Positions 1 to 64,000 of a stretch of DNA of 64,000 nucleotides are shown here, in pieces. Every line of letters begins with the position of its first letter. Position 1 is the first letter of the stretch. The notes beneath the pieces were generated by a model, which was given only the letters and a program-made list of their open reading frames with translations, was not told where the DNA came from and did not search any database. The translations under genes were made by a program, and so were the position numbers. Origin of the DNA: Asaia prunellae JCM 25354 (lineage in GTDB: Bacteria; Pseudomonadota; Alphaproteobacteria; Acetobacterales; Acetobacteraceae); NCBI RefSeq assembly GCF_000613885.1, contig NZ_BAJV01000001.1:124001-188000 (forward strand), given 5' to 3'.

Positions 1-4
1 AATT

Positions 5-26
5 CCGCCCGTGCAGGTTCGGGCGG
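5..26 (+). terminator. GC-rich hairpin upstream of the decarboxylase gene
   Basis: A perfect 7-bp stem (CCGCCCG at 5-11 and CGGGCGG at 20-26) encloses an 8-nt loop and is followed by ATTT. It may be the terminator of a gene left of the window or a leader hairpin. The Shine-Dalgarno sequence of the next gene begins six bases after it. The T run is too short to be sure. Confidence 0.35.
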
Positions 27-46
27 ATTTCGGGAGGAGTGACTCA

Positions 47-1180
47 ATGACTCCGAAAATCGTCCGCTATCTTGCCGAGCAGCAACCGGCAACTCCTTGC
101 CTCGTGGTCGATATCGATCATGTTGAAGCACGCTATCATGCCTTGCGTGATGCCCTTCCCCTGGCACAGATCTATTATGCCGTAAAAGCCAATCCGGCTG
201 CCCCGATCCTTGAGCGTCTGGTACGGCTTGGCTCGTCTTTCGACGCAGCCTCAATCGGCGAAATTCACCAGTGCATGGCTGCCGGTGCCCAGGCCAGCCA
301 GATTTCTTTCGGCAATACCGTAAAGAAAGTTTCTGCCATTCGCGAAGCTTTTGATCTGGGCGTCGATCTTTTTGTTTTCGACAGCGAAGAAGAACTGGCC
401 AAGCTTGCCGAGCACGCCCCGGGTTCGCGCGTCTTCTGCCGACTGGCTGTTGAGAATGAGGGGGCCGACTGGCCACTATCACGCAAATTCGGCACGACCA
501 TCGCCCATGCGAAGGATCTCCTGCTTCAGGCTGTCGATCTCGGTCTTGAGCCTTATGGCCTGTCCTTCCATGTTGGGAGCCAGCAGACCAGCACGGCCGC
601 TTATGAGGCTGCCATTGCCAAGGTCGCCATGCTGTTTACTGATCTTTCAGCGGCTGGAATCGACCTGAAAATGGTTAATCTGGGTGGTGGTTTCCCTGTT
701 CGTTATCGTGATGACATTCCCGAAATCGAGCAGTTCGGTCTGGCCATTGGCCGCGCCATGACCGAGCATTTCGGCAATGCCTTGCCGCAAATGCTGATCG
801 AGCCGGGTCGTTTTATGGTGGCAGAAGCCGGTGTGGTATCGACTGAGGTTGTTCTGGTGAGCCGTCGCGGCGGCAAGGAGAGCGATCCACGCTGGGTCTA
901 TCTCGATATCGGTCGGTTCGGCGGTCTGGCAGAGACCGAAGGCGAAGCAATCCGCTATCGTTTTCGTACGCCGCATGATGGCCTGCCGACGGGCGAAACG
1001 GTTGTGGCGGGCCCGAGCTGCGACGGTGTGGACATCATGTATGAGAAGAATCGCGTTCAGCTGCCCCACGCACTGAATTCGGGCGACCGTATCGAACTGC
1101 TCACAACAGGTGCCTATGTTACCACCTATTGTTCAACCGGTTTCAACGGCTTCGCCCCGCTGAGTGAACATTACATCTGA
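47..1180 (+). CDS. Ornithine decarboxylase, PLP-dependent fold type III
   Basis: This cytosolic enzyme of about 377 residues belongs to the alanine-racemase-fold ornithine/lysine/diaminopimelate decarboxylases, and the best reading is ornithine to putrescine for polyamine synthesis. Visible motifs are the PLP lysine in YYAVKANP near residue 45, HVGSQQ near 180, the glycine loop GGGFPV, EPGR near 255, and GPSCDGVD near 325, whose cysteine is the catalytic one in eukaryotic-type ornithine decarboxylases. The frame opens at a GTG at position 11, but I chose the ATG at 47 because GGGAGGAG precedes it at a good distance. Nothing nearby is functionally linked. Substrate choice (ornithine over lysine or diaminopimelate) rests on family resemblance. 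Confidence 0.85.
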   Translation: MTPKIVRYLAEQQPATPCLVVDIDHVEARYHALRDALPLAQIYYAVKANPAAPILERLVRLGSSFDAASIGEIHQCMAAGAQASQISFGNTVKKVSAIREAFDLGVDLFVFDSEEELAKLAEHAPGSRVFCRLAVENEGADWPLSRKFGTTIAHAKDLLLQAVDLGLEPYGLSFHVGSQQTSTAAYEAAIAKVAMLFTDLSAAGIDLKMVNLGGGFPVRYRDDIPEIEQFGLAIGRAMTEHFGNALPQMLIEPGRFMVAEAGVVSTEVVLVSRRGGKESDPRWVYLDIGRFGGLAETEGEAIRYRFRTPHDGLPTGETVVAGPSCDGVDIMYEKNRVQLPHALNSGDRIELLTTGAYVTTYCSTGFNGFAPLSEHYI

Positions 1181-1383
1181 GCCTTCAGAAGCGGTCTTTT
1201 CCTGACGGCCATGACAGCAAAACGAAGGCGCCCGCGACTGGAGTGTTCCATCGCGCGGCGTCTTTTCTGTTTCAACAAGGACCCGGAGCCTGTCTTCGCA
1301 TACAGTCTTCATTACGGGCGTTCCCCCGGAACAACGAATACCCTGATTCCGGGCTTCCTTTTCCTGATACGGTCAGTTGTTTT

Positions 1384-2502
1384 ATGAAGCGTCGTGATTT
1401 TCTGCTCTCCGGACTTCTGACCGGGATCGTTCTCTCCAAGGCGGCACGGGCAACCCCGGCGCAAGATACGGCTCAGGGCCATATTGGCCGCAGCAACAGC
1501 CTCACAGATGTCGAGGGACTGAGTGTAGGCCAATCTCAGAATACCAATAGCCGTACCGGTGTAACCGTTATTCTTCCCGACCAGCCTGTGCCCTGCGCCG
1601 TCGATGTGCGTGGAGGGGGGCCGGGCACCCGCGAAACCGATGCCCTCAACAGCTGGAATCTGGTCCATCGGATTGATGCCCTGACCCTGTCTGGTGGCTC
1701 GGTTTATGGGCTCGCTGCCGCTGACGGTGTTGCGGCCTGGCTGGGTGCGCGAGACCGTGGCTTTGCCATGCGCAAGGTCAAAGATGTGCCTGTTTCTCCA
1801 ATCGTCCCGGCTGCCATTCTCTATGACCTTGATAATGGTGGCGACAAATCCTGGGGGGAGGCTCCCCCCTATCGTGCTCTCGGCGTGGACGCGGTCAGCC
1901 ATGCCAACCGTCACGTTGCCCTCGGAACGGTTGGTGCAGGCTATGGCGCGATGGCCGGACGCCTCAAGGGCGGAATCGGCACAGCCTCGTGGGTAACCAG
2001 AGACGGTTATACGATCGGGGCTATCGTTGCGACGAACAGTCTTGGTTCTGTCACCCTTCCCCATGAAAAACATTTCTGGGCCGCCCCTTTCGAACAGGGA
2101 AGCGAGTTTGGCGGTCTCGGCGTTTCAGCATCCCGAATCGCCCCTGAGGATATGAGCGGTACCAAGCTCGATCCTCAGCCCCGAGCCAATACAACTCTGG
2201 CCTGTGTTGCCACAGATGCCGCCCTCACACAGGACGAACTCAAACGCATCGCCATGATGGCGCAGGACGGTCTGGCTCGCGCCATTCATCCGGTACACTC
2301 CCCATTCGACGGCGATACGATTTTTGCACTCGCAACAGGGACCAAAGCTGTAGCCGAAAACGGACGCGCCCTTCTTGTTGCACAGCTCGGCAGCATTGCC
2401 GCGGATGTTCTGGCACGTGCTGTTGCCCGTGGCGTATTCAATGCCTCTTTGCCGCCTGGTATGACCGTTCCGCTATGGTCGACCCTGCCGACGCATCATT
2501 AA
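1384..2502 (+). CDS. Exported P1-family (DmpA-like) aminopeptidase
   Basis: The product of about 372 residues belongs to peptidase family S58 (DmpA, beta-aminopeptidases), Ntn-type hydrolases that cut themselves to release a new N-terminal nucleophile. The conserved blocks are GGGPGTRETD near 80, LSGGSVYGLAAADGV near 105, and NTTLACVATDA near 260, which holds the likely nucleophilic Thr. The reading frame extends upstream to 1243, but the start at 1384 gives an N-terminus MKRRDFLLSG followed by a hydrophobic stretch and an Ala-rich cleavage zone, which looks like a Tat-type export signal. It probably releases D- or beta-amino acids, or N-terminal residues from small peptides, in the periplasm. 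It converges on the fucose cluster with only about 20 bp between stop codons. Confidence 0.8.
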   Translation: MKRRDFLLSGLLTGIVLSKAARATPAQDTAQGHIGRSNSLTDVEGLSVGQSQNTNSRTGVTVILPDQPVPCAVDVRGGGPGTRETDALNSWNLVHRIDALTLSGGSVYGLAAADGVAAWLGARDRGFAMRKVKDVPVSPIVPAAILYDLDNGGDKSWGEAPPYRALGVDAVSHANRHVALGTVGAGYGAMAGRLKGGIGTASWVTRDGYTIGAIVATNSLGSVTLPHEKHFWAAPFEQGSEFGGLGVSASRIAPEDMSGTKLDPQPRANTTLACVATDAALTQDELKRIAMMAQDGLARAIHPVHSPFDGDTIFALATGTKAVAENGRALLVAQLGSIAADVLARAVARGVFNASLPPGMTVPLWSTLPTHH

Positions 2503-2523
2503 CCAGCGGCAGGCTAAGAGGCC

Positions 2524-3390
2524 TCAATTACCTTCAGGCTGAATTTTCTGCGCGAGGCCGTAGAAGGCAATGGCAGAATCTGCGAAAATCGATCTGCCGC
2601 GCTCGGGTACATTTTCCGACACAACATTGCGGGCATAGGTAAGCGTGTCCTCATAGTCATCCTGAGCCAGCAGGCAGACAGGCCAGTCGCTCCCCCACAT
2701 AAGACGATCCGAGAAAAGGGAAAAAAGCGTCTCCACGAAAGGAACAAGCAGAGCCTGCTTTCCTCCCAAGGGGAGCTCGGTATGAAGACCAGAAAATTTG
2801 CATGCGACACCGTGTTCAGAGAGATCATTCATAGCCTCACACCAGTGGTCAAACCCCGCACCTGACAGGTCCGGCTTGGCTGCGTGGTCAATCACGACAG
2901 ATATTTCATCCCACAGACGGCAAAAGCGGCGGATCATGTTCAGGTGACGGGGTTTCACCAGCGCGTCCAGGCGCAATCCGTTTTGCGCCAAGGCCCGGAG
3001 CGCAGGCATCACTTCACGTGAAAGCAGCCAGTCCACATCGTCCATATCCTGCAGCATGGGGCGCAAAGCCTTGAGCTTGGGATAGCGGGCAAGTCGGCCG
3101 ATCAGCTCAGGAGCCTCTGTGCTGGAGAAATCGACCCAACCAACCACCCCGGCAATCCAGTCATGCTGTTCGGCAAGTGACAGAAGCCAGAATGTTTCGC
3201 GTATGTCCTCCTGTGCCTGGACAACAATACTCCCCGTCACCCCCGAAGGCCGGGAGACCCTGGCAAAATCATTGGGAAGATAGTCCCGGAAAATTCTGAC
3301 TTGCTGAAACCCTGGCCATTGATGAAACGCGTTGGTACGCGCCCATAAATGATGATGGGAGTCGATTATACAGGACCAGTTACCGGTCAT
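2524..3390 (-). CDS. L-fuconolactone hydrolase (amidohydrolase family)
   Basis: This metal-dependent amidohydrolase (COG3618 type, 288 residues) opens L-fucono-lactone to L-fuconate. The metal-binding DSHHHLW motif is at residues 10-16, a strand GVVGWVDF follows near 85, and the C-terminal WGSDWPVC carries the last catalytic Asp. These are the marks of the sugar lactonase branch rather than of aminocarboxymuconate decarboxylases. It is the last gene of the fucose operon, and its start overlaps the stop of the preceding short-chain dehydrogenase by four bases. Substrate assignment comes from the full set of pathway neighbours, since the family also serves other lactones. Confidence 0.82.
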   Translation of the reverse strand: MTGNWSCIIDSHHHLWARTNAFHQWPGFQQVRIFRDYLPNDFARVSRPSGVTGSIVVQAQEDIRETFWLLSLAEQHDWIAGVVGWVDFSSTEAPELIGRLARYPKLKALRPMLQDMDDVDWLLSREVMPALRALAQNGLRLDALVKPRHLNMIRRFCRLWDEISVVIDHAAKPDLSGAGFDHWCEAMNDLSEHGVACKFSGLHTELPLGGKQALLVPFVETLFSLFSDRLMWGSDWPVCLLAQDDYEDTLTYARNVVSENVPERGRSIFADSAIAFYGLAQKIQPEGN

Positions 3391-4115
3391 GCGGCAGTCC
3401 AGCCACCGTCAATCACGTGGACACTGCCTGTCGTATAGGCAGAGGCATCACTCGCAAGATACAGGGCAAGTTCGGCTATTTCCTCGGCGGTGCCGATACG
3501 CCCCATCGGCTGACGAGCAATGAAGGCTTTGCGTGCGGCCTCGGCATCTCCCGTTGAGGAGAGCCGCTCATCAAGTGACGGGGATTGCACTGTGCCAGGA
3601 CAGATCACATTGCATCTTATCCTGCGGGTAACATAATCGACCGCGATCGACTTGCTTAGTCCGATAACCGCCGCTTTGGTCGTGCCATAGGCAAAGCGAT
3701 TGGGCACGCCAATCACCGAGCTTGCCACCGACGCCATGTTGATGATCGATCCACCCCTATCAAGCATTCCCGGCAATACGGCACGCGTGACATCCACCAT
3801 CGCATGCACATTCAGTGCGAAAGAAAGGCGATATCCCTCCGCGCTCGTTTCAAGCAAGGATCCAGAATCAACATAACCTGCGCAATTGAAGAGAATGTCG
3901 ACGGCACCGATCTCAGCCATACGCGCAGTAATATCGTCTGACTTCAGCAGATCGAGCGTAACAGGATGACATCCCGACAGCGTTGCAAGAGCCTCCGTCT
4001 TGCGATCAACCGCGAAGACTTCGGCCCCCTCGCTGGCAAAAAGAATGGCGCTGGCTCGTCCTATTCCCTGCCCGGCCCCTGTGACGATCGCCCGTTTTCC
4101 GGCAAGGCGGTTCAT
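3387..4115 (-). CDS. 2-keto-3-deoxy-L-fuconate dehydrogenase (SDR)
   Basis: A classical short-chain dehydrogenase/reductase of 242 residues. The nucleotide-binding loop GAGQGIG is near residue 12, NCAGY replaces NNAG near 80, and the YxxxK catalytic pair lies in FAYGTTKAA near 145. In the non-phosphorylating fucose pathway this enzyme oxidises 2-keto-3-deoxy-L-fuconate to the 2,4-diketo acid using NAD. The start overlaps the upstream hydrolase gene stop by four bases and the stop overlaps the lactonase start, so translation is probably coupled across the operon. Sequence alone would say only SDR; the function is inferred from the cluster. Confidence 0.8.
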   Translation of the reverse strand: MNRLAGKRAIVTGAGQGIGRASAILFASEGAEVFAVDRKTEALATLSGCHPVTLDLLKSDDITARMAEIGAVDILFNCAGYVDSGSLLETSAEGYRLSFALNVHAMVDVTRAVLPGMLDRGGSIINMASVASSVIGVPNRFAYGTTKAAVIGLSKSIAVDYVTRRIRCNVICPGTVQSPSLDERLSSTGDAEAARKAFIARQPMGRIGTAEEIAELALYLASDASAYTTGSVHVIDGGWTAA

Positions 4116-4975
4116 GACGCATAGCTCCTGCAGATCTGCGTCTGTCGGCCCAGCGACACACCCTGATCGCTCTCGATACCCAGAACCATACGATCACCGG
4201 GCTTGAGATAAACGGGCGGCTTGAAACCCAGTCCGACCCCGGCCGGCGTTCCGGTCGAGATGATATCACCAGGGCAAAGTGTCATGAACCGGCTGATATA
4301 GCTGACAAGGAAGGCCACATCGAAAACCATGTTCTGCGTATGGCCATTCTGGTGACGGACGCCATTGACCTCAAGCCAAAGCGACAAGGCCTGTGGATCC
4401 GGGACTTCATCTGTTGTGACCAGCCAGGGGCCTATAGGTCCGAATGTATCGCAGCTTTTGCCTTTCACCCACTGGCCACCCTGTTCCAGCTGAAAAGCCC
4501 GTTCTGACAGATCATTGATCACAACATAACCAGCCACATGATCGAGTGCGTTTTCAGCAGCGACATGCCTTGCTGTCTTGCCAATGACAACACCAAGCTC
4601 GACCTCCCAATCCGTTTTTTCCGAACCAAGGGGAATGATGATATCGTCATTCGGACCACAGATTGCGCTGGTGGCCTTCATGAACAGGACAGGTTCAGCA
4701 GGCGGAACAATTCCTGACTCAGCGGCATGATCCCGGTAATTCAATCCTACACATATGAATTTACCCACCCCTGAAACTGCAGGTCCCAGCCTCTCTCCTT
4801 CCGGGAGCAGGGGCAATCGGGCTGTATCAATTGCCATCAGTCTGGACAGCAGACCGGACTCAAACGCTTCACCTGAGATATCACTGACAATCGAGGACAG
4901 GTCTCGTGCGCGCCCCGTCCTGTCAATAAGAGCAGGCTTTTCCATTCCGGGTTGTCCAATTCGGGCAAGCTTCAT
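4112..4975 (-). CDS. 2,4-diketo-3-deoxy-L-fuconate hydrolase (FAH family)
   Basis: A fumarylacetoacetate-hydrolase-family protein of 287 residues with a short N-terminal lid (MKLARIGQPG) and the C-terminal FAH fold: KATSAICGPND near 105, a metal site around DWEVELGVVIG near 125, VINDLSER near 150, and STGTPAGVGLGFKPP near 245. In this pathway it cleaves the diketo acid to pyruvate and L-lactate, so fucose carbon enters metabolism without phosphorylation. AAGGAG lies just upstream of the ATG, which overlaps the fucP stop codon (ATGA). Relatives include ureidoglycolate lyase-like proteins, but the neighbours favour the fucose role. Confidence 0.82.
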   Translation of the reverse strand: MKLARIGQPGMEKPALIDRTGRARDLSSIVSDISGEAFESGLLSRLMAIDTARLPLLPEGERLGPAVSGVGKFICVGLNYRDHAAESGIVPPAEPVLFMKATSAICGPNDDIIIPLGSEKTDWEVELGVVIGKTARHVAAENALDHVAGYVVINDLSERAFQLEQGGQWVKGKSCDTFGPIGPWLVTTDEVPDPQALSLWLEVNGVRHQNGHTQNMVFDVAFLVSYISRFMTLCPGDIISTGTPAGVGLGFKPPVYLKPGDRMVLGIESDQGVSLGRQTQICRSYAS

Positions 4976-6236
4976 GGGATACTCCTTGCTTCTGAACGTT
5001 TGATGTAAAGGGCGAAAGCCAGGACAACGGCAAAACTCAGGCTCGGCACAAGCATCGCAAGACGGATGCCCATGAAATCAGACACATGTCCCATGAATCC
5101 GGTCAGAACAGCCCCCCGATAATCGCCATGATCATGAGAGAGCCACCAAGACGACGCTCCTGCCCCAACCCTTCCACACCAAGCGCAAAAATGGTCGGAA
5201 ACTGGATTGAAAGGAAAAAACTTGCCAGCACCAGACAATAAAGCCCGGCATGTCCGGACAAAGCCGACGAGCCCAGTGTGAGCAAAAGGCTTGCCGCTGC
5301 AAAAAACTGTAAAATGGTGTTCGGTGCAAAACGCACCATCAGTGACGTGCCGCAGAAACGCCCACACGCAAACAGGATCAGACTGATCAGAAGCGCATTG
5401 GCCCCAGAAGCCTCTGTCATATGCGCATTGGCCTCTGCATAGCGTATCGTATAGCTCCATACAGCCACCTGGGCACCGACATAAAAAAACTGGGCGATTA
5501 CGGCAAAGCGCAAGCGAGGCTTTCTGAACAATCCATATAAGGAGTTTCTCTTCCCCTCTCCGGACCCATGATGCTGCACGGGCGGAAAACGGATGAAAGC
5601 TGCCAGCATTGCGAGACACAGAACGAATAAACCAAGAGTGATATAAGGCCCTCTGACCGAAAGAATTTCATTTCTGTAAAATAACGTCTTTGCCGCTTCG
5701 GACAGGGTTGGGTCCGTCGGATCCAGCGTCTTGCCGGAAAGAATAAAATATTTTCCGATCAGTATACCTGAGAGAGTACCAATCGGGTTGGCAACCTGTG
5801 CCCAGTTCAGCCGCCGTGCTGCACCTGCCGGATCTCCTATCTCCGTCATGAGGGGATTGGCTGCTGTTTCGAGGAAAGCCAATCCACCTGCAATGATAAA
5901 CAGGGCGACCAGAAAGAATTCATAACGGCCAAATTCGGCTGCAGGATAAAAGAGTAAAGCCCCTGCGCCATAGCAGCCCAGGCCTGTCATGATGGCGATA
6001 CGATAACCCCGACCCTGCATAAGCAGGGCTGCGGGCAAGGAAAAAAGAAAATACCCGAAATAGAAAACCTGCTGTACGAAACTGGTGCCAAAATCCGAGA
6101 GTACAAAGGCTTTTTTGAATTGGGCTATGAGGATATCATTGAGGTTATTGGCCATACCCCAGAGAAAAAACAGCACCACTACAAAGGCTATGGCGACATG
6201 ATATCCATCCTGACCGCTGCCTGGTTTTTCCGTCAT
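4972..6236 (-). pseudogene. fucP: L-fucose permease FucP, frame broken by one base
   Basis: A twelve-helix major facilitator of the fucose:H+ symporter family, about 420 residues once repaired. The N-terminal signature FFLWGMANNLNDILIAQFKKAF and the LETAANPL block are typical of FucP. As given, the frame stops at 5103 after IIGGLF. The rest (TGFMGHVSDFMGIRLAM to the end) continues in another frame. Adding one base to the run of six C at 5112-5117 restores a continuous protein, so this is more likely a homopolymer error than decay. The ATG at 6236 has AAGGAGA nine bases upstream; an in-frame ATG at 6269 is less well placed. The gene overlaps the next one by ATGA. Confidence 0.85.
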
Positions 6237-6265
6237 TGCGCTGTCTCCTTTCCCGGCTCGGGAAA

Positions 6266-8328
<2,063 letters not shown>

Positions 8329-8368
8329 ATCAAACTCCGCGTGACAGACAAGACCGAATCGTTATTAT

Positions 8369-8416
8369 TATATGTTATATGTATCTATTATTTAGTGATA
8401 TATATGTTATGTAACA
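8369..8416. promoter_or_regulatory. Candidate operator of the fucose divergon
   Basis: The 122-bp divergent gap is very AT-rich. It contains the 10-bp direct repeat TATATGTTAT at 8369-8378 and 8401-8410, 32 bp apart (about three helical turns). The second copy overlaps a palindrome TGTTA-TG-TAACA at 8405-8416. This layout suits a repressor or activator acting on both the operon and the mutarotase gene. No regulator gene lies in the cluster, so the binding protein is unknown. Confidence 0.4.
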
Positions 8417-8450
8417 CATAATTGCGAGCAATCTGTTTGGAGAGTCAGAA

Positions 8451-8834
8451 ATGTCACTTTCTCCTCGCGTTTCAGGCACCGTCTTTTCTGCCAGCGAACG
8501 CCGTTGCTACGCGCTGGATCTGGTGAATGACGCTGAGCTCATCACGGCTTATGAAAAACGTCATCAGCCAGGGAATGTGTGGCCGGAAATTCTTTCGGAC
8601 ATGAAAGACCGGGGCATTGTCAGCATGGAAATCTGGCGCTGCGACGACCGTCTTTTCATGATCACCGAAAACGATCCCACTCACCCGGCACAGAAAGAGA
8701 TCCCGCCGCTCGTACAGCAATGGGAGGCGGAAATGGACCATTATCAGTGCCGTCTGCCCGGCTCGGCAGAAAACGAAAAATGGCGCGCCATGACGTGCAT
8801 CTTCGATCTTGAAAGCCACACGCATCATCGCTGA
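8451..8834 (+). CDS. L-rhamnose/L-fucose mutarotase (RhaM family)
   Basis: A 127-residue protein of the dimeric alpha/beta-barrel mutarotase family. The core from RRCYALDLVNDAELITAYEKRH to the Trp-rich C-terminal part matches the RhaM fold, with the His of YEKRH near residue 40 as a likely active-site residue. It has about 20 extra residues at the N-terminus compared with RhaM. It would interconvert alpha and beta anomers of the incoming 6-deoxyhexose, and its divergent placement against the fucose operon points to L-fucose. GGAGAG precedes the ATG at a suitable distance. Confidence 0.8.
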   Translation: MSLSPRVSGTVFSASERRCYALDLVNDAELITAYEKRHQPGNVWPEILSDMKDRGIVSMEIWRCDDRLFMITENDPTHPAQKEIPPLVQQWEAEMDHYQCRLPGSAENEKWRAMTCIFDLESHTHHR

Positions 8835-8971
8835 GCAGTTGTTGAAATAAATCCCGGTAAGGTTGTTCACGTTGGGGTCAATGAGGCTCGCAAGGCCTGA
8901 TGGCTTGTGGTTCTCTTTCCGTCCGTAATGACTGGCAAAATTGCGGGTACATTCCTGCCGGGAGACTTCTC

Positions 8972-10624
8972 ATGACCAAAACCCTCTCTGTTGCTCTTTC
9001 CGGACAGGAGCTGCTCAATCATCCTTTCCTGAACAAAGGACTGGCTTTCAGTGCAGATGAGCGAGAGGAATTCGAACTGCACGGGCATCTGCCACGCGCT
9101 ATCCTGTCACTGGATGAGCAGGTTGAGGCCGCACTGAAGTTCCTCGACGCCCTGCCCTCGCCTTTTGCTCGTCATGTGCATTTACGGGAATTGCAGGACA
9201 CGAATGAAACGCTGTTCTATGCCCTGCTGACCCGCAAGCTCGAAAGCATGTTGCCACTGGTGTATACACCGACCGTCGGCGAGGCATGCCAGCGCTTTTC
9301 GGAGATCTGGCAGCGTCCACGCGGCCTTTTTCTGAGTTATCCCGAGCGGGATGCGATCGAGGATATCCTTTCCGACCCGGCCTATGATGATATCCGTATT
9401 ATAGTCGTGACCGATGGCGAGCGCATTCTCGGCCTTGGCGATCAGGGTGCTGGTGGCATGGGCATTCCTATTGGCAAGCTCTCGCTTTACACAGCCTGTG
9501 CGGGCATTTCGCCGGACCAGACACTCCCGATCCTGCTCGATACCGGCACAGACAACCAGGATCTGCTGCACAATCCCGCTTATATCGGCTGGCGTCACGA
9601 GCGTGTGCGCGGTGCCGAATATGACGCCTTCATCGAGCGCTTTGTCACGGCTGTGCAAACGCGCTGGCCGCATGTCGTGCTGCACTGGGAAGATTTCAGC
9701 GGCGTCAATGCAGCGCCCATTCTGGAACGCTATCGCGACCGGCTGTGCACTTTTAATGACGATATACAGGGCACGGCCGCCGTCACCACGGCCGCCATTC
9801 TCAGTGCCAATGCCGCCCATGACGGCAAGCTCAAAGACGAGACTGTCGTCATGCTGGGTGCAGGTTCTGCTGGCGTTGGCATCGCCAGATTACTGCTACA
9901 GGTCATGCAGGATGAAGGCGCAAGCGAAGATGAGGCCCTGTCACGCTTTTACATGCTCGATCAGAACGGTCTTCTCTGTGCTGACCGCGAAGGACTTACC
10001 GACGGGCAGGCCCTCTTCGCCAGGTCTGACTGGGAGAAACGCCCTACCGATTTCGAGAGCGTCATGCGTGAGACCAAGGCCACCATCCTGATTGGTGTCT
10101 CGGGTGTCAGGGGACTGTTCAGCGAGAAAATCGTGCGTGAAATGGCCAGAAACTGCAAACGCCCGATCATCTTCCCGCTCTCCAACCCCACCTCGCATTC
10201 CGAAGCCACGCCTGAAGACATCATGAACTGGTCTGAAGAGCGCGCCCTCGTCAGCACAGGCAGCCCCTTCCCGCCACTCGACCTGCATGGCCACACCCAT
10301 CGCGTCGACCAGACGAACAATGCCTATATCTTCCCCGGACTGGGGCTCTGTCTTCTGGCCACCGGGGCCACGCGGGTGACGGAGTCCATGTTCATGGCGG
10401 CAGCGCGTGGCCTTGCTTCGCTCTCCCCCCTGCGGAGCAACCCGGACGGCAATCTCCTGCCCCCGGTCACGCAATTGCGAAAGGTCGCACTCGCTGTTGC
10501 TGAAGCTTCTGCCAGACAGGCGCGCGAAGATGGCGTATGTCCTGATCTGAGCGATGAGGAACTGCATGACCGCATTCAGTCCCTCGTCTGGACGCCTGAA
10601 TATTGTGCTTATGAGAAGATCTGA
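8972..10624 (+). CDS. maeA: NAD-dependent malic enzyme (malate dehydrogenase, decarboxylating)
   Basis: A 550-residue malic enzyme of the large single-domain MaeA/SfcA type, converting L-malate to pyruvate and CO2. The signature [17 protein letters not shown] is near residue 95, the catalytic and metal region is in [12 protein letters not shown] near 265, and the NAD loop [13 protein letters not shown] is near 295. GGGAGA precedes the ATG at 8972, while upstream in-frame codons to 8900 lack a ribosome site. The stop codon is one base from the fumC start, so the two are co-transcribed and give a fumarate-malate-pyruvate route. Confidence 0.92.
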
Positions 10625-10625
10625 C

Positions 10626-12029
10626 ATGACAGACACACGGATCGAGAGCGACGGCCTCGGCGAAATCGAAATTCAAGCCGACAAGCTCTGGGGCGCGCAA
10701 ACACAGCGCTCCCTTCATTATTTCAGCATCGGCCGCGAATTGATGCCGCGCGAAATGATCGAGGCCTATGCCATCGTCAAGCGCGCCTGTGCGAGTGCCA
10801 ACCATCAGAGCGGGCGTCTGGCCGAGACGCAATACAAGCTGATCACCACGGTCTGCGATGAGATCCTGGCCGGTCAGCATGCCGACATGTTCCCGCTTCA
10901 TGTCTGGATGACCGGCTCTGGCACCCAGTTCAATATGAACATCAACGAGGTCATTTCGAACCGCGCCTGCCAGCTCTCTGGCGAGGCTCTGGGCAGCAAG
11001 CGCCCGGTTCACCCCAATGATCACGTCAACATGTCACAATCGTCCAACGACAACTTCCCCACGGCCATGCATGTGGCGGTTGTGCTGGGCAGCCGTCGTA
11101 GACTGATCCCGGCCCTGACCCGTCTGGCGGAGTCCATCGAAACCAAGGCCGAAGAGTGGAAGGATATCGTCAAGATTGGCCGCACCCATATGCAGGATGC
11201 CGTGCCGGTCACGCTAGGACAGGAATTCCACGGCTATGCCGGGATGCTGCGCGAGAACATTGCTCGCATTCAGGAAGCCGAGAAGGGCCTCTACCCCCTA
11301 GCCCTTGGCGGTACCGCACTCGGCACCGGCATCAATACCGATGCCCCCTTTGCTGGTCGCGCCTGCGCCGAGATCGCCCGTCTGAGCGATGCGGCCTTCA
11401 TCAGCGGCGAGAACAAATTTGCCCTGCAAGGCGCGCATGATGCGCTTGTGCATTTTTCGGGTGCGCTCCGCACCACGGCAGGCGCGCTCTACAAGATCGC
11501 GAACGACATCCGCCTTCTCTCCTGCGGCCCGCGCGCCGGCTTTGCCGAGCTGCATCTGCCTGAGAACGAGCCCGGCTCGTCCATCATGCCGGGCAAGGTC
11601 AACCCGACCCAGGCCGAGGCTCTGGCCATGCTGGCCGTGCAGGTCATGTCCAATGACGTGGCGGTGGGTTTCGGCGGCGCCGGTGGCCTGCTGGAAATGA
11701 ACGTCTACAAGCCGCTCATCATCCAGAACATCATGCAGAGCATCACCTTGCTGCATGACGGCAGCGAGAATTTCCGCACCTTCCTGATTGAAGGCACCAA
11801 GCCGAACCTCGCCCGCATCGAGCGCTACGTGGCTGAGTCCGTGATGCTGGTAACGGCCCTCGCCCCGACCATCGGTTACGACACGGCCTCAAAGGTCGCG
11901 CATCACGCCATGGACCATGACTGCACGCTGAAAGAGGCCGCCCTGGCCCTGAACGCTGTCAGCGAGGTCGATTTCGACCGTCTGGTCGACCCGCGCACCA
12001 TGCTGGCACCAAATCTGAAGGGGAAGTAA
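10626..12029 (+). CDS. fumC: Fumarate hydratase class II
   Basis: A 467-residue member of the fumarase/aspartase superfamily. The signature loop [16 protein letters not shown] is near residue 320, [17 protein letters not shown] near 190, and [19 protein letters not shown] near 100. It hydrates fumarate to malate without an iron-sulfur cluster. It starts one base after the malic enzyme stop. Malic enzyme and fumarase in one operon suggest joint control of C4-acid flow to pyruvate. Confidence 0.93.
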
Positions 12030-12035
12030 GGGAAA

Positions 12036-12075
12036 GCGGGGCTCTGCCCCGCCCCCCGGAAAGGGGCGGCAGCCC
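12036..12075 (+). terminator. GC-rich terminator after fumC
   Basis: A perfect 7-bp hairpin (GCGGGGC, loop TCT, GCCCCGC at 12036-12052) starts seven bases after the fumC stop. It is followed by a second GC-rich complementary stretch (CCCC ... GGGG) and then CCCTTTTATC. I recall this kind of GGGGCTCTGCCCC block as a frequent intergenic element in alphaproteobacteria, which is not verified here. Confidence 0.6.
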
Positions 12076-12164
12076 TTTTATCGCAATAAATTTAGTACCA
12101 CGCTGCGTACGCGTTGGGTTGAAAGAAGAAAGTCCGTCATCGGACATTGAAGTAGCAAAATTTC

Positions 12165-12209
12165 CGTGCACGATCTCTATTAGCAATATGCTAATAGAGA
12201 TCGTGCACG
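12165..12209. repeat. Perfect 21-bp inverted repeat with 3-nt spacer
   Basis: The arms at 12165-12185 and 12189-12209 are exact reverse complements, separated only by ATA. The left arm begins CGTGCACGATCTC and ends ATTAGCA. No T run follows, so an ordinary terminator is not obvious. It sits exactly where the GC-rich fumC region gives way to the AT-rich island, which suggests a junction scar, recombination site or operator. Confidence 0.8.
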
Positions 12210-12303
12210 CTGAAGCGGCCTCAGCTTGAAGAAGTCATTCTCTTGTTGAAATTATTGCCGGCAAAATAAAATCATCACAACGCATGCACTTGGGACATTC
12301 ATA

Positions 12304-12831
12304 ATGCCAGATTGTTATTCTGTAATACAAATGCATATCCTTGTTTCTGAAGACGTCTGCGTTGCTGCAAGAGCAACAATTCGTGCCGCAGAGATCCAAG
12401 CTAAAGCAGCTAGATATGCAGGTATTTTGACTGTACTTTCTTCGATCATAGGTGCAACATCTGCTATTTTGGCAGTAATTTATAGTTTTTGGCAGTATAA
12501 TAAAAACAACAAAAAACAATATGCAATGAAAAATAATATTTTTGTGAATGAGTTTTTAAAAAAATCTGATGAATTTTTAAATATGAAATTTAACATAGAC
12601 AGATGCATTTCACGAGCTGAAGCAAGAAGTTATTCAGTGCAGCAGGATTCAAAATTAATAGCGGAAATAGGCTATATAGGTACAGATTTGCAAAGTATAA
12701 ATTCTATTTTTTTTCACTCAGAATTTATAAATAAAGAAATTTATAACTATATAGGTAATTTATTATCTATTTATAGAGATATAAACTCCGCCTCTCGCGA
12801 GGTTTTTGTTGCATATGGCAAAAAAAAATGA
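12304..12831 (+). CDS. Unknown AT-rich membrane-anchored protein
   Basis: I do not recognise this 175-residue protein. It has an Ala-rich helix near 20-38, one clear hydrophobic segment at about residues 39-63 (TVLSSIIGATSAILAVIYSF core) and then a Lys/Asn/Ile-rich, probably helical cytoplasmic part. GC content is near 30 percent, far below the neighbours, so recent transfer is likely. A later ATG at 12331 is an alternative start. The frame ends in a run of nine A. With eight A the protein would continue into the next small frame to about 224 residues. A mobile or phage-exclusion type role is conceivable, but nothing proves it. Confidence 0.5.
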   Translation: MPDCYSVIQMHILVSEDVCVAARATIRAAEIQAKAARYAGILTVLSSIIGATSAILAVIYSFWQYNKNNKKQYAMKNNIFVNEFLKKSDEFLNMKFNIDRCISRAEARSYSVQQDSKLIAEIGYIGTDLQSINSIFFHSEFINKEIYNYIGNLLSIYRDINSASREVFVAYGKKK

Positions 12832-12967
12832 AAAATGCAATGATGAGGCGCTCAGAATATATAAAGAAAAGCACAGTATATTTCTAAATAACCTACTTGA
12901 ATTCAAAAAACAAATATTATTATTTTTTCCAATGAAAGAAAAGCTTATGCTTTACAAAGCAGAATGA
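12815..12967 (+). CDS. Small AT-rich frame overlapping the island gene end
   Basis: Fifty codons starting at ATG 12815, overlapping the end of the previous gene and rich in Lys, Glu and Leu. It may be an independent small protein, but the more economical reading is that it is the true C-terminus of the upstream protein, separated by one extra base in the A9 run at 12820-12828. It has no recognised domain. Confidence 0.3.
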   Translation: MAKKNEKCNDEALRIYKEKHSIFLNNLLEFKKQILLFFPMKEKLMLYKAE

Positions 12968-13360
12968 AAGTTTTGATTTAAACGGAATCGTAAAATATAA
13001 ATATTCTAGGGTCCCGGTGTGGGATGGAATCAGTTCTCTACCTCAGCGGAAAAATAGCGAAAAATTGGAATTTGGGGGAAACGTATATGTACTTCGTAAG
13101 ACCGGTTCAGCGTCAGATAATGAATTTCGCGCAAGCCTTCAACAATCCTGCCTTGGCAGTCTGCTATGTAGAAATCAAACTATAATACCTGAGGTCTGGA
13201 GTGACGGCGAAAGCAGCCGTTCGATGGCTAGCCTCCGCAACGGGTTACCAAAGGGCGACGGCTCTTTGGCGGGTTTCAGGGCAGCGTCCCGATGCTTCCC
13301 CCATTGCTCCCTCCCCCTTTTCGAGATTGTCATGCTGTTCCAAACTCGAGAGGACTTTGC
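12968..13360. other. Non-coding stretch between the island and a gene remnant
   Basis: About 390 bases. AT-rich at first, it returns to normal GC near 13190. Several short open frames cross it but none resembles a protein I know. The last 40 bases (…CTGTTCCAAACTCGAGAGG) match the leader of the intact carboxypeptidase gene at 25655-25675, so that part belongs to the duplicated copy. Confidence 0.5.
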
Positions 13361-13677
13361 ATGTCGCGCAAGATTTTTGTTGCGGCGTTGCTGGCTTCGC
13401 CTTGCCCATTCTTCCCGCGGCCAATGCACCTGAGCCTGCCAAGAGCGAGGCGCCGAAGGAAGGATTGGCGGCACTGCTGCCTGCGGATTCCATCACCGAG
13501 CATCATCTGACCACATGGGCAGAACATTGCTTACACCGCCCATGCGGGCACGATCACGCTGCGGGGTAAAGATGGCAATTCCTCCACCAATGTCTCCTAA
13601 CTAGCCTATAATAAGAACGAGGCGAATATCCAGCCGCGCCCGGGCTCATTCTTCTTCAGTGGCTCTACTCGCTAATC
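13361..13677 (+). pseudogene. Decayed copy of the S10 serine carboxypeptidase gene
   Basis: Starting ATGTCGCGCAAG, this stretch can be aligned by eye with the intact gene at 25680. Shared pieces are the signal peptide, EGLAALLPADSITEHHLT, AYTAHAGTITLRGKDG and RPGSFFFSG (RPVSFFFNG in the other copy). The pieces lie in different frames with stops between them, and the similarity ends before the catalytic Ser region. It is a true relic with many lesions, unlike the single-base breaks elsewhere, and it abuts the AT-rich island. Confidence 0.75.
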
Positions 13678-13728
13678 ACTTCTGAGCCTTACTTTAGGCG
13701 CTTTGCACTGAAGTGCTGCGCGCTTTTC

Positions 13729-15561
13729 TCAGGTGCTCAGGCGATTTTCAAAAGCATTCTGCTCGTCATACAGACGCTCTGGAACGCGCGCGCCCAAACC
13801 AGCCAGATAATCCCTGTTCGCTTCTGCCTCCTTCCGCCACGCTTTACGATCGATCGTCATGAGCGGAGCCAGATCGTCTTCCTGCATGGCCAGACCATCC
13901 AGATCGAGGCTGCCTTTTGCGGGTACGTTGCCAACCGGCGTGGCGACCGCCTCTACTGAGCCTTCCAGCCTCTCAACAATCCATTTCAGCACACGGATAT
14001 TGTCGCCAAAGCCCGGCCAGATAAACTGGCCGTTTTCATCGGTTCTGAACCAGTTGACCATGAAGAAGCGCGGCATATGGGCTTTGTCGACCCGCTCGTC
14101 CTGCGCGAAGCTCAGCCAATGGGCGAAATAATCGCCCATGTTGTATCCGCAGAACGGGTTCATCGCGAACGGGTCACGGCGCAGGCTTCCGAGATCGTGT
14201 TCAGAAGCGGCTGTGCTTTCCGAGGCGAGGGTCGCGCCCATATACACGCCATGTTCCCAGCTGAAGGCTTCAGTAACCAGCGGCACAGCGCTCGCCCTGC
14301 GTCCGCCCACCAGAATGGCTGACAGTCTGACGCCTTCGGGGCGGCACCATTCCTCGGCGAGAGACGGGCATTGCTCGATAGGCGCCGTGAAACGGGCATT
14401 GGGGTGCATGGCGGGACCGGAATCCGGATCCCATGGGCGACCACGCCAGTCTGTCAGACCCTGAGGCGGTGTATCAGTCATGCCTTTCCACCATACCGTG
14501 CCGTCTTCGGTCAGGGCGGCGTTGGTGAAAATACTGTTGGCCCGCATGGTCTGCATGGCATTACGATTGGTCTTGTCGCTGGTGCCGGGGGCCACGCCGA
14601 AAAAACCGGTTTCCGGGTTGGAGGCGTAGAAATACCCATCGGCCCCGACGCGCATCCAGCAGATATCGTCACCCAGTGTCTCGACTTTCCATCCCGGCAA
14701 GGTGGAATCGAGCATGGCGAGATTCGTCTTGCCGCAGGCACTCGGAAAGGCACCCGCAATGTAATGAACCTTGTTCTCCGGCGACGTGACCTTGAGAATG
14801 AGCATATGCTCGGCAAGCCAACCCTGATCACGTGCCATGACGGAGGCAATACGCAGGGCAAGGCATTTCTTGCCAAGAAGGGCATTGCCGCCATAACCCG
14901 AACCGAATGACCAGATCTCACGGCTTTCCGGAAAATGGAGGATCCATTTTTCATCACTGCATGGCCAGGCCGTGTCCGGCTCGCCCTTGCCGCGTGGCGC
15001 GCCCACAGAATGGATGCACCGGGCGAAAAATTCATTTTCGCTCATGGATTCAAGCACTTCTCGGCCAATGCGCGTCATGATGCGCATGGAGAGAACCGCA
15101 TAGGCGCTGTCAGTGACCTGAACGCCGATAACCCGGTTTTCTGCCTCGATCGGTCCCATGCTGAACGGCACGACATAAAGCGTGCGTCCGCGCATGCAGC
15201 CTTTGAAAATCTTCTGCATCCGGGCGCGGCCTTCTTCAGGCGCTATCCAGTTATTGGTTGGCCCGGCTTCTTCCTTCGAAGCGGCGCAGATAAACGTCCG
15301 GCCTTCTGTTCGGGCCACGTCATTGGGGGCTGAGCGCGCCAGATAGGAATTGGGATAATGTTCGGGGTCAAGCGCGACCATCGCACCGCGCGCGACCTGC
15401 TCCGTGGCGATCCGGTCCCATTCAGTTTGCGTTCCGTCGCACCAGTATATACGGTCAGGTTCGCAAAGGGCTGCAATTTCCTCAACCCAGAGACGCACAT
15501 GCGCAGGAATGTGCAGAGTATCCGCCAGCGTATTTCCTCGACGCTTACCATCGATATGCAT
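13729..15561 (-). CDS. pckG: Phosphoenolpyruvate carboxykinase (GTP)
   Basis: A full-length GTP-type PEPCK of 610 residues, making PEP from oxaloacetate for gluconeogenesis. The P-loop GAFPSACGKTNLAM is near residue 270, the substrate and metal loops FGSGYGGNALLGKKC near 220 and DDICWMRVG near 300 follow, and NPETGFFGVAPGT is near 320. The family is distinct from the ATP-type pckA common in alphaproteobacteria. It is read leftward from a 167-bp gap shared with a LysR regulator, which may control it. Confidence 0.93.
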   Translation of the reverse strand: MHIDGKRRGNTLADTLHIPAHVRLWVEEIAALCEPDRIYWCDGTQTEWDRIATEQVARGAMVALDPEHYPNSYLARSAPNDVARTEGRTFICAASKEEAGPTNNWIAPEEGRARMQKIFKGCMRGRTLYVVPFSMGPIEAENRVIGVQVTDSAYAVLSMRIMTRIGREVLESMSENEFFARCIHSVGAPRGKGEPDTAWPCSDEKWILHFPESREIWSFGSGYGGNALLGKKCLALRIASVMARDQGWLAEHMLILKVTSPENKVHYIAGAFPSACGKTNLAMLDSTLPGWKVETLGDDICWMRVGADGYFYASNPETGFFGVAPGTSDKTNRNAMQTMRANSIFTNAALTEDGTVWWKGMTDTPPQGLTDWRGRPWDPDSGPAMHPNARFTAPIEQCPSLAEEWCRPEGVRLSAILVGGRRASAVPLVTEAFSWEHGVYMGATLASESTAASEHDLGSLRRDPFAMNPFCGYNMGDYFAHWLSFAQDERVDKAHMPRFFMVNWFRTDENGQFIWPGFGDNIRVLKWIVERLEGSVEAVATPVGNVPAKGSLDLDGLAMQEDDLAPLMTIDRKAWRKEAEANRDYLAGLGARVPERLYDEQNAFENRLST

Positions 15562-15728
15562 TGCTTTTCTCCCTGTATGAAGAAAATCAAGCCGATATTG
15601 ACAGAGAAACCTAATTCGAATTTCTGATACGATATAAGATTTTGTTTTTTGTCGGAACGTGTTCTCTCAAGCTTTAGAGCGGGATAAATGGCAGAGCAGC
15701 CTCAGACACGCATTCCGTTCACCGTCTC

Positions 15729-16937
15729 GTGACAAACGGTCTGGCGATACCGGAACTGAACCTACGTCATATACGTGCGCTGATTATTGCTGCGCAGGAA
15801 AACAGCCTGAGTGCAGCCGCACTGGCAGTCGATCTCTCTCAGCCCGCCCTCACCCAGGGCATAGGCAGCATAGAAACAAAACTTGCCGTCCGGATTTTCG
15901 ATCGCCTGCCTCACGGATTGAGACTCACCCGGGAAGGAGAGCAGATCGTCATACGCTTTCGTCGTGCCCTCGATTATCTGGGAGAAGGACTGAAAAACGG
16001 TGCAGCGATTTCCCGCCGTCAGGCTCGCCCGGAACATCATCTGACTCTTGTGCAGGTCAAGGCACTGCTCCTGCTCTCTGAGACAGGAGGCATCGCAGCG
16101 GCGGCCCGTATGGGCGAATTGTCAAAACCCGCCATTCTGCGCCCCCTCAAGGCGCTCGAAACGCTGAGCCAGATCGAACTGCTGGAAAAAAACGGACGTA
16201 TTCTCACCCTGTCTCGTGCCGGTCACCGCATGGCCAGAAAATTCAGGCTCGGCATCAACGAACTCGTCATTGCCTGCCGCGAGGCCGCACGCCAGACAGA
16301 TCATATCTCGATCGGCGCCATGGCGCTCGCGCGCTCCATGCTCCTGCCTGTCGCCCTGGCGGAGCTGGCGCGTACCACGCCGCTCGCACAGATGAATGTT
16401 GTCGATGGCTCTGCCCGCGAACTGTTCTCTGCCTTGCGCAACGGTGTGCTCGATCTTGTTATCGGTGCCCTGCGCGAAGAACCTCCTCCCGAACTGCGAC
16501 AGGAGCTGCTTTTGCGCGATCGTATCGCAGTGATCGGCAGGGTTGGCCACCCTCTCGCAGGGCACAGGCCGAGCCTTGACGAGCTGGCTCGCTATCCCTG
16601 GATTGTCGGGCCACGCACATCCTATCTTCTCGATCAGTGGCAGCAGATTTTCGATCGCGCCGGTATCGAGCGCCCCAAGGCCCCGATACAATGCGCGTCG
16701 GTCACAACCATACGCGGCGTGCTGACACGCAGTGATTTTCTGACGCTGCTCTCACGCGATCAGATTGCCATTGAAATGTCAGCAGGTCTGCTCACGCCAA
16801 TCGAATCCGAAATCCCGGACACCATACGCACTATTGGCGTTTTCACACGCAGGGACTGGCTACCAAGCGCATTGCAGGAGCGTTTCCTGACTCAGCTCCG
16901 CATGTCAGCAAGAACGCTGCATATGGAACGTTCGTAA
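15729..16937 (+). CDS. LysR-type regulator with two N-terminal HTH domains
   Basis: A 402-residue regulator, about 100 longer than usual LysR proteins. Residues 8-75 form one LysR winged helix-turn-helix (NLRHIRALIIAAQENSLSAA, then SQPALTQGI). Residues 105-165 look like a second helix-turn-helix of similar pattern (LTLVQVKALLLLSETGGIAA, SKPAILRPLKALE). A periplasmic-binding-protein-like effector domain follows from about 185. The start is GTG at 15729. It is divergent from pckG and may regulate it; the ligand is unknown. Confidence 0.8.
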   Translation: MTNGLAIPELNLRHIRALIIAAQENSLSAAALAVDLSQPALTQGIGSIETKLAVRIFDRLPHGLRLTREGEQIVIRFRRALDYLGEGLKNGAAISRRQARPEHHLTLVQVKALLLLSETGGIAAAARMGELSKPAILRPLKALETLSQIELLEKNGRILTLSRAGHRMARKFRLGINELVIACREAARQTDHISIGAMALARSMLLPVALAELARTTPLAQMNVVDGSARELFSALRNGVLDLVIGALREEPPPELRQELLLRDRIAVIGRVGHPLAGHRPSLDELARYPWIVGPRTSYLLDQWQQIFDRAGIERPKAPIQCASVTTIRGVLTRSDFLTLLSRDQIAIEMSAGLLTPIESEIPDTIRTIGVFTRRDWLPSALQERFLTQLRMSARTLHMERS

Positions 16938-17016
16938 CTGAAACTCTTTTCCAGAAACAGGATCGCCGGAGATCAGGAACATGATCTTGCGGATCAGCAG
17001 ACCCGCAACACCAGAA

Positions 17017-17051
17017 GACGACGGCCACCGCCGATCACGGAGGCCATCGTC
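17017..17051. terminator. Imperfect hairpin between convergent genes
   Basis: GACGACGGCC at 17017-17026 pairs with GGCCATCGTC at 17042-17051 apart from one G-T position. It lies between the stops of the lysR-type gene and betT, where a two-way terminator would be expected. There is no strong T run. Confidence 0.35.
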
Positions 17052-17060
17052 ACGACCGGT

Positions 17061-18584
17061 TCAGTGGTCCTGCTGCGCTGACATCATACCATCGGCAGTG
17101 TTGTCCGAACGAAGCGCCCGGACAAGCCCGATCATGTAAAATGATAGGACAATGGAGAAGGGCAAGCCGCAAAGAACGACAGCCATCTGCATGGCGTCAA
17201 AATTTCCGGCAATCAGAAGCCCGAGACTGATCACTGCAATTGCCGCAACCCAGACAAGACGCATCCATACCGGCGCGTCCTCATCTGGCGCGCTGTCACG
17301 CATCGAAAGGCTTGCAATCATGAAGGCACCGGAATTCACCGGCGTCAGAAAAAGAACAAAACTCGCAAACACCGCGACCGTGGCAATGACACCGCTCAAA
17401 GGCAGCGTTTCAAGCAGGCGGTAGAGCGCCATCGGAGGATCATTCTGCACGGCATCAACCAGCACGGCACCCGCGCCATTCCTGACGAGATCGATCGCCG
17501 TATTGCCGAAAATTGCAAGCCATACGAGGGTGAAGCCAAGAGGGATGAAGGTTACACCAAGCACAAGCTGCCTGATGGTCCGCCCCTTCGAGATACGCGC
17601 GATAAACAGGCCGACAAAAGGTGTCCAGGCAATCCACCACGCCCAGAAGAAAAGCGTCCAGGTCGCCATCCATTTTTCAGCATGACCATAGAGATACATG
17701 TTGAACGTCGAGGGGATGAACGAAGACAGATAATCCCCTGTGTTCTGCACGATACCCTGAAAGATATGTTCTGTAGGGCCAGTACTCAGAACGAAAAGCA
17801 GAATACCGCAAAGAATGGCCAGATTGACGTTGGAGAGCAGGGCAATCCCCTTGTCCACCCCCGCCACGACCGTCACGGCGACTGCCATCATCATGACGAC
17901 CGTAATGGTAATTTCCACCGGCATGGTCATCGGTATTCCGAAAAGATGATGCAGGCCCGAATGCACCAGAAGTGCTCCGATACCGACATTCGTGACCATT
18001 GACACCATCGTGGCGAGTACGCCCAGACAATCAACCAGATCGCCAAGGCCACCATTGATACGATCACCGAAAATCGCAACCAGTGGCGAGCGCAAGGCGA
18101 GCGGCATACCCTTGCAATAGGCAAAATAGGCCAGGGTCGTGGCAACCATTGCATAGAGTGTCCAGCCATGCACACCCCAGTGCAGAAATGTGAGGGCCAT
18201 AGCACCATGCGCGGCCTCAACGGTAGCCGCTGCCCCCTGGGGGGGCCTGAGATAATGGTCGAGCGGTTCGTAGGCACCATAATAGATGAGTGCTATCCCG
18301 ATCCCGGCTGAAAACAGCATGGTGGACCACGAAAGGGTCGAGATCGCCGGTTTCGATCCCGGCTCCCCCAGGAGCACATCGCCATAACGTGAAAAGGCAA
18401 GCCAGCAGACAAGCCCCATGCAAATAGCAATCAGCACCATATAGAACCAGCCGAACGCCCCGACCACTGCAGACTGGGTCAGATCGAGCGCGGTCCGGCT
18501 TTGTGATGGCCAGAGCATGCACGCCAGCCCTGCCAGTGTTGTGATAACCGCCGAAATCCAGAATACCGGCCTGTTAACACTCAT
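17061..18584 (-). CDS. betT: BCCT-family choline/betaine transporter
   Basis: An inner-membrane carrier of about 507 residues with twelve predicted helices. The family core is visible in AISTLSWSTMLFSAGIGIALIYYGAYEPLDHY near 75-105 and in the Trp-rich helix-8 block (WTLFFWAWWIAWTPFVGLFIARISKG) near 310. Divergence from betI-betB-betA makes choline uptake the likely job. The C-terminus is short, without the long osmosensory tail of E. coli BetT. I chose the ATG at 18584, which is preceded by GAG-rich sequence; the frame itself opens at 18623. Confidence 0.85.
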   Translation of the reverse strand: MSVNRPVFWISAVITTLAGLACMLWPSQSRTALDLTQSAVVGAFGWFYMVLIAICMGLVCWLAFSRYGDVLLGEPGSKPAISTLSWSTMLFSAGIGIALIYYGAYEPLDHYLRPPQGAAATVEAAHGAMALTFLHWGVHGWTLYAMVATTLAYFAYCKGMPLALRSPLVAIFGDRINGGLGDLVDCLGVLATMVSMVTNVGIGALLVHSGLHHLFGIPMTMPVEITITVVMMMAVAVTVVAGVDKGIALLSNVNLAILCGILLFVLSTGPTEHIFQGIVQNTGDYLSSFIPSTFNMYLYGHAEKWMATWTLFFWAWWIAWTPFVGLFIARISKGRTIRQLVLGVTFIPLGFTLVWLAIFGNTAIDLVRNGAGAVLVDAVQNDPPMALYRLLETLPLSGVIATVAVFASFVLFLTPVNSGAFMIASLSMRDSAPDEDAPVWMRLVWVAAIAVISLGLLIAGNFDAMQMAVVLCGLPFSIVLSFYMIGLVRALRSDNTADGMMSAQQDH

Positions 18585-18787
18585 TTTTCTTGATCTCATA
18601 CATGACGCAACCTGGGACGTCATCTGAGTGCTCCATCTCTATTCTGCTCAGATCAAGCTGCCAGTCCCCTGACTGGATACAGACCGCCGTCCCGAGTTCT
18701 CCCTATCAACGCTCCTGCTGTTCTCATCACGCCAGTTGTGACCGGGCAGACTCCAACGCAGGGTTGAATTACATCTTGGTTATCTTT

Positions 18788-18801
18788 ATTGAGCAATCAA
18801 T
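18788..18801. promoter_or_regulatory. Candidate BetI operator
   Basis: The palindrome ATTGA-GCAA-TCAAT lies 31 bp upstream of betI in the gap it shares with betT, and a further ATCAA half-site overlaps its right end. TTGA/TCAA half-sites are what BetI-type repressors are known to use. The position fits autoregulation and control of both directions. Confidence 0.45.
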
Positions 18802-18832
18802 CAAATTAAATCTTTCGGGAGGTGGAGCTTAC

Positions 18833-19462
18833 ATGCCGAAAGTTGGAATGCAGCCTGTCAGACATCAACAGCTAATCGACGCCACATTCAGGGTAATCGA
18901 GGATAGCGGTTTAAGTGACGTCACACTTTCCTCCGTCGCAACAGAGGCGGGGATGTCGGCGGGCATAGTTTCACACTACTTCGGCAATAAAGATGGATTA
19001 CTCGAAGCAGCCATGAGACAAATTCTCAGGGATTTGCGCGAGGCTGTGCTTTTTCACTGCATTCATGCACGGGATCAAAGTCCGAGAACCCAGCTCAGAG
19101 CTATTGTTCATGGGAACTTCGCTCCCAGCCAGACCAGCCCTGCGGCCATGCGCAGCTGGCTGGCTTTCTGGTCCGCCAGCCTGAACAATCCCCAGTTCAA
19201 AAGACTGCAACGTGCCAATGACAGGCGGTTGCACTCCAATCTCGCCTATCAGTTCGGTCGCGAGCTGGAACGGAAAAACGCTCTCGATGCCGCGACCGGT
19301 CTTGCCGCTCTCATCGACGGCCTGTGGCTGCGTGGCACGCTTGCAGGGGAGGCCTTTGATAGCGAGCAGGCGCTCAGGCTCTCCTTCGATTTTATCGACC
19401 AGCACCTTCCTTCCTCAAACTGCGCCCTGTCCGCGAGCAGCACAAAACGGAAAAAATCATGA
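18833..19462 (+). CDS. betI: BetI, TetR-family repressor of betaine synthesis
   Basis: A 209-residue repressor opening [18 protein letters not shown], very close to known BetI starts, with the helix-turn-helix at about 28-52 ([21 protein letters not shown]). BetI releases DNA when choline is present. The ATG at 18833 follows CGGGAGGTGG; the frame is open upstream to 18590 but those codons have no support. The stop overlaps the betB start by four bases, so the repressor is translated with the enzymes it controls. Confidence 0.92.
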
Positions 19463-20928
19463 CGACACAAAGCGAACCACTCTTCATCAATGGCAGCCAT
19501 GTCCAGACAAGAACCGGGCGTACCATCAAGACGATCAACCCTGCGACCGGTGAGGCGATCGCCACAGTACAGGTGGCAGGTGCCGAAGAGGTTGATGCGG
19601 CAATAAGAAGTGCCGAAAAGGGGCAGAAAATCTGGGCGGCCATGACAGCCGTCGAAAGATCACGCATTCTCAACCGGGCCGTCGCCATCCTGCGTGAGCG
19701 CAACGACGAACTTGCACGCCTGGAGAGTCTCGACACGGGCAAGCCATATTCGGAAACAAGCACGGTCGACATCGTCACAGGCGCTGATGTGCTGGAATAT
19801 TATGCCGGGCTGGCCCCTGCCATTGAAGGTATCCAGGTCCCGCTTCGCGATACGAGTTTCTTCTATACAAGGCGCGAGCCTCTTGGCATCGTTGCAGCGA
19901 TCGGCGCCTGGAACTACCCCATTCAGATTGCCCTCTGGAAATCGGCCCCGGCTCTTGCCGCAGGAAACGCCGTCATTTTCAAGCCAAGTGAAGTCACCCC
20001 CCTTACGGCACTGAAACTGGCAGAAATCTACACCGAAGCAGGTCTGCCTGACGGCGTCTTCAATGTCATTGTGGGTCCAGGTCGCGAAGTGGGCAATCTC
20101 CTGACGTCAGACCCGCGCATTGACAAGGTCTCCTTTACCGGAAGCGTTCAGACCGGCAAGAAAGTCATGGCCGATGCCGCGGCGTCGAGCCTCAAGGACG
20201 TGACCATGGAACTTGGCGGCAAGTCACCGCTGATCATTCTGGCTGATGCCGATATCGAACGTGCTGCTGATATTGCCATGATGGCCAATTTCTACAGTTC
20301 CGGTCAGGTCTGCACCAATGGAACGCGTGTTTTCGTACCGGCATCTCTGAAAAAATCTTTCGAGGCTGCCATCGCAAAACGTGTCGCCCGTATTCGTGCA
20401 GGTGACCCCATGGATCCGGCAACGAATTTCGGCCCCCTGACAAGCTTTGCTCATATGGAGACAGTGCTGAACCATATTGAAGCCGGAAAAGCCGAAGGGG
20501 CAACGGTTCTCGCTGGCGGGCATCGCCTGACAGGCCCTGCATTCGATCGTGGTGCCTATGTTGCTGCCACCGTGTTCACAGACTGCACTGATACGATGCA
20601 GATCGTACGCGAAGAGATCTTTGGTCCGGTCATGAGCATCCTGAGCTATGAAACGGAAGAAGAGGTTATTGCGCGCGCGAATGATACGACATTCGGCCTT
20701 GCCGCAGGCGTTGTGACCCAGGACATCACCGCAGCGCATCGTGTCATTCATGCGATCCAGGCGGGTATCTGCTGGATCAATACATGGGGTGAAAGCCCTG
20801 CCCAGATGCCTGTCGGTGGGTACAAGCAATCCGGTATCGGACGCGAAAACGGCATTCAGACTCTGCTCGCCTACACTCAGGTGAAGTCAATACAGGTCGA
20901 ACTTGCTCCCTATGCATCGGTATTCTGA
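19459..20928 (+). CDS. betB: Betaine aldehyde dehydrogenase
   Basis: A 489-residue NAD(P)-dependent aldehyde dehydrogenase that oxidises betaine aldehyde to glycine betaine. The active-site Glu is in [10 protein letters not shown] near 255, the Cys in GQVCTNGTR near 288, and the co-enzyme block GSVQTGKKV near 235. Gene order betI-betB-betA is the standard choline operon. Start overlaps betI by ATGA. Confidence 0.93.
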
Positions 20929-20979
20929 TCGAAAAACAGACAATACTCACAGAGTCCACAATACATTCAGAAGAGTACG

Positions 20980-22644
20980 ATGATGATGGCCAAGGAATAT
21001 GATTATATAATCGTCGGTGCCGGATCTGCCGGCAACGTGCTGGCAACACGCCTGACAGAGGACGCCAATGTGAGCGTCCTGCTGCTCGAAGCCGGCGGAC
21101 CGGATTACCGGTTCGATTTCCGCACCCAGATGCCCGCCGCTCTCGCCTATCCTCTACAGGGGCGTCGCTATAACTGGGCCTATCTGACCGACCCCGAGCC
21201 GCATATGAACAATCGTCGCATGGAGTGTGGCCGTGGCAAGGGGCTTGGTGGCTCCTCCCTGATCAATGGCATGTGCTATATTCGCGGCAATGCCATGGAT
21301 TATGACAACTGGGCGAATCTTCCCGGTCTGTCAGACTGGAGCTATCTCGATTGCCTCCCCTATTTCAGGAAAGCTGAAACGCGGGATATCGGCGGCAATG
21401 ATTATCATGGCGATAGCGGCCCCGTGCACGTAACGACCACGAAGCCGGATAACAACATTCTCTTCCGCGCCATGATCGAGGCCGGTGTGCAAGCCGGTTA
21501 TAACCGCACGGATGACCTGAATGGCTATCGCCAGGAAGGTTTTGGCCCCATGGATCGTACCGTGACGCGCAGAGGACGTCGTGCCAGCACGGCACGCGGC
21601 TATCTCGATCAAGCACGGTCACGGCCCAATCTGACGATTGTCACCCATGCCATCGCCGACCGCATCCTGTTCTCCAATAACCGTGCCATTGGCGTGACCT
21701 GGCTGCGCAAGGGAGAAAGAGAAAGCGCCCATGCCGGACGCGAGGTCGTCGTGTGCAGCGGAGCCATTGCCTCGCCCCAGCTTCTGCAGCGTTCAGGCGT
21801 CGGTCCCGCCCCTGTTCTGCGTGCCCTGGGTATTCCTGTTGTAAAAGATCTGCCGGGAGTTGGTCAGAACCTGCAGGATCATCTGGAGATGTATATCCAG
21901 TATGCATGCACGCAGCCCGTTTCCCTGGCTCCAGCTCTCAAGCTTCACAACCAGCCCGCAATCGGGGCCGAGTGGCTCTTTCTGGGAACCGGTATCGGCG
22001 CCAGCAACCAGTTCGAAGGTGGTGGCTTCATCCGTTCCGAGCCCAGTTTCGAATGGCCCAACCTCCAGTATCATTTCCTGCCTGTAGCGATCAGCTATAA
22101 CGGCACGGGCGGCGTAACCGAACACAGCTTCCAGATGCATGTCGGTTCAATGCGTTCGCCAAGCCGTGGCCGCATTCAGGTCACCTCTCAGGATCCCAAC
22201 AAACATCCCAGCATCCTGTTCAATTACATGGCGCATGAACAGGACTGGCGCGAATTCCGCTCCGCTGTTCGCATCACACGCGAGATCTTTGCCCAGTCGG
22301 CTCTCGACCCGTATCGCGGTCGCGAAATCTCGCCGGGCAAGGATCTGCAATCAGACGCGGATATTGATGCATTCGTGCGCGCCCATGCCGAGACAGCCTA
22401 CCACCCTTCCTGTTCCAACAAGATGGGGACCGACCCGATGGCCGTTGTCGATCATCAGGGACGGGTACACGAGATGGAAGGATTACGTGTCGTCGATGCG
22501 TCTATCATGCCCATCATCCCGACCGGCAATCTGAATGCGCCGACAATCATGATCGCGGAAAAGATTGCCGATCTCATGCGTGGGAAGAAGCCGCTTCCCC
22601 GGTCCACGGCACCGTATTACGTTGCCGCTGAACACGAAAAGTGA
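20980..22644 (+). CDS. betA: Choline dehydrogenase (GMC flavoprotein)
   Basis: A 554-residue FAD enzyme of the glucose-methanol-choline family. The FAD-binding [13 protein letters not shown] is near 14, [20 protein letters not shown] near 85, and the C-terminal HPSCSNKMG near 465 holds the catalytic His. It oxidises choline to betaine aldehyde at the membrane. Three ATG codons run together at the start; the first is given. About 50 bases separate it from betB. Confidence 0.93.
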
Positions 22645-22657
22645 TCTGGCGTGTGCT

Positions 22658-24127
22658 GTGAGCAATATCCTTACCAGGAATAGGCTTTCAGGAGTATCCC
22701 TGCTCGCAGGGATACTGTTCCTCCCTGAAGGAGGTCTGGCTAACCCCGACCTCCTTCAGGGAAATGAACCAGTCGAGTCCGCAAGAACGTTGCGGATGGA
22801 GGACCTCAACAAGAAACAGACCGGGCCTGCGCGTCCCCATGCTGGCATGGCACCCGTCCCTCATGCTCCCAAGCCTGTCACACATCCGGATATCGTGCCA
22901 TCAGGCAAGAACGGAACCGCTTACTGGGACGGTATCACCGTACATCTTACCGTAGAGGCCGGTATCGCTGCCAATCCATGGACAAAATCCGGCAGAAATT
23001 TCGCCCAGTTCTATACTGATCGTGCCAACACGGTTGTCCTCAACCAGATCGTAGGCTCGATCTCCCATCCCGTCACTGACATCGGATCAGGATACGGGGT
23101 CGGTTTCATGCTTGAGCTCATGTACGGTTCTGACTCCCGTTTCATCCCGACCATCGGTATGGCGGACGGCATTCTGACAGGGCTTTACCAGCTCGTTCCA
23201 TTGCAGACACATATCGATTTTCATACACCCTGGCTTGTGCCGCGCGGGATGGATTTTCAGATAGGCCAGATTTTTGGCATGCTCGGGACAGAAGGAACAT
23301 CTGCCCTTACCCGGCCATTTTATACGTACAGTTATGCGGCAGACTATATCGTACCATTTGAAACAATCGGTATCATGTCAACGACCCATCTGAGCGACAA
23401 GCTCGACTGGATTCTCGGCATGGATGCCGGCAATTCGACGTCATTTGGCAATGCAGGCAACAATAACCGCCCCAAGGGAACAGTTGGTATCGCCTTCTCC
23501 CATCTCATGAACGGAAAACTTGACGGGCATCTCATCGGTCATTTCGGTCCCCAGGCCAATAACAGCCTGCCTGTTACGTCAGCCGAGGGCTGGACCAGTG
23601 CCGGCATGGGACGGATCGCCAATGATCTGATGCAGTATAATGCTGATTTTCTGCTCACCTATCATCTCAGCGACAAGATGAGCGTCATGCTCGACACAAT
23701 CTACATGCATGACGATGCCAACCGGGACGATCTTTACGGCTTCATCACCTATTTTTCGTGGGACCTCAATCCTTCACTGCGGCTCAATCTTCGCGGCGAG
23801 ATCTTTCGGGATAATACAGGAGCCGTTATCGCAGCCTATGAAGGTACGACATCAAATCTGAATGCCATACGAAACCGGCCATTTGCCTATTACATAGCGC
23901 CACCTACCACTTACGGCGCGTTGACCGCGGGAGTGACCTATCAGCCTGATTTCGTCAACAGACATCTCAAACTGGGCAAATTCACGATCAGACCGGAAAT
24001 TCGTCTCGACAAATCCCTCAATGGCACACATCCCTTCAATCGTGGTGCCACCGTCGCCGATCCGGTTGTGCGTAATGGCACGAATAATATGTTCTGGTTC
24101 TCCTGTGATGCCATCTGGTCTTTCTAA
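22658..24127 (+). CDS. Outer-membrane beta-barrel protein (porin-like)
   Basis: About 489 residues. There is an N-terminal signal peptide (hydrophobic GVSLLAGILFL, cleavage after GLA), a Pro/Lys-rich linker at about 45-85, then many alternating amphipathic strands ending in a terminal aromatic (SCDAIWSF), the outer-membrane assembly signal. It resembles the large proteobacterial barrel family annotated as putative beta-barrel porin 2, assigned from memory. The best start is GTG 22658, fourteen bases after the betA stop; ATG codons upstream in frame lie within betA. It may be read through from the bet operon, but a role in choline or betaine passage is only a guess. Confidence 0.6.
   Translation: MSNILTRNRLSGVSLLAGILFLPEGGLANPDLLQGNEPVESARTLRMEDLNKKQTGPARPHAGMAPVPHAPKPVTHPDIVPSGKNGTAYWDGITVHLTVEAGIAANPWTKSGRNFAQFYTDRANTVVLNQIVGSISHPVTDIGSGYGVGFMLELMYGSDSRFIPTIGMADGILTGLYQLVPLQTHIDFHTPWLVPRGMDFQIGQIFGMLGTEGTSALTRPFYTYSYAADYIVPFETIGIMSTTHLSDKLDWILGMDAGNSTSFGNAGNNNRPKGTVGIAFSHLMNGKLDGHLIGHFGPQANNSLPVTSAEGWTSAGMGRIANDLMQYNADFLLTYHLSDKMSVMLDTIYMHDDANRDDLYGFITYFSWDLNPSLRLNLRGEIFRDNTGAVIAAYEGTTSNLNAIRNRPFAYYIAPPTTYGALTAGVTYQPDFVNRHLKLGKFTIRPEIRLDKSLNGTHPFNRGATVADPVVRNGTNNMFWFSCDAIWSF
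22694..22762 (+). repeat. Two strong hairpins over the porin signal-peptide codons
   Basis: GTATCCCTG at 22694-22702 pairs with CAGGGATAC at 22707-22715 (9 bp, 4-nt loop). Directly after it, TCCCTGAAGGAGGTC at 22722-22736 pairs perfectly with GACCTCCTTCAGGGA at 22748-22762 (15 bp, 11-nt loop). Both fall in coding DNA for the signal peptide, where such structure would hinder ribosomes. They could act as an attenuator or an mRNA-stability element. Confidence 0.6.
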
Positions 24128-24144
24128 TAAAGACCAGATGGCAT
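24108..24144. terminator. 16-bp hairpin spanning the porin stop codon
   Basis: The arms at 24108-24123 and 24129-24144 are perfectly complementary and the loop CTAAT contains most of the TAA stop. It is followed by TGTTCACA, so intrinsic termination would rest on stem strength. The stem overlaps the last codons of the barrel gene. Confidence 0.65.
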
Positions 24145-24249
24145 TGTTCACAAAAAAATCAGAAGAGCTTACAGAGCTATCGCATGATCCGGCTTGTCTC
24201 TATCAGGGCAGAAATTCTCGATTCACTGATAGGGTAACGGTTTATCAAT

Positions 24250-25574
24250 ATGGCAGTCGCACCAACTCTTCTGCTCCTCGCCAGTCTGGGACCTGTATCC
24301 TTTCAGGACGTATCTGCCCAGGCTGACGGCGCGCAGAGCGACCCGATACATACCTCAGAAGAAAATGCCTCTCCCGCACCCGTGGTAATGGCGCCTGTCA
24401 GCAGAAAAAAGAACATTACACCTCCCCTGCCGGCAAAACCGGATCATTCGCTTACGTTGGGATTGGCGGTCCGCGGGCGTTATGATCTACGCTTCAATGA
24501 CCGCAACAGAAATGGTCAGAGCTATAGATCGAGCCATTTGTCCTATGATACGACGATACTGACGGCAGAATACGACTCTCCGGTTATATTTGGAGCCGCG
24601 CAATACAGATTTTATGGCGGCAGCTTTCTGTATGGAAAAAATGGAGGGTATCAGAATTATCCTGGCGAAGTGAACTTCCCGGTCTATGGTTATATGGGCG
24701 CAAAACTTGGAAAAAAGACCCGTATCAGCTAGGCATTACACCAGTTCCATTTGACGACCGCTGGTGGGGATCATCGTTTCTTGATAGCATCGGGTTCATC
24801 TATGGCGTGGAAGAAGTCTATAATGTTGGCGTTTCTCTGGAACATAAAACCAACAGATGGTCGTTTGATCTCGGATTTTTCCCCACTACAGCACCCAACG
24901 CTGTAGGCCGCAGCGCCGACAGTGCCCGTTATTCGGTTAATATATCCGGACATGGCGCGTCATTGCCCAATGGGTCGAATAATGACGAACGCTACATGAC
25001 GGTCGGACGTATCGGCTACCAGCTGCAACCGGGCAAAGAGCGCAATCTGACGCTGACAGGATCATTCTGGTTTTCGACAATCCATAATTATTCAACACAT
25101 GAAGATGGTCAGAGACGCGCTTTCGCTCTGAGTCTGAAACGCAATAGCGGCGCCTGGCGCTTCAAACTGATGGGCGTCCGTCAGGATATGGATCTCAGAA
25201 ATCCGGGAATGAACGATATTGTCACGGTAGGCGATTACGACTCTCCGTATAATATAGCGACCCATGCGACCATCCTTTTCGTGGAAGGGGCACGGACAAT
25301 CGATACGGGAAAATTCCCGCTCAAGCTCGACCTCTTCGCCAATTACGCCAATGTCTGGAAAGATGTCAGCTACCATGCCCCCAATACGCAACGCCTGAGT
25401 TTGGGAGCTTTCTGGTCAGACAAGGCAACCAATCGCTTTCGCGTGTGGAGCGAATTCTATCTCAGCCGCAACGACCCCTATATCGGGGCCGGTCAATATA
25501 CCAATGGCGCAGCCGGTGGGGGTGACAACAGATACAAGTCATCTTTTCTCATCATTTTCGGCTACTATCTCTAG
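24250..25574 (+). pseudogene. Second outer-membrane barrel, frame broken by one base
   Basis: Repaired, this is about 441 residues with a signal peptide (APTLLLLASLGPVSF, then Ala-Gln cleavage zone), a short Pro-rich linker, and beta-strand-rich sequence ending in FLIIFGYYL, an outer-membrane C-terminal signature. The first frame stops at 24732 after KLGKKTRIS. Adding one A to the six at 24711-24716 joins it to the frame holding PYQLGITPVPFDDRWWGSSF and everything after. It is probably a porin of the same kind as its neighbour. The substrate is not evident. Confidence 0.6.
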
Positions 25575-25679
25575 GCTGTCCGACAGGGCATCACTGGAAT
25601 GACGTCATTTCGGGACACGGGACCTGATTGCACAGCCTTTCGGGACTGTTATACTGTTCCAAACTCGAAAGGATTTCCC

Positions 25680-27172
25680 ATGTCGCGCAAGACGGTCATT
25701 GCAGCGCTTCTGGCCTCGGCCTGTTTCGCTCTTCCACTTACGGTTCAGGCGGCCGAAGCGGGTAAAAACGAGATATCGAAAGAAGGTCTGGCAGCTCTGC
25801 TGCGACCGATTCAATCACCAAACATCACCTGACTGCAGGTGGAGCCAATATTGCCTATACCGCCCATGCGGGTACGGTCACGCTGCGTGACAAGGAGGGC
25901 AAACCTTCGGCCAAGGTATTCTATGTGGCTTATACGAAAGATGGCACCAGCAGCCGCGAGCGCCCGGTATCATTCTTTTTCAATGGTGGTCCGGGAGCAG
26001 GAACAGCCTATCTGAACCTGGGTGCTGCAGGTCCACGCATCCTGCAATTCCCGGCAGACCATCCCGAAGATGGTGCGCGTGCCCATCTTGCGGATAATCC
26101 TGACAGCTGGCTGCCTGCGACCGATATGGTATTTATCGATGCCGTTGGAACAGGCTATTCACAGCCTCTTGACCCGAAAAAAGCAGCTGAGGCCTTCTAC
26201 AGTGTCACCAAGGATGGCGCCGCCTTCGCAAAGGCCATAGCACTCTGGATCAACGAGAACGGACGTCAGGCCTCACCGCATTATCTGGTTGGTGAAAGCT
26301 ATGGCGGCATCCGCTCGGTACAGGTGGCTGACGCCTTGCAGCAACAGCAGAACCTGATCGTCAATGGCATCGTGATGATTTCGCCTGCGATCCAGATGCA
26401 GTTTCTGGACAATACGAACAATCCCATGGCCTCGGCCATGGCTTTGCCGACCTTCATCGCCTCGCATCTCTCGCAAACGGGCAAACTGACACCCCAAGCG
26501 GTGGATGAAGCCTATCATTATGCGCTCGGCCCGTATCTGACCACCATCGCGAATGCCCCGCCCAAAGGCGATGACGCCAGGAAATTCTATACCGACCTTG
26601 CCGCACGCACAGGCCTGCCAGTCGAAATCATCACCAAGGAAATGGGCGAACCCAATCCGTTTGCACATGACGTACGGAGCCGTGATGGTCGCCTGTATGG
26701 CATTTACGATTTCACACAGTCTATCCCTGACCCCTATGCCGATGGTATTGATAACAGCCAGAGCCCTGAACTGACTCTCTCGGGTTTTGGTCGCGCTTAC
26801 GGTAGTGCCTATAGTGGTTATCTGGCCAATGAACTCGGTTACAAAACCGAGCTCACCTATGATCTTCTGAACATGGAAGTGAACAGTGCCTGGAAATTCA
26901 CCAGCTCCGGTTCACAGCTGACCGATCAGGTAGGCATTCTGCGCAAGATGCTGGCACTCGACCCCAGCCTTCATATCTTTATCGCCAATGGCTATTTCGA
27001 CATGGCCTGCCCTTTTGGCACAACGCGCTGGACGAAAGACCATATTCCTGTAGGAGCTGACCGTATCTCGCTGCATCTCTACGAGGGCGGCCATATGCTT
27101 TATACCCGCCCTGCCAGCCGTGCAGCACTCACACGCGACGTCAGCACTTTCTATAACGACACATCCAGATAA
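25680..27172 (+). pseudogene. S10-type serine carboxypeptidase, frame broken by one base
   Basis: A secreted alpha/beta-hydrolase peptidase of about 497 residues after repair. MSRKTVIAALLASACFALPL is the signal peptide, SFFFNGGPGAG near 100 forms the oxyanion region, GESYGG near 200 holds the catalytic Ser, and the GHMLY block near the C-terminus carries the His. The first frame ends at 25832. Adding one C near 25804 gives ALLPTDSITKHHLTAGG, matching the relic copy at 13361 (ALLPADSITEHHLT), and joins the rest. The leader has TATACT about 30 bases upstream, shared with the relic. It belongs to the bacterial S10 group that releases C-terminal residues at acid pH. Confidence 0.75.
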
Positions 27173-27181
27173 CCTTGTCTC

Positions 27182-27213
27182 CCCGTAACGCATTTACAGA
27201 AATGCGTTACGGG
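27182..27213. terminator. Two-way terminator, perfect 14-bp stem
   Basis: CCCGTAACGCATTT at 27182-27195 pairs with AAATGCGTTACGGG at 27200-27213 around an ACAG loop. It stands between the convergent carboxypeptidase and aldehyde dehydrogenase genes, just where a bidirectional terminator is needed. Confidence 0.75.
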
Positions 27214-27242
27214 ATTGCCACGCCGGAATTTCTGACCGGATA

Positions 27243-28748
27243 TCAGAAAAACCCGAGCTTCTCTTCGCTGTAGCTGACAAGCAGGTTCTTGGTCTGCTGA
27301 TAGTGATCGAGCAGCATCTTGTGCGTTTCTCGTCCGATACCCGATTTCTTGTAGCCTCCAAAAGCAGCATGGGCCGGGTAGGCATGATAACAGTTGATCC
27401 AGACGCGCCCGGCCTGAATACCGCGCCCCATGCGATAACAGGTGTTCGCGTTACGGCTCCACACACCGGCACCGAGCCCAAACTCGGTATCATTGGCAAT
27501 CGCAAGCGCCTCTTCTTCCGTCCTGAACGTGGTTACCGCCAGAACTGGGCCAAAGATCTCTTCCTGGAAGATACGCATCTTGTTGTTGCCACGAAAAACA
27601 GTCGGCTCGATGTAAAACCCGTTTTCCAGCCCCTTGCCCAGTTTGGCAGCCGAGCCGCCTGTCAGGAGCTGTGCGCCCTCGTCCTTGCCGATCTGGATGT
27701 AGGAAAGGATCTTGTCCTGCTGCATTTGAGAGTTCTGTGCACCCATCATGGTGGCAGGATCGAGGGGATCCCCCTGCTTGATGGCGCGCACACGAGGCAG
27801 CACCTTTTCCATAAAGCGCTCGAAAATCGACTCATGGACCAGGGCACGGCTCGGACAGGAACAGATCTGGCCCTGGTTGAGGGCAAACATGGTGAAGCCT
27901 TCGATGGCCTTATCAAGATAGGCATCATCCTGATCCATCACATCGGCAAAGAAGATATTCGGGGATTTACCGCCGAGCTCCAGTGTTGCCGGGATAAGAC
28001 TCTCCGCAGCAGCATGCGCAATGCTCCTGCCCACGCCGGTCGATCCCGTGAACGCCACCTTGGCTATACGCGGGCTCCTGGCCAGAGCATCACCGACATC
28101 ACGCCCCGTGCCGTTGATGATATTCAGAACACCGGGCGGAAACAGGTCGCCGATGATATCCAGCACAACAAGAATACTGGCGGGTGTTGTCTGCGCCGGC
28201 TTCATGACCACGCAATTCCCTGCTGCCAACGCCGGAGCCAGCTTCCACGCAGCCATCAGGATCGGAAAATTCCAGGGAATAATCTGTGCCACCACGCCCA
28301 GCGGCTCATGGAAGTGATAGGCTACCGTGCTGTCATTGATCTCGCCAATGCTCCCTTCCTGTGCACGTATGCAGCCCGCAAAATAACGGAAGTGATCAAT
28401 GGCAAGCGGAATATCCGCATTCAGCGTCTCCCGGACTGGCTTGCCGTTATCCCAGGTCTCTGCACGCGCGATCAGATCGAGATTGGCCTCCATGCGATCG
28501 GCGGCTTTCAGCAGGAGCAATGCACGGTCGGCAACCGAGGTTCGCCCCCATGCGTCACGTGCCTGCTCTGCCGCATCCAGCGCCAGTTCGACATCGGCAG
28601 GTGTGGAATGTGGCACCTGGCAAAGTACTCTGCCATCAACAGGAGAGTGATTATCGACGTATCGCCCTCCTACGGGTTCACGCCACTGCCCTCCGATAAA
28701 ATTGCCATAACGTTCACGGAATGGAAGAGCGGAGCTGGAAGCGGACAT
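27243..28748 (-). CDS. Acetaldehyde (aldehyde) dehydrogenase, AcoD/ExaC type
   Basis: A 501-residue NAD-dependent aldehyde dehydrogenase. The co-enzyme block [12 protein letters not shown] is near 240, the Glu in [12 protein letters not shown] near 262, and the Cys in [14 protein letters not shown] near 300. The CSCPSR context is typical of acetaldehyde dehydrogenase II (AcoD, ExaC, AldB). It would convert ethanol-derived acetaldehyde to acetate in the cytosol. I chose the ATG at 28748 with GAGAAAGGATTG upstream; the frame is open up to 28982 but the extra 78 codons look non-coding. It lies downstream of the Y-RNA array on the same strand, so read-through from that locus is possible. Confidence 0.88.
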
Positions 28749-28931
28749 AGCAACAATCCTTTCTCTCACGGCAACGTACGGGCTCTTACGAACCATATCC
28801 ACGGGCGAACCCGAAGGAATGGCCAGATGCCGCAACGCAACAAGAGAGGCGTTAAAAACAACACTCTCCCTGAGAAAAGCACGAAAAATCGGGGAGCGTT
28901 GCTCACCCTCACGCGAGGTCACCGCTTCGTG

Positions 28932-28976
28932 AAACAATAACCTGCCATACTGGCACACATGCCGCGTCCGGGACGC
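28932..28976 (-). terminator. Hairpins after the Y-RNA array
   Basis: Read leftward, GCGTC-CCG-GACGC (28976-28964) is followed by TGCCA-GTA-TGGCA (28955-28943) and then GGTTATTGTTT. These small stems directly follow the fourth RNA and could end it before the aldehyde dehydrogenase leader. The stems are short, so confidence is moderate. The rest of the gap to 28749 shows nothing recognisable. Confidence 0.4.
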
Positions 28977-29109
28977 CAGCACCGGAGAACAAGAAGATAC
29001 AGAACATTTCTATCTGAGCTATCTGCCGGAGCAGAGCAGGATTTGAACCTGCGCCCTCCCGATAAACGGGCACTCTACCTGTAGTTCTGTAGGCATTTCT
29101 CCAGTGCTG
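28977..29109 (-). ncRNA. Y4: Y-RNA-like RNA with a permuted tRNA-like module (YrlA-like)
   Basis: A 133-nt RNA folded by hand. The lower stem is 13 bp with one wobble (29109-29097 with 28989-28977); the 5' internal loop is ATGCC; the upper stem TACAGAAC/GTTCTGTA is 8 bp; the 3' internal loop is TCTTCTTG. The head contains every tRNA arm in permuted order: 3' half of a D-arm with GG (GGTA-GAGT), a short anticodon-like arm CCCG-TTTAT-CGGG, a 5-nt variable loop AGGGC, a T-arm GCAGG-TTCAAAT-CCTGC, an acceptor stem TCTGC/GCAGA closed by the tetraloop TCCG, then TA and the 5' D-strand GCTC. The opened D-loop is joined to the Y stem. Bacterial Y RNAs of YrlA type are known to carry a tRNA-like module and to sit beside rsr genes. 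Confidence 0.75.
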
Positions 29110-29118
29110 ACGCCTGAC

Positions 29119-29175
29119 CAGGAGGACAAGGATGTGTCGGATTTTTGCAATGTAATCCGACATGCATTCCTCCTG
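29119..29175 (-). ncRNA. Y3: short Y-RNA-like stem-loop
   Basis: Lower stem CAGGAGGA/TCCTCCTG (8 bp), 5' internal loop ATGCA, upper stem TGTCGGAT/ATCCGACA (8 bp), apical loop TACATTGCAAAA, 3' internal loop CATCCTTG. The internal-loop and apical-loop bases match those of Y1, Y2 and Y4, while the stems differ in sequence, as expected for conserved structure. It ends about ten bases before Y4. Confidence 0.7.
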
Positions 29176-29250
29176 AACCTCAGTTGATTCCTCTAACAGA
29201 AGATATTTTCACCTGATTACCTGAAGTCCCCACAACACGGCATTGCGGCA

Positions 29251-29306
29251 AAGCAGGACAAGGAAACGACGGACAGGGACATGTAGTCCGTCTGGCATTC
29301 CTGCTT
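29251..29306 (-). ncRNA. Y2: short Y-RNA-like stem-loop
   Basis: Lower stem AAGCAGGA/TCCTGCTT (8 bp), 5' internal loop ATGCCA, upper stem GACGGAC/GTCCGTC (7 bp), apical loop TACATGTCCCT, 3' internal loop GTTTCCTTG. Same layout as Y3, with compensating differences in both stems. It lies between Y1 and Y3, spaced by about 75-110 bases of unassigned sequence. Confidence 0.7.
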
Positions 29307-29413
29307 CCCATAAGAGACCAGCTGCTATGAAGGGTTACTGCAAGAGCAGAGAATGACGGAAATCCACCTGGCAACTGTGTTTCACCGCATATTCTCGTGG
29401 CATGATTAAAATC

Positions 29414-29499
29414 CCTGGCGACAAAGGGGTTGAAAGACGGGGACGGACCCAGCCGAACGGGAAGCCGCCGTGAATGTAGTCTCTCCGGCATTCGCCAGG
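29414..29499 (-). ncRNA. Y1: Y-RNA-like RNA directly after rsr
   Basis: Lower stem CCTGGCGA/TCGCCAGG (8 bp), 5' internal loop ATGCCG, upper stem GAGAGAC/GTCTTTC (7 bp, one wobble), a 40-nt GC-rich head beginning TACATTC, and 3' internal loop AACCCCTTTG. It begins six bases after the rsr stop codon, so protein and RNA are probably made on one transcript and then processed. Confidence 0.65.
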
Positions 29500-29504
29500 A
29501 TGGT

Positions 29505-31061
29505 CTATATCCTTTCCTTTTCTATTTCTCTCACCCAGTAGGAGGCTCCTGCCTCTCCTGAGGCGAACGCAGCAATCTGATCAAACACGGCATCGGAAAA
29601 TCCTCCGATATTCAGAATATCATCCCGTTCGCTGGCCTGGCTCGACCCGTAAGGCTGTATGTCGACACAGACCAGACGCGCAGCAGGACAACGCTGTTTC
29701 AGACATTCCCATTCACGCATCAGCGCCGTGCCTCGGGCATTCCCATCGACACTCATCCAGGATTCATTATCCGAGATAAAAATCACCAGATCAGCCTGCT
29801 CCTTCCGTTCATTCAACCGCACAATCGGTGCTGCACAATCCGTTCCACCACCTCCAATCGCAGCGAGACGCGTGGCATTGGTCATGATCGTATCGCGCGG
29901 CTCAAGCACAACATCACAGACATGCTGCTCGAAAGGCAGAACCAGCGCATCACGATTGGCACGCTTGATGGCTGCTGCCACCAGAGCCGCCACGTCGATG
30001 CAGCGCACCGTGCTCGTTGCTCCGCGCCGAAAGCCCGTGACAGGTGACGCCATGGAGCCCGAAACGTCAGGACAGATCACCACGCGCCCGGCGACATGCG
30101 GTACATTGGCCACCGCCAGTTCCATGGCATCATGCAATGCATCGGCCAATGCGCCATCGACATCCGGCGAGAGAGCACGCAACGTTGCCATCAGCTGATA
30201 AGGCATGGCCCTGGCTGCACGAATACGCTCCGGATCACGCAAAACCGCCGCCACATGAGCAACCGTCCCTGCGTCACTGAAGGCCCCAAAGCGCGTCAGC
30301 ATATTCAGACTCTGGCGCAGCATCTGCCAGGAAGCCCGTCGGGCAACGCTTTCCCAATGCGCAGGCGTCAGAGGCAGACTACCCAGAAGCTGAAAAGGCA
30401 CTTCTGGCAGGACATCACTCTGACCACTGCGAAACGCAATCAACGTCTGTACAGGCTCTGGCAGAAGCACAACTTCTGCAGGGCGATCAATCAACCAAGC
30501 ATAAAACGCCTCGCGCCTTTTGTCGCGCGGGCACGGATGCACCATGCGGATCACATCAGCCAGAGAAGGTGACTGACCAATCGAAGCCGACAGAAGCTGG
30601 GCCTCTGTCGCAGCATTCAGCCAGTCCTGCACCAATGCCTTGGGCCGTGAACCCAGCGATTTACGACCGACCTGACCAGAACGCATAACCTGTACAAAAT
30701 TGCGCAGCATCTTGCCATTGGTTACAATCCGCGGGAATGCCCTGGCAAAAAGAGCAGGATCACGCAGCGAGAGCACCGCCAGCAGCACGCATGGCGTGTC
30801 TTTCATATGCCCTCTCTCACGCACATGAATGGCAGCCCGGGCCAGAAAACCGGGACTGACCTCCCCGGCAAGAGCAATCAGCTCCTGCATCTGCGACGCG
30901 GCGTCCTTGTAATAGCCACCCCCGAAACTTCCGGTCATGGCAAGCTGTGCCAGCTTGTGGGGCGCAGCCAGATCATAGGCGGGAGCACCCGACTGGTTCA
31001 GACAGTCGCTTTGCGGCACCAGCCGCCCCCGCGAAGACGCAAACAATGATCTGTTTGCCAT
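29505..31061 (-). CDS. rsr: Ro60-like TROVE-domain protein (Rsr)
   Basis: A 518-residue orthologue of Ro60, the ring protein that binds Y RNAs and misfolded or damaged RNAs. The N-terminal two thirds is the helical-repeat TROVE ring, with GRKSLGSRPKALVQDWL near 133-149. The C-terminal von Willebrand A-like domain has an intact metal site, DVSGSM at 332-337, plus GGGTD near 405. The start ATG 31061 has AAGGAAA upstream, and a GTG eight codons earlier is possible. It is divergent from rtcR and followed by four Y-RNA-like RNAs, the typical context of bacterial RNA-repair loci, though the ligase rtcB is not here. Confidence 0.9.
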   Translation of the reverse strand: MANRSLFASSRGRLVPQSDCLNQSGAPAYDLAAPHKLAQLAMTGSFGGGYYKDAASQMQELIALAGEVSPGFLARAAIHVRERGHMKDTPCVLLAVLSLRDPALFARAFPRIVTNGKMLRNFVQVMRSGQVGRKSLGSRPKALVQDWLNAATEAQLLSASIGQSPSLADVIRMVHPCPRDKRREAFYAWLIDRPAEVVLLPEPVQTLIAFRSGQSDVLPEVPFQLLGSLPLTPAHWESVARRASWQMLRQSLNMLTRFGAFSDAGTVAHVAAVLRDPERIRAARAMPYQLMATLRALSPDVDGALADALHDAMELAVANVPHVAGRVVICPDVSGSMASPVTGFRRGATSTVRCIDVAALVAAAIKRANRDALVLPFEQHVCDVVLEPRDTIMTNATRLAAIGGGGTDCAAPIVRLNERKEQADLVIFISDNESWMSVDGNARGTALMREWECLKQRCPAARLVCVDIQPYGSSQASERDDILNIGGFSDAVFDQIAAFASGEAGASYWVREIEKERI

Positions 31062-31171
31062 GACATGATTTCCTTTCTCGTTCACCCCCTTGTTTTACTG
31101 CCCGGCGGACAGGGCAGAAACAGAAAAGAAAAATCGCGACAAGTTATTGATTCAGAAAAGGAAATAGCTGT

Positions 31172-31199
31172 TTTACAGAATTCATCAATTGATTATACT
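31172..31199 (+). promoter_or_regulatory. Sigma-70-like promoter for rtcR
   Basis: TTTACA at 31172-31177 and TATACT at 31194-31199 with a 16-bp spacer lie about 38 bases before the rtcR ATG. On the opposite strand the same bases give TATAAT but with no good -35 box. I found no sigma-54 (GG-N10-GC) promoter in the rsr-rtcR gap. Confidence 0.5.
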
Positions 31200-31236
31200 A
31201 TCTGTTGGTATCGCTTTTTATCCTGTGAGATCGTCC

Positions 31237-32808
31237 ATGAAAAATATTGTTATCGGTTTTCTGGGCACCTCTCTCGATCAGACGCGTCGCAGCTGGCGAC
31301 CAAGCCTGCAGCTCTGCGCGCAGCCTGATTTTCCTGTGTCCCGCTTCGAGCTGCTTTACGACCCGCACCATGACAGCCTTGCCCGCAATCTTGCCTGCGA
31401 TATTGCGACAGTATCTCCTGATACAGAGGTCCTGCTTGTCGAATTCGCACTCGACAATCCCTGGGATTTTCAGGAGGTTTACGGAAAACTGTATGATTTC
31501 GCAGAAAATTACGGATTTGACGAAGAGCGCGAACGCTATCATGTCCATCTGACAACAGGCACACATGTAGCACAGATCTGCTGGTTCCTGCTGACAGAAA
31601 GCCGCCATATCCCTGCTGCGCTTTTGCAGAGCATACCGCCTTACAAGACGGATACGTCACGTGGCGGAATCGACATCATTGATCTCGATCTGACCCGCTA
31701 TAACGCGTTACAGCGCCGGTTCGAGGCGACAGCCCGCATCCATTCGGGACGCTTGCGCGGGAATATCGACACAAAAAACCGGTCCTACAGCGCAATGATC
31801 GAAAAACTCGAACAGGTCGTTTCACTCTCCGACGCTCCTGTCCTGATCACTGGTGAAACCGGCACCGGGAAGACGACCCTCGCCACACGACTTCATGAAC
31901 TCAAATTACAACGCAGACGTCTCAAGGGAAGGCTTGTCAGTATAAACTGTGCAGGATTGCAAGGCCCACATGCCATGGCAGCCCTGTTTGGTCAGAGGCG
32001 GAATGTGACAGGACTGGCCGGGACAGAACGCGCAGGCTTCATCAGTGAAGCAAATGGCGGAATGCTGTTTCTCGACAATATCGACTGTCTGCCGGATGCC
32101 GAGCAGGGGTTGCTCCTTGATGTTCTGGAAAGCGGCGCTTTTTACCCCCTGGGCTCCGATCATGCTTCCAGCAGTCGATTTCATCTCGTTGCCGCAACCA
32201 GACGCCCGGTAGCCGAACTGGCACAGACCGGAGGACTCCGCCCCGATCTTCTCGCCAGCCTAAGGCTATGGGTCTTTGCTCTCCCTCCCCTGCGTACCCG
32301 CCCCGAAGACATGGAGGCCGAGATCGCCCATGAGCTGAGCGAGGCAGAACAACATCTGTCCTGCAAGCCAGGCATTAACAAGGATGCCTATACCCGCTAT
32401 TTACGGTTCGCACGTGATCCGGGCTCACCCTGGCCTGGCAATTATCGCGACCTTGGCGCCTCGATCACCCGTCTTTGTACACTGGCAGAGCGCGGGCGCA
32501 TTACCCTGGCAATGGTAGAAACTGAAATTGCCCTGCTGCAAGAACAATGGCGGGCCATGGCCCAGGACCCGGATCAGGCCTTGCTGGAAGCGCTTTGCGA
32601 GACACCAGAGGCCATCGATCAGTTTGATCGGACGCAGCTTGCCGTCGTCATCCGCACCTGTCGTGCCTCTTCTTCCCTTTCTGCTGCCGGACGCCAGCTT
32701 TTTGCCGTGTCCCGACAGGGAAAAACCAGTCAGAACGACGCCGACAGGCTGCGAAAATATCTCGCCCGCTTCGGGCTCGACTGGGAGCGCGTCACCGGAA
32801 ACATCTGA
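31237..32808 (+). CDS. rtcR: RtcR-like CARF/AAA+ regulator with altered sigma-54 motif
   Basis: A 524-residue RtcR homologue. The N-terminal CARF-like sensor domain spans about 1-165 (TTGTHVAQICWFLL at 106-119). It is followed by the AAA+ domain with an intact Walker A, GETGTGKT at 206-213, and the typical RtcR C-terminus, SRQGKTSQNDADRLRKYLARF. In canonical RtcR the AAA+ loop reads GAFTGA and Walker B reads LFLDEI. Here the same slots, without length change, read NVTGLA (256-261) and LFLDNI (277-282). Sigma-54 contact and normal ATP hydrolysis are therefore doubtful. It faces rsr and presumably still governs it. The motif comparison to E. coli RtcR is from memory. Confidence 0.88.
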   Translation: MKNIVIGFLGTSLDQTRRSWRPSLQLCAQPDFPVSRFELLYDPHHDSLARNLACDIATVSPDTEVLLVEFALDNPWDFQEVYGKLYDFAENYGFDEERERYHVHLTTGTHVAQICWFLLTESRHIPAALLQSIPPYKTDTSRGGIDIIDLDLTRYNALQRRFEATARIHSGRLRGNIDTKNRSYSAMIEKLEQVVSLSDAPVLITGETGTGKTTLATRLHELKLQRRRLKGRLVSINCAGLQGPHAMAALFGQRRNVTGLAGTERAGFISEANGGMLFLDNIDCLPDAEQGLLLDVLESGAFYPLGSDHASSSRFHLVAATRRPVAELAQTGGLRPDLLASLRLWVFALPPLRTRPEDMEAEIAHELSEAEQHLSCKPGINKDAYTRYLRFARDPGSPWPGNYRDLGASITRLCTLAERGRITLAMVETEIALLQEQWRAMAQDPDQALLEALCETPEAIDQFDRTQLAVVIRTCRASSSLSAAGRQLFAVSRQGKTSQNDADRLRKYLARFGLDWERVTGNI

Positions 32809-32829
32809 TTTTTCCAGTGCGCTGCATGA

Positions 32830-33621
32830 TCATGGCGTATTCATCAGACGCGGCGCGGCAAAACGACGATTTTTCAGGACTGGCAGATCCTGGCGAACTC
32901 TATGCAAGAATGCCAGATCGAGCGTTGCGCTTACCAGTCCCGGCAGAATACCACGTGCTGCCACGATCGTGCCCAAAGGATCAATGATCATGCTGTTGCC
33001 GATGTTCTGGGGGCCACATTCACCAGCCCCCAGCACGAAACAGGTATTGTCGAGCGCGCGTGCTGTCAGCATCACTTCCCAATGACGCTCCTTCCCCGGC
33101 CCACGCAACCAGGCAGCTGGAACGACCAGGACTTCAGCCTCAGACAAAGCGAGATGTCGCGCAAGCTCCGGAAAACGGACGTCATAACATGTCATGAACC
33201 CGATCTTCACGCCATCAAGCTCAAGCACTGGTGGAAGTTCATGACCCGGCGCAATCAGACGCGATTCCTGCATGGCAAACGCATCATAGAGATGCAGTTT
33301 CCGATAACAGGCAATGATCGCGCCATCGCGCATCACCACGAGCGTGTTGTAGAAACGGCCGCTCCCGTCAGGTACGTTGACACAGAAAACCAGCATGATG
33401 CCCATACTGGCCGCGAGAAGACCGGCAATAAAGGGACCATCCAGAGGCTGCGCGGTCCGTAATATATGATCCGGATCCGAGGGATCTCGAGCCAGAATGC
33501 CTTCCGGCAGCACGACGAGACGTGCACCCTCCTGTTTCGCCTCGGAGATCAGAGAATTGCAGGAAGAGAGGTTGTTTTCCCATAAAGGCGATACGGCAAA
33601 TTGTCCGAGTGCTACACGCAT
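32830..33621 (-). CDS. Nitrilase-superfamily amidase (deaminated glutathione amidase-like)
   Basis: A 263-residue carbon-nitrogen hydrolase with the catalytic triad in order: Glu in VVLPEG near 40, Lys in CYRKLHLYD near 108, Cys in MTCYDVRFPE near 145. The GMARGILP-type C-terminal end and overall length fit the Nit1/YbeM group that clears deaminated glutathione. It converges on rtcR, with stop codons about 20 bases apart, and shows no operon link. Confidence 0.82.
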   Translation of the reverse strand: MRVALGQFAVSPLWENNLSSCNSLISEAKQEGARLVVLPEGILARDPSDPDHILRTAQPLDGPFIAGLLAASMGIMLVFCVNVPDGSGRFYNTLVVMRDGAIIACYRKLHLYDAFAMQESRLIAPGHELPPVLELDGVKIGFMTCYDVRFPELARHLALSEAEVLVVPAAWLRGPGKERHWEVMLTARALDNTCFVLGAGECGPQNIGNSMIIDPLGTIVAARGILPGLVSATLDLAFLHRVRQDLPVLKNRRFAAPRLMNTP

Positions 33622-34122
33622 GAATGGCCCTTCCCGCCTCTGCCCAAGACAATATCTGACCCCGTTACGGCCAGTTTGTATATCTCATCCTGACTGGAAC
33701 GCTGAAAAAACATTCACTCAGAACGCGCAGGATGCAGAATCCCGGTAAAATTGCAAAAAACGGTCAGGAATCTGTTCCATAATCGGAGAGCTTCCATCAG
33801 CGCTTGTTTCGGCTGCACTTTCAGGCAAACCAAGCCTGATCGTCCCCTGGAAAACCTTCAGACAAGTCCGAAAGAATAAAACGTATAAAATTTTCTCTAT
33901 CACAAAAACAATAACAGAATATTATTACGTATATTTTTTATATTCAGATATGATCCCATGTTATTTTGTAAAAATAACCGTGATGACCGGAACCAGTTAA
34001 ATAAATTCCGATTAAAATACCAGATTGACCAGTGCCTTTCTCTTCTATCCTGTCTTGAGACGAGCCCGGGGTCTGGTCCGTAGGCTGGAAAAGCATCGCC
34101 TTCTCCCAGCACATCAGGAGAA
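33622..34122. other. 500-bp gap before the GH3 gene
   Basis: The gap is AT-rich from 33880 to 34030 and likely holds the promoter of the GH3 gene. A 61-codon leftward frame at 33718-33903 has no recognisable similarity and no clear ribosome site, so I do not call it. No RNA gene was recognised. Confidence 0.4.
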
Positions 34123-36395
34123 ATGATCATGTCCCCGCTTCTGAAAGCAGGCCTCCTCGCTACAGCGCTCTGCTCCCTTCCCCTCTCTGTCCTGGCCGAG
34201 AGCCGTTCTGCACTCGACCAACGTGTCGATGCCACTCTCACCCGACTTGGCCGCGCTCAGCTTGAAGCCTGATCATCACCCATATTCCGGAAATGATGCA
34301 AAATCCGGATGCTGCGGGCACTGCCCGGCACGCTGCAGGCTGGTCACCAGCCATGCCGGAATACGGAATTCCCATTATCACCGAAACAGATGGTACGATC
34401 GGTGTCGGTGCCCGCATTCAGGACGCACGCTATGAAAATACCGCCTACCCTGCCGCCCTTGCCAGCGCAGCATCCTGGAACACGTCTCTGCTCGAAGAGC
34501 TTGGGCGCTCTGTCGGACGGGATGCGCGGGATAGCGGGTTCAACATTCTTCTTTCAGGGGGCACCAATCTGACACGCGATCCGCGTGGTGGCCGCAATTT
34601 CGAATATCTTGGTGAAGACCCGCTTCTCGCCGGTCGTCTTGCCGGTTTCTATGCGAAAGGTGCCCAGTCCAACCATATTGTGGCAACGATCAAGCATTTC
34701 GCATTCAACGCATATGAGACAGGCCGTACGCAATATGACGTTTCCATCCCCCGGGACGCAGCCATGGAATCTGATCTGCTTGCCTTCAACATTGCCCTGC
34801 GCATTGGCAGGCCTGGCGCCGTGATGTGTGCCTATAATATGGTCTGGGGGTATTACAGCTGCGAAAGCAAAGCGCTGCTCAATGATATCCTCCGTCAACA
34901 ATGGCACTATCCCGGATACGTCATGTCCGACTGGGGAGCAGTACACAACACGAAGAATTCGCTCGCAGCAGGATTAAACCAGGAATCAGGCGCGGAATTT
35001 GATACGGCGATCGGTCTTGGCGGCACCGGCCTGTTGCAGGATACGCCCATCTCCACAGAGACACAGCAGCGTATTGCTGCGGCAACCAGGGACGGCGCAC
35101 TTTTCAGGCAGGCCTTCTATGCCCCTGCACAGCTTGACGGGAATGTATCTGACGACGAACTCAGAACCCTTGCACGACCCATTCTCTACGCTCTTCTCAC
35201 AAATGGTGCAGATCAGCCTGCAGAAAAACGGCCTGTTGATCGAGCCGCCGGCTACGAAACGGCTCTGAGAGCCGCTCAGCAGGGAATTGTCCTGCTGAAG
35301 AATGACAAAGATGCGCTACCTCTCGCAAAAACGATCAAATCGATTGCCGTCATTGGCGGTCACGCGGACAAGGGCGTCATTTCAGGTGGCGGCTCTCCCA
35401 CCGTTCTGCCCTTCGGAGGCAATGCCATTCCTCAGAAGGGTACCGGCATCATGTCCCAGCCGGTCTGGATACCCTCGCCTCCCCTTGTCTTCATGCGCCG
35501 GCTGGCGCCGCAAGCTGCCATTTCCTACACCGATGAAGATGATCTGAAACAGGCTCAGTCCGCTGCCAGAAAAGCCGACGCCGTCATCATTTTTATCGCT
35601 CAGTGGTCAACAGAAGGGCGTGACCGTGCCAACCTCTCCCTTACGGAAGCACAAAACAGACTGATTGCCGCCATAGCCCGCACCAATCCGCATGTAACGG
35701 TTGTGCTCGAAACCGAAGGACCCGTGCTCATGCCATGGCTCGACAAGGTGCAAGCCGTGATACAGGCATGGTATCCAGGTGTTGCGGGCGGTGAAGCCAT
35801 TGCCCAGATCCTGTTTGGCGACATCAATCCGTCTGGCCACCTTCCCCTGAGCTTTCCACTCTCGGTTGACGATCTGCCTCGCCCCTCTCTGCCAGTGGCA
35901 CCACCCTTGACAGAAGGGCGTCCGGCCAGTTTCAGGGTGACCTACAATGAAGGCGCCGATGTCGGCTATCGCTGGTTTGCCCGCACCAAAAAGAAACTGT
36001 TATTTCCTTTTGGTTATGGCCTGTCCTATGCTCGTTTTACCTACGACCATCTCACTGTGAAGCCCGACGGCACTCCCATTGCAAAAGCGACGGTTCATAA
36101 TGAAAGCGATCGGGATGGATGCGATGTGGTCCAGCTTTATGCGGAAGGACAGGGCATCGGAAAACGTCTGGTAGGCTGGCAGCGCGTCACCATACCCGCC
36201 CATCAAAGTCAGGAAGTCAGCATTCCTGTTGATCTGCAGACTATCGCGCGCTTTTCTCAGGGCGACAATCGCTGGCACGTCACGCCAGGCAGCTATCAGC
36301 TGCGCATGGCGCATTCGGCCGCTGATGAAGGGCTGAAAACTGCCATTCTTCTAAAAGACGCCACATTTGATGGCACTGAGAACCCATCGGATTGA
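34123..36395 (+). pseudogene. Exported GH3 beta-glucosidase, frame broken by one base
   Basis: About 757 residues after repair. A signal peptide (LLKAGLLATALCSLPLSVLA) begins at ATG 34123, which has AGGAG six bases ahead. The GH3 barrel has IITETDG near 85, the KHF block IKHFAFNAYETGR near 190 and the nucleophile Asp in VMSDWGAVHN near 270. A second domain with GGSPTVLPFGG and a C-terminal fibronectin-III-like domain (DVVQLYAEG) follow. The first frame stops at 34272. One more C after 34269 gives AQLEALIITHIPEMM and continues to the end. Aryl or cello-oligosaccharide hydrolysis in the periplasm is expected; the neighbours handle GlcNAc. Confidence 0.82.
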
Positions 36396-36484
36396 AACAG
36401 CCTTGCGGATGTTACAGATTCTGCCCGGAAGATCACCGGGAGAATCTGCCTTTCTCGGATGATTGTCCGTCGCCTCAGCGCCAC

Positions 36485-37505
36485 TCATACAAGCCGGGCA
36501 GCTTTGAGTGATTCTGCAAGACGTGCGACAAAGGTTGCATCGACAGACCAGCCCGCCCGCTCTGCCGCAACAAGTACGGCGCCTCCAATAGGGGGCAGGC
36601 CAGGCGGTTGCGGTACGCCGCATTCCCGAATGAGGCTTCGCGCAAAACAACGCTCTGCATGGTCCCGCCAGCATAACTCCAACGCAGATGCGGCTCTCCA
36701 AGACTGCGACGCAAAGCGTGGACATGCGCAGCAAGTAAAGCAGCAGCCTGCTCGAAGATTTCACGGGCGACCACACAGCCTTGCTCGGCGAGACGCCCGA
36801 TCCCGACAGCAAGCGCTGCCACCTTCGGACGCACGTCATCAAGACTGGCATACCAGTCCTGAAGAGCCGCAGTACATAGTGCCTTGTCGTCCGGCCAGCC
36901 CTGAAGAAACGCAATCCGCGATACGTAGTCGTTGCCTGCAGTTTCACGTCCATCGAGACAATGAGCCAGGCGGATCAGTGCCATGCGCCCGATCCAATAG
37001 GCACTTCCTTCATCCCCAAACAGGCTTCCCCAGCCACCGACACGGACCGTCTGACCGTTTGTACCCAATCCCCATCCCATCGATCCGGTACCTGACAAAA
37101 GCAGAATGCCAGGCCCGTTCAGAAAGGCGCCACGACAGGCCATATCGACGTCATTGTGAATAGAGTGTGGAGCCGGACATAATACAGAGACAGTCTCGCT
37201 AAGCTCCATACTTATACGAGCACTCTCACCAAACCCCGCCAGACCGAAAGCCGCAGAAGCAAGCCTCTCCTGCTGCCCGACCATCAGACCACTGATCACA
37301 CTGCGCCATTCAGGCACGTTGAAAGGGTTCGACCGCCTGCCTTGCGGCAATCTGCAATGGTGGCATCGCGACGCACGCGCAAAAGCAGTGTTTTTGTTCC
37401 GCCGCCATCCATTGCGATGACTTCTGTATTCTGCACGTCGGTTCCGTTTTCAATCCGTTGAAACGGGGCCGTTATTTCCTTGGCAAGGAGAGACGAGTCA
37501 ATCAT
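36485..37505 (-). pseudogene. N-acetylglucosamine kinase (BadF/BadG family), two frameshifts
   Basis: An ASKHA sugar kinase. The N-terminal phosphate loop is AMDGGGTKTLLL near 32, the second motif GILLLSGTGSMGWGLG near 140, followed by GDEGSAYWIGR, as in eukaryotic-type GlcNAc kinases. The frame breaks twice: near 37340, where one base joins KAGGR to NPFNVPEW, and near 36600, where one base joins YRNRL to GLPPIGGAVLVAAE. Both repairs need an added base. It phosphorylates imported GlcNAc to GlcNAc-6-P for nagA and nagB nearby. A start further downstream is possible. Confidence 0.75.
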
Positions 37506-37871
37506 GGGCCGTGATAGCCCATAAAACTTTCCAGCGTAACGGCAGAAATATTTGTTCAGTAATTTTTGCGAGACCACACCCAATCAGATGTGACAGACTT
37601 TTATGAATTACTTCTGTCCAGCTTCCCAGGCGGGCGAGACCATATTGTGCAGATCGCATGATCACCTCCAGTTGGACAGACCCACCGTATGAAGCCAGAA
37701 AACAAGATGAATCAGCTCTGAACCCTCAGAAAACGGGCCTCTAAGCTCTATTGTAGAAACAATTATGCACTTCATGATTGTTTGCAAATTAAATTAATTA
37801 CCTCCATGATAAAATAATGTAATTTACGAATAAACCGATGATCTGAAAGGGTTTTTTCATATATTTGTGAT
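37506..37871. other. AT-rich divergent promoter region (nagK/nagB)
   Basis: A gap of about 470 bp between the GlcNAc kinase and nagB. The first 230 bases are of normal GC with no convincing gene; from 37740 on it is strongly AT-rich, as in a divergent promoter. Specific repeats are given separately. Confidence 0.4.
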
Positions 37872-37898
37872 TTTGTTTAATTTTTATGGATAAACAAA
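37872..37898. promoter_or_regulatory. Inverted repeat upstream of nagB
   Basis: TTTGTTTA at 37872-37879 pairs with TAAACAAA at 37891-37898 across 11 bases. It lies about 75 bp upstream of nagB and may be an operator for the NagC-like regulator, although it does not match the palindrome found before the transporter gene. Confidence 0.4.
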
Positions 37899-37973
37899 GT
37901 AAGGCTACCTAGATCATCTGAGCTCCTACTCGCGAATTTTTCGTACCAACAATCTACTGGATCATGTCTGCCC

Positions 37974-38741
37974 ATGCGCCTCATCATTATGCCGGATCAA
38001 CATTCCGCTACGCGCCTGGCGGCAGGCGAGATCGCCTCAGTGATCAATTCACGCACCAAACCCGTCCTGGGCCTCGCAACAGGCCGGACAATGGAAGGCG
38101 TTTACCGCCATTTAAGCACTTTTCATCACGAACTCGGGCTCGATTTCTCACATACGAGCAGCTTCAATCTGGATGAATATGTAGGCGTTCCCGCTTCAGA
38201 CACGCATTCCTATCACCACTATATGAACGATCTTCTTTTTCGCCACGTCAATATCAGCACGCACGCCGTTCATCTTCCAAACGGCATGGCTACCGATCTG
38301 AATGCTGAATGTGCTGCTTATGAGCAAGCCATCATCGACCACGGCGGAATTGATCTGCAACTTCTGGGTATAGGCGATACGGGGCATATCGGATTCAACG
38401 AACCTCCTTCCCCATTCGACACGCGTACCCGATGTGTCACCCTGAACGCCAGGACACGCGAGCAGAATGCGCCAATGTTCGGCGGTAATCCTGAGGACGT
38501 TCCATCCCAGGCCCTGACCATGGGGGTCGGTACCATTCTGGAGGCGCGTCAACTTCTTCTGGTTGCCCTGGGCTCATCCAAAGCTGAAATTGTTGCAGAA
38601 GCTCTTGAAGGGAAAATAGACCCTCAGGTCAGCGCCTCTGCTGTCAGGTTACACACAAACTGTACGGTCATTCTGGACAAGGAAAGCGCGTCCCAGCTCA
38701 CGCCTCAGACAAGAAAGAAGGCAGATTATCTGAGGAAGTGA
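37974..38741 (+). CDS. nagB: Glucosamine-6-phosphate deaminase
   Basis: A 255-residue NagB, turning glucosamine-6-P into fructose-6-P and ammonia. FNLDEYVG near 63 supplies the proton-transfer Asp, GIGDTGHIGFNEP near 125 the His and Glu. The Asp found in E. coli just before GH is Thr here (Asn in some Bacillus enzymes, from memory). The last step of the GlcNAc route; the other steps (kinase, nagA) lie on both sides. Confidence 0.9.
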   Translation: MRLIIMPDQHSATRLAAGEIASVINSRTKPVLGLATGRTMEGVYRHLSTFHHELGLDFSHTSSFNLDEYVGVPASDTHSYHHYMNDLLFRHVNISTHAVHLPNGMATDLNAECAAYEQAIIDHGGIDLQLLGIGDTGHIGFNEPPSPFDTRTRCVTLNARTREQNAPMFGGNPEDVPSQALTMGVGTILEARQLLLVALGSSKAEIVAEALEGKIDPQVSASAVRLHTNCTVILDKESASQLTPQTRKKADYLRK

Positions 38742-38861
38742 TTGATGCGAGGCGATTTGTTGCAGGCATGACCAGCTTTACAGCACGATCTGGCGCCCTC
38801 GATCGGAAGTGATCATAACCGGCACTCATAGTCCAAAAGACCGTTCTGCAAGAATAGTGGG

Positions 38862-41063
38862 TCACTTTGTGCTGGCAACAAGCACCTTGATCCCAGGCAC
38901 GATTGCAATCAGCACCCCCCCTGCAGGTTGAGGCAGATGATTGGCAGCCTGATGATCACGACTTGCTGCATAGGCCCTGTCCTGATCAGCCAGGAGCGCC
39001 GCGGCATGATCCTGCCATGCCTTTCCCTTTCTGCCCGGTTGCAAAGCCTCGATCCCGAGGTCCGAAAGAGCTGCAATCTGGGATGAGAGCGGCTTGACCT
39101 CATTCACGGAATCGGGGCCCGTCAGGGCCTGGAAAGCCACGTCATTCGACCGGTATCGCATGAGCTTTTCCCGCAATGCCCCCGCAACATCACGTTCACC
39201 GGCCGCATAACGGGCCGCGAGCGCATTGAATTCATTTCCCTCAAAACTGTCTGGCGACGCGATTGCAGCGGGACTGAGGAGAATTCTCTCCCCCTTGCGG
39301 TCGGCTTGGCGATTGAGTGCATAATTGCGTACCGGCACAGTAAGAGCCACAAGCTGTGTCAGCGGGACGATATTCTGGGGGGTAAGTCGTGCAATCATCC
39401 TGGCCTGATGATCTGAGGCCTGGAGACCGAAACACTCCAGAAAATTCAGCACTTCGGGCAGACGCCCGATGAGTGCGTCCCTGTCAGTTACTGTCTGAGG
39501 CGACCAGTACCGCTCCGCAATGACCGCCGCTCGTGGCCACAGCCTGGCGTCAACCATTTCATCCGATACAACCTCGGTCCAGAGTGGCGCCTCACCACCA
39601 AGCACAAGTTTCTTCTGCGCCTCATCCAAAGGAGGTGCCATCGGATCGAGCATGAATGCCCGGGGGACCGGCTTTGCACCCGCCCCCAACACCCCAGGCG
39701 CAAGCCCATCCGCCCGTGTATCATATGGGTCAACACCATAATGTCTGGCAGAATCAGTGAGCAGATCGAGATAATAGCCTGATGATACAACCACAGGGTG
39801 CCCAAGCCTGGTAGCCGTACCGATCCATTTGGACCCGCGCCATGCCTCGACCACTACATTGTGAGGGATAGGGGCTTCACTCACTTCATCCCATCCCATC
39901 ATAATCTTGCCATCAGCGCTTAACAGCTTTTCGATTTTTGCTGTGAATGCCGCCTGCAAGGAGGAAGCGTCAGCAAAACCGTGCGTCTTCATATAAGCGA
40001 CAATCTGCGGATTATCATTCCACTGACGAGCGACAACCTCATCACCCCCGGTATGGAAATACCGGTCCGGAAACAGCGCTGCCATCTCGCCAAAAAGCGT
40101 TCTGGCAAACGAAATAACCTTGTCACTGGTCGGGTTCATGGCTGGCAGGTTGAGATCAGAACGCCTTGTGCACCGCGTGGTGATATCATCATTACCCGAT
40201 TTCACCTGACAATCCTGTTGCCAGTCCTGGACCGTCGGCACCGGCTGTTGCGCCGCAAGTTCAGGATAGGCCGCAAGCATAGACAGGGTATGCCCTGGCA
40301 CATCGAATTCCGGTACGATCCTTATCCCGCGATCAGCAGCATAAGCGATGATTTCCCTGACCTGATCCTGGGTATAATACTGGCTGTGACTGCCAGACCG
40401 ATGGAGAAGTGGCAAACGTTTGCTTTCTACCCGGAAACCTGTCCCGTCGCTCAGATGCCAATGCAGTACGTTGAACTTGGTCAGCTCCATGGCGTCCAGT
40501 TGCCGCTTCAACGTATCAAGCGACTGGAAATGGCGTGACGCGTCGAGCATTATACCCCGCCATCTGAAACGTGGGGCATCCACAATACGTCCCTGCAACA
40601 GACCAGGTACCGCACCATGCGTATCAATCATCTGCAGAAGCGTGGCAAAACCATGGATGACCCCTGCCGGGCCATCGGCATTCAGCACGATTTCTTTCTC
40701 ACCTGTCTCAAGCGTATAGGCCTCACGCATGTTGAGCGAGAGATAATCCGGATCTGTACCGGCATTGATCTTCAGTAGCAGAACGTTCCTGTTGGCAGCT
40801 GGGTCGGAGACGATACCAATCTGGTTCAGCCTCGCCTCGAAACGGAGGAGAGCCCGCTTGAGCAAAGGTGTAGGCGGCTGAGCCCAGATCACTTGCGGAC
40901 GGACAGAAAACACAGTGATACGTCCGCTCACTGTTGATTTCGCCGGTTGGGGCATGAATGCTGGCGTCAGAGGCGCCGCCCTGACGCCAGACGTTGACAC
41001 ACAGGATAGCAGGAGCGCACTCAAGCCCAATCCACGACAAAATGCCATCCGGCCAGAAAACAT
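38862..41063 (-). CDS. Exported GH20 beta-N-acetylhexosaminidase
   Basis: About 733 residues. A signal peptide (GLGLSALLLSCVSTSG core) precedes the GH20 N-terminal domain and the barrel. The catalytic Asp-Glu pair is in YFHTGGDEVVARQW near 345, and FRWRGIMLDASRHF near 165 and VLHWHLSDGTGF near 200 are family blocks. It frees GlcNAc from chitin or glycan ends in the periplasm. I prefer ATG 41063 with AGAAGGA upstream; ATG 41090 is directly against GAGGA and three bases from the cutC stop. It is the last gene of the nagC-cutC-hex unit. Confidence 0.87.
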   Translation of the reverse strand: MFSGRMAFCRGLGLSALLLSCVSTSGVRAAPLTPAFMPQPAKSTVSGRITVFSVRPQVIWAQPPTPLLKRALLRFEARLNQIGIVSDPAANRNVLLLKINAGTDPDYLSLNMREAYTLETGEKEIVLNADGPAGVIHGFATLLQMIDTHGAVPGLLQGRIVDAPRFRWRGIMLDASRHFQSLDTLKRQLDAMELTKFNVLHWHLSDGTGFRVESKRLPLLHRSGSHSQYYTQDQVREIIAYAADRGIRIVPEFDVPGHTLSMLAAYPELAAQQPVPTVQDWQQDCQVKSGNDDITTRCTRRSDLNLPAMNPTSDKVISFARTLFGEMAALFPDRYFHTGGDEVVARQWNDNPQIVAYMKTHGFADASSLQAAFTAKIEKLLSADGKIMMGWDEVSEAPIPHNVVVEAWRGSKWIGTATRLGHPVVVSSGYYLDLLTDSARHYGVDPYDTRADGLAPGVLGAGAKPVPRAFMLDPMAPPLDEAQKKLVLGGEAPLWTEVVSDEMVDARLWPRAAVIAERYWSPQTVTDRDALIGRLPEVLNFLECFGLQASDHQARMIARLTPQNIVPLTQLVALTVPVRNYALNRQADRKGERILLSPAAIASPDSFEGNEFNALAARYAAGERDVAGALREKLMRYRSNDVAFQALTGPDSVNEVKPLSSQIAALSDLGIEALQPGRKGKAWQDHAAALLADQDRAYAASRDHQAANHLPQPAGGVLIAIVPGIKVLVASTK

Positions 41064-41093
41064 GGAGCCCAATCCTTCTCTCCGGGTCATTCC

Positions 41094-41848
41094 TCAGTGC
41101 AACGCTAATCGTATCGCATGATCCAGCCTCATGATTTCCTCAGCAGAGGTCACGACGTTTTCTGCAGCGAATCCAAAAAGAAGCAGCCGTTCATCCTGCA
41201 CCGACGACCTGCGACGACAAGAGGCGTGGAAAGATCTTATCCCGGATTGTCTGAAAAGTGCTGAGAGTGTTTCCGGCCGAATACCTCCTCCCGCCATGAT
41301 ATCAATACGTCCGGCAGCGCGCTCACGCAGCAAACGCAGGATTTGCGCCCCGTCAAAGGCGCGTGGCGTCTGACCGGACGTCAGGATACGCTCAAAGCCA
41401 AGCGAAACCGCCCCTTCAAGTGCCTGGAGAGGGTCAGGTACAAGATCGAAAACGCGATGAAGCTGCCGTCGCAATGGGCCACAGGCAGCCGAGAGACGCT
41501 CAAGCATGGCAAGATCAAGCGAAGAGTCCGGCAATGCCGCCCCCAGAACGACACCAGAGAGTTCGGCTGCCCGTACAGCCGCAATATCATCGAGCATCTG
41601 CGCCTCCTCTTCATGAGAAAACACGAAATCTCCGGCACGAGGCCTGATCAGAGCAAAAACAGGAATACGTGACTGACGGGCCAGAGCGATCAGCCCGGTG
41701 TGGGAGAGAGACCACCAAGAGACAGAGCCGAGCAGAGCTCAATGCGTGACACACAATCGAGCTGCGCCGCCGCCAATCCCCGGGCATCATCAACACAGAT
41801 CTCAAGACTGGTGGGGAGTTCCGCCAATGACCTGAGCGCCTTGTCCAT
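41094..41848 (-). pseudogene. cutC: CutC-family protein, frame broken by one base
   Basis: About 250 residues after repair, a TIM-barrel of the CutC family. SLEICVDDARG near 15, RIELCSALSLGGLSPTPG near 38, RPRAGDFVFSHEE near 70, FDLVPDPLQALE near 125, RILTSGQTPRA near 145 and IMAGGGIR near 170 are all family blocks. The break is at 41694-41696, where one more C joins LSPTPG to LIALARQSRIPVFALIRP. The copper role in E. coli is disputed; here the gene sits between a NagC-like regulator and a hexosaminidase, which hints at a sugar-linked role. GAGGA precedes the ATG at 41848. Confidence 0.8.
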
Positions 41849-41901
41849 GTTCCTCACCAGAACCACCTGAAACAACCCCTCATGATCTTACCGAAATGCT
41901 T

Positions 41902-43083
41902 TCAGAGACTGGTATTCCCGAAAAGAAAATGTTGGGCAGCAAGACTGGAAGCACCTGTTGCGAAATCCCGAGGATGCAATGCAGTCAGCACCAGATCAGT
42001 TTCGTAGCTTTCGCGCCGCAGAACATGAGCCTCAACAGACTGCCTCAACGCCCGGGCAAATACACTTTTCAGGAGGTCAGGATCGAGACGTATAATGATA
42101 CGTGCCGGATCGATGAACTGGATAATCTGATGAAAGCGCAATACCCAACGCCGTACCGGCCTGATGAAGGATTGAAAGAGCCTCAGGCTGACCATCAGCG
42201 GCAAGCGCCTTGATAGTTGCGATATCTCCGGGAAGACCATTACGACGGGCTGCCCCCAGGATAGCCGGTAACGCGGCCAGAGTCTCAAGACAGCCACGGT
42301 TACCACATCGGCAGGGAAGCGCATTACCATCGATGGCGATAGGAGAATGGGATATTTCCCCCGCCCCCCCATGACGGCCACGATGCAGACGGCCACCGAT
42401 TATATGGGCGCCGCCAATACCCTCACTAACAAAGACAAGACTGAAATCCGGCAGATCACCAGACTCGCCGAAGAGCTGCTCGCCAATAATCAGGCATTTG
42501 CGTCGTTTTCGACAAAGACAGGCAAACCGGTCAGGGCAGAGAGACGCTGCCCGATATCGACATCCTTCCATCCCAGCGTTGCAGAGATACGACAGACATG
42601 ACTGTCGCTCGACACGATCCCGGCGATTACAATACCGATACCTGCAAGCGCGCCCACACCTTCAGGCGCCTCCGCAGCAACTGCCCTGACGGCGCCTACC
42701 ATTGCCTCGAGACAAGCCTCGACGTCTGTAACGAGAGGCATGGTCTTGTGAACATGAGTCCGTCCATGCGGATCGGTAAGAACAATATGAACCGGATCGG
42801 ACTGGAGAGAGATTCCGATAAAACTTGCCGCGTCCCGACGAAGCCCAAGCATGACTGCCGGTCGTCCGAAACCGAAGACACGCTCCCTCTCATCAAGGAT
42901 GTTACGCTCTATCAGCTCGCGTACCAGTGCCGTGACGCTTGCCTTGCTCAGATTTAGAATACGGGCAAGGTCGGTACGGCTTTGGGGCCCGGAACGACTG
43001 AGCACACTCAGAATGCGATGATGGCCTGTCGAGAACATACTTACTTCGTTCGCTAAAATAATTACGGAACCTTGTGCTGTCAT
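41902..43083 (-). pseudogene. NagC/ROK-family regulator, two frameshifts
   Basis: About 393 residues after repair, the normal length for NagC/Mlc proteins. The winged helix is near 20-65 (LARILNLSKASVTALVREL), followed by the ROK sugar-kinase-like fold with ENDANALIIGEQLFG near 195 and the zinc-type motif CRCGNRGCLETLA near 255. Break one at 42493 needs an added C; break two near 42135 looks like one extra T, giving GIALHQIIQFIDPARII. It is divergent from the transporter-nagA pair and likely represses the GlcNAc genes until GlcNAc-6-P appears. Confidence 0.8.
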
Positions 43084-43333
43084 CCCACATATTAAGAAGC
43101 TTGCGCCCTGCAGAGATCGTGGTGCGACTTGGCCCCAAAGTCAGAATTCATAGTAGCGACAGAAGACTTAATCTGTCTATAAGATCAAAAAGAAATTGAT
43201 GACATTACATAAACCTTGAAAATAAGAACATTTAATATATTATGCTAAAATAATCATTTGTTTGAACCAATCCTGTTCCATATCATTAAAATCATGATAA
43301 AATGAGATAATGAAATCATTATAAATCACTGCC

Positions 43334-43513
43334 TCAGAAATTACGAATTACTTTCTCTGTCCTTTCCTGAAGCTGTCTGTTCCAAATCCGTCCATGTAAC
43401 ACTTTACTCAACAATATCTGCAACTCACCAGAACAACCCGGGCAAGCCATGCCGGAAATCCTGTTGCAATGACTACACATGCCACAAACCGGACCGCAGC
43501 CGTTTCCGGTCAT
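43334..43513 (-). CDS. Possible small Cys-rich protein
   Basis: A 59-codon frame in the 584-bp gap between the regulator and the transporter. Its first third carries CGPVCGMCSHC and CPGC, the spacing of a zinc-ribbon-like fold. AGGTG stands four bases before the ATG. It has no recognised relative and may be chance. The rest of the gap is AT-rich promoter DNA. Confidence 0.22.
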   Translation of the reverse strand: MTGNGCGPVCGMCSHCNRISGMACPGCSGELQILLSKVLHGRIWNRQLQERTEKVIRNF

Positions 43514-43619
43514 CACACCTGATATGAGCGGGTTTCAGGCAGTCTCTCCGATGATTGTGAAACTGAACAACCGAAATGATACTGGCCTGCGCCTCGCTTC
43601 TTACCTATAATCCGGTTAG

Positions 43620-43637
43620 TTTATTTTTTAAAATAAA
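43620..43637. promoter_or_regulatory. Palindrome before the GlcNAc transporter gene
   Basis: TTTATTTT-TT-AAAATAAA lies 30 bp before the ATG of the transporter. It contains TTATTT and AAATAA halves like those of NagC/Mlc-type operators, but with closer spacing than in E. coli. It is a good candidate for the adjacent ROK regulator. Confidence 0.5.
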
Positions 43638-43667
43638 TACCTCTCGTTTCCTTGAGGATTTCCGGTC

Positions 43668-44948
43668 ATGATCAAGGTACCCTCTTCCCAAGACAGCTTG
43701 GTTGGCCCCTATGGCTACACTCCGCTGGCCGTTGCGGCGCTGATCTTTTCTGCCATGGGTTTCGTCACCTGGCTGAATGGTCCGCTGATCTCCTTTGTTC
43801 GTGTTGCCTTCTCGCTTAGCGAGTTCAGTGCTTTCTTTATTCCTCTGACGTTCTATTTTTCCTTCTTCCTGTTCTCTGTTCCGACATCACTCATCGCACG
43901 CAAACTCGGATTGAAGACCGGACTGACCCTGTCACTTCTGATCTCGGCTCTGGGTGTGGCCGCTTTTGGTCAATTCGTCGCCTGGCGCCTTTATGCGGGC
44001 GCTCTGACAGGGCTTCTCATTCTTGGGGCTGGTATTTCCCTGATGCAGGTTGTGATCAATCCGCTTGTCAGCCTTCTCGGTCCACCGGCTCGCGCTGCCC
44101 AGCGCATTGCCATCATGGGCATCTGCGCCAAGACAGCCGGGATCCTTGCGCCTCTGGTTCTGGGATTGCTGGTAATGCGTGATATCGGCGCGGTGGCTGA
44201 AAAAGTCCAAACGGCAACGGATCCAGCAATACGCGAAGCGCTGCTGAACAATTTTGTGCAGGCTATCTATGCGCCCTATCTGGGCATGGCCGGGATTCTG
44301 GTCCTGATTGCGGCGGGCGTAGCACTTGCCCCCCTGCCTAATCTCGAAGCCCCTGTCATCGTCTCCGGCGAAGGATCACAACGCCGTCTCTTCAAACCTC
44401 ATCTTGTGACCGGTTTCATCGCCATGTTTCTCTACGTCGGTGTGGAGGTGATGGCTGCCGACGCTATCGGCACCTATGGTCAGAGTTTCGGTCTTCCGCT
44501 GGATGAGACAAAATTCTTTACCTCACTTACCCTGACCGGCATGCTCATCGGCTATATCATGGGGTTTGTAATCGTACCCCGCTTCATCCGGCAGGAGGTC
44601 TATATACAACTCTCCTGTGCCGTTGGCTGTCTTCTCACAATTCTTGCCGTGTTGACCCAGGGTTATCCTTCGGTCTTCTGTGTGGCCCTGCTTGGCATCA
44701 CGAATGCCATGATCATGCCCACCATCTTCCCCATCGCCATCCGCGGCGCAGGCTCCATGACAGCCATGGCTTCCGCGATCATGGTCATGTCCTATAGCGG
44801 CGGTGCCATCGTGCCGCAGATCTATGTATGGCTCAAACCTGTCTTCGGGTTCCAGGGCATGTTCGCCATGATTGTCATCCCCGCTTATCTGATCATTCTG
44901 GCCTATGCCCGTCGTTATGGTCGCGTCGGTCTGACCGAACAGGAGTAA
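43668..44948 (+). CDS. MFS sugar transporter, probably N-acetylglucosamine (NagP-like)
   Basis: A 426-residue, twelve-helix transporter of the fucose/glucose-galactose symporter branch (MGFVTWLNGPLISFVRVAFSLSEF, then VVINPLVSLLGPP). This is the branch that includes NagP of Shewanella and Xanthomonas. The nagA gene starts five bases downstream and a NagC-like gene diverges upstream, so GlcNAc or a short chitin product is the likely cargo. GAGG precedes the ATG. Confidence 0.8.
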   Translation: MIKVPSSQDSLVGPYGYTPLAVAALIFSAMGFVTWLNGPLISFVRVAFSLSEFSAFFIPLTFYFSFFLFSVPTSLIARKLGLKTGLTLSLLISALGVAAFGQFVAWRLYAGALTGLLILGAGISLMQVVINPLVSLLGPPARAAQRIAIMGICAKTAGILAPLVLGLLVMRDIGAVAEKVQTATDPAIREALLNNFVQAIYAPYLGMAGILVLIAAGVALAPLPNLEAPVIVSGEGSQRRLFKPHLVTGFIAMFLYVGVEVMAADAIGTYGQSFGLPLDETKFFTSLTLTGMLIGYIMGFVIVPRFIRQEVYIQLSCAVGCLLTILAVLTQGYPSVFCVALLGITNAMIMPTIFPIAIRGAGSMTAMASAIMVMSYSGGAIVPQIYVWLKPVFGFQGMFAMIVIPAYLIILAYARRYGRVGLTEQE

Positions 44949-44952
44949 ACTC

Positions 44953-46070
44953 ATGACACATACATTGACTGGTCAGATTGTTCTGCCTGATCGTCTGCTT
45001 CCCGGGACGATCCGCTTTGATTCGCACATAAGGGAGATCGAAAGTGGAACCACGAAAGAGCCGCTCTATATCCTGCCTGGTTTTATAGATGGTCACATTC
45101 ATGGTGGCGATGGCGCCGATACGATGGATGCGTCGCGGCCATCCGGCAGCTCGCACAATACCATATGCGCCATGGTACAACGACCATTCTTCCCACCACC
45201 ATCACACGACCATGGAAAGATGTCATTCTGGCATTGAAAGCCGTTGCGGAGGTCATGAAAACACCAGACCCTATCGGTCCACGTATCCATGGCGCCCATC
45301 TTGAGGGGCCCTTTGTCAGCCCCCACAAACTTGGTGCACAGCCTCCTTTTGCCATCCCTCCCTCACCTGACAAAATAGCCGAGGTACTGGCTCTAGACTG
45401 CGTACGGGTTGTCACCCTGGCACCGGAACTCGATCATGCAGAAAGCGCGATTGAAAGCCTTGCCAAGGCAGGTGTACGTATCAGCATCGGTCATACGATA
45501 GCAGATTATGAGACCACGCTGGGCGCCATTTCAGCAATCTGCACCTGTGGCGGCATTGCTGGAGGTACGCATTTATTCAATGCCATGTCTCCCGTTGAAG
45601 GACGCAAGCCCGGACCGGTGACAGCGCTGATGTGCCATGATGCCAGCTATGCTGAGATGATCTTTGATACGCATCATGTGCATCCCGCCAGCTTTCGCCT
45701 GGCTTCGCGTCTTATGCGCAACCGCCTGCTATTCGTGACCGATGCCATGCGTGGTGCTGGTCAGCCTGATGGACCGAGCACATTGGGAGGACAGGATGTC
45801 CTGATCAGTGAAGGGGTTGTACGTCTGCCCAACGGTTCGCTTGCCGGGAGTGTACTTACTCTGGATCAGGCTTTGCGTAATGCCGTTACCCATGGCGCCT
45901 CTCTGCCGGAAGCAAGCCACCTCGTAAGCAGCAACGCCGCCACCTATCTGGGCCTGACTGATCGGGGTGCTCTGGAAGTTGGCAGATTGTCGGATTTTGT
46001 CATTCTCGATCGGGATCTGATGATCAGGGAAGTCTGGGTAAACGGGCAAAAAACGCATCAGTGCGTCTGA
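44953..46070 (+). pseudogene. nagA: N-acetylglucosamine-6-phosphate deacetylase, frame broken
   Basis: About 372 residues after repair. PGFIDGHIHGGDG near 40 has the metal HxH, HLEGPF near 115 the next ligand, GHTIADY near 180, and GGTHLFNAMSP near 205; the catalytic Asp is in FVTDAM near 265. The first frame runs off at 45237. One base added near 45138 (GCGTCGCGG) joins TMDAS to AIRQLAQYHMRHGTTTILPTT. It makes glucosamine-6-P for nagB. Confidence 0.85.
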
Positions 46071-46247
46071 TGTGTTCATTTTTTAACAACATTTTCACTG
46101 CATCATAACAACTGAACACGTATTTTTGTACTATATAACTTTCCCTTCTCATTTATGACGTTCTGTTGCTGACGCCCGCATGACAGGTACACCTTCCGGA
46201 AAACCCTGCCAGCGCGGCGCCGCACCGATAGATATATGGCTTTCTAG

Positions 46248-47777
46248 ATGTCTGAATTGAGAAACATGACGAGTGAATTTAACTCGACCCGAAGAAGAAG
46301 CGTGCTTCGTCCTCTTGCATTTTTCACCCGATCGAGCAGGAAAACACGACGCAGGGTAAGCGCAGCACTGGCCATCACCACACTGTTCACCGGTTTGCTT
46401 TCCATTCCCGCATATGCGCAATCAGAAACCGCTAAAACCCTCGATAATGACAATTATACGGCCATCGGCTTTCCGATAGCCGGACAGGGTGCTGTGCCGA
46501 TCGGACCACTCGTCCCCTCGCTCTATGGCAACCCCCATCTTTTCGGGGATTGGGGGGGAGCCCAGAGCTGGATGCAGAAAAGAGGCATCTTTCTCAACAT
46601 TGCCCTCAACGAAGAATATATGGGCAATGTAACGGGCGGCCGCACACGCGACAACGTACTGGCAGGACAGGTTGCTGCCGAACTGGACATCGACTGGCAG
46701 AAGCTTGCAGGATTTCGTGGTTTCTGGACCCACCTTCTCGTCGTCAATGGCCATGGACGTAATTTCAGTTCTACCCTGGGTGATTACGTCTCCAATCCCG
46801 AACAGATCTACGGTTCGCGTGGCAATGTCGTGGCTCATCTCGTCTCGATGTATGCCGACAAGACATTCCTGAATGATCGCGTTATTCTTTCTGCCGGTGT
46901 CATTCCGACAGGCACCTTCTTCGATTTTGACGCCTTGGCCTGTAATTTCATGAATGTCAGCGTTTGCGGCAATTTTGCCCCAGGCAAATACGCCCCCGGT
47001 GGCAGGGACTGGCCGTCTGCCAATATCGGCGCCGTTCTGCGTGTGCGCCCGACGGAACGTACCTATCTCATGGGCGGATTATTTGCCGTCAGCCCTCACG
47101 CCTTCAATGGCGGCATCTCGGGCTGGGCTCTGGCTCAGGACGGTCTCGGCAAGCTCAGCTCGCAATTCGAAGCCGGCTGGGACCCTGCTTTTGGCAAGGA
47201 CAAGCTTCTTGGTCATTACAAGATAGGTTTCTATTACGACAATTCGCGCTATCCCCATCTTTACGAAGACCGGTATGGCGGCTCGTATCAGGCCAGTGGG
47301 CTGGGAGCACGTAACCAGTCCGGGATGTGGTCAAGCTGGCTCATGTTCGATCAGATGCTGATGAGAAGCGGCAAGGGCATTGCTGACGGGCTGATCGTGA
47401 TTGGCGGTGTCGGCTATGCTCAGGGCAATGTTGTTGCCATGCGCGATCATGAATGGATTGGCCTGTTGCAAAGCGGTACACCGTGGCACCGCCCTCTGGA
47501 TGAAGTCGGCATCATGTTCCAGCACATGGATATGAGCCGCTCGATACGCTTGCAGCAGCAATCTTCTCTGGCGCTTGGCCTGCATTATGTCGCCAATCAA
47601 TGGGGCAATGTCTACGGAGTGCAGAACTGGGAGCAGGTTTATGAGGCTTTCTACAGCCTGCATCTCCTGCCTGCTACATCGCTTCAGTTTGATTTTCAGT
47701 ACCTGCAGCATCCCGGCGCCACCACTACTTTCAAGGATGCCGCGATACTGGGAGGTCAGCTCACCACCAATTTCTGA
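46248..47777 (+). CDS. OprB-family carbohydrate-selective porin
   Basis: About 509 residues with a long N-terminal signal (basic stretch, then LAITTLFTGLLSIPAYA) and the OprB hallmark HLFGDWGGAQSWMQKRGI near 100. Further repeats of aromatic strands end in GGQLTTNF. OprB porins let sugars across the outer membrane. Downstream of nagA and with a 177-bp gap, it may serve GlcNAc import. An ATG at 46266 is another possible start. Confidence 0.85.
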   Translation: MSELRNMTSEFNSTRRRSVLRPLAFFTRSSRKTRRRVSAALAITTLFTGLLSIPAYAQSETAKTLDNDNYTAIGFPIAGQGAVPIGPLVPSLYGNPHLFGDWGGAQSWMQKRGIFLNIALNEEYMGNVTGGRTRDNVLAGQVAAELDIDWQKLAGFRGFWTHLLVVNGHGRNFSSTLGDYVSNPEQIYGSRGNVVAHLVSMYADKTFLNDRVILSAGVIPTGTFFDFDALACNFMNVSVCGNFAPGKYAPGGRDWPSANIGAVLRVRPTERTYLMGGLFAVSPHAFNGGISGWALAQDGLGKLSSQFEAGWDPAFGKDKLLGHYKIGFYYDNSRYPHLYEDRYGGSYQASGLGARNQSGMWSSWLMFDQMLMRSGKGIADGLIVIGGVGYAQGNVVAMRDHEWIGLLQSGTPWHRPLDEVGIMFQHMDMSRSIRLQQQSSLALGLHYVANQWGNVYGVQNWEQVYEAFYSLHLLPATSLQFDFQYLQHPGATTTFKDAAILGGQLTTNF

Positions 47778-47797
47778 ATACCGTCACCCCTGACTTG

Positions 47798-47815
47798 CCC
47801 GGTCGTCTTGCCGGG
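47798..47815. terminator. Short hairpin between porin and adenine deaminase
   Basis: CCCGG-TCGTCTTG-CCGGG followed by TTTC. It lies between convergent genes and may stop transcription both ways. The stem is only 5 bp. Confidence 0.4.
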
Positions 47816-47817
47816 TT

Positions 47818-49518
47818 TCAGGACACCAGCGTCATCGTATCCACATCGATAAGGCCAAGATCAGTGATCTTGAGATGGGGAATAACCGGCAGAGGCAGAA
47901 AGGCCAGTTGCAGGAAGGGCTCCTCTAGCGTTCCCCCCATATGGCCCACGGCATGACGAAGGACCTCGAGATCGTCACGCACTTTCTCGAAGGGACAATC
48001 ACTCATCAAGCCAGCGATGGGGAGGCTGAGTTCGGCAATGACCTCCCCGCCCTTCACAGCAATAAAACCGCCACCGATCTCTGCCAGACGCGCCACAGCC
48101 AGCCTCATATCAGCGTCACTCATTCCGACAACGCAAAGATTATGACTGTCATGTCCAACAGATGAGGCCAATGCACCCTCTTTGAGCCCGAACCCCTGCA
48201 CGAAGCCACGACCAATATTGCCATTCTTGCCATGGCGGACGATGACGCAGATCTTGGCAATATCCTGAGCTGCATCGGGGCAAACCAGCCCCTCTACCTC
48301 CGGCAGGTCAAAGCGTCTGAACTCGGTGATGATCTGTCCTGGAATGATACCGATTACAGCCTGGTTTTTCCCGGATCCACGCACTGCAAAATCAGGCTCG
48401 GTAACTGGCGCGGCCAGACGGACAGAGCCATAGCCGATTGGAGGGACGATATCACGACCGTCAAAGAGCTCCTCGCTGACGCGGCGACCTGCAGAAATTA
48501 CTTCCGCCACTTTGCAGGTTTCAAGATCATCGAGAAGAACGATATCAGCTCTCAGTCCCGGTGCGATCTGTCCTCGATCTTTCAGGCCGAAAGCACGTGC
48601 TGCCGAAAGAGATGCTGCCCGATAGGCAGCAAGCGGCTTCACCCCAAGGTCGATCGCCTTGCGGATGAGAAAATCGATGTGCCCTTCATGAGCAATCTCA
48701 AGAGGGTTTCTGTCATCCGTACAAAATGCAAAGAACTGGGATGTTTCGGGAGTAAGAAGCGGAGCCAGAGCCGCGAGATCCTTACAGACTGATCCTTCGC
48801 GGATCAGGATCGTCATGCCCTTGCGTATCTTTTCGAGCGCTTCCTCTGCCGTAGTCGCCTCGTGATCGGTGGATATCCCTGCTGACAGATAACCATTCAG
48901 TCTTTTGCCACGCAGCAAAGGGGAGTGGCCGTCGATATGACTGTCAGCAAACAGAGCCAGCTTATCGAGACAATCCGGCTGGCAGGACAACACACCCGGG
49001 AAATTCATGAATTCAGCCAGGCCAATGACCTTGGGGTGGTCGCGGTAAGTACCCAGCGCCGACGCATCAAGAATAGCTCCGGATGTTTCAACTGGAGTTG
49101 CCGGAACGCAACTCGAGAGATTGACCCGCAAATCCATGATGGTGCGATTGGCACAGTTCAGAAAATAATCGAACGCTGCCTCTCCCATGACATTGGCCAT
49201 TTCATGAGGATCACAGATCGCAGTTGTCACCCCGTGTGGTAATACACAGCGATCAAACTCATAGGGCGTGATCAGGGAAGATTCGACGTGGAGATGCGTA
49301 TCGATAAAACCTGGCACAGCAATCTTGCCTGTACCATCGATCTCATGCACCCCTTCATAACGCTCCAAGGTGCCAATGATGCGATCGCCGCAGATGGCGA
49401 TATCACCATCAAGAATGTCACCGGTTACCAGATCGAACAAACCGACATTGCGTATGACCAGATCAGCAGGCATGTTGCCACTGCCTTGCTGAATTCTTTG
49501 CTCGATTACATGACGCAT
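47818..49518 (-). CDS. ade: Adenine deaminase
   Basis: A 566-residue enzyme of the amidohydrolase superfamily, bacterial adenine deaminase type, giving hypoxanthine and ammonia. GFIDTHLHVESSLITPYEF near 70 holds the metal HxHxE, HGVTTAICDPHE near 90 follows, and DGHSPLLRGKRLNGY near 190 and FCTDDRNP near 265 are family blocks. Hypoxanthine would feed the xanthine dehydrogenase encoded at 55.8-59.6 kb. An alternative start is an ATG fifteen codons inside. Confidence 0.9.
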   Translation of the reverse strand: MRHVIEQRIQQGSGNMPADLVIRNVGLFDLVTGDILDGDIAICGDRIIGTLERYEGVHEIDGTGKIAVPGFIDTHLHVESSLITPYEFDRCVLPHGVTTAICDPHEMANVMGEAAFDYFLNCANRTIMDLRVNLSSCVPATPVETSGAILDASALGTYRDHPKVIGLAEFMNFPGVLSCQPDCLDKLALFADSHIDGHSPLLRGKRLNGYLSAGISTDHEATTAEEALEKIRKGMTILIREGSVCKDLAALAPLLTPETSQFFAFCTDDRNPLEIAHEGHIDFLIRKAIDLGVKPLAAYRAASLSAARAFGLKDRGQIAPGLRADIVLLDDLETCKVAEVISAGRRVSEELFDGRDIVPPIGYGSVRLAAPVTEPDFAVRGSGKNQAVIGIIPGQIITEFRRFDLPEVEGLVCPDAAQDIAKICVIVRHGKNGNIGRGFVQGFGLKEGALASSVGHDSHNLCVVGMSDADMRLAVARLAEIGGGFIAVKGGEVIAELSLPIAGLMSDCPFEKVRDDLEVLRHAVGHMGGTLEEPFLQLAFLPLPVIPHLKITDLGLIDVDTMTLVS

Positions 49519-49592
49519 TCCATACTCTCCGGTGACCCAGTCCCACTATATAGGTAAAGCCACCGGAGCTTTCAAACAGGCATTCTATATGG

Positions 49593-51218
49593 TCAGATCA
49601 GAGCGTCTTGATCCGGTTTGGCCATGAGACGTCCTCCCATCTCGTAGAAATTCCGGTCGAAGGTTCTGGTTTCCATAATCGACGCAGCAAGCTCTTTGAG
49701 GATTTCCATATGGCGATCAAGTAATTCCGATATTCCCTCGTCGCTTTTATCAAGAGAAATAATAGCTCCGCTTGCATAATCCTGTATGGATCCTGCAAGA
49801 TTGATAAAATCGGAGAGCACGTAATCTTCCGTTACCGCACCAGGCCGTTTCAGAAACTCCATAACTTCTTTATGGAGGTTGATGAAATCGTATATTTTCC
49901 CATGAATGGAATCAACATATGAGACGTTCTCTGATTTATTATTCATGAAAAGAACGCACATCAACAGGAAATAAAAGACTGTATCCCAGTTTGTCTTGAC
50001 AAAGACATAATTCCAGTCATCGAAATAACCATAGGACGACCGATGCGTCTCGGCAAAAACCCCATAGGTTTCTTCAAGAAAGTCATTCATCTGATCGATC
50101 AGTGACAGACCGTCAGCTTTGGTTATGGCATTTGTGATCATTGTGTTGGCAAGACCGATCAGATCGGTACCGTTCGAATACAGAGGGTCGACAAAACCCG
50201 CAGCCTCGCCCGTTAATGCCCAGCCATCTGCAGAAATATACTGCTTGGAAAGATACGAGTAGTTTCGCAGCATGGCGAAATCAAGCACATCGAAATTTTT
50301 CGCCTCCATATAGCTATGGAAACGGGGCTCATGCTGTTTCAGCCAGCTCATAGCCAGAGGATAAGCACTCATCGATGAGAGCTTGTGAATGCTGTTATCG
50401 AAAACGATCCCGATGCTCGTCGTTTGTTCGTTGATCGGGATAATCCATACCCAGTAGCCACGCCCTACGAGATGGGTAGTGCTGTGCCATCTATCATCTG
50501 CGTCCAGAAATGAATTGGCCGGATCACGCGAGGCGAGAAACTCGTTGATATCGACTCTTCCTCCCACACGAAACCAGATAGCCGAATGATCGATCCCTGC
50601 TTCTTTCTGGAGACCAAATTTCTTCATTAATACGCGGCTGCGTCCGGAGGCATCGATGACCCAGCGTGCAGAAGTCGTTTTGCACGCGCCATCGTGATCT
50701 CTGATAGTAACCTGGTTCAGATCGCCTTTCTTCTCGAAGTCAATAACCTTGTTGTTCTCGATTACGGTGATCGATGGCTGAACAAGATCAAGGAGATGGT
50801 TTTCAAGTTTGCCACGATCAATCTGATAGGTGTTGTGTCGGGGATAAAAGCTCAGGCCAAGCTCACGATAAGGATCCTCTTCTGAGACACCGCTGGTCTG
50901 GATAAAGCGAAGTCCCATCTTCTTGTAATGCTGAGTGTTCAGGTGCTGTACACAACCGAGGGTCTGGGCAAGATAATGAGCGCCTATTTCCACGGTAGAT
51001 TCACCCACCTTGTGAATACGCTCGGGATTTGGAAATTTCCGGTTATGTACGATGCAGATGTCCAGATCAGGATCTGCCATCAGCAATTGACGCGCAAGGG
51101 TCAGCCCTGCCAGGCCACCGCCTATGATCAGGACATCATGAAACGTATTCGACTCTCTATCTGACAACGCACTTCCCTCGATTAGCGTCATTGTTTTCAA
51201 AAAAACCGATGAATCCAA
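49593..51218 (-). CDS. Flavin-dependent halogenase-like monooxygenase
   Basis: A 541-residue FAD protein. GGGLAGLTLARQL near 33 is the FAD motif, HKVGESTVEIG near 70 has the Lys-containing block seen in halogenases, YWVWIIPINEQTTSIGI near 270 fits the halogenase signature WxWxIP, and GEAAGFVDPLYSNGTDL near 330 closes the FAD site. The C-terminal 160 residues are a separate helical part. There are no biosynthetic neighbours, so the substrate is unknown. Non-halogenating hydroxylases share most of these features, so chlorination is an inference. Confidence 0.7.
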   Translation of the reverse strand: MDSSVFLKTMTLIEGSALSDRESNTFHDVLIIGGGLAGLTLARQLLMADPDLDICIVHNRKFPNPERIHKVGESTVEIGAHYLAQTLGCVQHLNTQHYKKMGLRFIQTSGVSEEDPYRELGLSFYPRHNTYQIDRGKLENHLLDLVQPSITVIENNKVIDFEKKGDLNQVTIRDHDGACKTTSARWVIDASGRSRVLMKKFGLQKEAGIDHSAIWFRVGGRVDINEFLASRDPANSFLDADDRWHSTTHLVGRGYWVWIIPINEQTTSIGIVFDNSIHKLSSMSAYPLAMSWLKQHEPRFHSYMEAKNFDVLDFAMLRNYSYLSKQYISADGWALTGEAAGFVDPLYSNGTDLIGLANTMITNAITKADGLSLIDQMNDFLEETYGVFAETHRSSYGYFDDWNYVFVKTNWDTVFYFLLMCVLFMNNKSENVSYVDSIHGKIYDFINLHKEVMEFLKRPGAVTEDYVLSDFINLAGSIQDYASGAIISLDKSDEGISELLDRHMEILKELAASIMETRTFDRNFYEMGGRLMAKPDQDALI

Positions 51219-51311
51219 AGATGCGAACTTTGAAAATTCCTACAAGTCCGCAAACGGAATAAACCAGTCCACTTTTTCTTTGTTATAAAGACACAAGCAC
51301 TCTGTACTTTA

Positions 51312-51368
51312 CACGACATGTGCATCGCCCTGGAATTATATTTTGTTTAACACCTAAAACATGTCGTG
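51312..51368. promoter_or_regulatory. Inverted 10-bp half-sites upstream of the flavoenzyme
   Basis: CACGACATGT at 51312-51321 and its exact reverse complement ACATGTCGTG at 51359-51368, 37 bp apart, lie in the 291-bp divergent gap between the halogenase-like gene and the HhH gene. Two spaced half-sites suit a dimeric or looping regulator. Confidence 0.45.
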
Positions 51369-51509
51369 ATAACTTGCTGCTTCAAGACGGAATTTTCTTT
51401 CTGGTATACAGATGCGGCATACCCGTTCGCGGGTGATGAACAGAGATACGTTTTTTCAACACCATTATCGCGACGCTTGCCGTCATAAGATTTTGAGGCC
51501 GTTTATACT

Positions 51510-51773
51510 ATGCCTTTTTCCGATCAAGAACGTCAGATTCTTCTGGATTGCAAGGGCATAGGACCGGTTGTCATACAACGTCTTGAAGAAAGTGGTATCG
51601 ATAGCCTTGAAGAGCTGTCCCGGCAGATTGCTGATGAGCTATGTCATCAGATCAGTGTGAGGCTTGGAGCTTCCTGCTGGCGAAACAGTCCACAGGCGCG
51701 TTCAGCTGTTACCATGGCCATCACAATCGCCCGAGCGTTCGCAGGCGCCAACAAGTGTAGAGAGACCGATTGA
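51510..51773 (+). CDS. Small helix-hairpin-helix protein
   Basis: An 87-residue protein whose first half is a helix-hairpin-helix DNA-binding motif (LLDCKGIGPVVIQRLEESGIDSLEELS) and whose second half has a Cys-Trp stretch (GASCWRNSPQARSA) seen in small proteobacterial HhH proteins. Function unknown, probably DNA-associated. It precedes feoA by about 130 bases without an obvious link. Confidence 0.65.
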   Translation: MPFSDQERQILLDCKGIGPVVIQRLEESGIDSLEELSRQIADELCHQISVRLGASCWRNSPQARSAVTMAITIARAFAGANKCRETD

Positions 51774-51906
51774 AGTAAGGGTGCAATCTGGCCTCTGCTC
51801 ACGTTTTGTACCCTTTCCTCTTTCCTAACAATCCGCGACAGCCTATCTAGGCAATTGAGACGCGTTCTCACAGGACGCCGTAATTCTTGTTCGGATGGGT
51901 CTAGCC

Positions 51907-52144
51907 ATGACACTCGACACCCTGCCCAAAGGCGCCCACGCGATCGTCAGTCAGGTCGTTGCCCGCATGGAAGACGATCCGATCGCCACCCGTCTTGGCG
52001 AGCTTGGTTTCATACCCGGGCCCGGTCGAGATCGTGGCCACAGGCCCTGTGGGGCATGACCCGATTGCCGTTCGTCTTGGTTCCACCTGCTTTGCCCTTC
52101 GCCGTGGTGAGGCTTCGCGCATCGCGCTTCAGCACGATCTCTGA
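51907..52144 (+). pseudogene. feoA: FeoA, iron-uptake SH3 protein, frame broken
   Basis: About 79 residues after repair: TLDTLPKGAHAIVSQV, ATRLGELGFIPG and PVEIVATGPVGHDPIAVRLG, then FALRRGEASRI, the usual FeoA order. The two halves lie in different frames around 52011-52022 (CCCGGGCCCGG); one base too many or two missing would explain it. FeoA is a small cytosolic partner of FeoB. An in-frame ATG four codons upstream is also possible. Confidence 0.8.
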
Positions 52145-52150
52145 TCCCTT

Positions 52151-54022
52151 ATGGATGCTGTTACCCTGCCGGAAACGGCCACAAAGCCGTTGAGAGCCGC
52201 TCTTGTCGGCAATCCGAATTGCGGCAAGACCTCGCTGTTCAATCAGCTTACCGGCAGCCGGCAGAAGGTAGCCAACTATGCCGGTGTAACGGTCGAGCGC
52301 AAGGAAGGACGACTGACCACACCTCTTGGCCGTTCTGTCAGACTGCTCGATCTCCCCGGCACGTACAGCCTGAGCGCAACCAGCCCCGATGAAGATGTCA
52401 CTCGTGATGTATGCATGGGGCTTCATCCGGTTGAGAAACAACCTGACCTGATCATCTGTGTCGTCTCGGCCAGCAATCTCCGGCTTCATCTACGCTTTCT
52501 GCTCGAACTTGTTCAGCTCGGCAGGCCAATGCTGGTCGTGCTGAACATGATGGACGAGGCAGCACGTATCGGCCTCACAATTGATGTCCCGGCACTCGCC
52601 GCCGCAATCGGTGTACCGATCATCCCCACCATAAGCCTGCGCAAAAGCGGAATCAGCCATCTGCTCGAAGCGCTCGACAAACCGGAATTCCCCCTGCCAC
52701 CCGCATTACCTGAGGGGCTCGATCTGCATGCTCAGGTCGGGACACTGATCGCGCGCTTTACCAATGAATCGTCGCTCAGGAGTGACAGGCTGGCCGACAG
52801 GCTAGATCGCTGGTTTCTCCACCCCGTCTGGGGGCCAGTCATCCTTCTGGTCGTGCTGTTTTTCATGTTCCAGACAGTTTTTGCCTGGGCACAGCCAATC
52901 ATGGATGCGCTTGAAGCGGGTATTGCTTCGCTTGGCCAGATGATTGTCTCACCTTTGCCTCAGGGATTGCTTCGCAGTCTGATCGCCGATGGCGTTATTG
53001 CCGGGGCGGGAACGGTTATTGTTTTTCTTCCACAGATCTTGATCCTGTTCCTGTGGATATTGTGCCTTGAGGAAACCGGCTATCTGCCCCGTGCGGCCTT
53101 TCTGCTCGACAGGATCATGGCACTTGCCGGATTAAGCGGACGTTCTTTCATACCGTTGCTCTCAAGCTTTGCCTGCGCCATTCCGGGCATCATGGCAGCG
53201 CGTACCATCCAGAATCCGCGTGACCGGCTGGTGACCATCCTGATCGCACCGCTCATGACCTGCTCCGCGCGACTGCCTGTCTATACGCTTTTGATTGGCG
53301 CCTTCGTGCCGCATCGCACGGTATTCGGCTTTCTTGGACTACAGGGGCTTGTACTGTTCGGGCTTTATTTCGTCGCCATCATCAGCGGCATCCTTGCGGC
53401 ACGCCTCATGACGCACGGCGTAGCATCAGACGAGCATCCCCTGATGCTCGAACTGCCCCCCTACCGTACACCCAATCTGAAAAGCATAGCGCTTGGTCTG
53501 TGGCAACGTGCCACCATGTTTCTGTCGCGTGTTGGCACGATCATCGTTTCCCTGAATGTCCTGCTCTGGGCCCTGTCGAGTTTCCCGTCCCCACCAGCAG
53601 GTGCCCCAGGAGCCGCTATCGATTACAGTCTGGCAGGCATGATAGGCCACTGGATGCTGCCGGTCTTTGCGCCACTCGGATTCAATTGGCAGATCTGTGT
53701 TTCACTGATTCCTGGCCTTGCCGCTCGTGAGGTCGCGGTCAGTGCGCTGGCTACCGTTTATGCACTGGGCGCGAGTGACGATGCGGCGGCAAGCCAGCTC
53801 ACGCCCCTGCTCAGTGCGCACTGGAGCATGGCAACTGCCTTCTCCCTGCTTGCCTGGTATGTCTATGCCCCGCAATGCATCTCAACTCTTGCTGTGATGC
53901 GTCGCGAAACACGCTCACTCAAGGTTGTTCTGGGCGCTGCTGCCTATCTGTTCGGCCTTGCTTACGTAGCGTCGCTGCTTACGTATCACGTGACACGCGC
54001 CCTGACTGGAGCTTCCTCATGA
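52151..54022 (+). CDS. feoB: Ferrous iron transporter FeoB
   Basis: A 623-residue FeoB, somewhat shorter than the E. coli protein. The N-terminal G domain has GNPNCGKTSLFN near 20, AGVTVE, DLPGTYSL near 70 and LNMMDEA near 135; the membrane domain contains the Gate blocks with Cys (LSSFACAIPGIMAARTI, LMTCSARLPVYTLLIGAF) and eight or more helices. It imports Fe2+ across the inner membrane. It starts seven bases after feoA. Confidence 0.93.
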   Translation: MDAVTLPETATKPLRAALVGNPNCGKTSLFNQLTGSRQKVANYAGVTVERKEGRLTTPLGRSVRLLDLPGTYSLSATSPDEDVTRDVCMGLHPVEKQPDLIICVVSASNLRLHLRFLLELVQLGRPMLVVLNMMDEAARIGLTIDVPALAAAIGVPIIPTISLRKSGISHLLEALDKPEFPLPPALPEGLDLHAQVGTLIARFTNESSLRSDRLADRLDRWFLHPVWGPVILLVVLFFMFQTVFAWAQPIMDALEAGIASLGQMIVSPLPQGLLRSLIADGVIAGAGTVIVFLPQILILFLWILCLEETGYLPRAAFLLDRIMALAGLSGRSFIPLLSSFACAIPGIMAARTIQNPRDRLVTILIAPLMTCSARLPVYTLLIGAFVPHRTVFGFLGLQGLVLFGLYFVAIISGILAARLMTHGVASDEHPLMLELPPYRTPNLKSIALGLWQRATMFLSRVGTIIVSLNVLLWALSSFPSPPAGAPGAAIDYSLAGMIGHWMLPVFAPLGFNWQICVSLIPGLAAREVAVSALATVYALGASDDAAASQLTPLLSAHWSMATAFSLLAWYVYAPQCISTLAVMRRETRSLKVVLGAAAYLFGLAYVASLLTYHVTRALTGASS

Positions 54023-54204
54023 CACAAAGCATCATCGTTATTGTTCTCGTAGGCATAGCGCTGGCTTTCTGGCTGAACAGACTTTTTCCGCTTCAGGCAG
54101 CGCGCCTCAGGACACAACTCGGCATTGCCCGACAGACAGCGCCTCAAACACAGAAAAAAGGCTGCAACAGCTGTGATCGCTGCAAGGGCGGGGGGTGTCA
54201 CTAA
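54019..54204 (+). CDS. FeoB-associated Cys-rich membrane protein
   Basis: A 61-residue protein with one N-terminal membrane helix (IIVIVLVGIALAFWL) and a Cys-rich tail (CNSCDRCKGGGC) resembling the FeoB-associated Cys-rich family. It overlaps feoB by ATGA, so translation is coupled. It may act in the place of FeoC. Confidence 0.65.
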   Translation: MTQSIIVIVLVGIALAFWLNRLFPLQAARLRTQLGIARQTAPQTQKKGCNSCDRCKGGGCH

Positions 54205-54219
54205 GCAGCCGGCCAGACA

Positions 54220-54897
54220 TTATATGCTGCTTTCAGCCCGCGTGATGAACTCGCGAACCTCATGCAGATTTTCCATAATGGCATGGGCCTTGCCGATGAT
54301 TTCCTCATTCGGTGCCATAAGATCCGGTACCACAATCACCCTAATACCAGCTGCATGCGCCGCGCGCGCGCCATTGTGGGAATCTTCTATCGCCAGACAA
54401 TAGGCAGGCTCGATGCCAAGGGCATGAGCTGCCTTGAGGTAGGGTTCCGGATCAGGCTTGCCGTGCGTGACATCGTCACGCGTGATGATGGCATCGAAAC
54501 GCTCATGAATCCCGACATGCCGAAGATGGGTATCGGTACGTGCACGGCTCGATGACGTAGCAATCGCTCGCGGCAAACCCAGTCTGTCCAGATCATCCAG
54601 AAGCGGTATAACCCCCTGCTTCAGGATCAGCCTGCCAGCCTCGACCAGTGCATGCATACGCTTGTCCTGCGTACGAAACAGGGCATCAAGATCAACGCCT
54701 GATCCATAAGTGTCGATTACAAGACGCGCGCAGGCGTCACCTGGCAGACCAATCATCTGCCGGGCAAACTCGACAGGAATGTCATGACCGAGATCTCGCG
54801 CTGCGGTGACAAAGGCCTCAAGCGCGAGTGTCTCACTATCGAGCAGCACACCATCCATATCGAACAAAACACCCCGTATCGGGCCGGGTCCTGTCAT
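54220..54897 (-). CDS. HAD-superfamily sugar phosphatase/phosphoglucomutase-like
   Basis: About 225 residues, HAD subfamily IA with cap domain. VLFDMDGVLLDSE near 12 is the nucleophile motif, ATSSSRA near 115 motif II, Lys in KPDPEPYLKAA near 150 motif III and EDSHNGARAAHAAG near 170 motif IV. It dephosphorylates or isomerises small sugar phosphates; the exact one is unclear. AGGAGA precedes the ATG at 54897. Confidence 0.78.
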   Translation of the reverse strand: MTGPGPIRGVLFDMDGVLLDSETLALEAFVTAARDLGHDIPVEFARQMIGLPGDACARLVIDTYGSGVDLDALFRTQDKRMHALVEAGRLILKQGVIPLLDDLDRLGLPRAIATSSSRARTDTHLRHVGIHERFDAIITRDDVTHGKPDPEPYLKAAHALGIEPAYCLAIEDSHNGARAAHAAGIRVIVVPDLMAPNEEIIGKAHAIMENLHEVREFITRAESSI

Positions 54898-54970
54898 CGA
54901 ATCTCTCCTCACGCCGTCTGGCCGCGAGCGCAAAATGGCAACCAGGCTCCAGACGACACCTTATCTTGCC

Positions 54971-55774
54971 CTATCCGGGATGACAGACCAACCGCGCCGC
55001 CAGCTCAGCCGCAACGAAAGCCGCAATAATCTGAGGGCGCTTGTCGCCCAGCCCCTGAGCGCCTACAGGGCAGACAAGCCGGTCAATCTTTGTCTGGGGG
55101 AGACCGATATCACGGAAACCTGCCTCAAAGCGTTTTCTCTTGCTACGCGATCCGATAAGCCCGACATAGGCAAGATCGTCACGCTCAAGCGCCATCGCCA
55201 CGATCATGGCATCAAGCCTGTGGCTGTGTGTCATGACCAGAATCCCGTCTCCCGGCCTCAGGCGGACAATCTCGTGCTCCCAATCATCGGTTACACAGAC
55301 ACTCACTCCGTGCGGCACCGTCCCGAACTCGTCCGCTCGCTGGTCGATCCAGCGCAGGGAGATGGGAAGCAATACTGCGGCCTGCATGAGTGCTCTCCCC
55401 ACATGTCCTGCCCCGAATACGGACAGAACGGGCCAGGCCTGACGCTGCGCATCCAGGGCGCGCAGTTCAGCGTCAAGATCAAAGACCGGTTCATAACGGA
55501 TCACCACTACGCCACCACAGCACTGATTGGCCTGTGGTCCAAGCACGAAGCGGTTTTCCTCACGCCCGGCCTCGCCGCGCAGGATCTGCCGCGCCCGCAT
55601 CAACGACTCCCATTCAAGCGCACCACCGCCAATCGTACCCGTCTGGGCGGTTTCGGTCACAAGCATGAAAGCTCCTGCCTCACGCGGGGTCGAACCACGC
55701 GTTTCAGCAACCACCACACGCAATACGGCCACAGCCTGACGCTGCCATGTCTGGATGAGAGCCAGATCGATCAG
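54971..55774 (-). CDS. xdhC: XdhC, molybdenum-cofactor maturation factor
   Basis: About 267 residues. ETRGSTPREAGAFM near 25-40, GGGALEW near 52, a Rossmann GAGHVGRAL near 125 and GLIGSRSKRKRFE near 200 are XdhC blocks. It sulfurates and inserts the molybdenum cofactor into XdhB. The start is uncertain. The clearest coding sequence extends back to CTG 55774, which overlaps the xdhB stop. GTG 55732 would drop fourteen residues. If the CTG were ATG, it would be a normal ATGA overlap. Confidence 0.85.
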   Translation of the reverse strand: MIDLALIQTWQRQAVAVLRVVVAETRGSTPREAGAFMLVTETAQTGTIGGGALEWESLMRARQILRGEAGREENRFVLGPQANQCCGGVVVIRYEPVFDLDAELRALDAQRQAWPVLSVFGAGHVGRALMQAAVLLPISLRWIDQRADEFGTVPHGVSVCVTDDWEHEIVRLRPGDGILVMTHSHRLDAMIVAMALERDDLAYVGLIGSRSKRKRFEAGFRDIGLPQTKIDRLVCPVGAQGLGDKRPQIIAAFVAAELAARLVCHPG

Positions 55775-58157
55775 CCGGATTCTCCCTGCTGGTTCTGCGC
55801 CTTGACGCGCATGATTGTACGCAAGAGCGTTTCAGGCGTCGCAGGCGCATCAAGCGACGGACAGGCGCGATAGGAATCAAGGCTTGCAATGGCATCCGAC
55901 AAGGCATGCAGCACGGCTACGCATGGCATAAAGGGGGTTCGCCAACGGCCTTGGACCGGTAGATGGTTGCCTCACGATTGGGAGCATTCTCGAGCAGGGT
56001 AACATTGAAAATACGCGGGCGGTCAGAGCAGGCCGGGATTTTATAGGTGCTCGGGGCATGGGTACGCAGCCTGCCCTGCGTGTCCCAGACAAGTTCCTCG
56101 GTTGTCAGCCAGCCTGCCCCCTGGACAAAAGCGCCTTCGATCTGACCGATATCAATAGACGGATTGAGGGACTCCCCGGCGTCATGAAGAATATCGACGC
56201 GGTCAATCGTGTTTTCGCCGGTCAGCAGATCGAGCGTCACTTCGGCACAAGCAGCACCATAGGCAAAATAATAGAATGGCCGACCACGCCCTGTCGCTGC
56301 ATCCCACGAAATCTTGGGGGTCTTGTAGAATCCGCTGGCCGAAAGTGAGATGCGCGCAAAATAGACCTGCCAGACGAAATCGCGGAACGAAATGCGCTCA
56401 TCCCCGATGCGCACGCCTTCGGTCTCGAAGCTTATCTGCTCAGGGGCCACCTGCCATTTCTCTGCAGCAAAACCGATCATGCGCCCCTTGATCTGGGTAA
56501 CCGCATCAAGCACCGCCATGCCATTGAGATCAGCCCCGGAAGAAGCCGCCGTGGCAGAAGTATTCGGCACCTTGCCCGTTGTTGTGGCGGTAATACGGAC
56601 GCTCTCGGCTGGCAGGGCGAATTCATGCCGGACGATCTGCACCATCTTGGTATGCAGCCCCTGCCCCATTTCCGTGCCACCATGGTTCACCTGCACAGAA
56701 CCATCTGTATAGACATGAACCAGCGCGCCCGCCTGATTGTAATGGGTAGCGGTGAAGGAAATGCCAAATTTCACCGGCACAATGGCAATGCCCTTTCTCA
56801 GGCTGCGGCTCGTGCTGTTGAACACACGCAGGGCCTCGCGACGCGCGCGATAATCACAGCGTTCGGCAAGCTGGCTCAGAACCAGATCAGTAATCGAGTC
56901 CTCAACCACCATGTGATAGGGCGTCACATTGCGTTCACCCGTGCCATAGACATTCCGCAGACGCACATCGAGCGGATCCATGCCCGTGGCATAGGCAATC
57001 TCCTCAATCACCCGTTCGGCAGCGATGATGCCCTGAGGGCCGCCAAAGCCGCGAAACGCGGTATTGGACTGCGTGTTGGTCTTGAGTGCCAGAGAGCGAA
57101 ACCGCACATCGGGGTAGTAATAGGCGTTGTCGGCATGAAACAGAGCGCGATCGGTTACCGGGCCTGAAAGATCGGCCGACCATCCACATCGGGCCGCAAG
57201 CTCCATATCCACGGCCAGGATATCGCCCTGATCGGTAAAGCCGACATCATAACCAACCTGGAAATCATGTCGCTTGCCGGTGATGACCATGTCGTCATCC
57301 CGATCAAGGCGCATCTTGGCAGCCTGCCCTGTCCGTTCAGCGGCAAGAGCAGCAAGACAGGCGCACCCGTTGGCCTGGGATTCCTTACCGCCGAAACCTC
57401 CTCCCATACGCCTGATTTCAGTGGTGACGAGGTGGTGCGGCCGTCCCAGAACACTCGCAACAAGGTGCTGCGTTTCAGAAGGGTGCTGCGTCGAGGACCA
57501 CAGACGCATTTCACCGGCTTCACCAGGCTGGGCAAGGGCTACCTGCTTCGAGATAGAAGTGTTCCTGCCCGCCTATCGTCAGGGTGCCCCTGAGCCGCCG
57601 CGGGGCCCTGCCGAGAGCCGACGCCACATCCCCCCGCGCCATGGTGAGCGGTCGCCAGACAACGGCGCTGCCATTTTCCTTCGCGCTGTCGATATCAAGA
57701 ATGGCCGGGAGCTCATCATAGACGATACGCGCTAGGCTGACCGCACGACGTGCAATGGCTCGATCAGTTGCCACTACGGCGAAAATGGGCTGACCGACAT
57801 GCTGCACCAGATCCTGCGCCAGTAGCGGCTCATCATTGGCATGAACCGGGCTGGTCTGGTTTTCACCCGGGATATCCTCAGCTGTCAGCACACGCACGAC
57901 ACCCGGTACGCGCGTACAGCCGAAAGATCGACGGATACGAGCCGCGCATGCGCTTTCTCGCTCAGGCCCGGTACCACATGCAACAATCCCTTCGGCTCGG
58001 GCAGATCATCGATATAGAGCGCCCGTCCGGTTACATGCAGCACCGCGCTTTCATGTTTCATGTCACGGGTGTCGTTGGTGGCAGGTCCCGGGGCGGATGC
58101 GGCTTCGGTGACCGATACGCTTTGAGGGGATGCGACGAGCGCGCTTTGATCAGGCAT
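55771..58157 (-). pseudogene. xdhB: Xanthine dehydrogenase molybdopterin subunit, three frameshifts
   Basis: About 795 residues after repair. VTGRALYIDDLPEP near 45, TAEDIPGENQ near 100, HFYLEAGVALAQPGE near 210, FGGKESQANG near 260, AFRGFGGPQG near 365 and the C-terminal SKAVGEPPFMPCVAV are molybdopterin-subunit blocks. The breaks are near 57895 (TAC-CGG), 57535 (GCAGGT) and 55931 (AAA). Each is mended by one added base. It oxidises hypoxanthine and xanthine at the molybdenum centre. Confidence 0.85.
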
Positions 58158-59605
58158 GGAGCAGCCCTCCCGCTCTGGCCAGACGTATGGTCTCGCCGCG
58201 GCTCTCCTCGTAGAAACGTGTCAGCAGATTGGCCGCCACAGTCTGTCGATACCAGGCGCTGGCACGCATGTCGCTCAGTGGGGTGAAATCTTCAGCCAGG
58301 GCCAGGCGGGCAGCCTCAAGCGTGGCCTCGTTCCATGATGCGCCCGTCAGCACAGCTTCCGCACGAGGCGCCCGGCAGGGCGTAGCCGCCATGCCTCCAA
58401 AGGCCAGACGGGCTTCCACAACATGACCGATTTCGTCCACACATATGGCGAAAGCAGCCAGAACTGCCGAGATATCCTGATCAAAACGCTTGGAAATTTT
58501 GTAACTGCGATAGAATGTGCCTTTGGCCAGAGGTGGAATATGAACCGCCTCGATAAACTCCCCTGGGCGCCGATCCTGCCTGCCATAGCCCAGAAAATAG
58601 CGCTCAAGCGGGATGACACGTTTTTCGCTGCCGTAACGCAGATGCAGCATGGCTCCGGCCGCAATCAGCGCGGGCGGTCCATCACCTATGGGCGAACCAT
58701 TGGCAATATTGCCGCAAAGCGTTGCGCTGTTGCGTATCGGGGTCGAGCCGATCCGTCCGACAAGCGCGCCAAAATCAGGCAGGTGCGCAGAGAGTGCTTC
58801 ACGTGCAGCATCATAAGTGATGCTGCGCCGATATGGAGCCCATCTTCCCTGTGTTCGAGCCTCATCAGCTCGCGGCACTGGCCGATAAAGGCCACACGTG
58901 CAGAGGGCGCATGGCCTTTGTAACCCATAGCCCTACATCGGTCGCCCCGGCCACAATCAGCGTATCCGGGTAATCGAGCAGATATTGTGCGAGCGTGTCG
59001 GCAGTGTCGGGTATAAAAACCGTCCCGGTTGCAGTCTGGATGACCACATCCGCATGATCCTCAAGCGCCTCCAGCCTTGGGACAAGGCCTGAAAGCATTT
59101 CTTCAAAGGCACTGTCGGGTGCTGCAAGCGCCTGCTTCATGGCGCGCACGATGGGGGCGTAGCCTGTGCAACGGCAGAGATTGCCTGAAAGGGCCGAATC
59201 AATCGCCGCATCGTCGTTCGGACGCTGTTCGGCATTGCGATAGGCTACCATCGACATCACAAATCCCGGCGTGCAGAAGCCGCATTGCGTCCCGTTGAGA
59301 CTGACCATCGCCTCCTGAACCGGATGCAGGGCAGCAGCACTGCCGATATCCTCAATGGTAAACAGGACCGCACCATCAAGCATGGGCAAAAGCTGGATAC
59401 AGGCATTGACAGCCTTCAGGACCACGCGATTTTGGCGCAAACGAGCGACAATCACCGTGCAGGCACCGCAATCACCTTCATTACAGCCTTCTTTGGTCCC
59501 TGTGCGGCCCTTATGACGCAGCCAGTCGAGCAAAGTCTGGTCAGGGGCTACATCGTTCAGACTGACGAGACGCTCTCCCAGATAGAACCGTATTGAATGA
59601 CGCAT
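58150..59605 (-). pseudogene. xdhA: Xanthine dehydrogenase FeS/FAD subunit, two frameshifts
   Basis: About 485 residues after repair. Two [2Fe-2S] sites (EGCNEGDCGACTVIV near 40 and CGFCTPGFVM ... GNLCRCTGY near 105-150), then the FAD domain (IVAGATDVGLWVTK near 215, GNIANGSPIGDGPPALIA near 310). The breaks are near 58903 and 58832; both look like one missing base. The ATG at 59605 has GAAGGGGG ahead. It overlaps xdhB by eight bases. Confidence 0.87.
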
Positions 59606-59794
59606 GAAGACCCCCTTCAAAAAGCGGAAAGCAGATGAATGAGAGGGGGCTGCCCCTTCGCCATTTCCTGAAACTCTTGTATGATTGTGAGATTCGACGT
59701 CAGAGAACAATCAGGAATATTGCATTTCCTGCCTTGTTCTCGCTTCGAACTGCGCCTAAGGCTCCACGGCCATTCCAAACGCAAGAGGATCACA

Positions 59795-60073
59795 ATGAAA
59801 TCCACTGATCTGATCGACCGCATCGCTGCCGCTACCGGTGGCACCAAGGCCGACGCCAAGACCGCCCTCGACACGGTCTGGGCCAGCATCATCGACGCCG
59901 CCACCAAGGGCGACGAAGTTTCCATTCCGGGCTTTGGCAAGTTCCAGGTCCGCTCGACGGCTGCCCGTCAGGGCCGCAACCCGAAGACGGGTGAGACAAT
60001 CGAAATTGCTGCTTCCAAGAAGCTCAGCTACTCCCCGGCCAAGAACGTCAAGGACGCGCTCGCCGGCAAGTAA
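59795..60073 (+). CDS. hup: HU-type DNA-binding protein
   Basis: A 92-residue histone-like protein. The beta-arm GFGKFQVRSTAARQGRNPKTGE with the conserved RNPKTGE turn and the C-terminal SYSPAKNVKDALAGK are typical HU. It bends DNA without sequence preference. The start at 59795 follows AAGAGGA; upstream codons in the open frame are unsupported. The 190-bp gap before it holds its promoter. Confidence 0.92.
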   Translation: MKSTDLIDRIAAATGGTKADAKTALDTVWASIIDAATKGDEVSIPGFGKFQVRSTAARQGRNPKTGETIEIAASKKLSYSPAKNVKDALAGK

Positions 60074-60078
60074 GCCGC

Positions 60079-60121
60079 TCAGGGCGTCAGTCGGTTGAGG
60101 GTGGTTTCCGCCCCGCCCTGA
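60079..60121 (+). terminator. Inverted repeat after the HU gene
   Basis: TCAGGGCG at 60079-60086 pairs with CGCCCTGA at 60114-60121 over a 27-base loop that contains further GC pairs. It begins six bases after the stop. No T run follows. The remaining gap to 60313 shows another weak pair (CCCTGTT/AACAGGG) and the promoter of the next gene. Confidence 0.4.
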
Positions 60122-60313
60122 CAGCCCGGATCGGGTCAGGCCCCTGTTCTTCCTGAAAACCACGTTTTTCTCGAAAACAGGGCCTTACCCTTCCCTTTTG
60201 CCCCTCCATGGTCCCTTCACGGGCTGAGGTGCGAACAATAATTGGACGTAAAAGTTACTTTGTCCTGTCCGGGATGCTTGCAAAAGTAGACTGGTTTCGT
60301 CACGTTCCGCGGC

Positions 60314-61825
60314 ATGCTGCCCCGCTTTCTACCCATTCTCCTCATCGCTTTTCCGTTCGTCTCTGCCCAGGCCGAAACGCCTGAAGCACAGGCTACTGCA
60401 CGCGTGTTCGATCATCTCCGCAACGATCCGACCCGCCTCACCCTGTTCATGCGCAGCTTCCCGAAAGGGGGCGATCTGCACAATCATCTGGCAGGCGCCA
60501 TCCCGGCTGAGAGCTTTCTCGACTGGGCGGCTGAGGACGGACTTTGTGTGTCTCTCTCCCAGGGGCGCCTTCTTTCTACCAAATGCCGACTTGCCACACC
60601 GGGCGATATCCCCGCTGCCCAGCTACGGGCACATGACGACGCGCGCGCGGTCATGATCGATTCCCTGTCGATGCATGATTTCGTTCCCACAGCGACAGAT
60701 CGTTCCGGCCACGATCACTTTTTCTCGACTTTTGGACGGTTTGCACCGGTTCTGGCTGCCCATCAGGGGGCCATGCTGGCTCAGGCACGTGATCAGGCCG
60801 CTGCCGATCACATTGTCTATCTCGAACTCATGATCTCGCCGGGACTTGGCGCCATGGTGAAGGCCGGAGATCAGCACCCCTTGCACGATCTTGACCTCTC
60901 GGCGGCCCATGAGGCCCTGGCTGATGATCGTCCGCGCCTTGTTGCCGAAGCCAGACATGACACGGACGAGATGGAACATGATGCACGGGACATCCTGCAA
61001 TGCGACACACCCGCCGCTCATCCCGGCTGTGCCGTGACCGTACGTTATCTGTTTCAGGCCATACGTACCATGACGCCTGCGCAGGTCTTTACCCAGCTGG
61101 ATGCGGGCTACCAGCTCGTCCATGACGACAAACGTTTTGTGGGGCTGAACTTCGTCGCCCCTGAAGACAACCCCGTTGCCATGGCCGATTACAGTCTGCA
61201 CATGCAGATGTTCGCCAAGCTGGGCGCTCTCTATCCCGATGTAAGGCTCAGTCTTCACGCAGGAGAACTGACCCCTGCCCTCGTTCCGTCCAGCGGATTG
61301 CAGAGCCATATACGCGACGCTGTTGAAATCGCAGGAGCGGAGCGCATTGGCCACGGGGTTGATATCGTATGGGAGAAAGATTCCATTCGCCTGCTCAATG
61401 AAATGGCCCAGCAACGCATTGCAGTCGAGATCAACCTGACCAGCAACGCCCAGATTTTAGGGGTAAGTGGTAGCGCCCACCCCCTGAATCTCTACCGCCG
61501 TGCCCATGTCCCGGTCGTTCTCTCGACCGATGATGAAGGCGTATCACGCAGCAATCTCACACTCGATTATCTGAGAGCGCTATCTACCACCAGCCTGACC
61601 TATGCCGATCTCAAGACCCTCTCGCGCAACAGTCTGACCTATGCCTTTATTCCAGGTACCAGCCTGTGGGACGGCGATCATATCACCACGCTTTGCAAAG
61701 CCCCCCAGAGCTTTGCCTGCGCGGATTTCCTGAAAAAGAGCGAGAAAGCCCGACTTCAGCTTCAGCTCGAACAGAATTTTGCTACTTTCGAGAACACGAT
61801 CAGCCACGAACCCCTTTTCCAGTGA
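60314..61825 (+). CDS. Exported adenosine deaminase
   Basis: A 503-residue adenosine deaminase of the secreted growth-factor-like group. A signal peptide (LPILLIAFPFVSAQA) is followed by KGGDLHNHLAGA near 52 (metal HxH), SLHAGE near 313 (catalytic Glu), IGHGVD near 344 and STDDEGVSRS near 400. The long N-terminal insertion with Cys pairs fits a periplasmic form. It turns adenosine to inosine outside the cytosol, next to a nucleoside permease. Confidence 0.85.
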   Translation: MLPRFLPILLIAFPFVSAQAETPEAQATARVFDHLRNDPTRLTLFMRSFPKGGDLHNHLAGAIPAESFLDWAAEDGLCVSLSQGRLLSTKCRLATPGDIPAAQLRAHDDARAVMIDSLSMHDFVPTATDRSGHDHFFSTFGRFAPVLAAHQGAMLAQARDQAAADHIVYLELMISPGLGAMVKAGDQHPLHDLDLSAAHEALADDRPRLVAEARHDTDEMEHDARDILQCDTPAAHPGCAVTVRYLFQAIRTMTPAQVFTQLDAGYQLVHDDKRFVGLNFVAPEDNPVAMADYSLHMQMFAKLGALYPDVRLSLHAGELTPALVPSSGLQSHIRDAVEIAGAERIGHGVDIVWEKDSIRLLNEMAQQRIAVEINLTSNAQILGVSGSAHPLNLYRRAHVPVVLSTDDEGVSRSNLTLDYLRALSTTSLTYADLKTLSRNSLTYAFIPGTSLWDGDHITTLCKAPQSFACADFLKKSEKARLQLQLEQNFATFENTISHEPLFQ

Positions 61826-61839
61826 AAATCCCCTCACCC

Positions 61840-62945
61840 ATGATGAAAAGCCTTCTCGCTCTCACCACACTCTCGCTTGTCAGTATTCCTCTCACCCCCC
61901 CTGTGGTGGCACAGGCTGCTGAAACGGCCCCTGCGGCAGCCAAGATCCCGGTACGCGTCGTAGTCGTTACGACCTTCGAAATCGGCAAGGATACAGGCGA
62001 CACACCGGGTGAATACCAGAACTGGATCGAGAAATTTCCCCTCGCCCAGACCCTCCCTGCTCCGGGGACTGATCATGGCGTGATGCACTACAATCCTGAT
62101 CTGCAGGTTCTGGCAATCGCCAGCGGTGAAGGTCCGGAGCATATGGCTTCTGCCATGACCGCCCTTGTTCTCGACCCACGTTTTGACCTTCGACACAGCT
62201 ATTTCGTGCTTGCCGGTATTGCCGGGATCAACCCCAATTTCGGGACAATCGGCGCGGCAGTCTGGGCACCACGCGTCATTAATGGTGGACTGGCCCATCT
62301 GATCGATCCACGTGAAATCCCCAAGGACTGGCCTGACGGTTTCACACCTGTGCAGGGTAGCCGCCCCGACGAAACGCCACGGCCGCCTCTGCATTCGCTC
62401 TCCGGTGACATGATGTATACGCTCAACCCCGGACTGACACGCTGGGCCTTCGATCTTACCAGATCCATCACCCTGCCTGACAGCGAAGGCATGAAACAGA
62501 GCCGGGCGCGCTACCGTGCTACGCCCCGGCGCTGAAGCCTCCTGTTGTCATGATGGGGGATACCATTTCAGGTGAGACCTTCTGGGTTGGCAAGCTCATG
62601 AATCGCTGGGCTGAACGCTGGGTGCGCTACTGGACTGACAATCAGGGTGTCATGGCCACCACTGCCGAAGAGGATGTTGCATTCTGCCAGGCCCTCGCCC
62701 TCCAGGCCAAGGCCGGACGTGTGGATCCTGATCGTGCCCTCGTACTGCGGACTTCGAGCAATTTCGACATGCCCCCGCCGGGCCGGACTGCCGCGCAGCT
62801 CCTTGCTGATGAAGCCAATGAAAAAGGCTATTCAGCCTTCATTCCCTCGGTCAACGCTGCCTATCAGGTCGGCAGCGTCGTCGTGCGCGAGCTGGCAACA
62901 CACTGGGACCGCTACGAGAAGGTGATTCCTTCCACCGGAAAATAG
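61840..62945 (+). pseudogene. Purine nucleoside permease, frame broken by one base
   Basis: About 368 residues after repair, of the NUP (purine nucleoside permease) family. The signal peptide core is SLLALTTLSLVSIPLTPPVVAQA (two overlapping parts), followed by VVVVTTFEIGKDTGDTPGE near 50, VLAIASGEGPEHMASAMTAL near 100 and GIAGINPNFGTIG near 135. The first frame stops at 62535; one base added near 62517 joins YRAT to APALKPPVVMMGDT. The ATG is only fifteen bases past the deaminase stop, so they form one operon. Confidence 0.8.
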
Positions 62946-62996
62946 CAACAACAGAGCTTCGTTCCCCGTCTCCTTTCCGTTCCAATCCAGACCAGC

Positions 62997-63803
62997 CTAG
63001 CGGGACTGGCCGCGGAAGCGGGCCGGGGGCACGCCGAGCAATCGTGTAAATGCCTTGGCAAAGGCACTGAGAGACGCATAACCGGTCTCGACCGCAACAC
63101 GGGTCACGCTTTCTCCCTGGGCAAGAAGCGTCGCGGCATGAAAAAGCCGCGCCTGACTGATCCATTGCTGCCAGCTCATGCCGGTCTCCCGGTCAAAATG
63201 CCGCCGGAAACTTCGTTCCGACATACCTGCCTCCCGTAGTGCCATTGCGAGACTGGCCCTGCCGGGATCCAGCAAGGCGGCATCCATTGCGCGCTGGAGC
63301 GAAGGACGCGTCGCTTTCGGCAGCACGAATGCCTGTTTTTCCGCATTACCGATCACCTCCTGCACCATCAGGGCAAGGGTCTGGAAACAACTCCTGGCCA
63401 GAGGATCAGGATCAAGCGATCCCTCTGACCAACGCACAACGTGAAACAGCATTTCCTGAAGAACCGGTGACACCGGAAAAACGCAAATAGTCTCACAGCT
63501 CCCGACAACCACCTCGGCATCCAGGAACAGCGACAATCCGTCGAGATCACGGATCATGGTGCGATGACGTGTTCTGGCCGGAATCCATAACGCATGCCCG
63601 GCAGGAAGAAGATGACGCCCGTCCTGCCCCTCCACCTGCGTCGTACCTTTTCTGGCAAAAAGAATCTGATGATGCTGGTGGTCGTGCCATGCATAGAACA
63701 GGGCCTCATGCGACTCCCTGCGAGCCATTCCGATGCCCTGCAGGCGGTCAAGGCCATGGTCCTCGAGAGCCACCTTCGTTTCCTCGACTGTCAGAATTCT
63801 CAT
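62997..63803 (-). CDS. AraC-family regulator
   Basis: A 268-residue regulator with an N-terminal cupin sensor (HQHHQILFARKG near 42, LPAGHALWIPARTRH near 65) and two C-terminal helix-turn-helix motifs (SLAMALREAGMSERSFRRHF near 185; VTRVAVETGYASLSAFAKAF near 230). It belongs to the group with short cupin domains (YdeC/NimR-like). It converges on the purine operon and diverges from the gene at 63887; that gene is the likelier target. Confidence 0.82.
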   Translation of the reverse strand: MRILTVEETKVALEDHGLDRLQGIGMARRESHEALFYAWHDHQHHQILFARKGTTQVEGQDGRHLLPAGHALWIPARTRHRTMIRDLDGLSLFLDAEVVVGSCETICVFPVSPVLQEMLFHVVRWSEGSLDPDPLARSCFQTLALMVQEVIGNAEKQAFVLPKATRPSLQRAMDAALLDPGRASLAMALREAGMSERSFRRHFDRETGMSWQQWISQARLFHAATLLAQGESVTRVAVETGYASLSAFAKAFTRLLGVPPARFRGQSR

Positions 63804-63886
63804 CTGGCCGTTATCCGCTCTTTTTTGACCGACCCGCGTCAGACGGCCATCTCTTTCCCTCCTATCCTGCGCGTATCAGGAAAGGA

Positions 63887-64000
63887 ATGAGCATGACGTC
63901 TACCCATGATAACCGGATCATCACACAGTTCACCCGCTGGGCAGCATGTTTTGCCGCACTGCCGATCCATGCTGAGGCCGAGAGCATGGCCATGACTGTT
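63887..64000 (+). CDS. Start of a probable SAM-dependent methyltransferase
   Basis: Only 38 codons are inside the window. NRIITQFTRWAACFAALPIHAE resembles the N-terminal helix of UbiE/type 11 methyltransferases (…QF…A..F…. IH). AGGAAAGGA precedes the ATG. An ATG two codons in is also possible. Confidence 0.5.
   Translation, partial: MSMTSTHDNRIITQFTRWAACFAALPIHAEAESMAMTV

Follow-up and report, generated by a model that had tools for sequence, protein, structure and literature searches.

Rsr, Y RNAs and PNPase have a known joint biology (parts of PMC4726728 and PMC8394870), which in Deinococcus takes the form of a Y RNA/Rsr/PNPase complex (RYPER). Salmonella YrlA (Rfam RF02553), from the rsr-yrlBA-rtcBA locus with its divergent rtcR, has tRNA-like parts (PMC8394870) and a tRNA-like domain that PMC11472068 treats as a circular permutation of tRNA; in the Rfam alignment its T arm, acceptor hairpin and D arm stand in succession. 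Here we analyse the window, a 64,000-nucleotide stretch of the Asaia prunellae genome, in which four Y-RNA-like elements (Y1-Y4) follow an rsr gene. As at the Salmonella locus, rtcR is divergent and Y4 is encoded beside rsr, with the same lower stem and loop motifs and a tRNA-like domain. Unlike YrlA, Y4 has its D stem split around the rest of the domain and scores below the Rfam gathering score, and unlike the Salmonella locus the window has three more elements without a tRNA motif and belongs to a genome in which RtcB and RtcA were not found. Like RYPER, the locus pairs a Ro60 homologue with Y RNAs, but with several putative ones that have different heads. The same core motifs recur, in arrays of 3 to 7 elements, in Rhodobacterales loci L017 and L020, Rhizobium-like L038 and L039, Akkermansiaceae L024 and A. 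siamensis L014. D-loop-permuted heads are common to the window, L014, L017, L020, L038 and L039; elements in YrlA order also occur in L017, L020, L024, L038 and L039, with none in the window.

The rsr gene and its four Y elements

The rsr gene (29505..31061, minus strand, starting at MANRSLF within an open reading frame that reaches 31085) encodes a product that matches Pfam vWA_Ro60 (4.9e-17), and a profile made from 10 Rsr relatives retrieved Deinococcus Rsr (2nvo, 1.5e-33) and Xenopus Ro60 (1yvp, 2.5e-21). H175 of the window Rsr aligns with H187 of Xenopus Ro60, which we take to be a residue that matters for Y RNA binding. Judged by these matches, the window Rsr is a true member of the Ro60 fold family.

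All four elements lie 3' of rsr on the same strand, encoded next to the gene as bacterial Y RNAs are. Y1 (29414..29499, minus, 86 nt) has a mid-sized head without a tRNA motif and was identified by the structural scan and by model R1; Y2 (29251..29306, minus, about 56 nt) and Y3 (29119..29175, minus, 57 nt) are almost headless and were both identified by the scan, a genome-wide pattern search and folding, Y3 also having an intact counterpart in A. siamensis; Y4 (28982..29104, minus, 123 nt) has a tRNA-like head and is delineated by a sub-threshold match to Rfam YrlA, by R1 and by pairing counts. Common to all are a lower stem (8 bp in Y1-Y3, 6-8 bp in Y4), an upper stem (7, 7, 9 and 8 bp in Y1, Y2, Y3 and Y4, respectively), a 5' internal loop AUGC(C/A), an apical loop that begins UACA and a 3' internal loop that ends CUUG (CUUUG in Y1). 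The preliminary description had reported four minus-strand elements with common stems and loops and differing stem sequences, one of them beginning six bases after the rsr stop. All four were recovered, and 29499, the first stem base of Y1, is indeed the sixth base past the stop codon TAG at 29507-29505.

As the elements had been folded by hand around short motifs, chance resemblance had to be considered, and several lines of evidence speak against it. First, scanning the two strands of the 64 kb for the structure (AUGC, CUUG, one lower and one upper stem) returned exactly four sites, namely Y1-Y4, all inside the interval, a figure that measures specificity rather than blind discovery because the scan pattern was derived from the finding itself. 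In 40 first-order Markov simulations of the window the mean was 0.225 sites per 64 kb, and when the interval was simulated 20,000 times one site arose in 7 cases and two or more in none. Second, a sequence pattern for the short elements matched only Y2 and Y3 in the 3.18-Mb genome, and the reversed control matched nothing. Third, a second scan, of 27 related loci (177,896 bases), placed 61 of 61 matches on the rsr strand and no farther than about 1.35 kb downstream of the gene. Folding z-scores were -4.61 for Y2, -4.67 for Y3, -2.75 for Y4 and just -0.96 for Y1, which is therefore supported by comparison and not by folding energy: R1 matches it at E 1.6e-4 over 29 sources and 0.0021 within its own genome. 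The same model gives 124.6 bits on Y4, one of the six rows from which it was built, and does not have Y2 or Y3 among its matches. None of Y1-Y4 reached an Rfam gathering score, and Y1-Y3 are unlisted with the YrlA model at E up to 5. R1 also matches ordinary tRNAs (2 of its 16 viral-contig matches overlap tRNA genes of L061), and in each of the seven Asaia genomes that lack rsr it gave weak matches (E 0.007 to 1), which were read as chance. Likewise dropped as chance was a Y-like 3' motif (CTTGTCGCGA) near 31140, upstream of rsr, to which A. siamensis L014 has no counterpart there.

Covariation in orthologous loci, a check proposed in the preliminary description, was strong. Among 152 candidates picked by their loop motifs alone, with pairing unused and 12 redundant or unneeded loci omitted, 5.49 of 8 lower-stem pairs could form versus 3.98 ± 0.09 with strands swapped (maximum 4.32 in 2,000). 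The 25 Acetobacteraceae candidates, from eight loci (window, L004, L014-L016, L018, L019, L021), gave 5.80 versus 4.39 ± 0.26 pairs (maximum 5.40 in 5,000); both candidate sets include chance matches, which dilute the signal. In 65 cores from 25 bacterial loci, 91% of the lower stem was paired versus 68% after swapping and 96% versus 73% of the upper stem, the cores having been selected by pairing, which favours it; the constancy of AUG, UUG and most of UACA in these cores is no evidence because the second scanner demanded them. Finally, six type-D elements, whose tRNA-like heads have the same order as that of Y4, fit one structure in which 92.2% of 204 cells are paired and 19 of 34 pairs have changed on both sides; neither figure was reached in any of 500 shuffles, and slid structures were 38-44% paired. 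Alignment A2 understates pairing, since the upper stem of A. siamensis and some of the hairpin columns are misregistered in it; the MAFFT alignments A3, A4 and A5, which were out of register too, were excluded from the counts. The swapped-strand test refutes a chance origin unless the orthologous loci are misassembled, and we regard such an origin as exceedingly improbable.

With a position directly 3' of a Ro60 homologue and a covarying common structure of closing stem, conserved internal loops and upper stem whose sequences differ, the Y-RNA-like identity first proposed for the elements is upheld: Y1-Y4 are very probably bacterial Y RNAs and putative partners of Rsr/Ro60. They could instead be structured parts of the rsr mRNA 3' end (hairpins for stability, processing or termination) that never become separate Rsr-bound RNAs. 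The start of the array six bases past the rsr stop, on the same strand, fits such a role, as does a simple scan that found no promoter of their own for the elements, which are probably on the rsr transcript initially. On the other hand, the loops match between elements of distant phyla, the heads include tRNA-like domains, a viral contig (L042) has its elements upstream of rsr, and the scan found a T-run terminator after none of the four, the nearest terminator-like sites lying downstream of Y4. An exclusive role in the mRNA is thus very unlikely.

Array size, turnover and a present-or-absent cassette

The preliminary description had held one or two Y RNAs to be usual and four tandem copies a rarity. 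This expectation did not hold in the 28 related rsr loci, in which we counted 1 element (5 loci), 2 (1), 3 (10), 4 (6), 5 (2), 6 (3) or 7 (1), hence at least three in 22 and at least four in 12. These counts combine second-scan and R1 matches and are all lower bounds, because the contigs of L018 and L020 are short, many loci have 1.5 kb of flank and the second scanner overlooks several elements, among them the type-D one of A. siamensis; nor are the 28 loci independent, as L004, L016, L018 and L019 are all Komagataeibacter-like. With counts from 1 to 7, four elements are ordinary in this clade, and the window array belongs to a clade in which Y arrays are common. The second scan found a Y element in none of eight remote Rsr relatives (L006-L013), all outside the 28.

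Among 32 IMG/VR loci that encode an Rsr relative, six gave second-scan matches (those of L051 and L068 are identical), with 4 to 7 Y-like elements on viral contigs L042, L043, L061 and L073 and as many as seven in L073. Separately, 51 plasmid records, of which 43 are from Rhizobium, contain rsr-like DNA (e.g. NZ_CP140810.1 552880-554066).

Within Asaia the array has changed. A degenerate copy (29354..29405, minus), missed by the scans and by R1, lies between Y1 and Y2 and aligns with the intact first A. siamensis Y element at a score of 40 (maximum 31 in 500 shuffles). Intact A. siamensis counterparts were found for Y3 (score 52, shuffle maximum 24) and Y4 (95, maximum 34). Decayed counterparts of Y1 and Y2 were sought there and rejected, with scores of 22 and 20 versus shuffle maxima of 25 and 27.

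The whole locus is present in some Asaia genomes and absent in others. The Y array is followed by an aldehyde dehydrogenase gene, and a CN-hydrolase gene lies on the far side of rtcR (31237..32808, plus strand; Pfam RtcR, 2.4e-67, and motif comparison). Two of nine Asaia genomes have rsr and eight of nine the aldehyde dehydrogenase gene; in all six rsr-less genomes with the latter gene, the CN-hydrolase gene is directly next to it (the open reading frames at the junction were viewed in two of the six). The intact junction implies that rtcR, rsr and the whole array come and go together as a cassette of about 3.9 kb, with an approximate extent of 28935..32828 by blastn against the six rsr-less loci. 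The array beside rsr is as first read, but that reading had overlooked both the degenerate fifth copy and the fact that the locus is a cassette.

Such turnover could mean that the copies are redundant Y RNAs, the array raising dosage only and the differences between heads being drift. The range of copy number across the 28 loci, the single copy in the Komagataeibacter loci and the degenerate copy in the window all agree with this proposal. However, the two elements clearly kept in both Asaia species are one of each kind, the headless Y3 and the tRNA-like Y4, and a headless element together with one that has a tRNA motif recurs in L015, L020, L021, L025, L026 and L031-L033. We consider a pure dosage effect possible but less likely than not, and favour Y RNAs with distinct heads.

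The permuted tRNA-like head of Y4

The tRNA-like domain of Y4 (29014..29079, minus), defined from its sequence and the common structure of six elements, runs in the order D stem 3' half (GGUA-GAGU), small hairpin in the anticodon place, T arm (T loop UUCAAAU), acceptor-like hairpin and D stem 5' half (UA-GCUC). As the D stem is split around the rest of the head, the Y stem exits from the D loop. The preliminary description had picked out the four elements and had not noticed this permuted head. By sequence reading, the D-loop order is found in 13 elements of 10 loci: the window, L014, L017, L020 (two), L021, L035, L036, L037, L038 (two) and L039 (two). When these were re-ordered to tRNA order, ARAGORN called a tRNA in six of the 13 (L035, L036, L038 twice and L039 twice), with no amino acid assigned to four of the six, versus 0 of 60 shuffles per element. 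It made no call for the other seven, Y4 included, in which the acceptor and anticodon-side hairpins are short. The Y4 head as it stands is not recognised as a tRNA: ARAGORN called none in the window, and the Rfam tRNA model gave 21.4 bits versus a cut-off of 29.

With the Rfam YrlA model (gathering score 69), Y4 scores 32.8 bits (E 2.5e-4). In the seven loci scanned, five elements reached 69 or more, at 70.6 to 85.2 bits, and none was of the D-loop order. Each of the eight D-loop elements that were compared with the model stayed below the cut-off; seven of these (L017, L020 two, L021, L038 two and the window) scored 25.8-47.8 bits, and that of L014 had no match up to E 0.5. As some elements of YrlA order also fall below 69 (e.g. 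L017 6083 at 55.8 bits), a score under the cut-off is not in itself diagnostic of the D-loop class. In the literature searched, the full text of the main bacterial Y RNA paper excepted, we found no description of the D-loop order or of headless RNAs, and we claim no priority.

At least one Y RNA per species reportedly has a tRNA-like domain (abstract of Chen et al. 2014); in the window Y4 has one, in permuted order. Komagataeibacter-like loci have a single Y element without such a domain (L016 5583-5671, L019 5586-5674, L004 1393-1481 and L018 3332-3420), with scant downstream DNA in L004 and L018. No tRNA motif was found in the 4-kb flanks of L016 and L019 around their one Y element, so these two would be exceptions to this rule.

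Other heads were observed in passing. The Y element at L015 5587-5677 (Acetobacter garciniae) has only the T arm and small hairpin of a tRNA-like head and is perhaps an intermediate in its loss. An ordinary tRNA-Gln gene (L020 3922-3997) sits within a Rhodobacterales Y array and is a possible source of tRNA-like heads. By eye, the heads at L024 4131-4266, L036 846-989 and L038 453-593 resemble a permuted tRNA-Leu-like domain with a long variable arm.

Regulation and putative function of the array

The divergent rtcR adjoins rsr and the Y elements as it does in an RtcR-regulated rsr-yrl-rtcBA RNA repair operon. Such an operon also comprises rtcB and rtcA, and neither is present here by our search: RtcB (PF01139) and RtcA (PF01137) had no match in the 95%-complete window genome. 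Of 17 genomes with rsr, 14 had an RtcB match, the exceptions being G000, G068 and G190. The sigma54 wiring of such an operon, a GAFTGA motif in RtcR and a -24/-12 box, is likewise lacking. The GAFTGA motif of the window RtcR is replaced (FGQRRNVTGLAG), and no -24/-12 sigma54 box was found before rsr (31062-31236); rpoN itself is present in the genome. Among 36 rsr loci compared, 28 show RtcR within the sequence analysed, with the motif missing in 13 (the window included) and G(A/S)(F/Y)TGA kept in 15. Within the 150 nt preceding rsr, a TGGCAY box followed downstream by G(C/A) was found at none of the 13 loci with a motif-less RtcR and at nine of the 11 motif-keeping loci tested (in four of the 15 the start codon was unrecognised), two of the nine boxes being far from rsr (-112 and -125). 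Loss of the motif and loss of the box thus go together across the 24 loci tested for both. With GAFTGA lost, any control of the rsr-Y locus by the window RtcR is putative.

If what is known of Rsr applies here, each element would bind the outer face of the Rsr ring through its lower stem and loops, this docking would stabilise the Y RNA and gate the ring, and the head would decide what joins the complex. The tRNA-like head of Y4 might tether PNPase or attract tRNA enzymes, like YrlA, and Y1 would bring another head; Y2 and Y3, being nearly headless, could occupy Rsr and gate it while tethering no nuclease. The array, itself changing through gain and loss of copies, would set the mix of Rsr complexes, probably following RNA damage sensed by RtcR. 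We are fairly confident of the core of this model, that Y1-Y4 are Y RNAs made together with Rsr whose heads set the mix of Rsr complexes. A bolder proposal, possible but on balance doubtful, is that the D-loop-opened head is a second tRNA-mimicking Y architecture, reached by a permutation other than that of YrlA, and that Asaia combines it in one array with headless Rsr competitors that tether no nuclease, its RtcR having given up both the use of sigma54 and its service to RtcA/RtcB. This would make it a self-contained Rsr system whose RNA heads can be exchanged.

With its altered motif, the window RtcR offers a chance to study a sigma54 activator deprived of its contact with sigma54. Since the window elements score below the cut-offs of current Rfam models or not at all, RNAs of this kind are probably underrepresented in annotations. 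The existence of a D-loop-permuted head suggests that mimicry of tRNA arose repeatedly, or was remade, on one and the same Rsr-binding stem. Should the heads recruit different partners, such arrays would be natural head-swap experiments on what Y RNAs do for Ro60 in bacteria.
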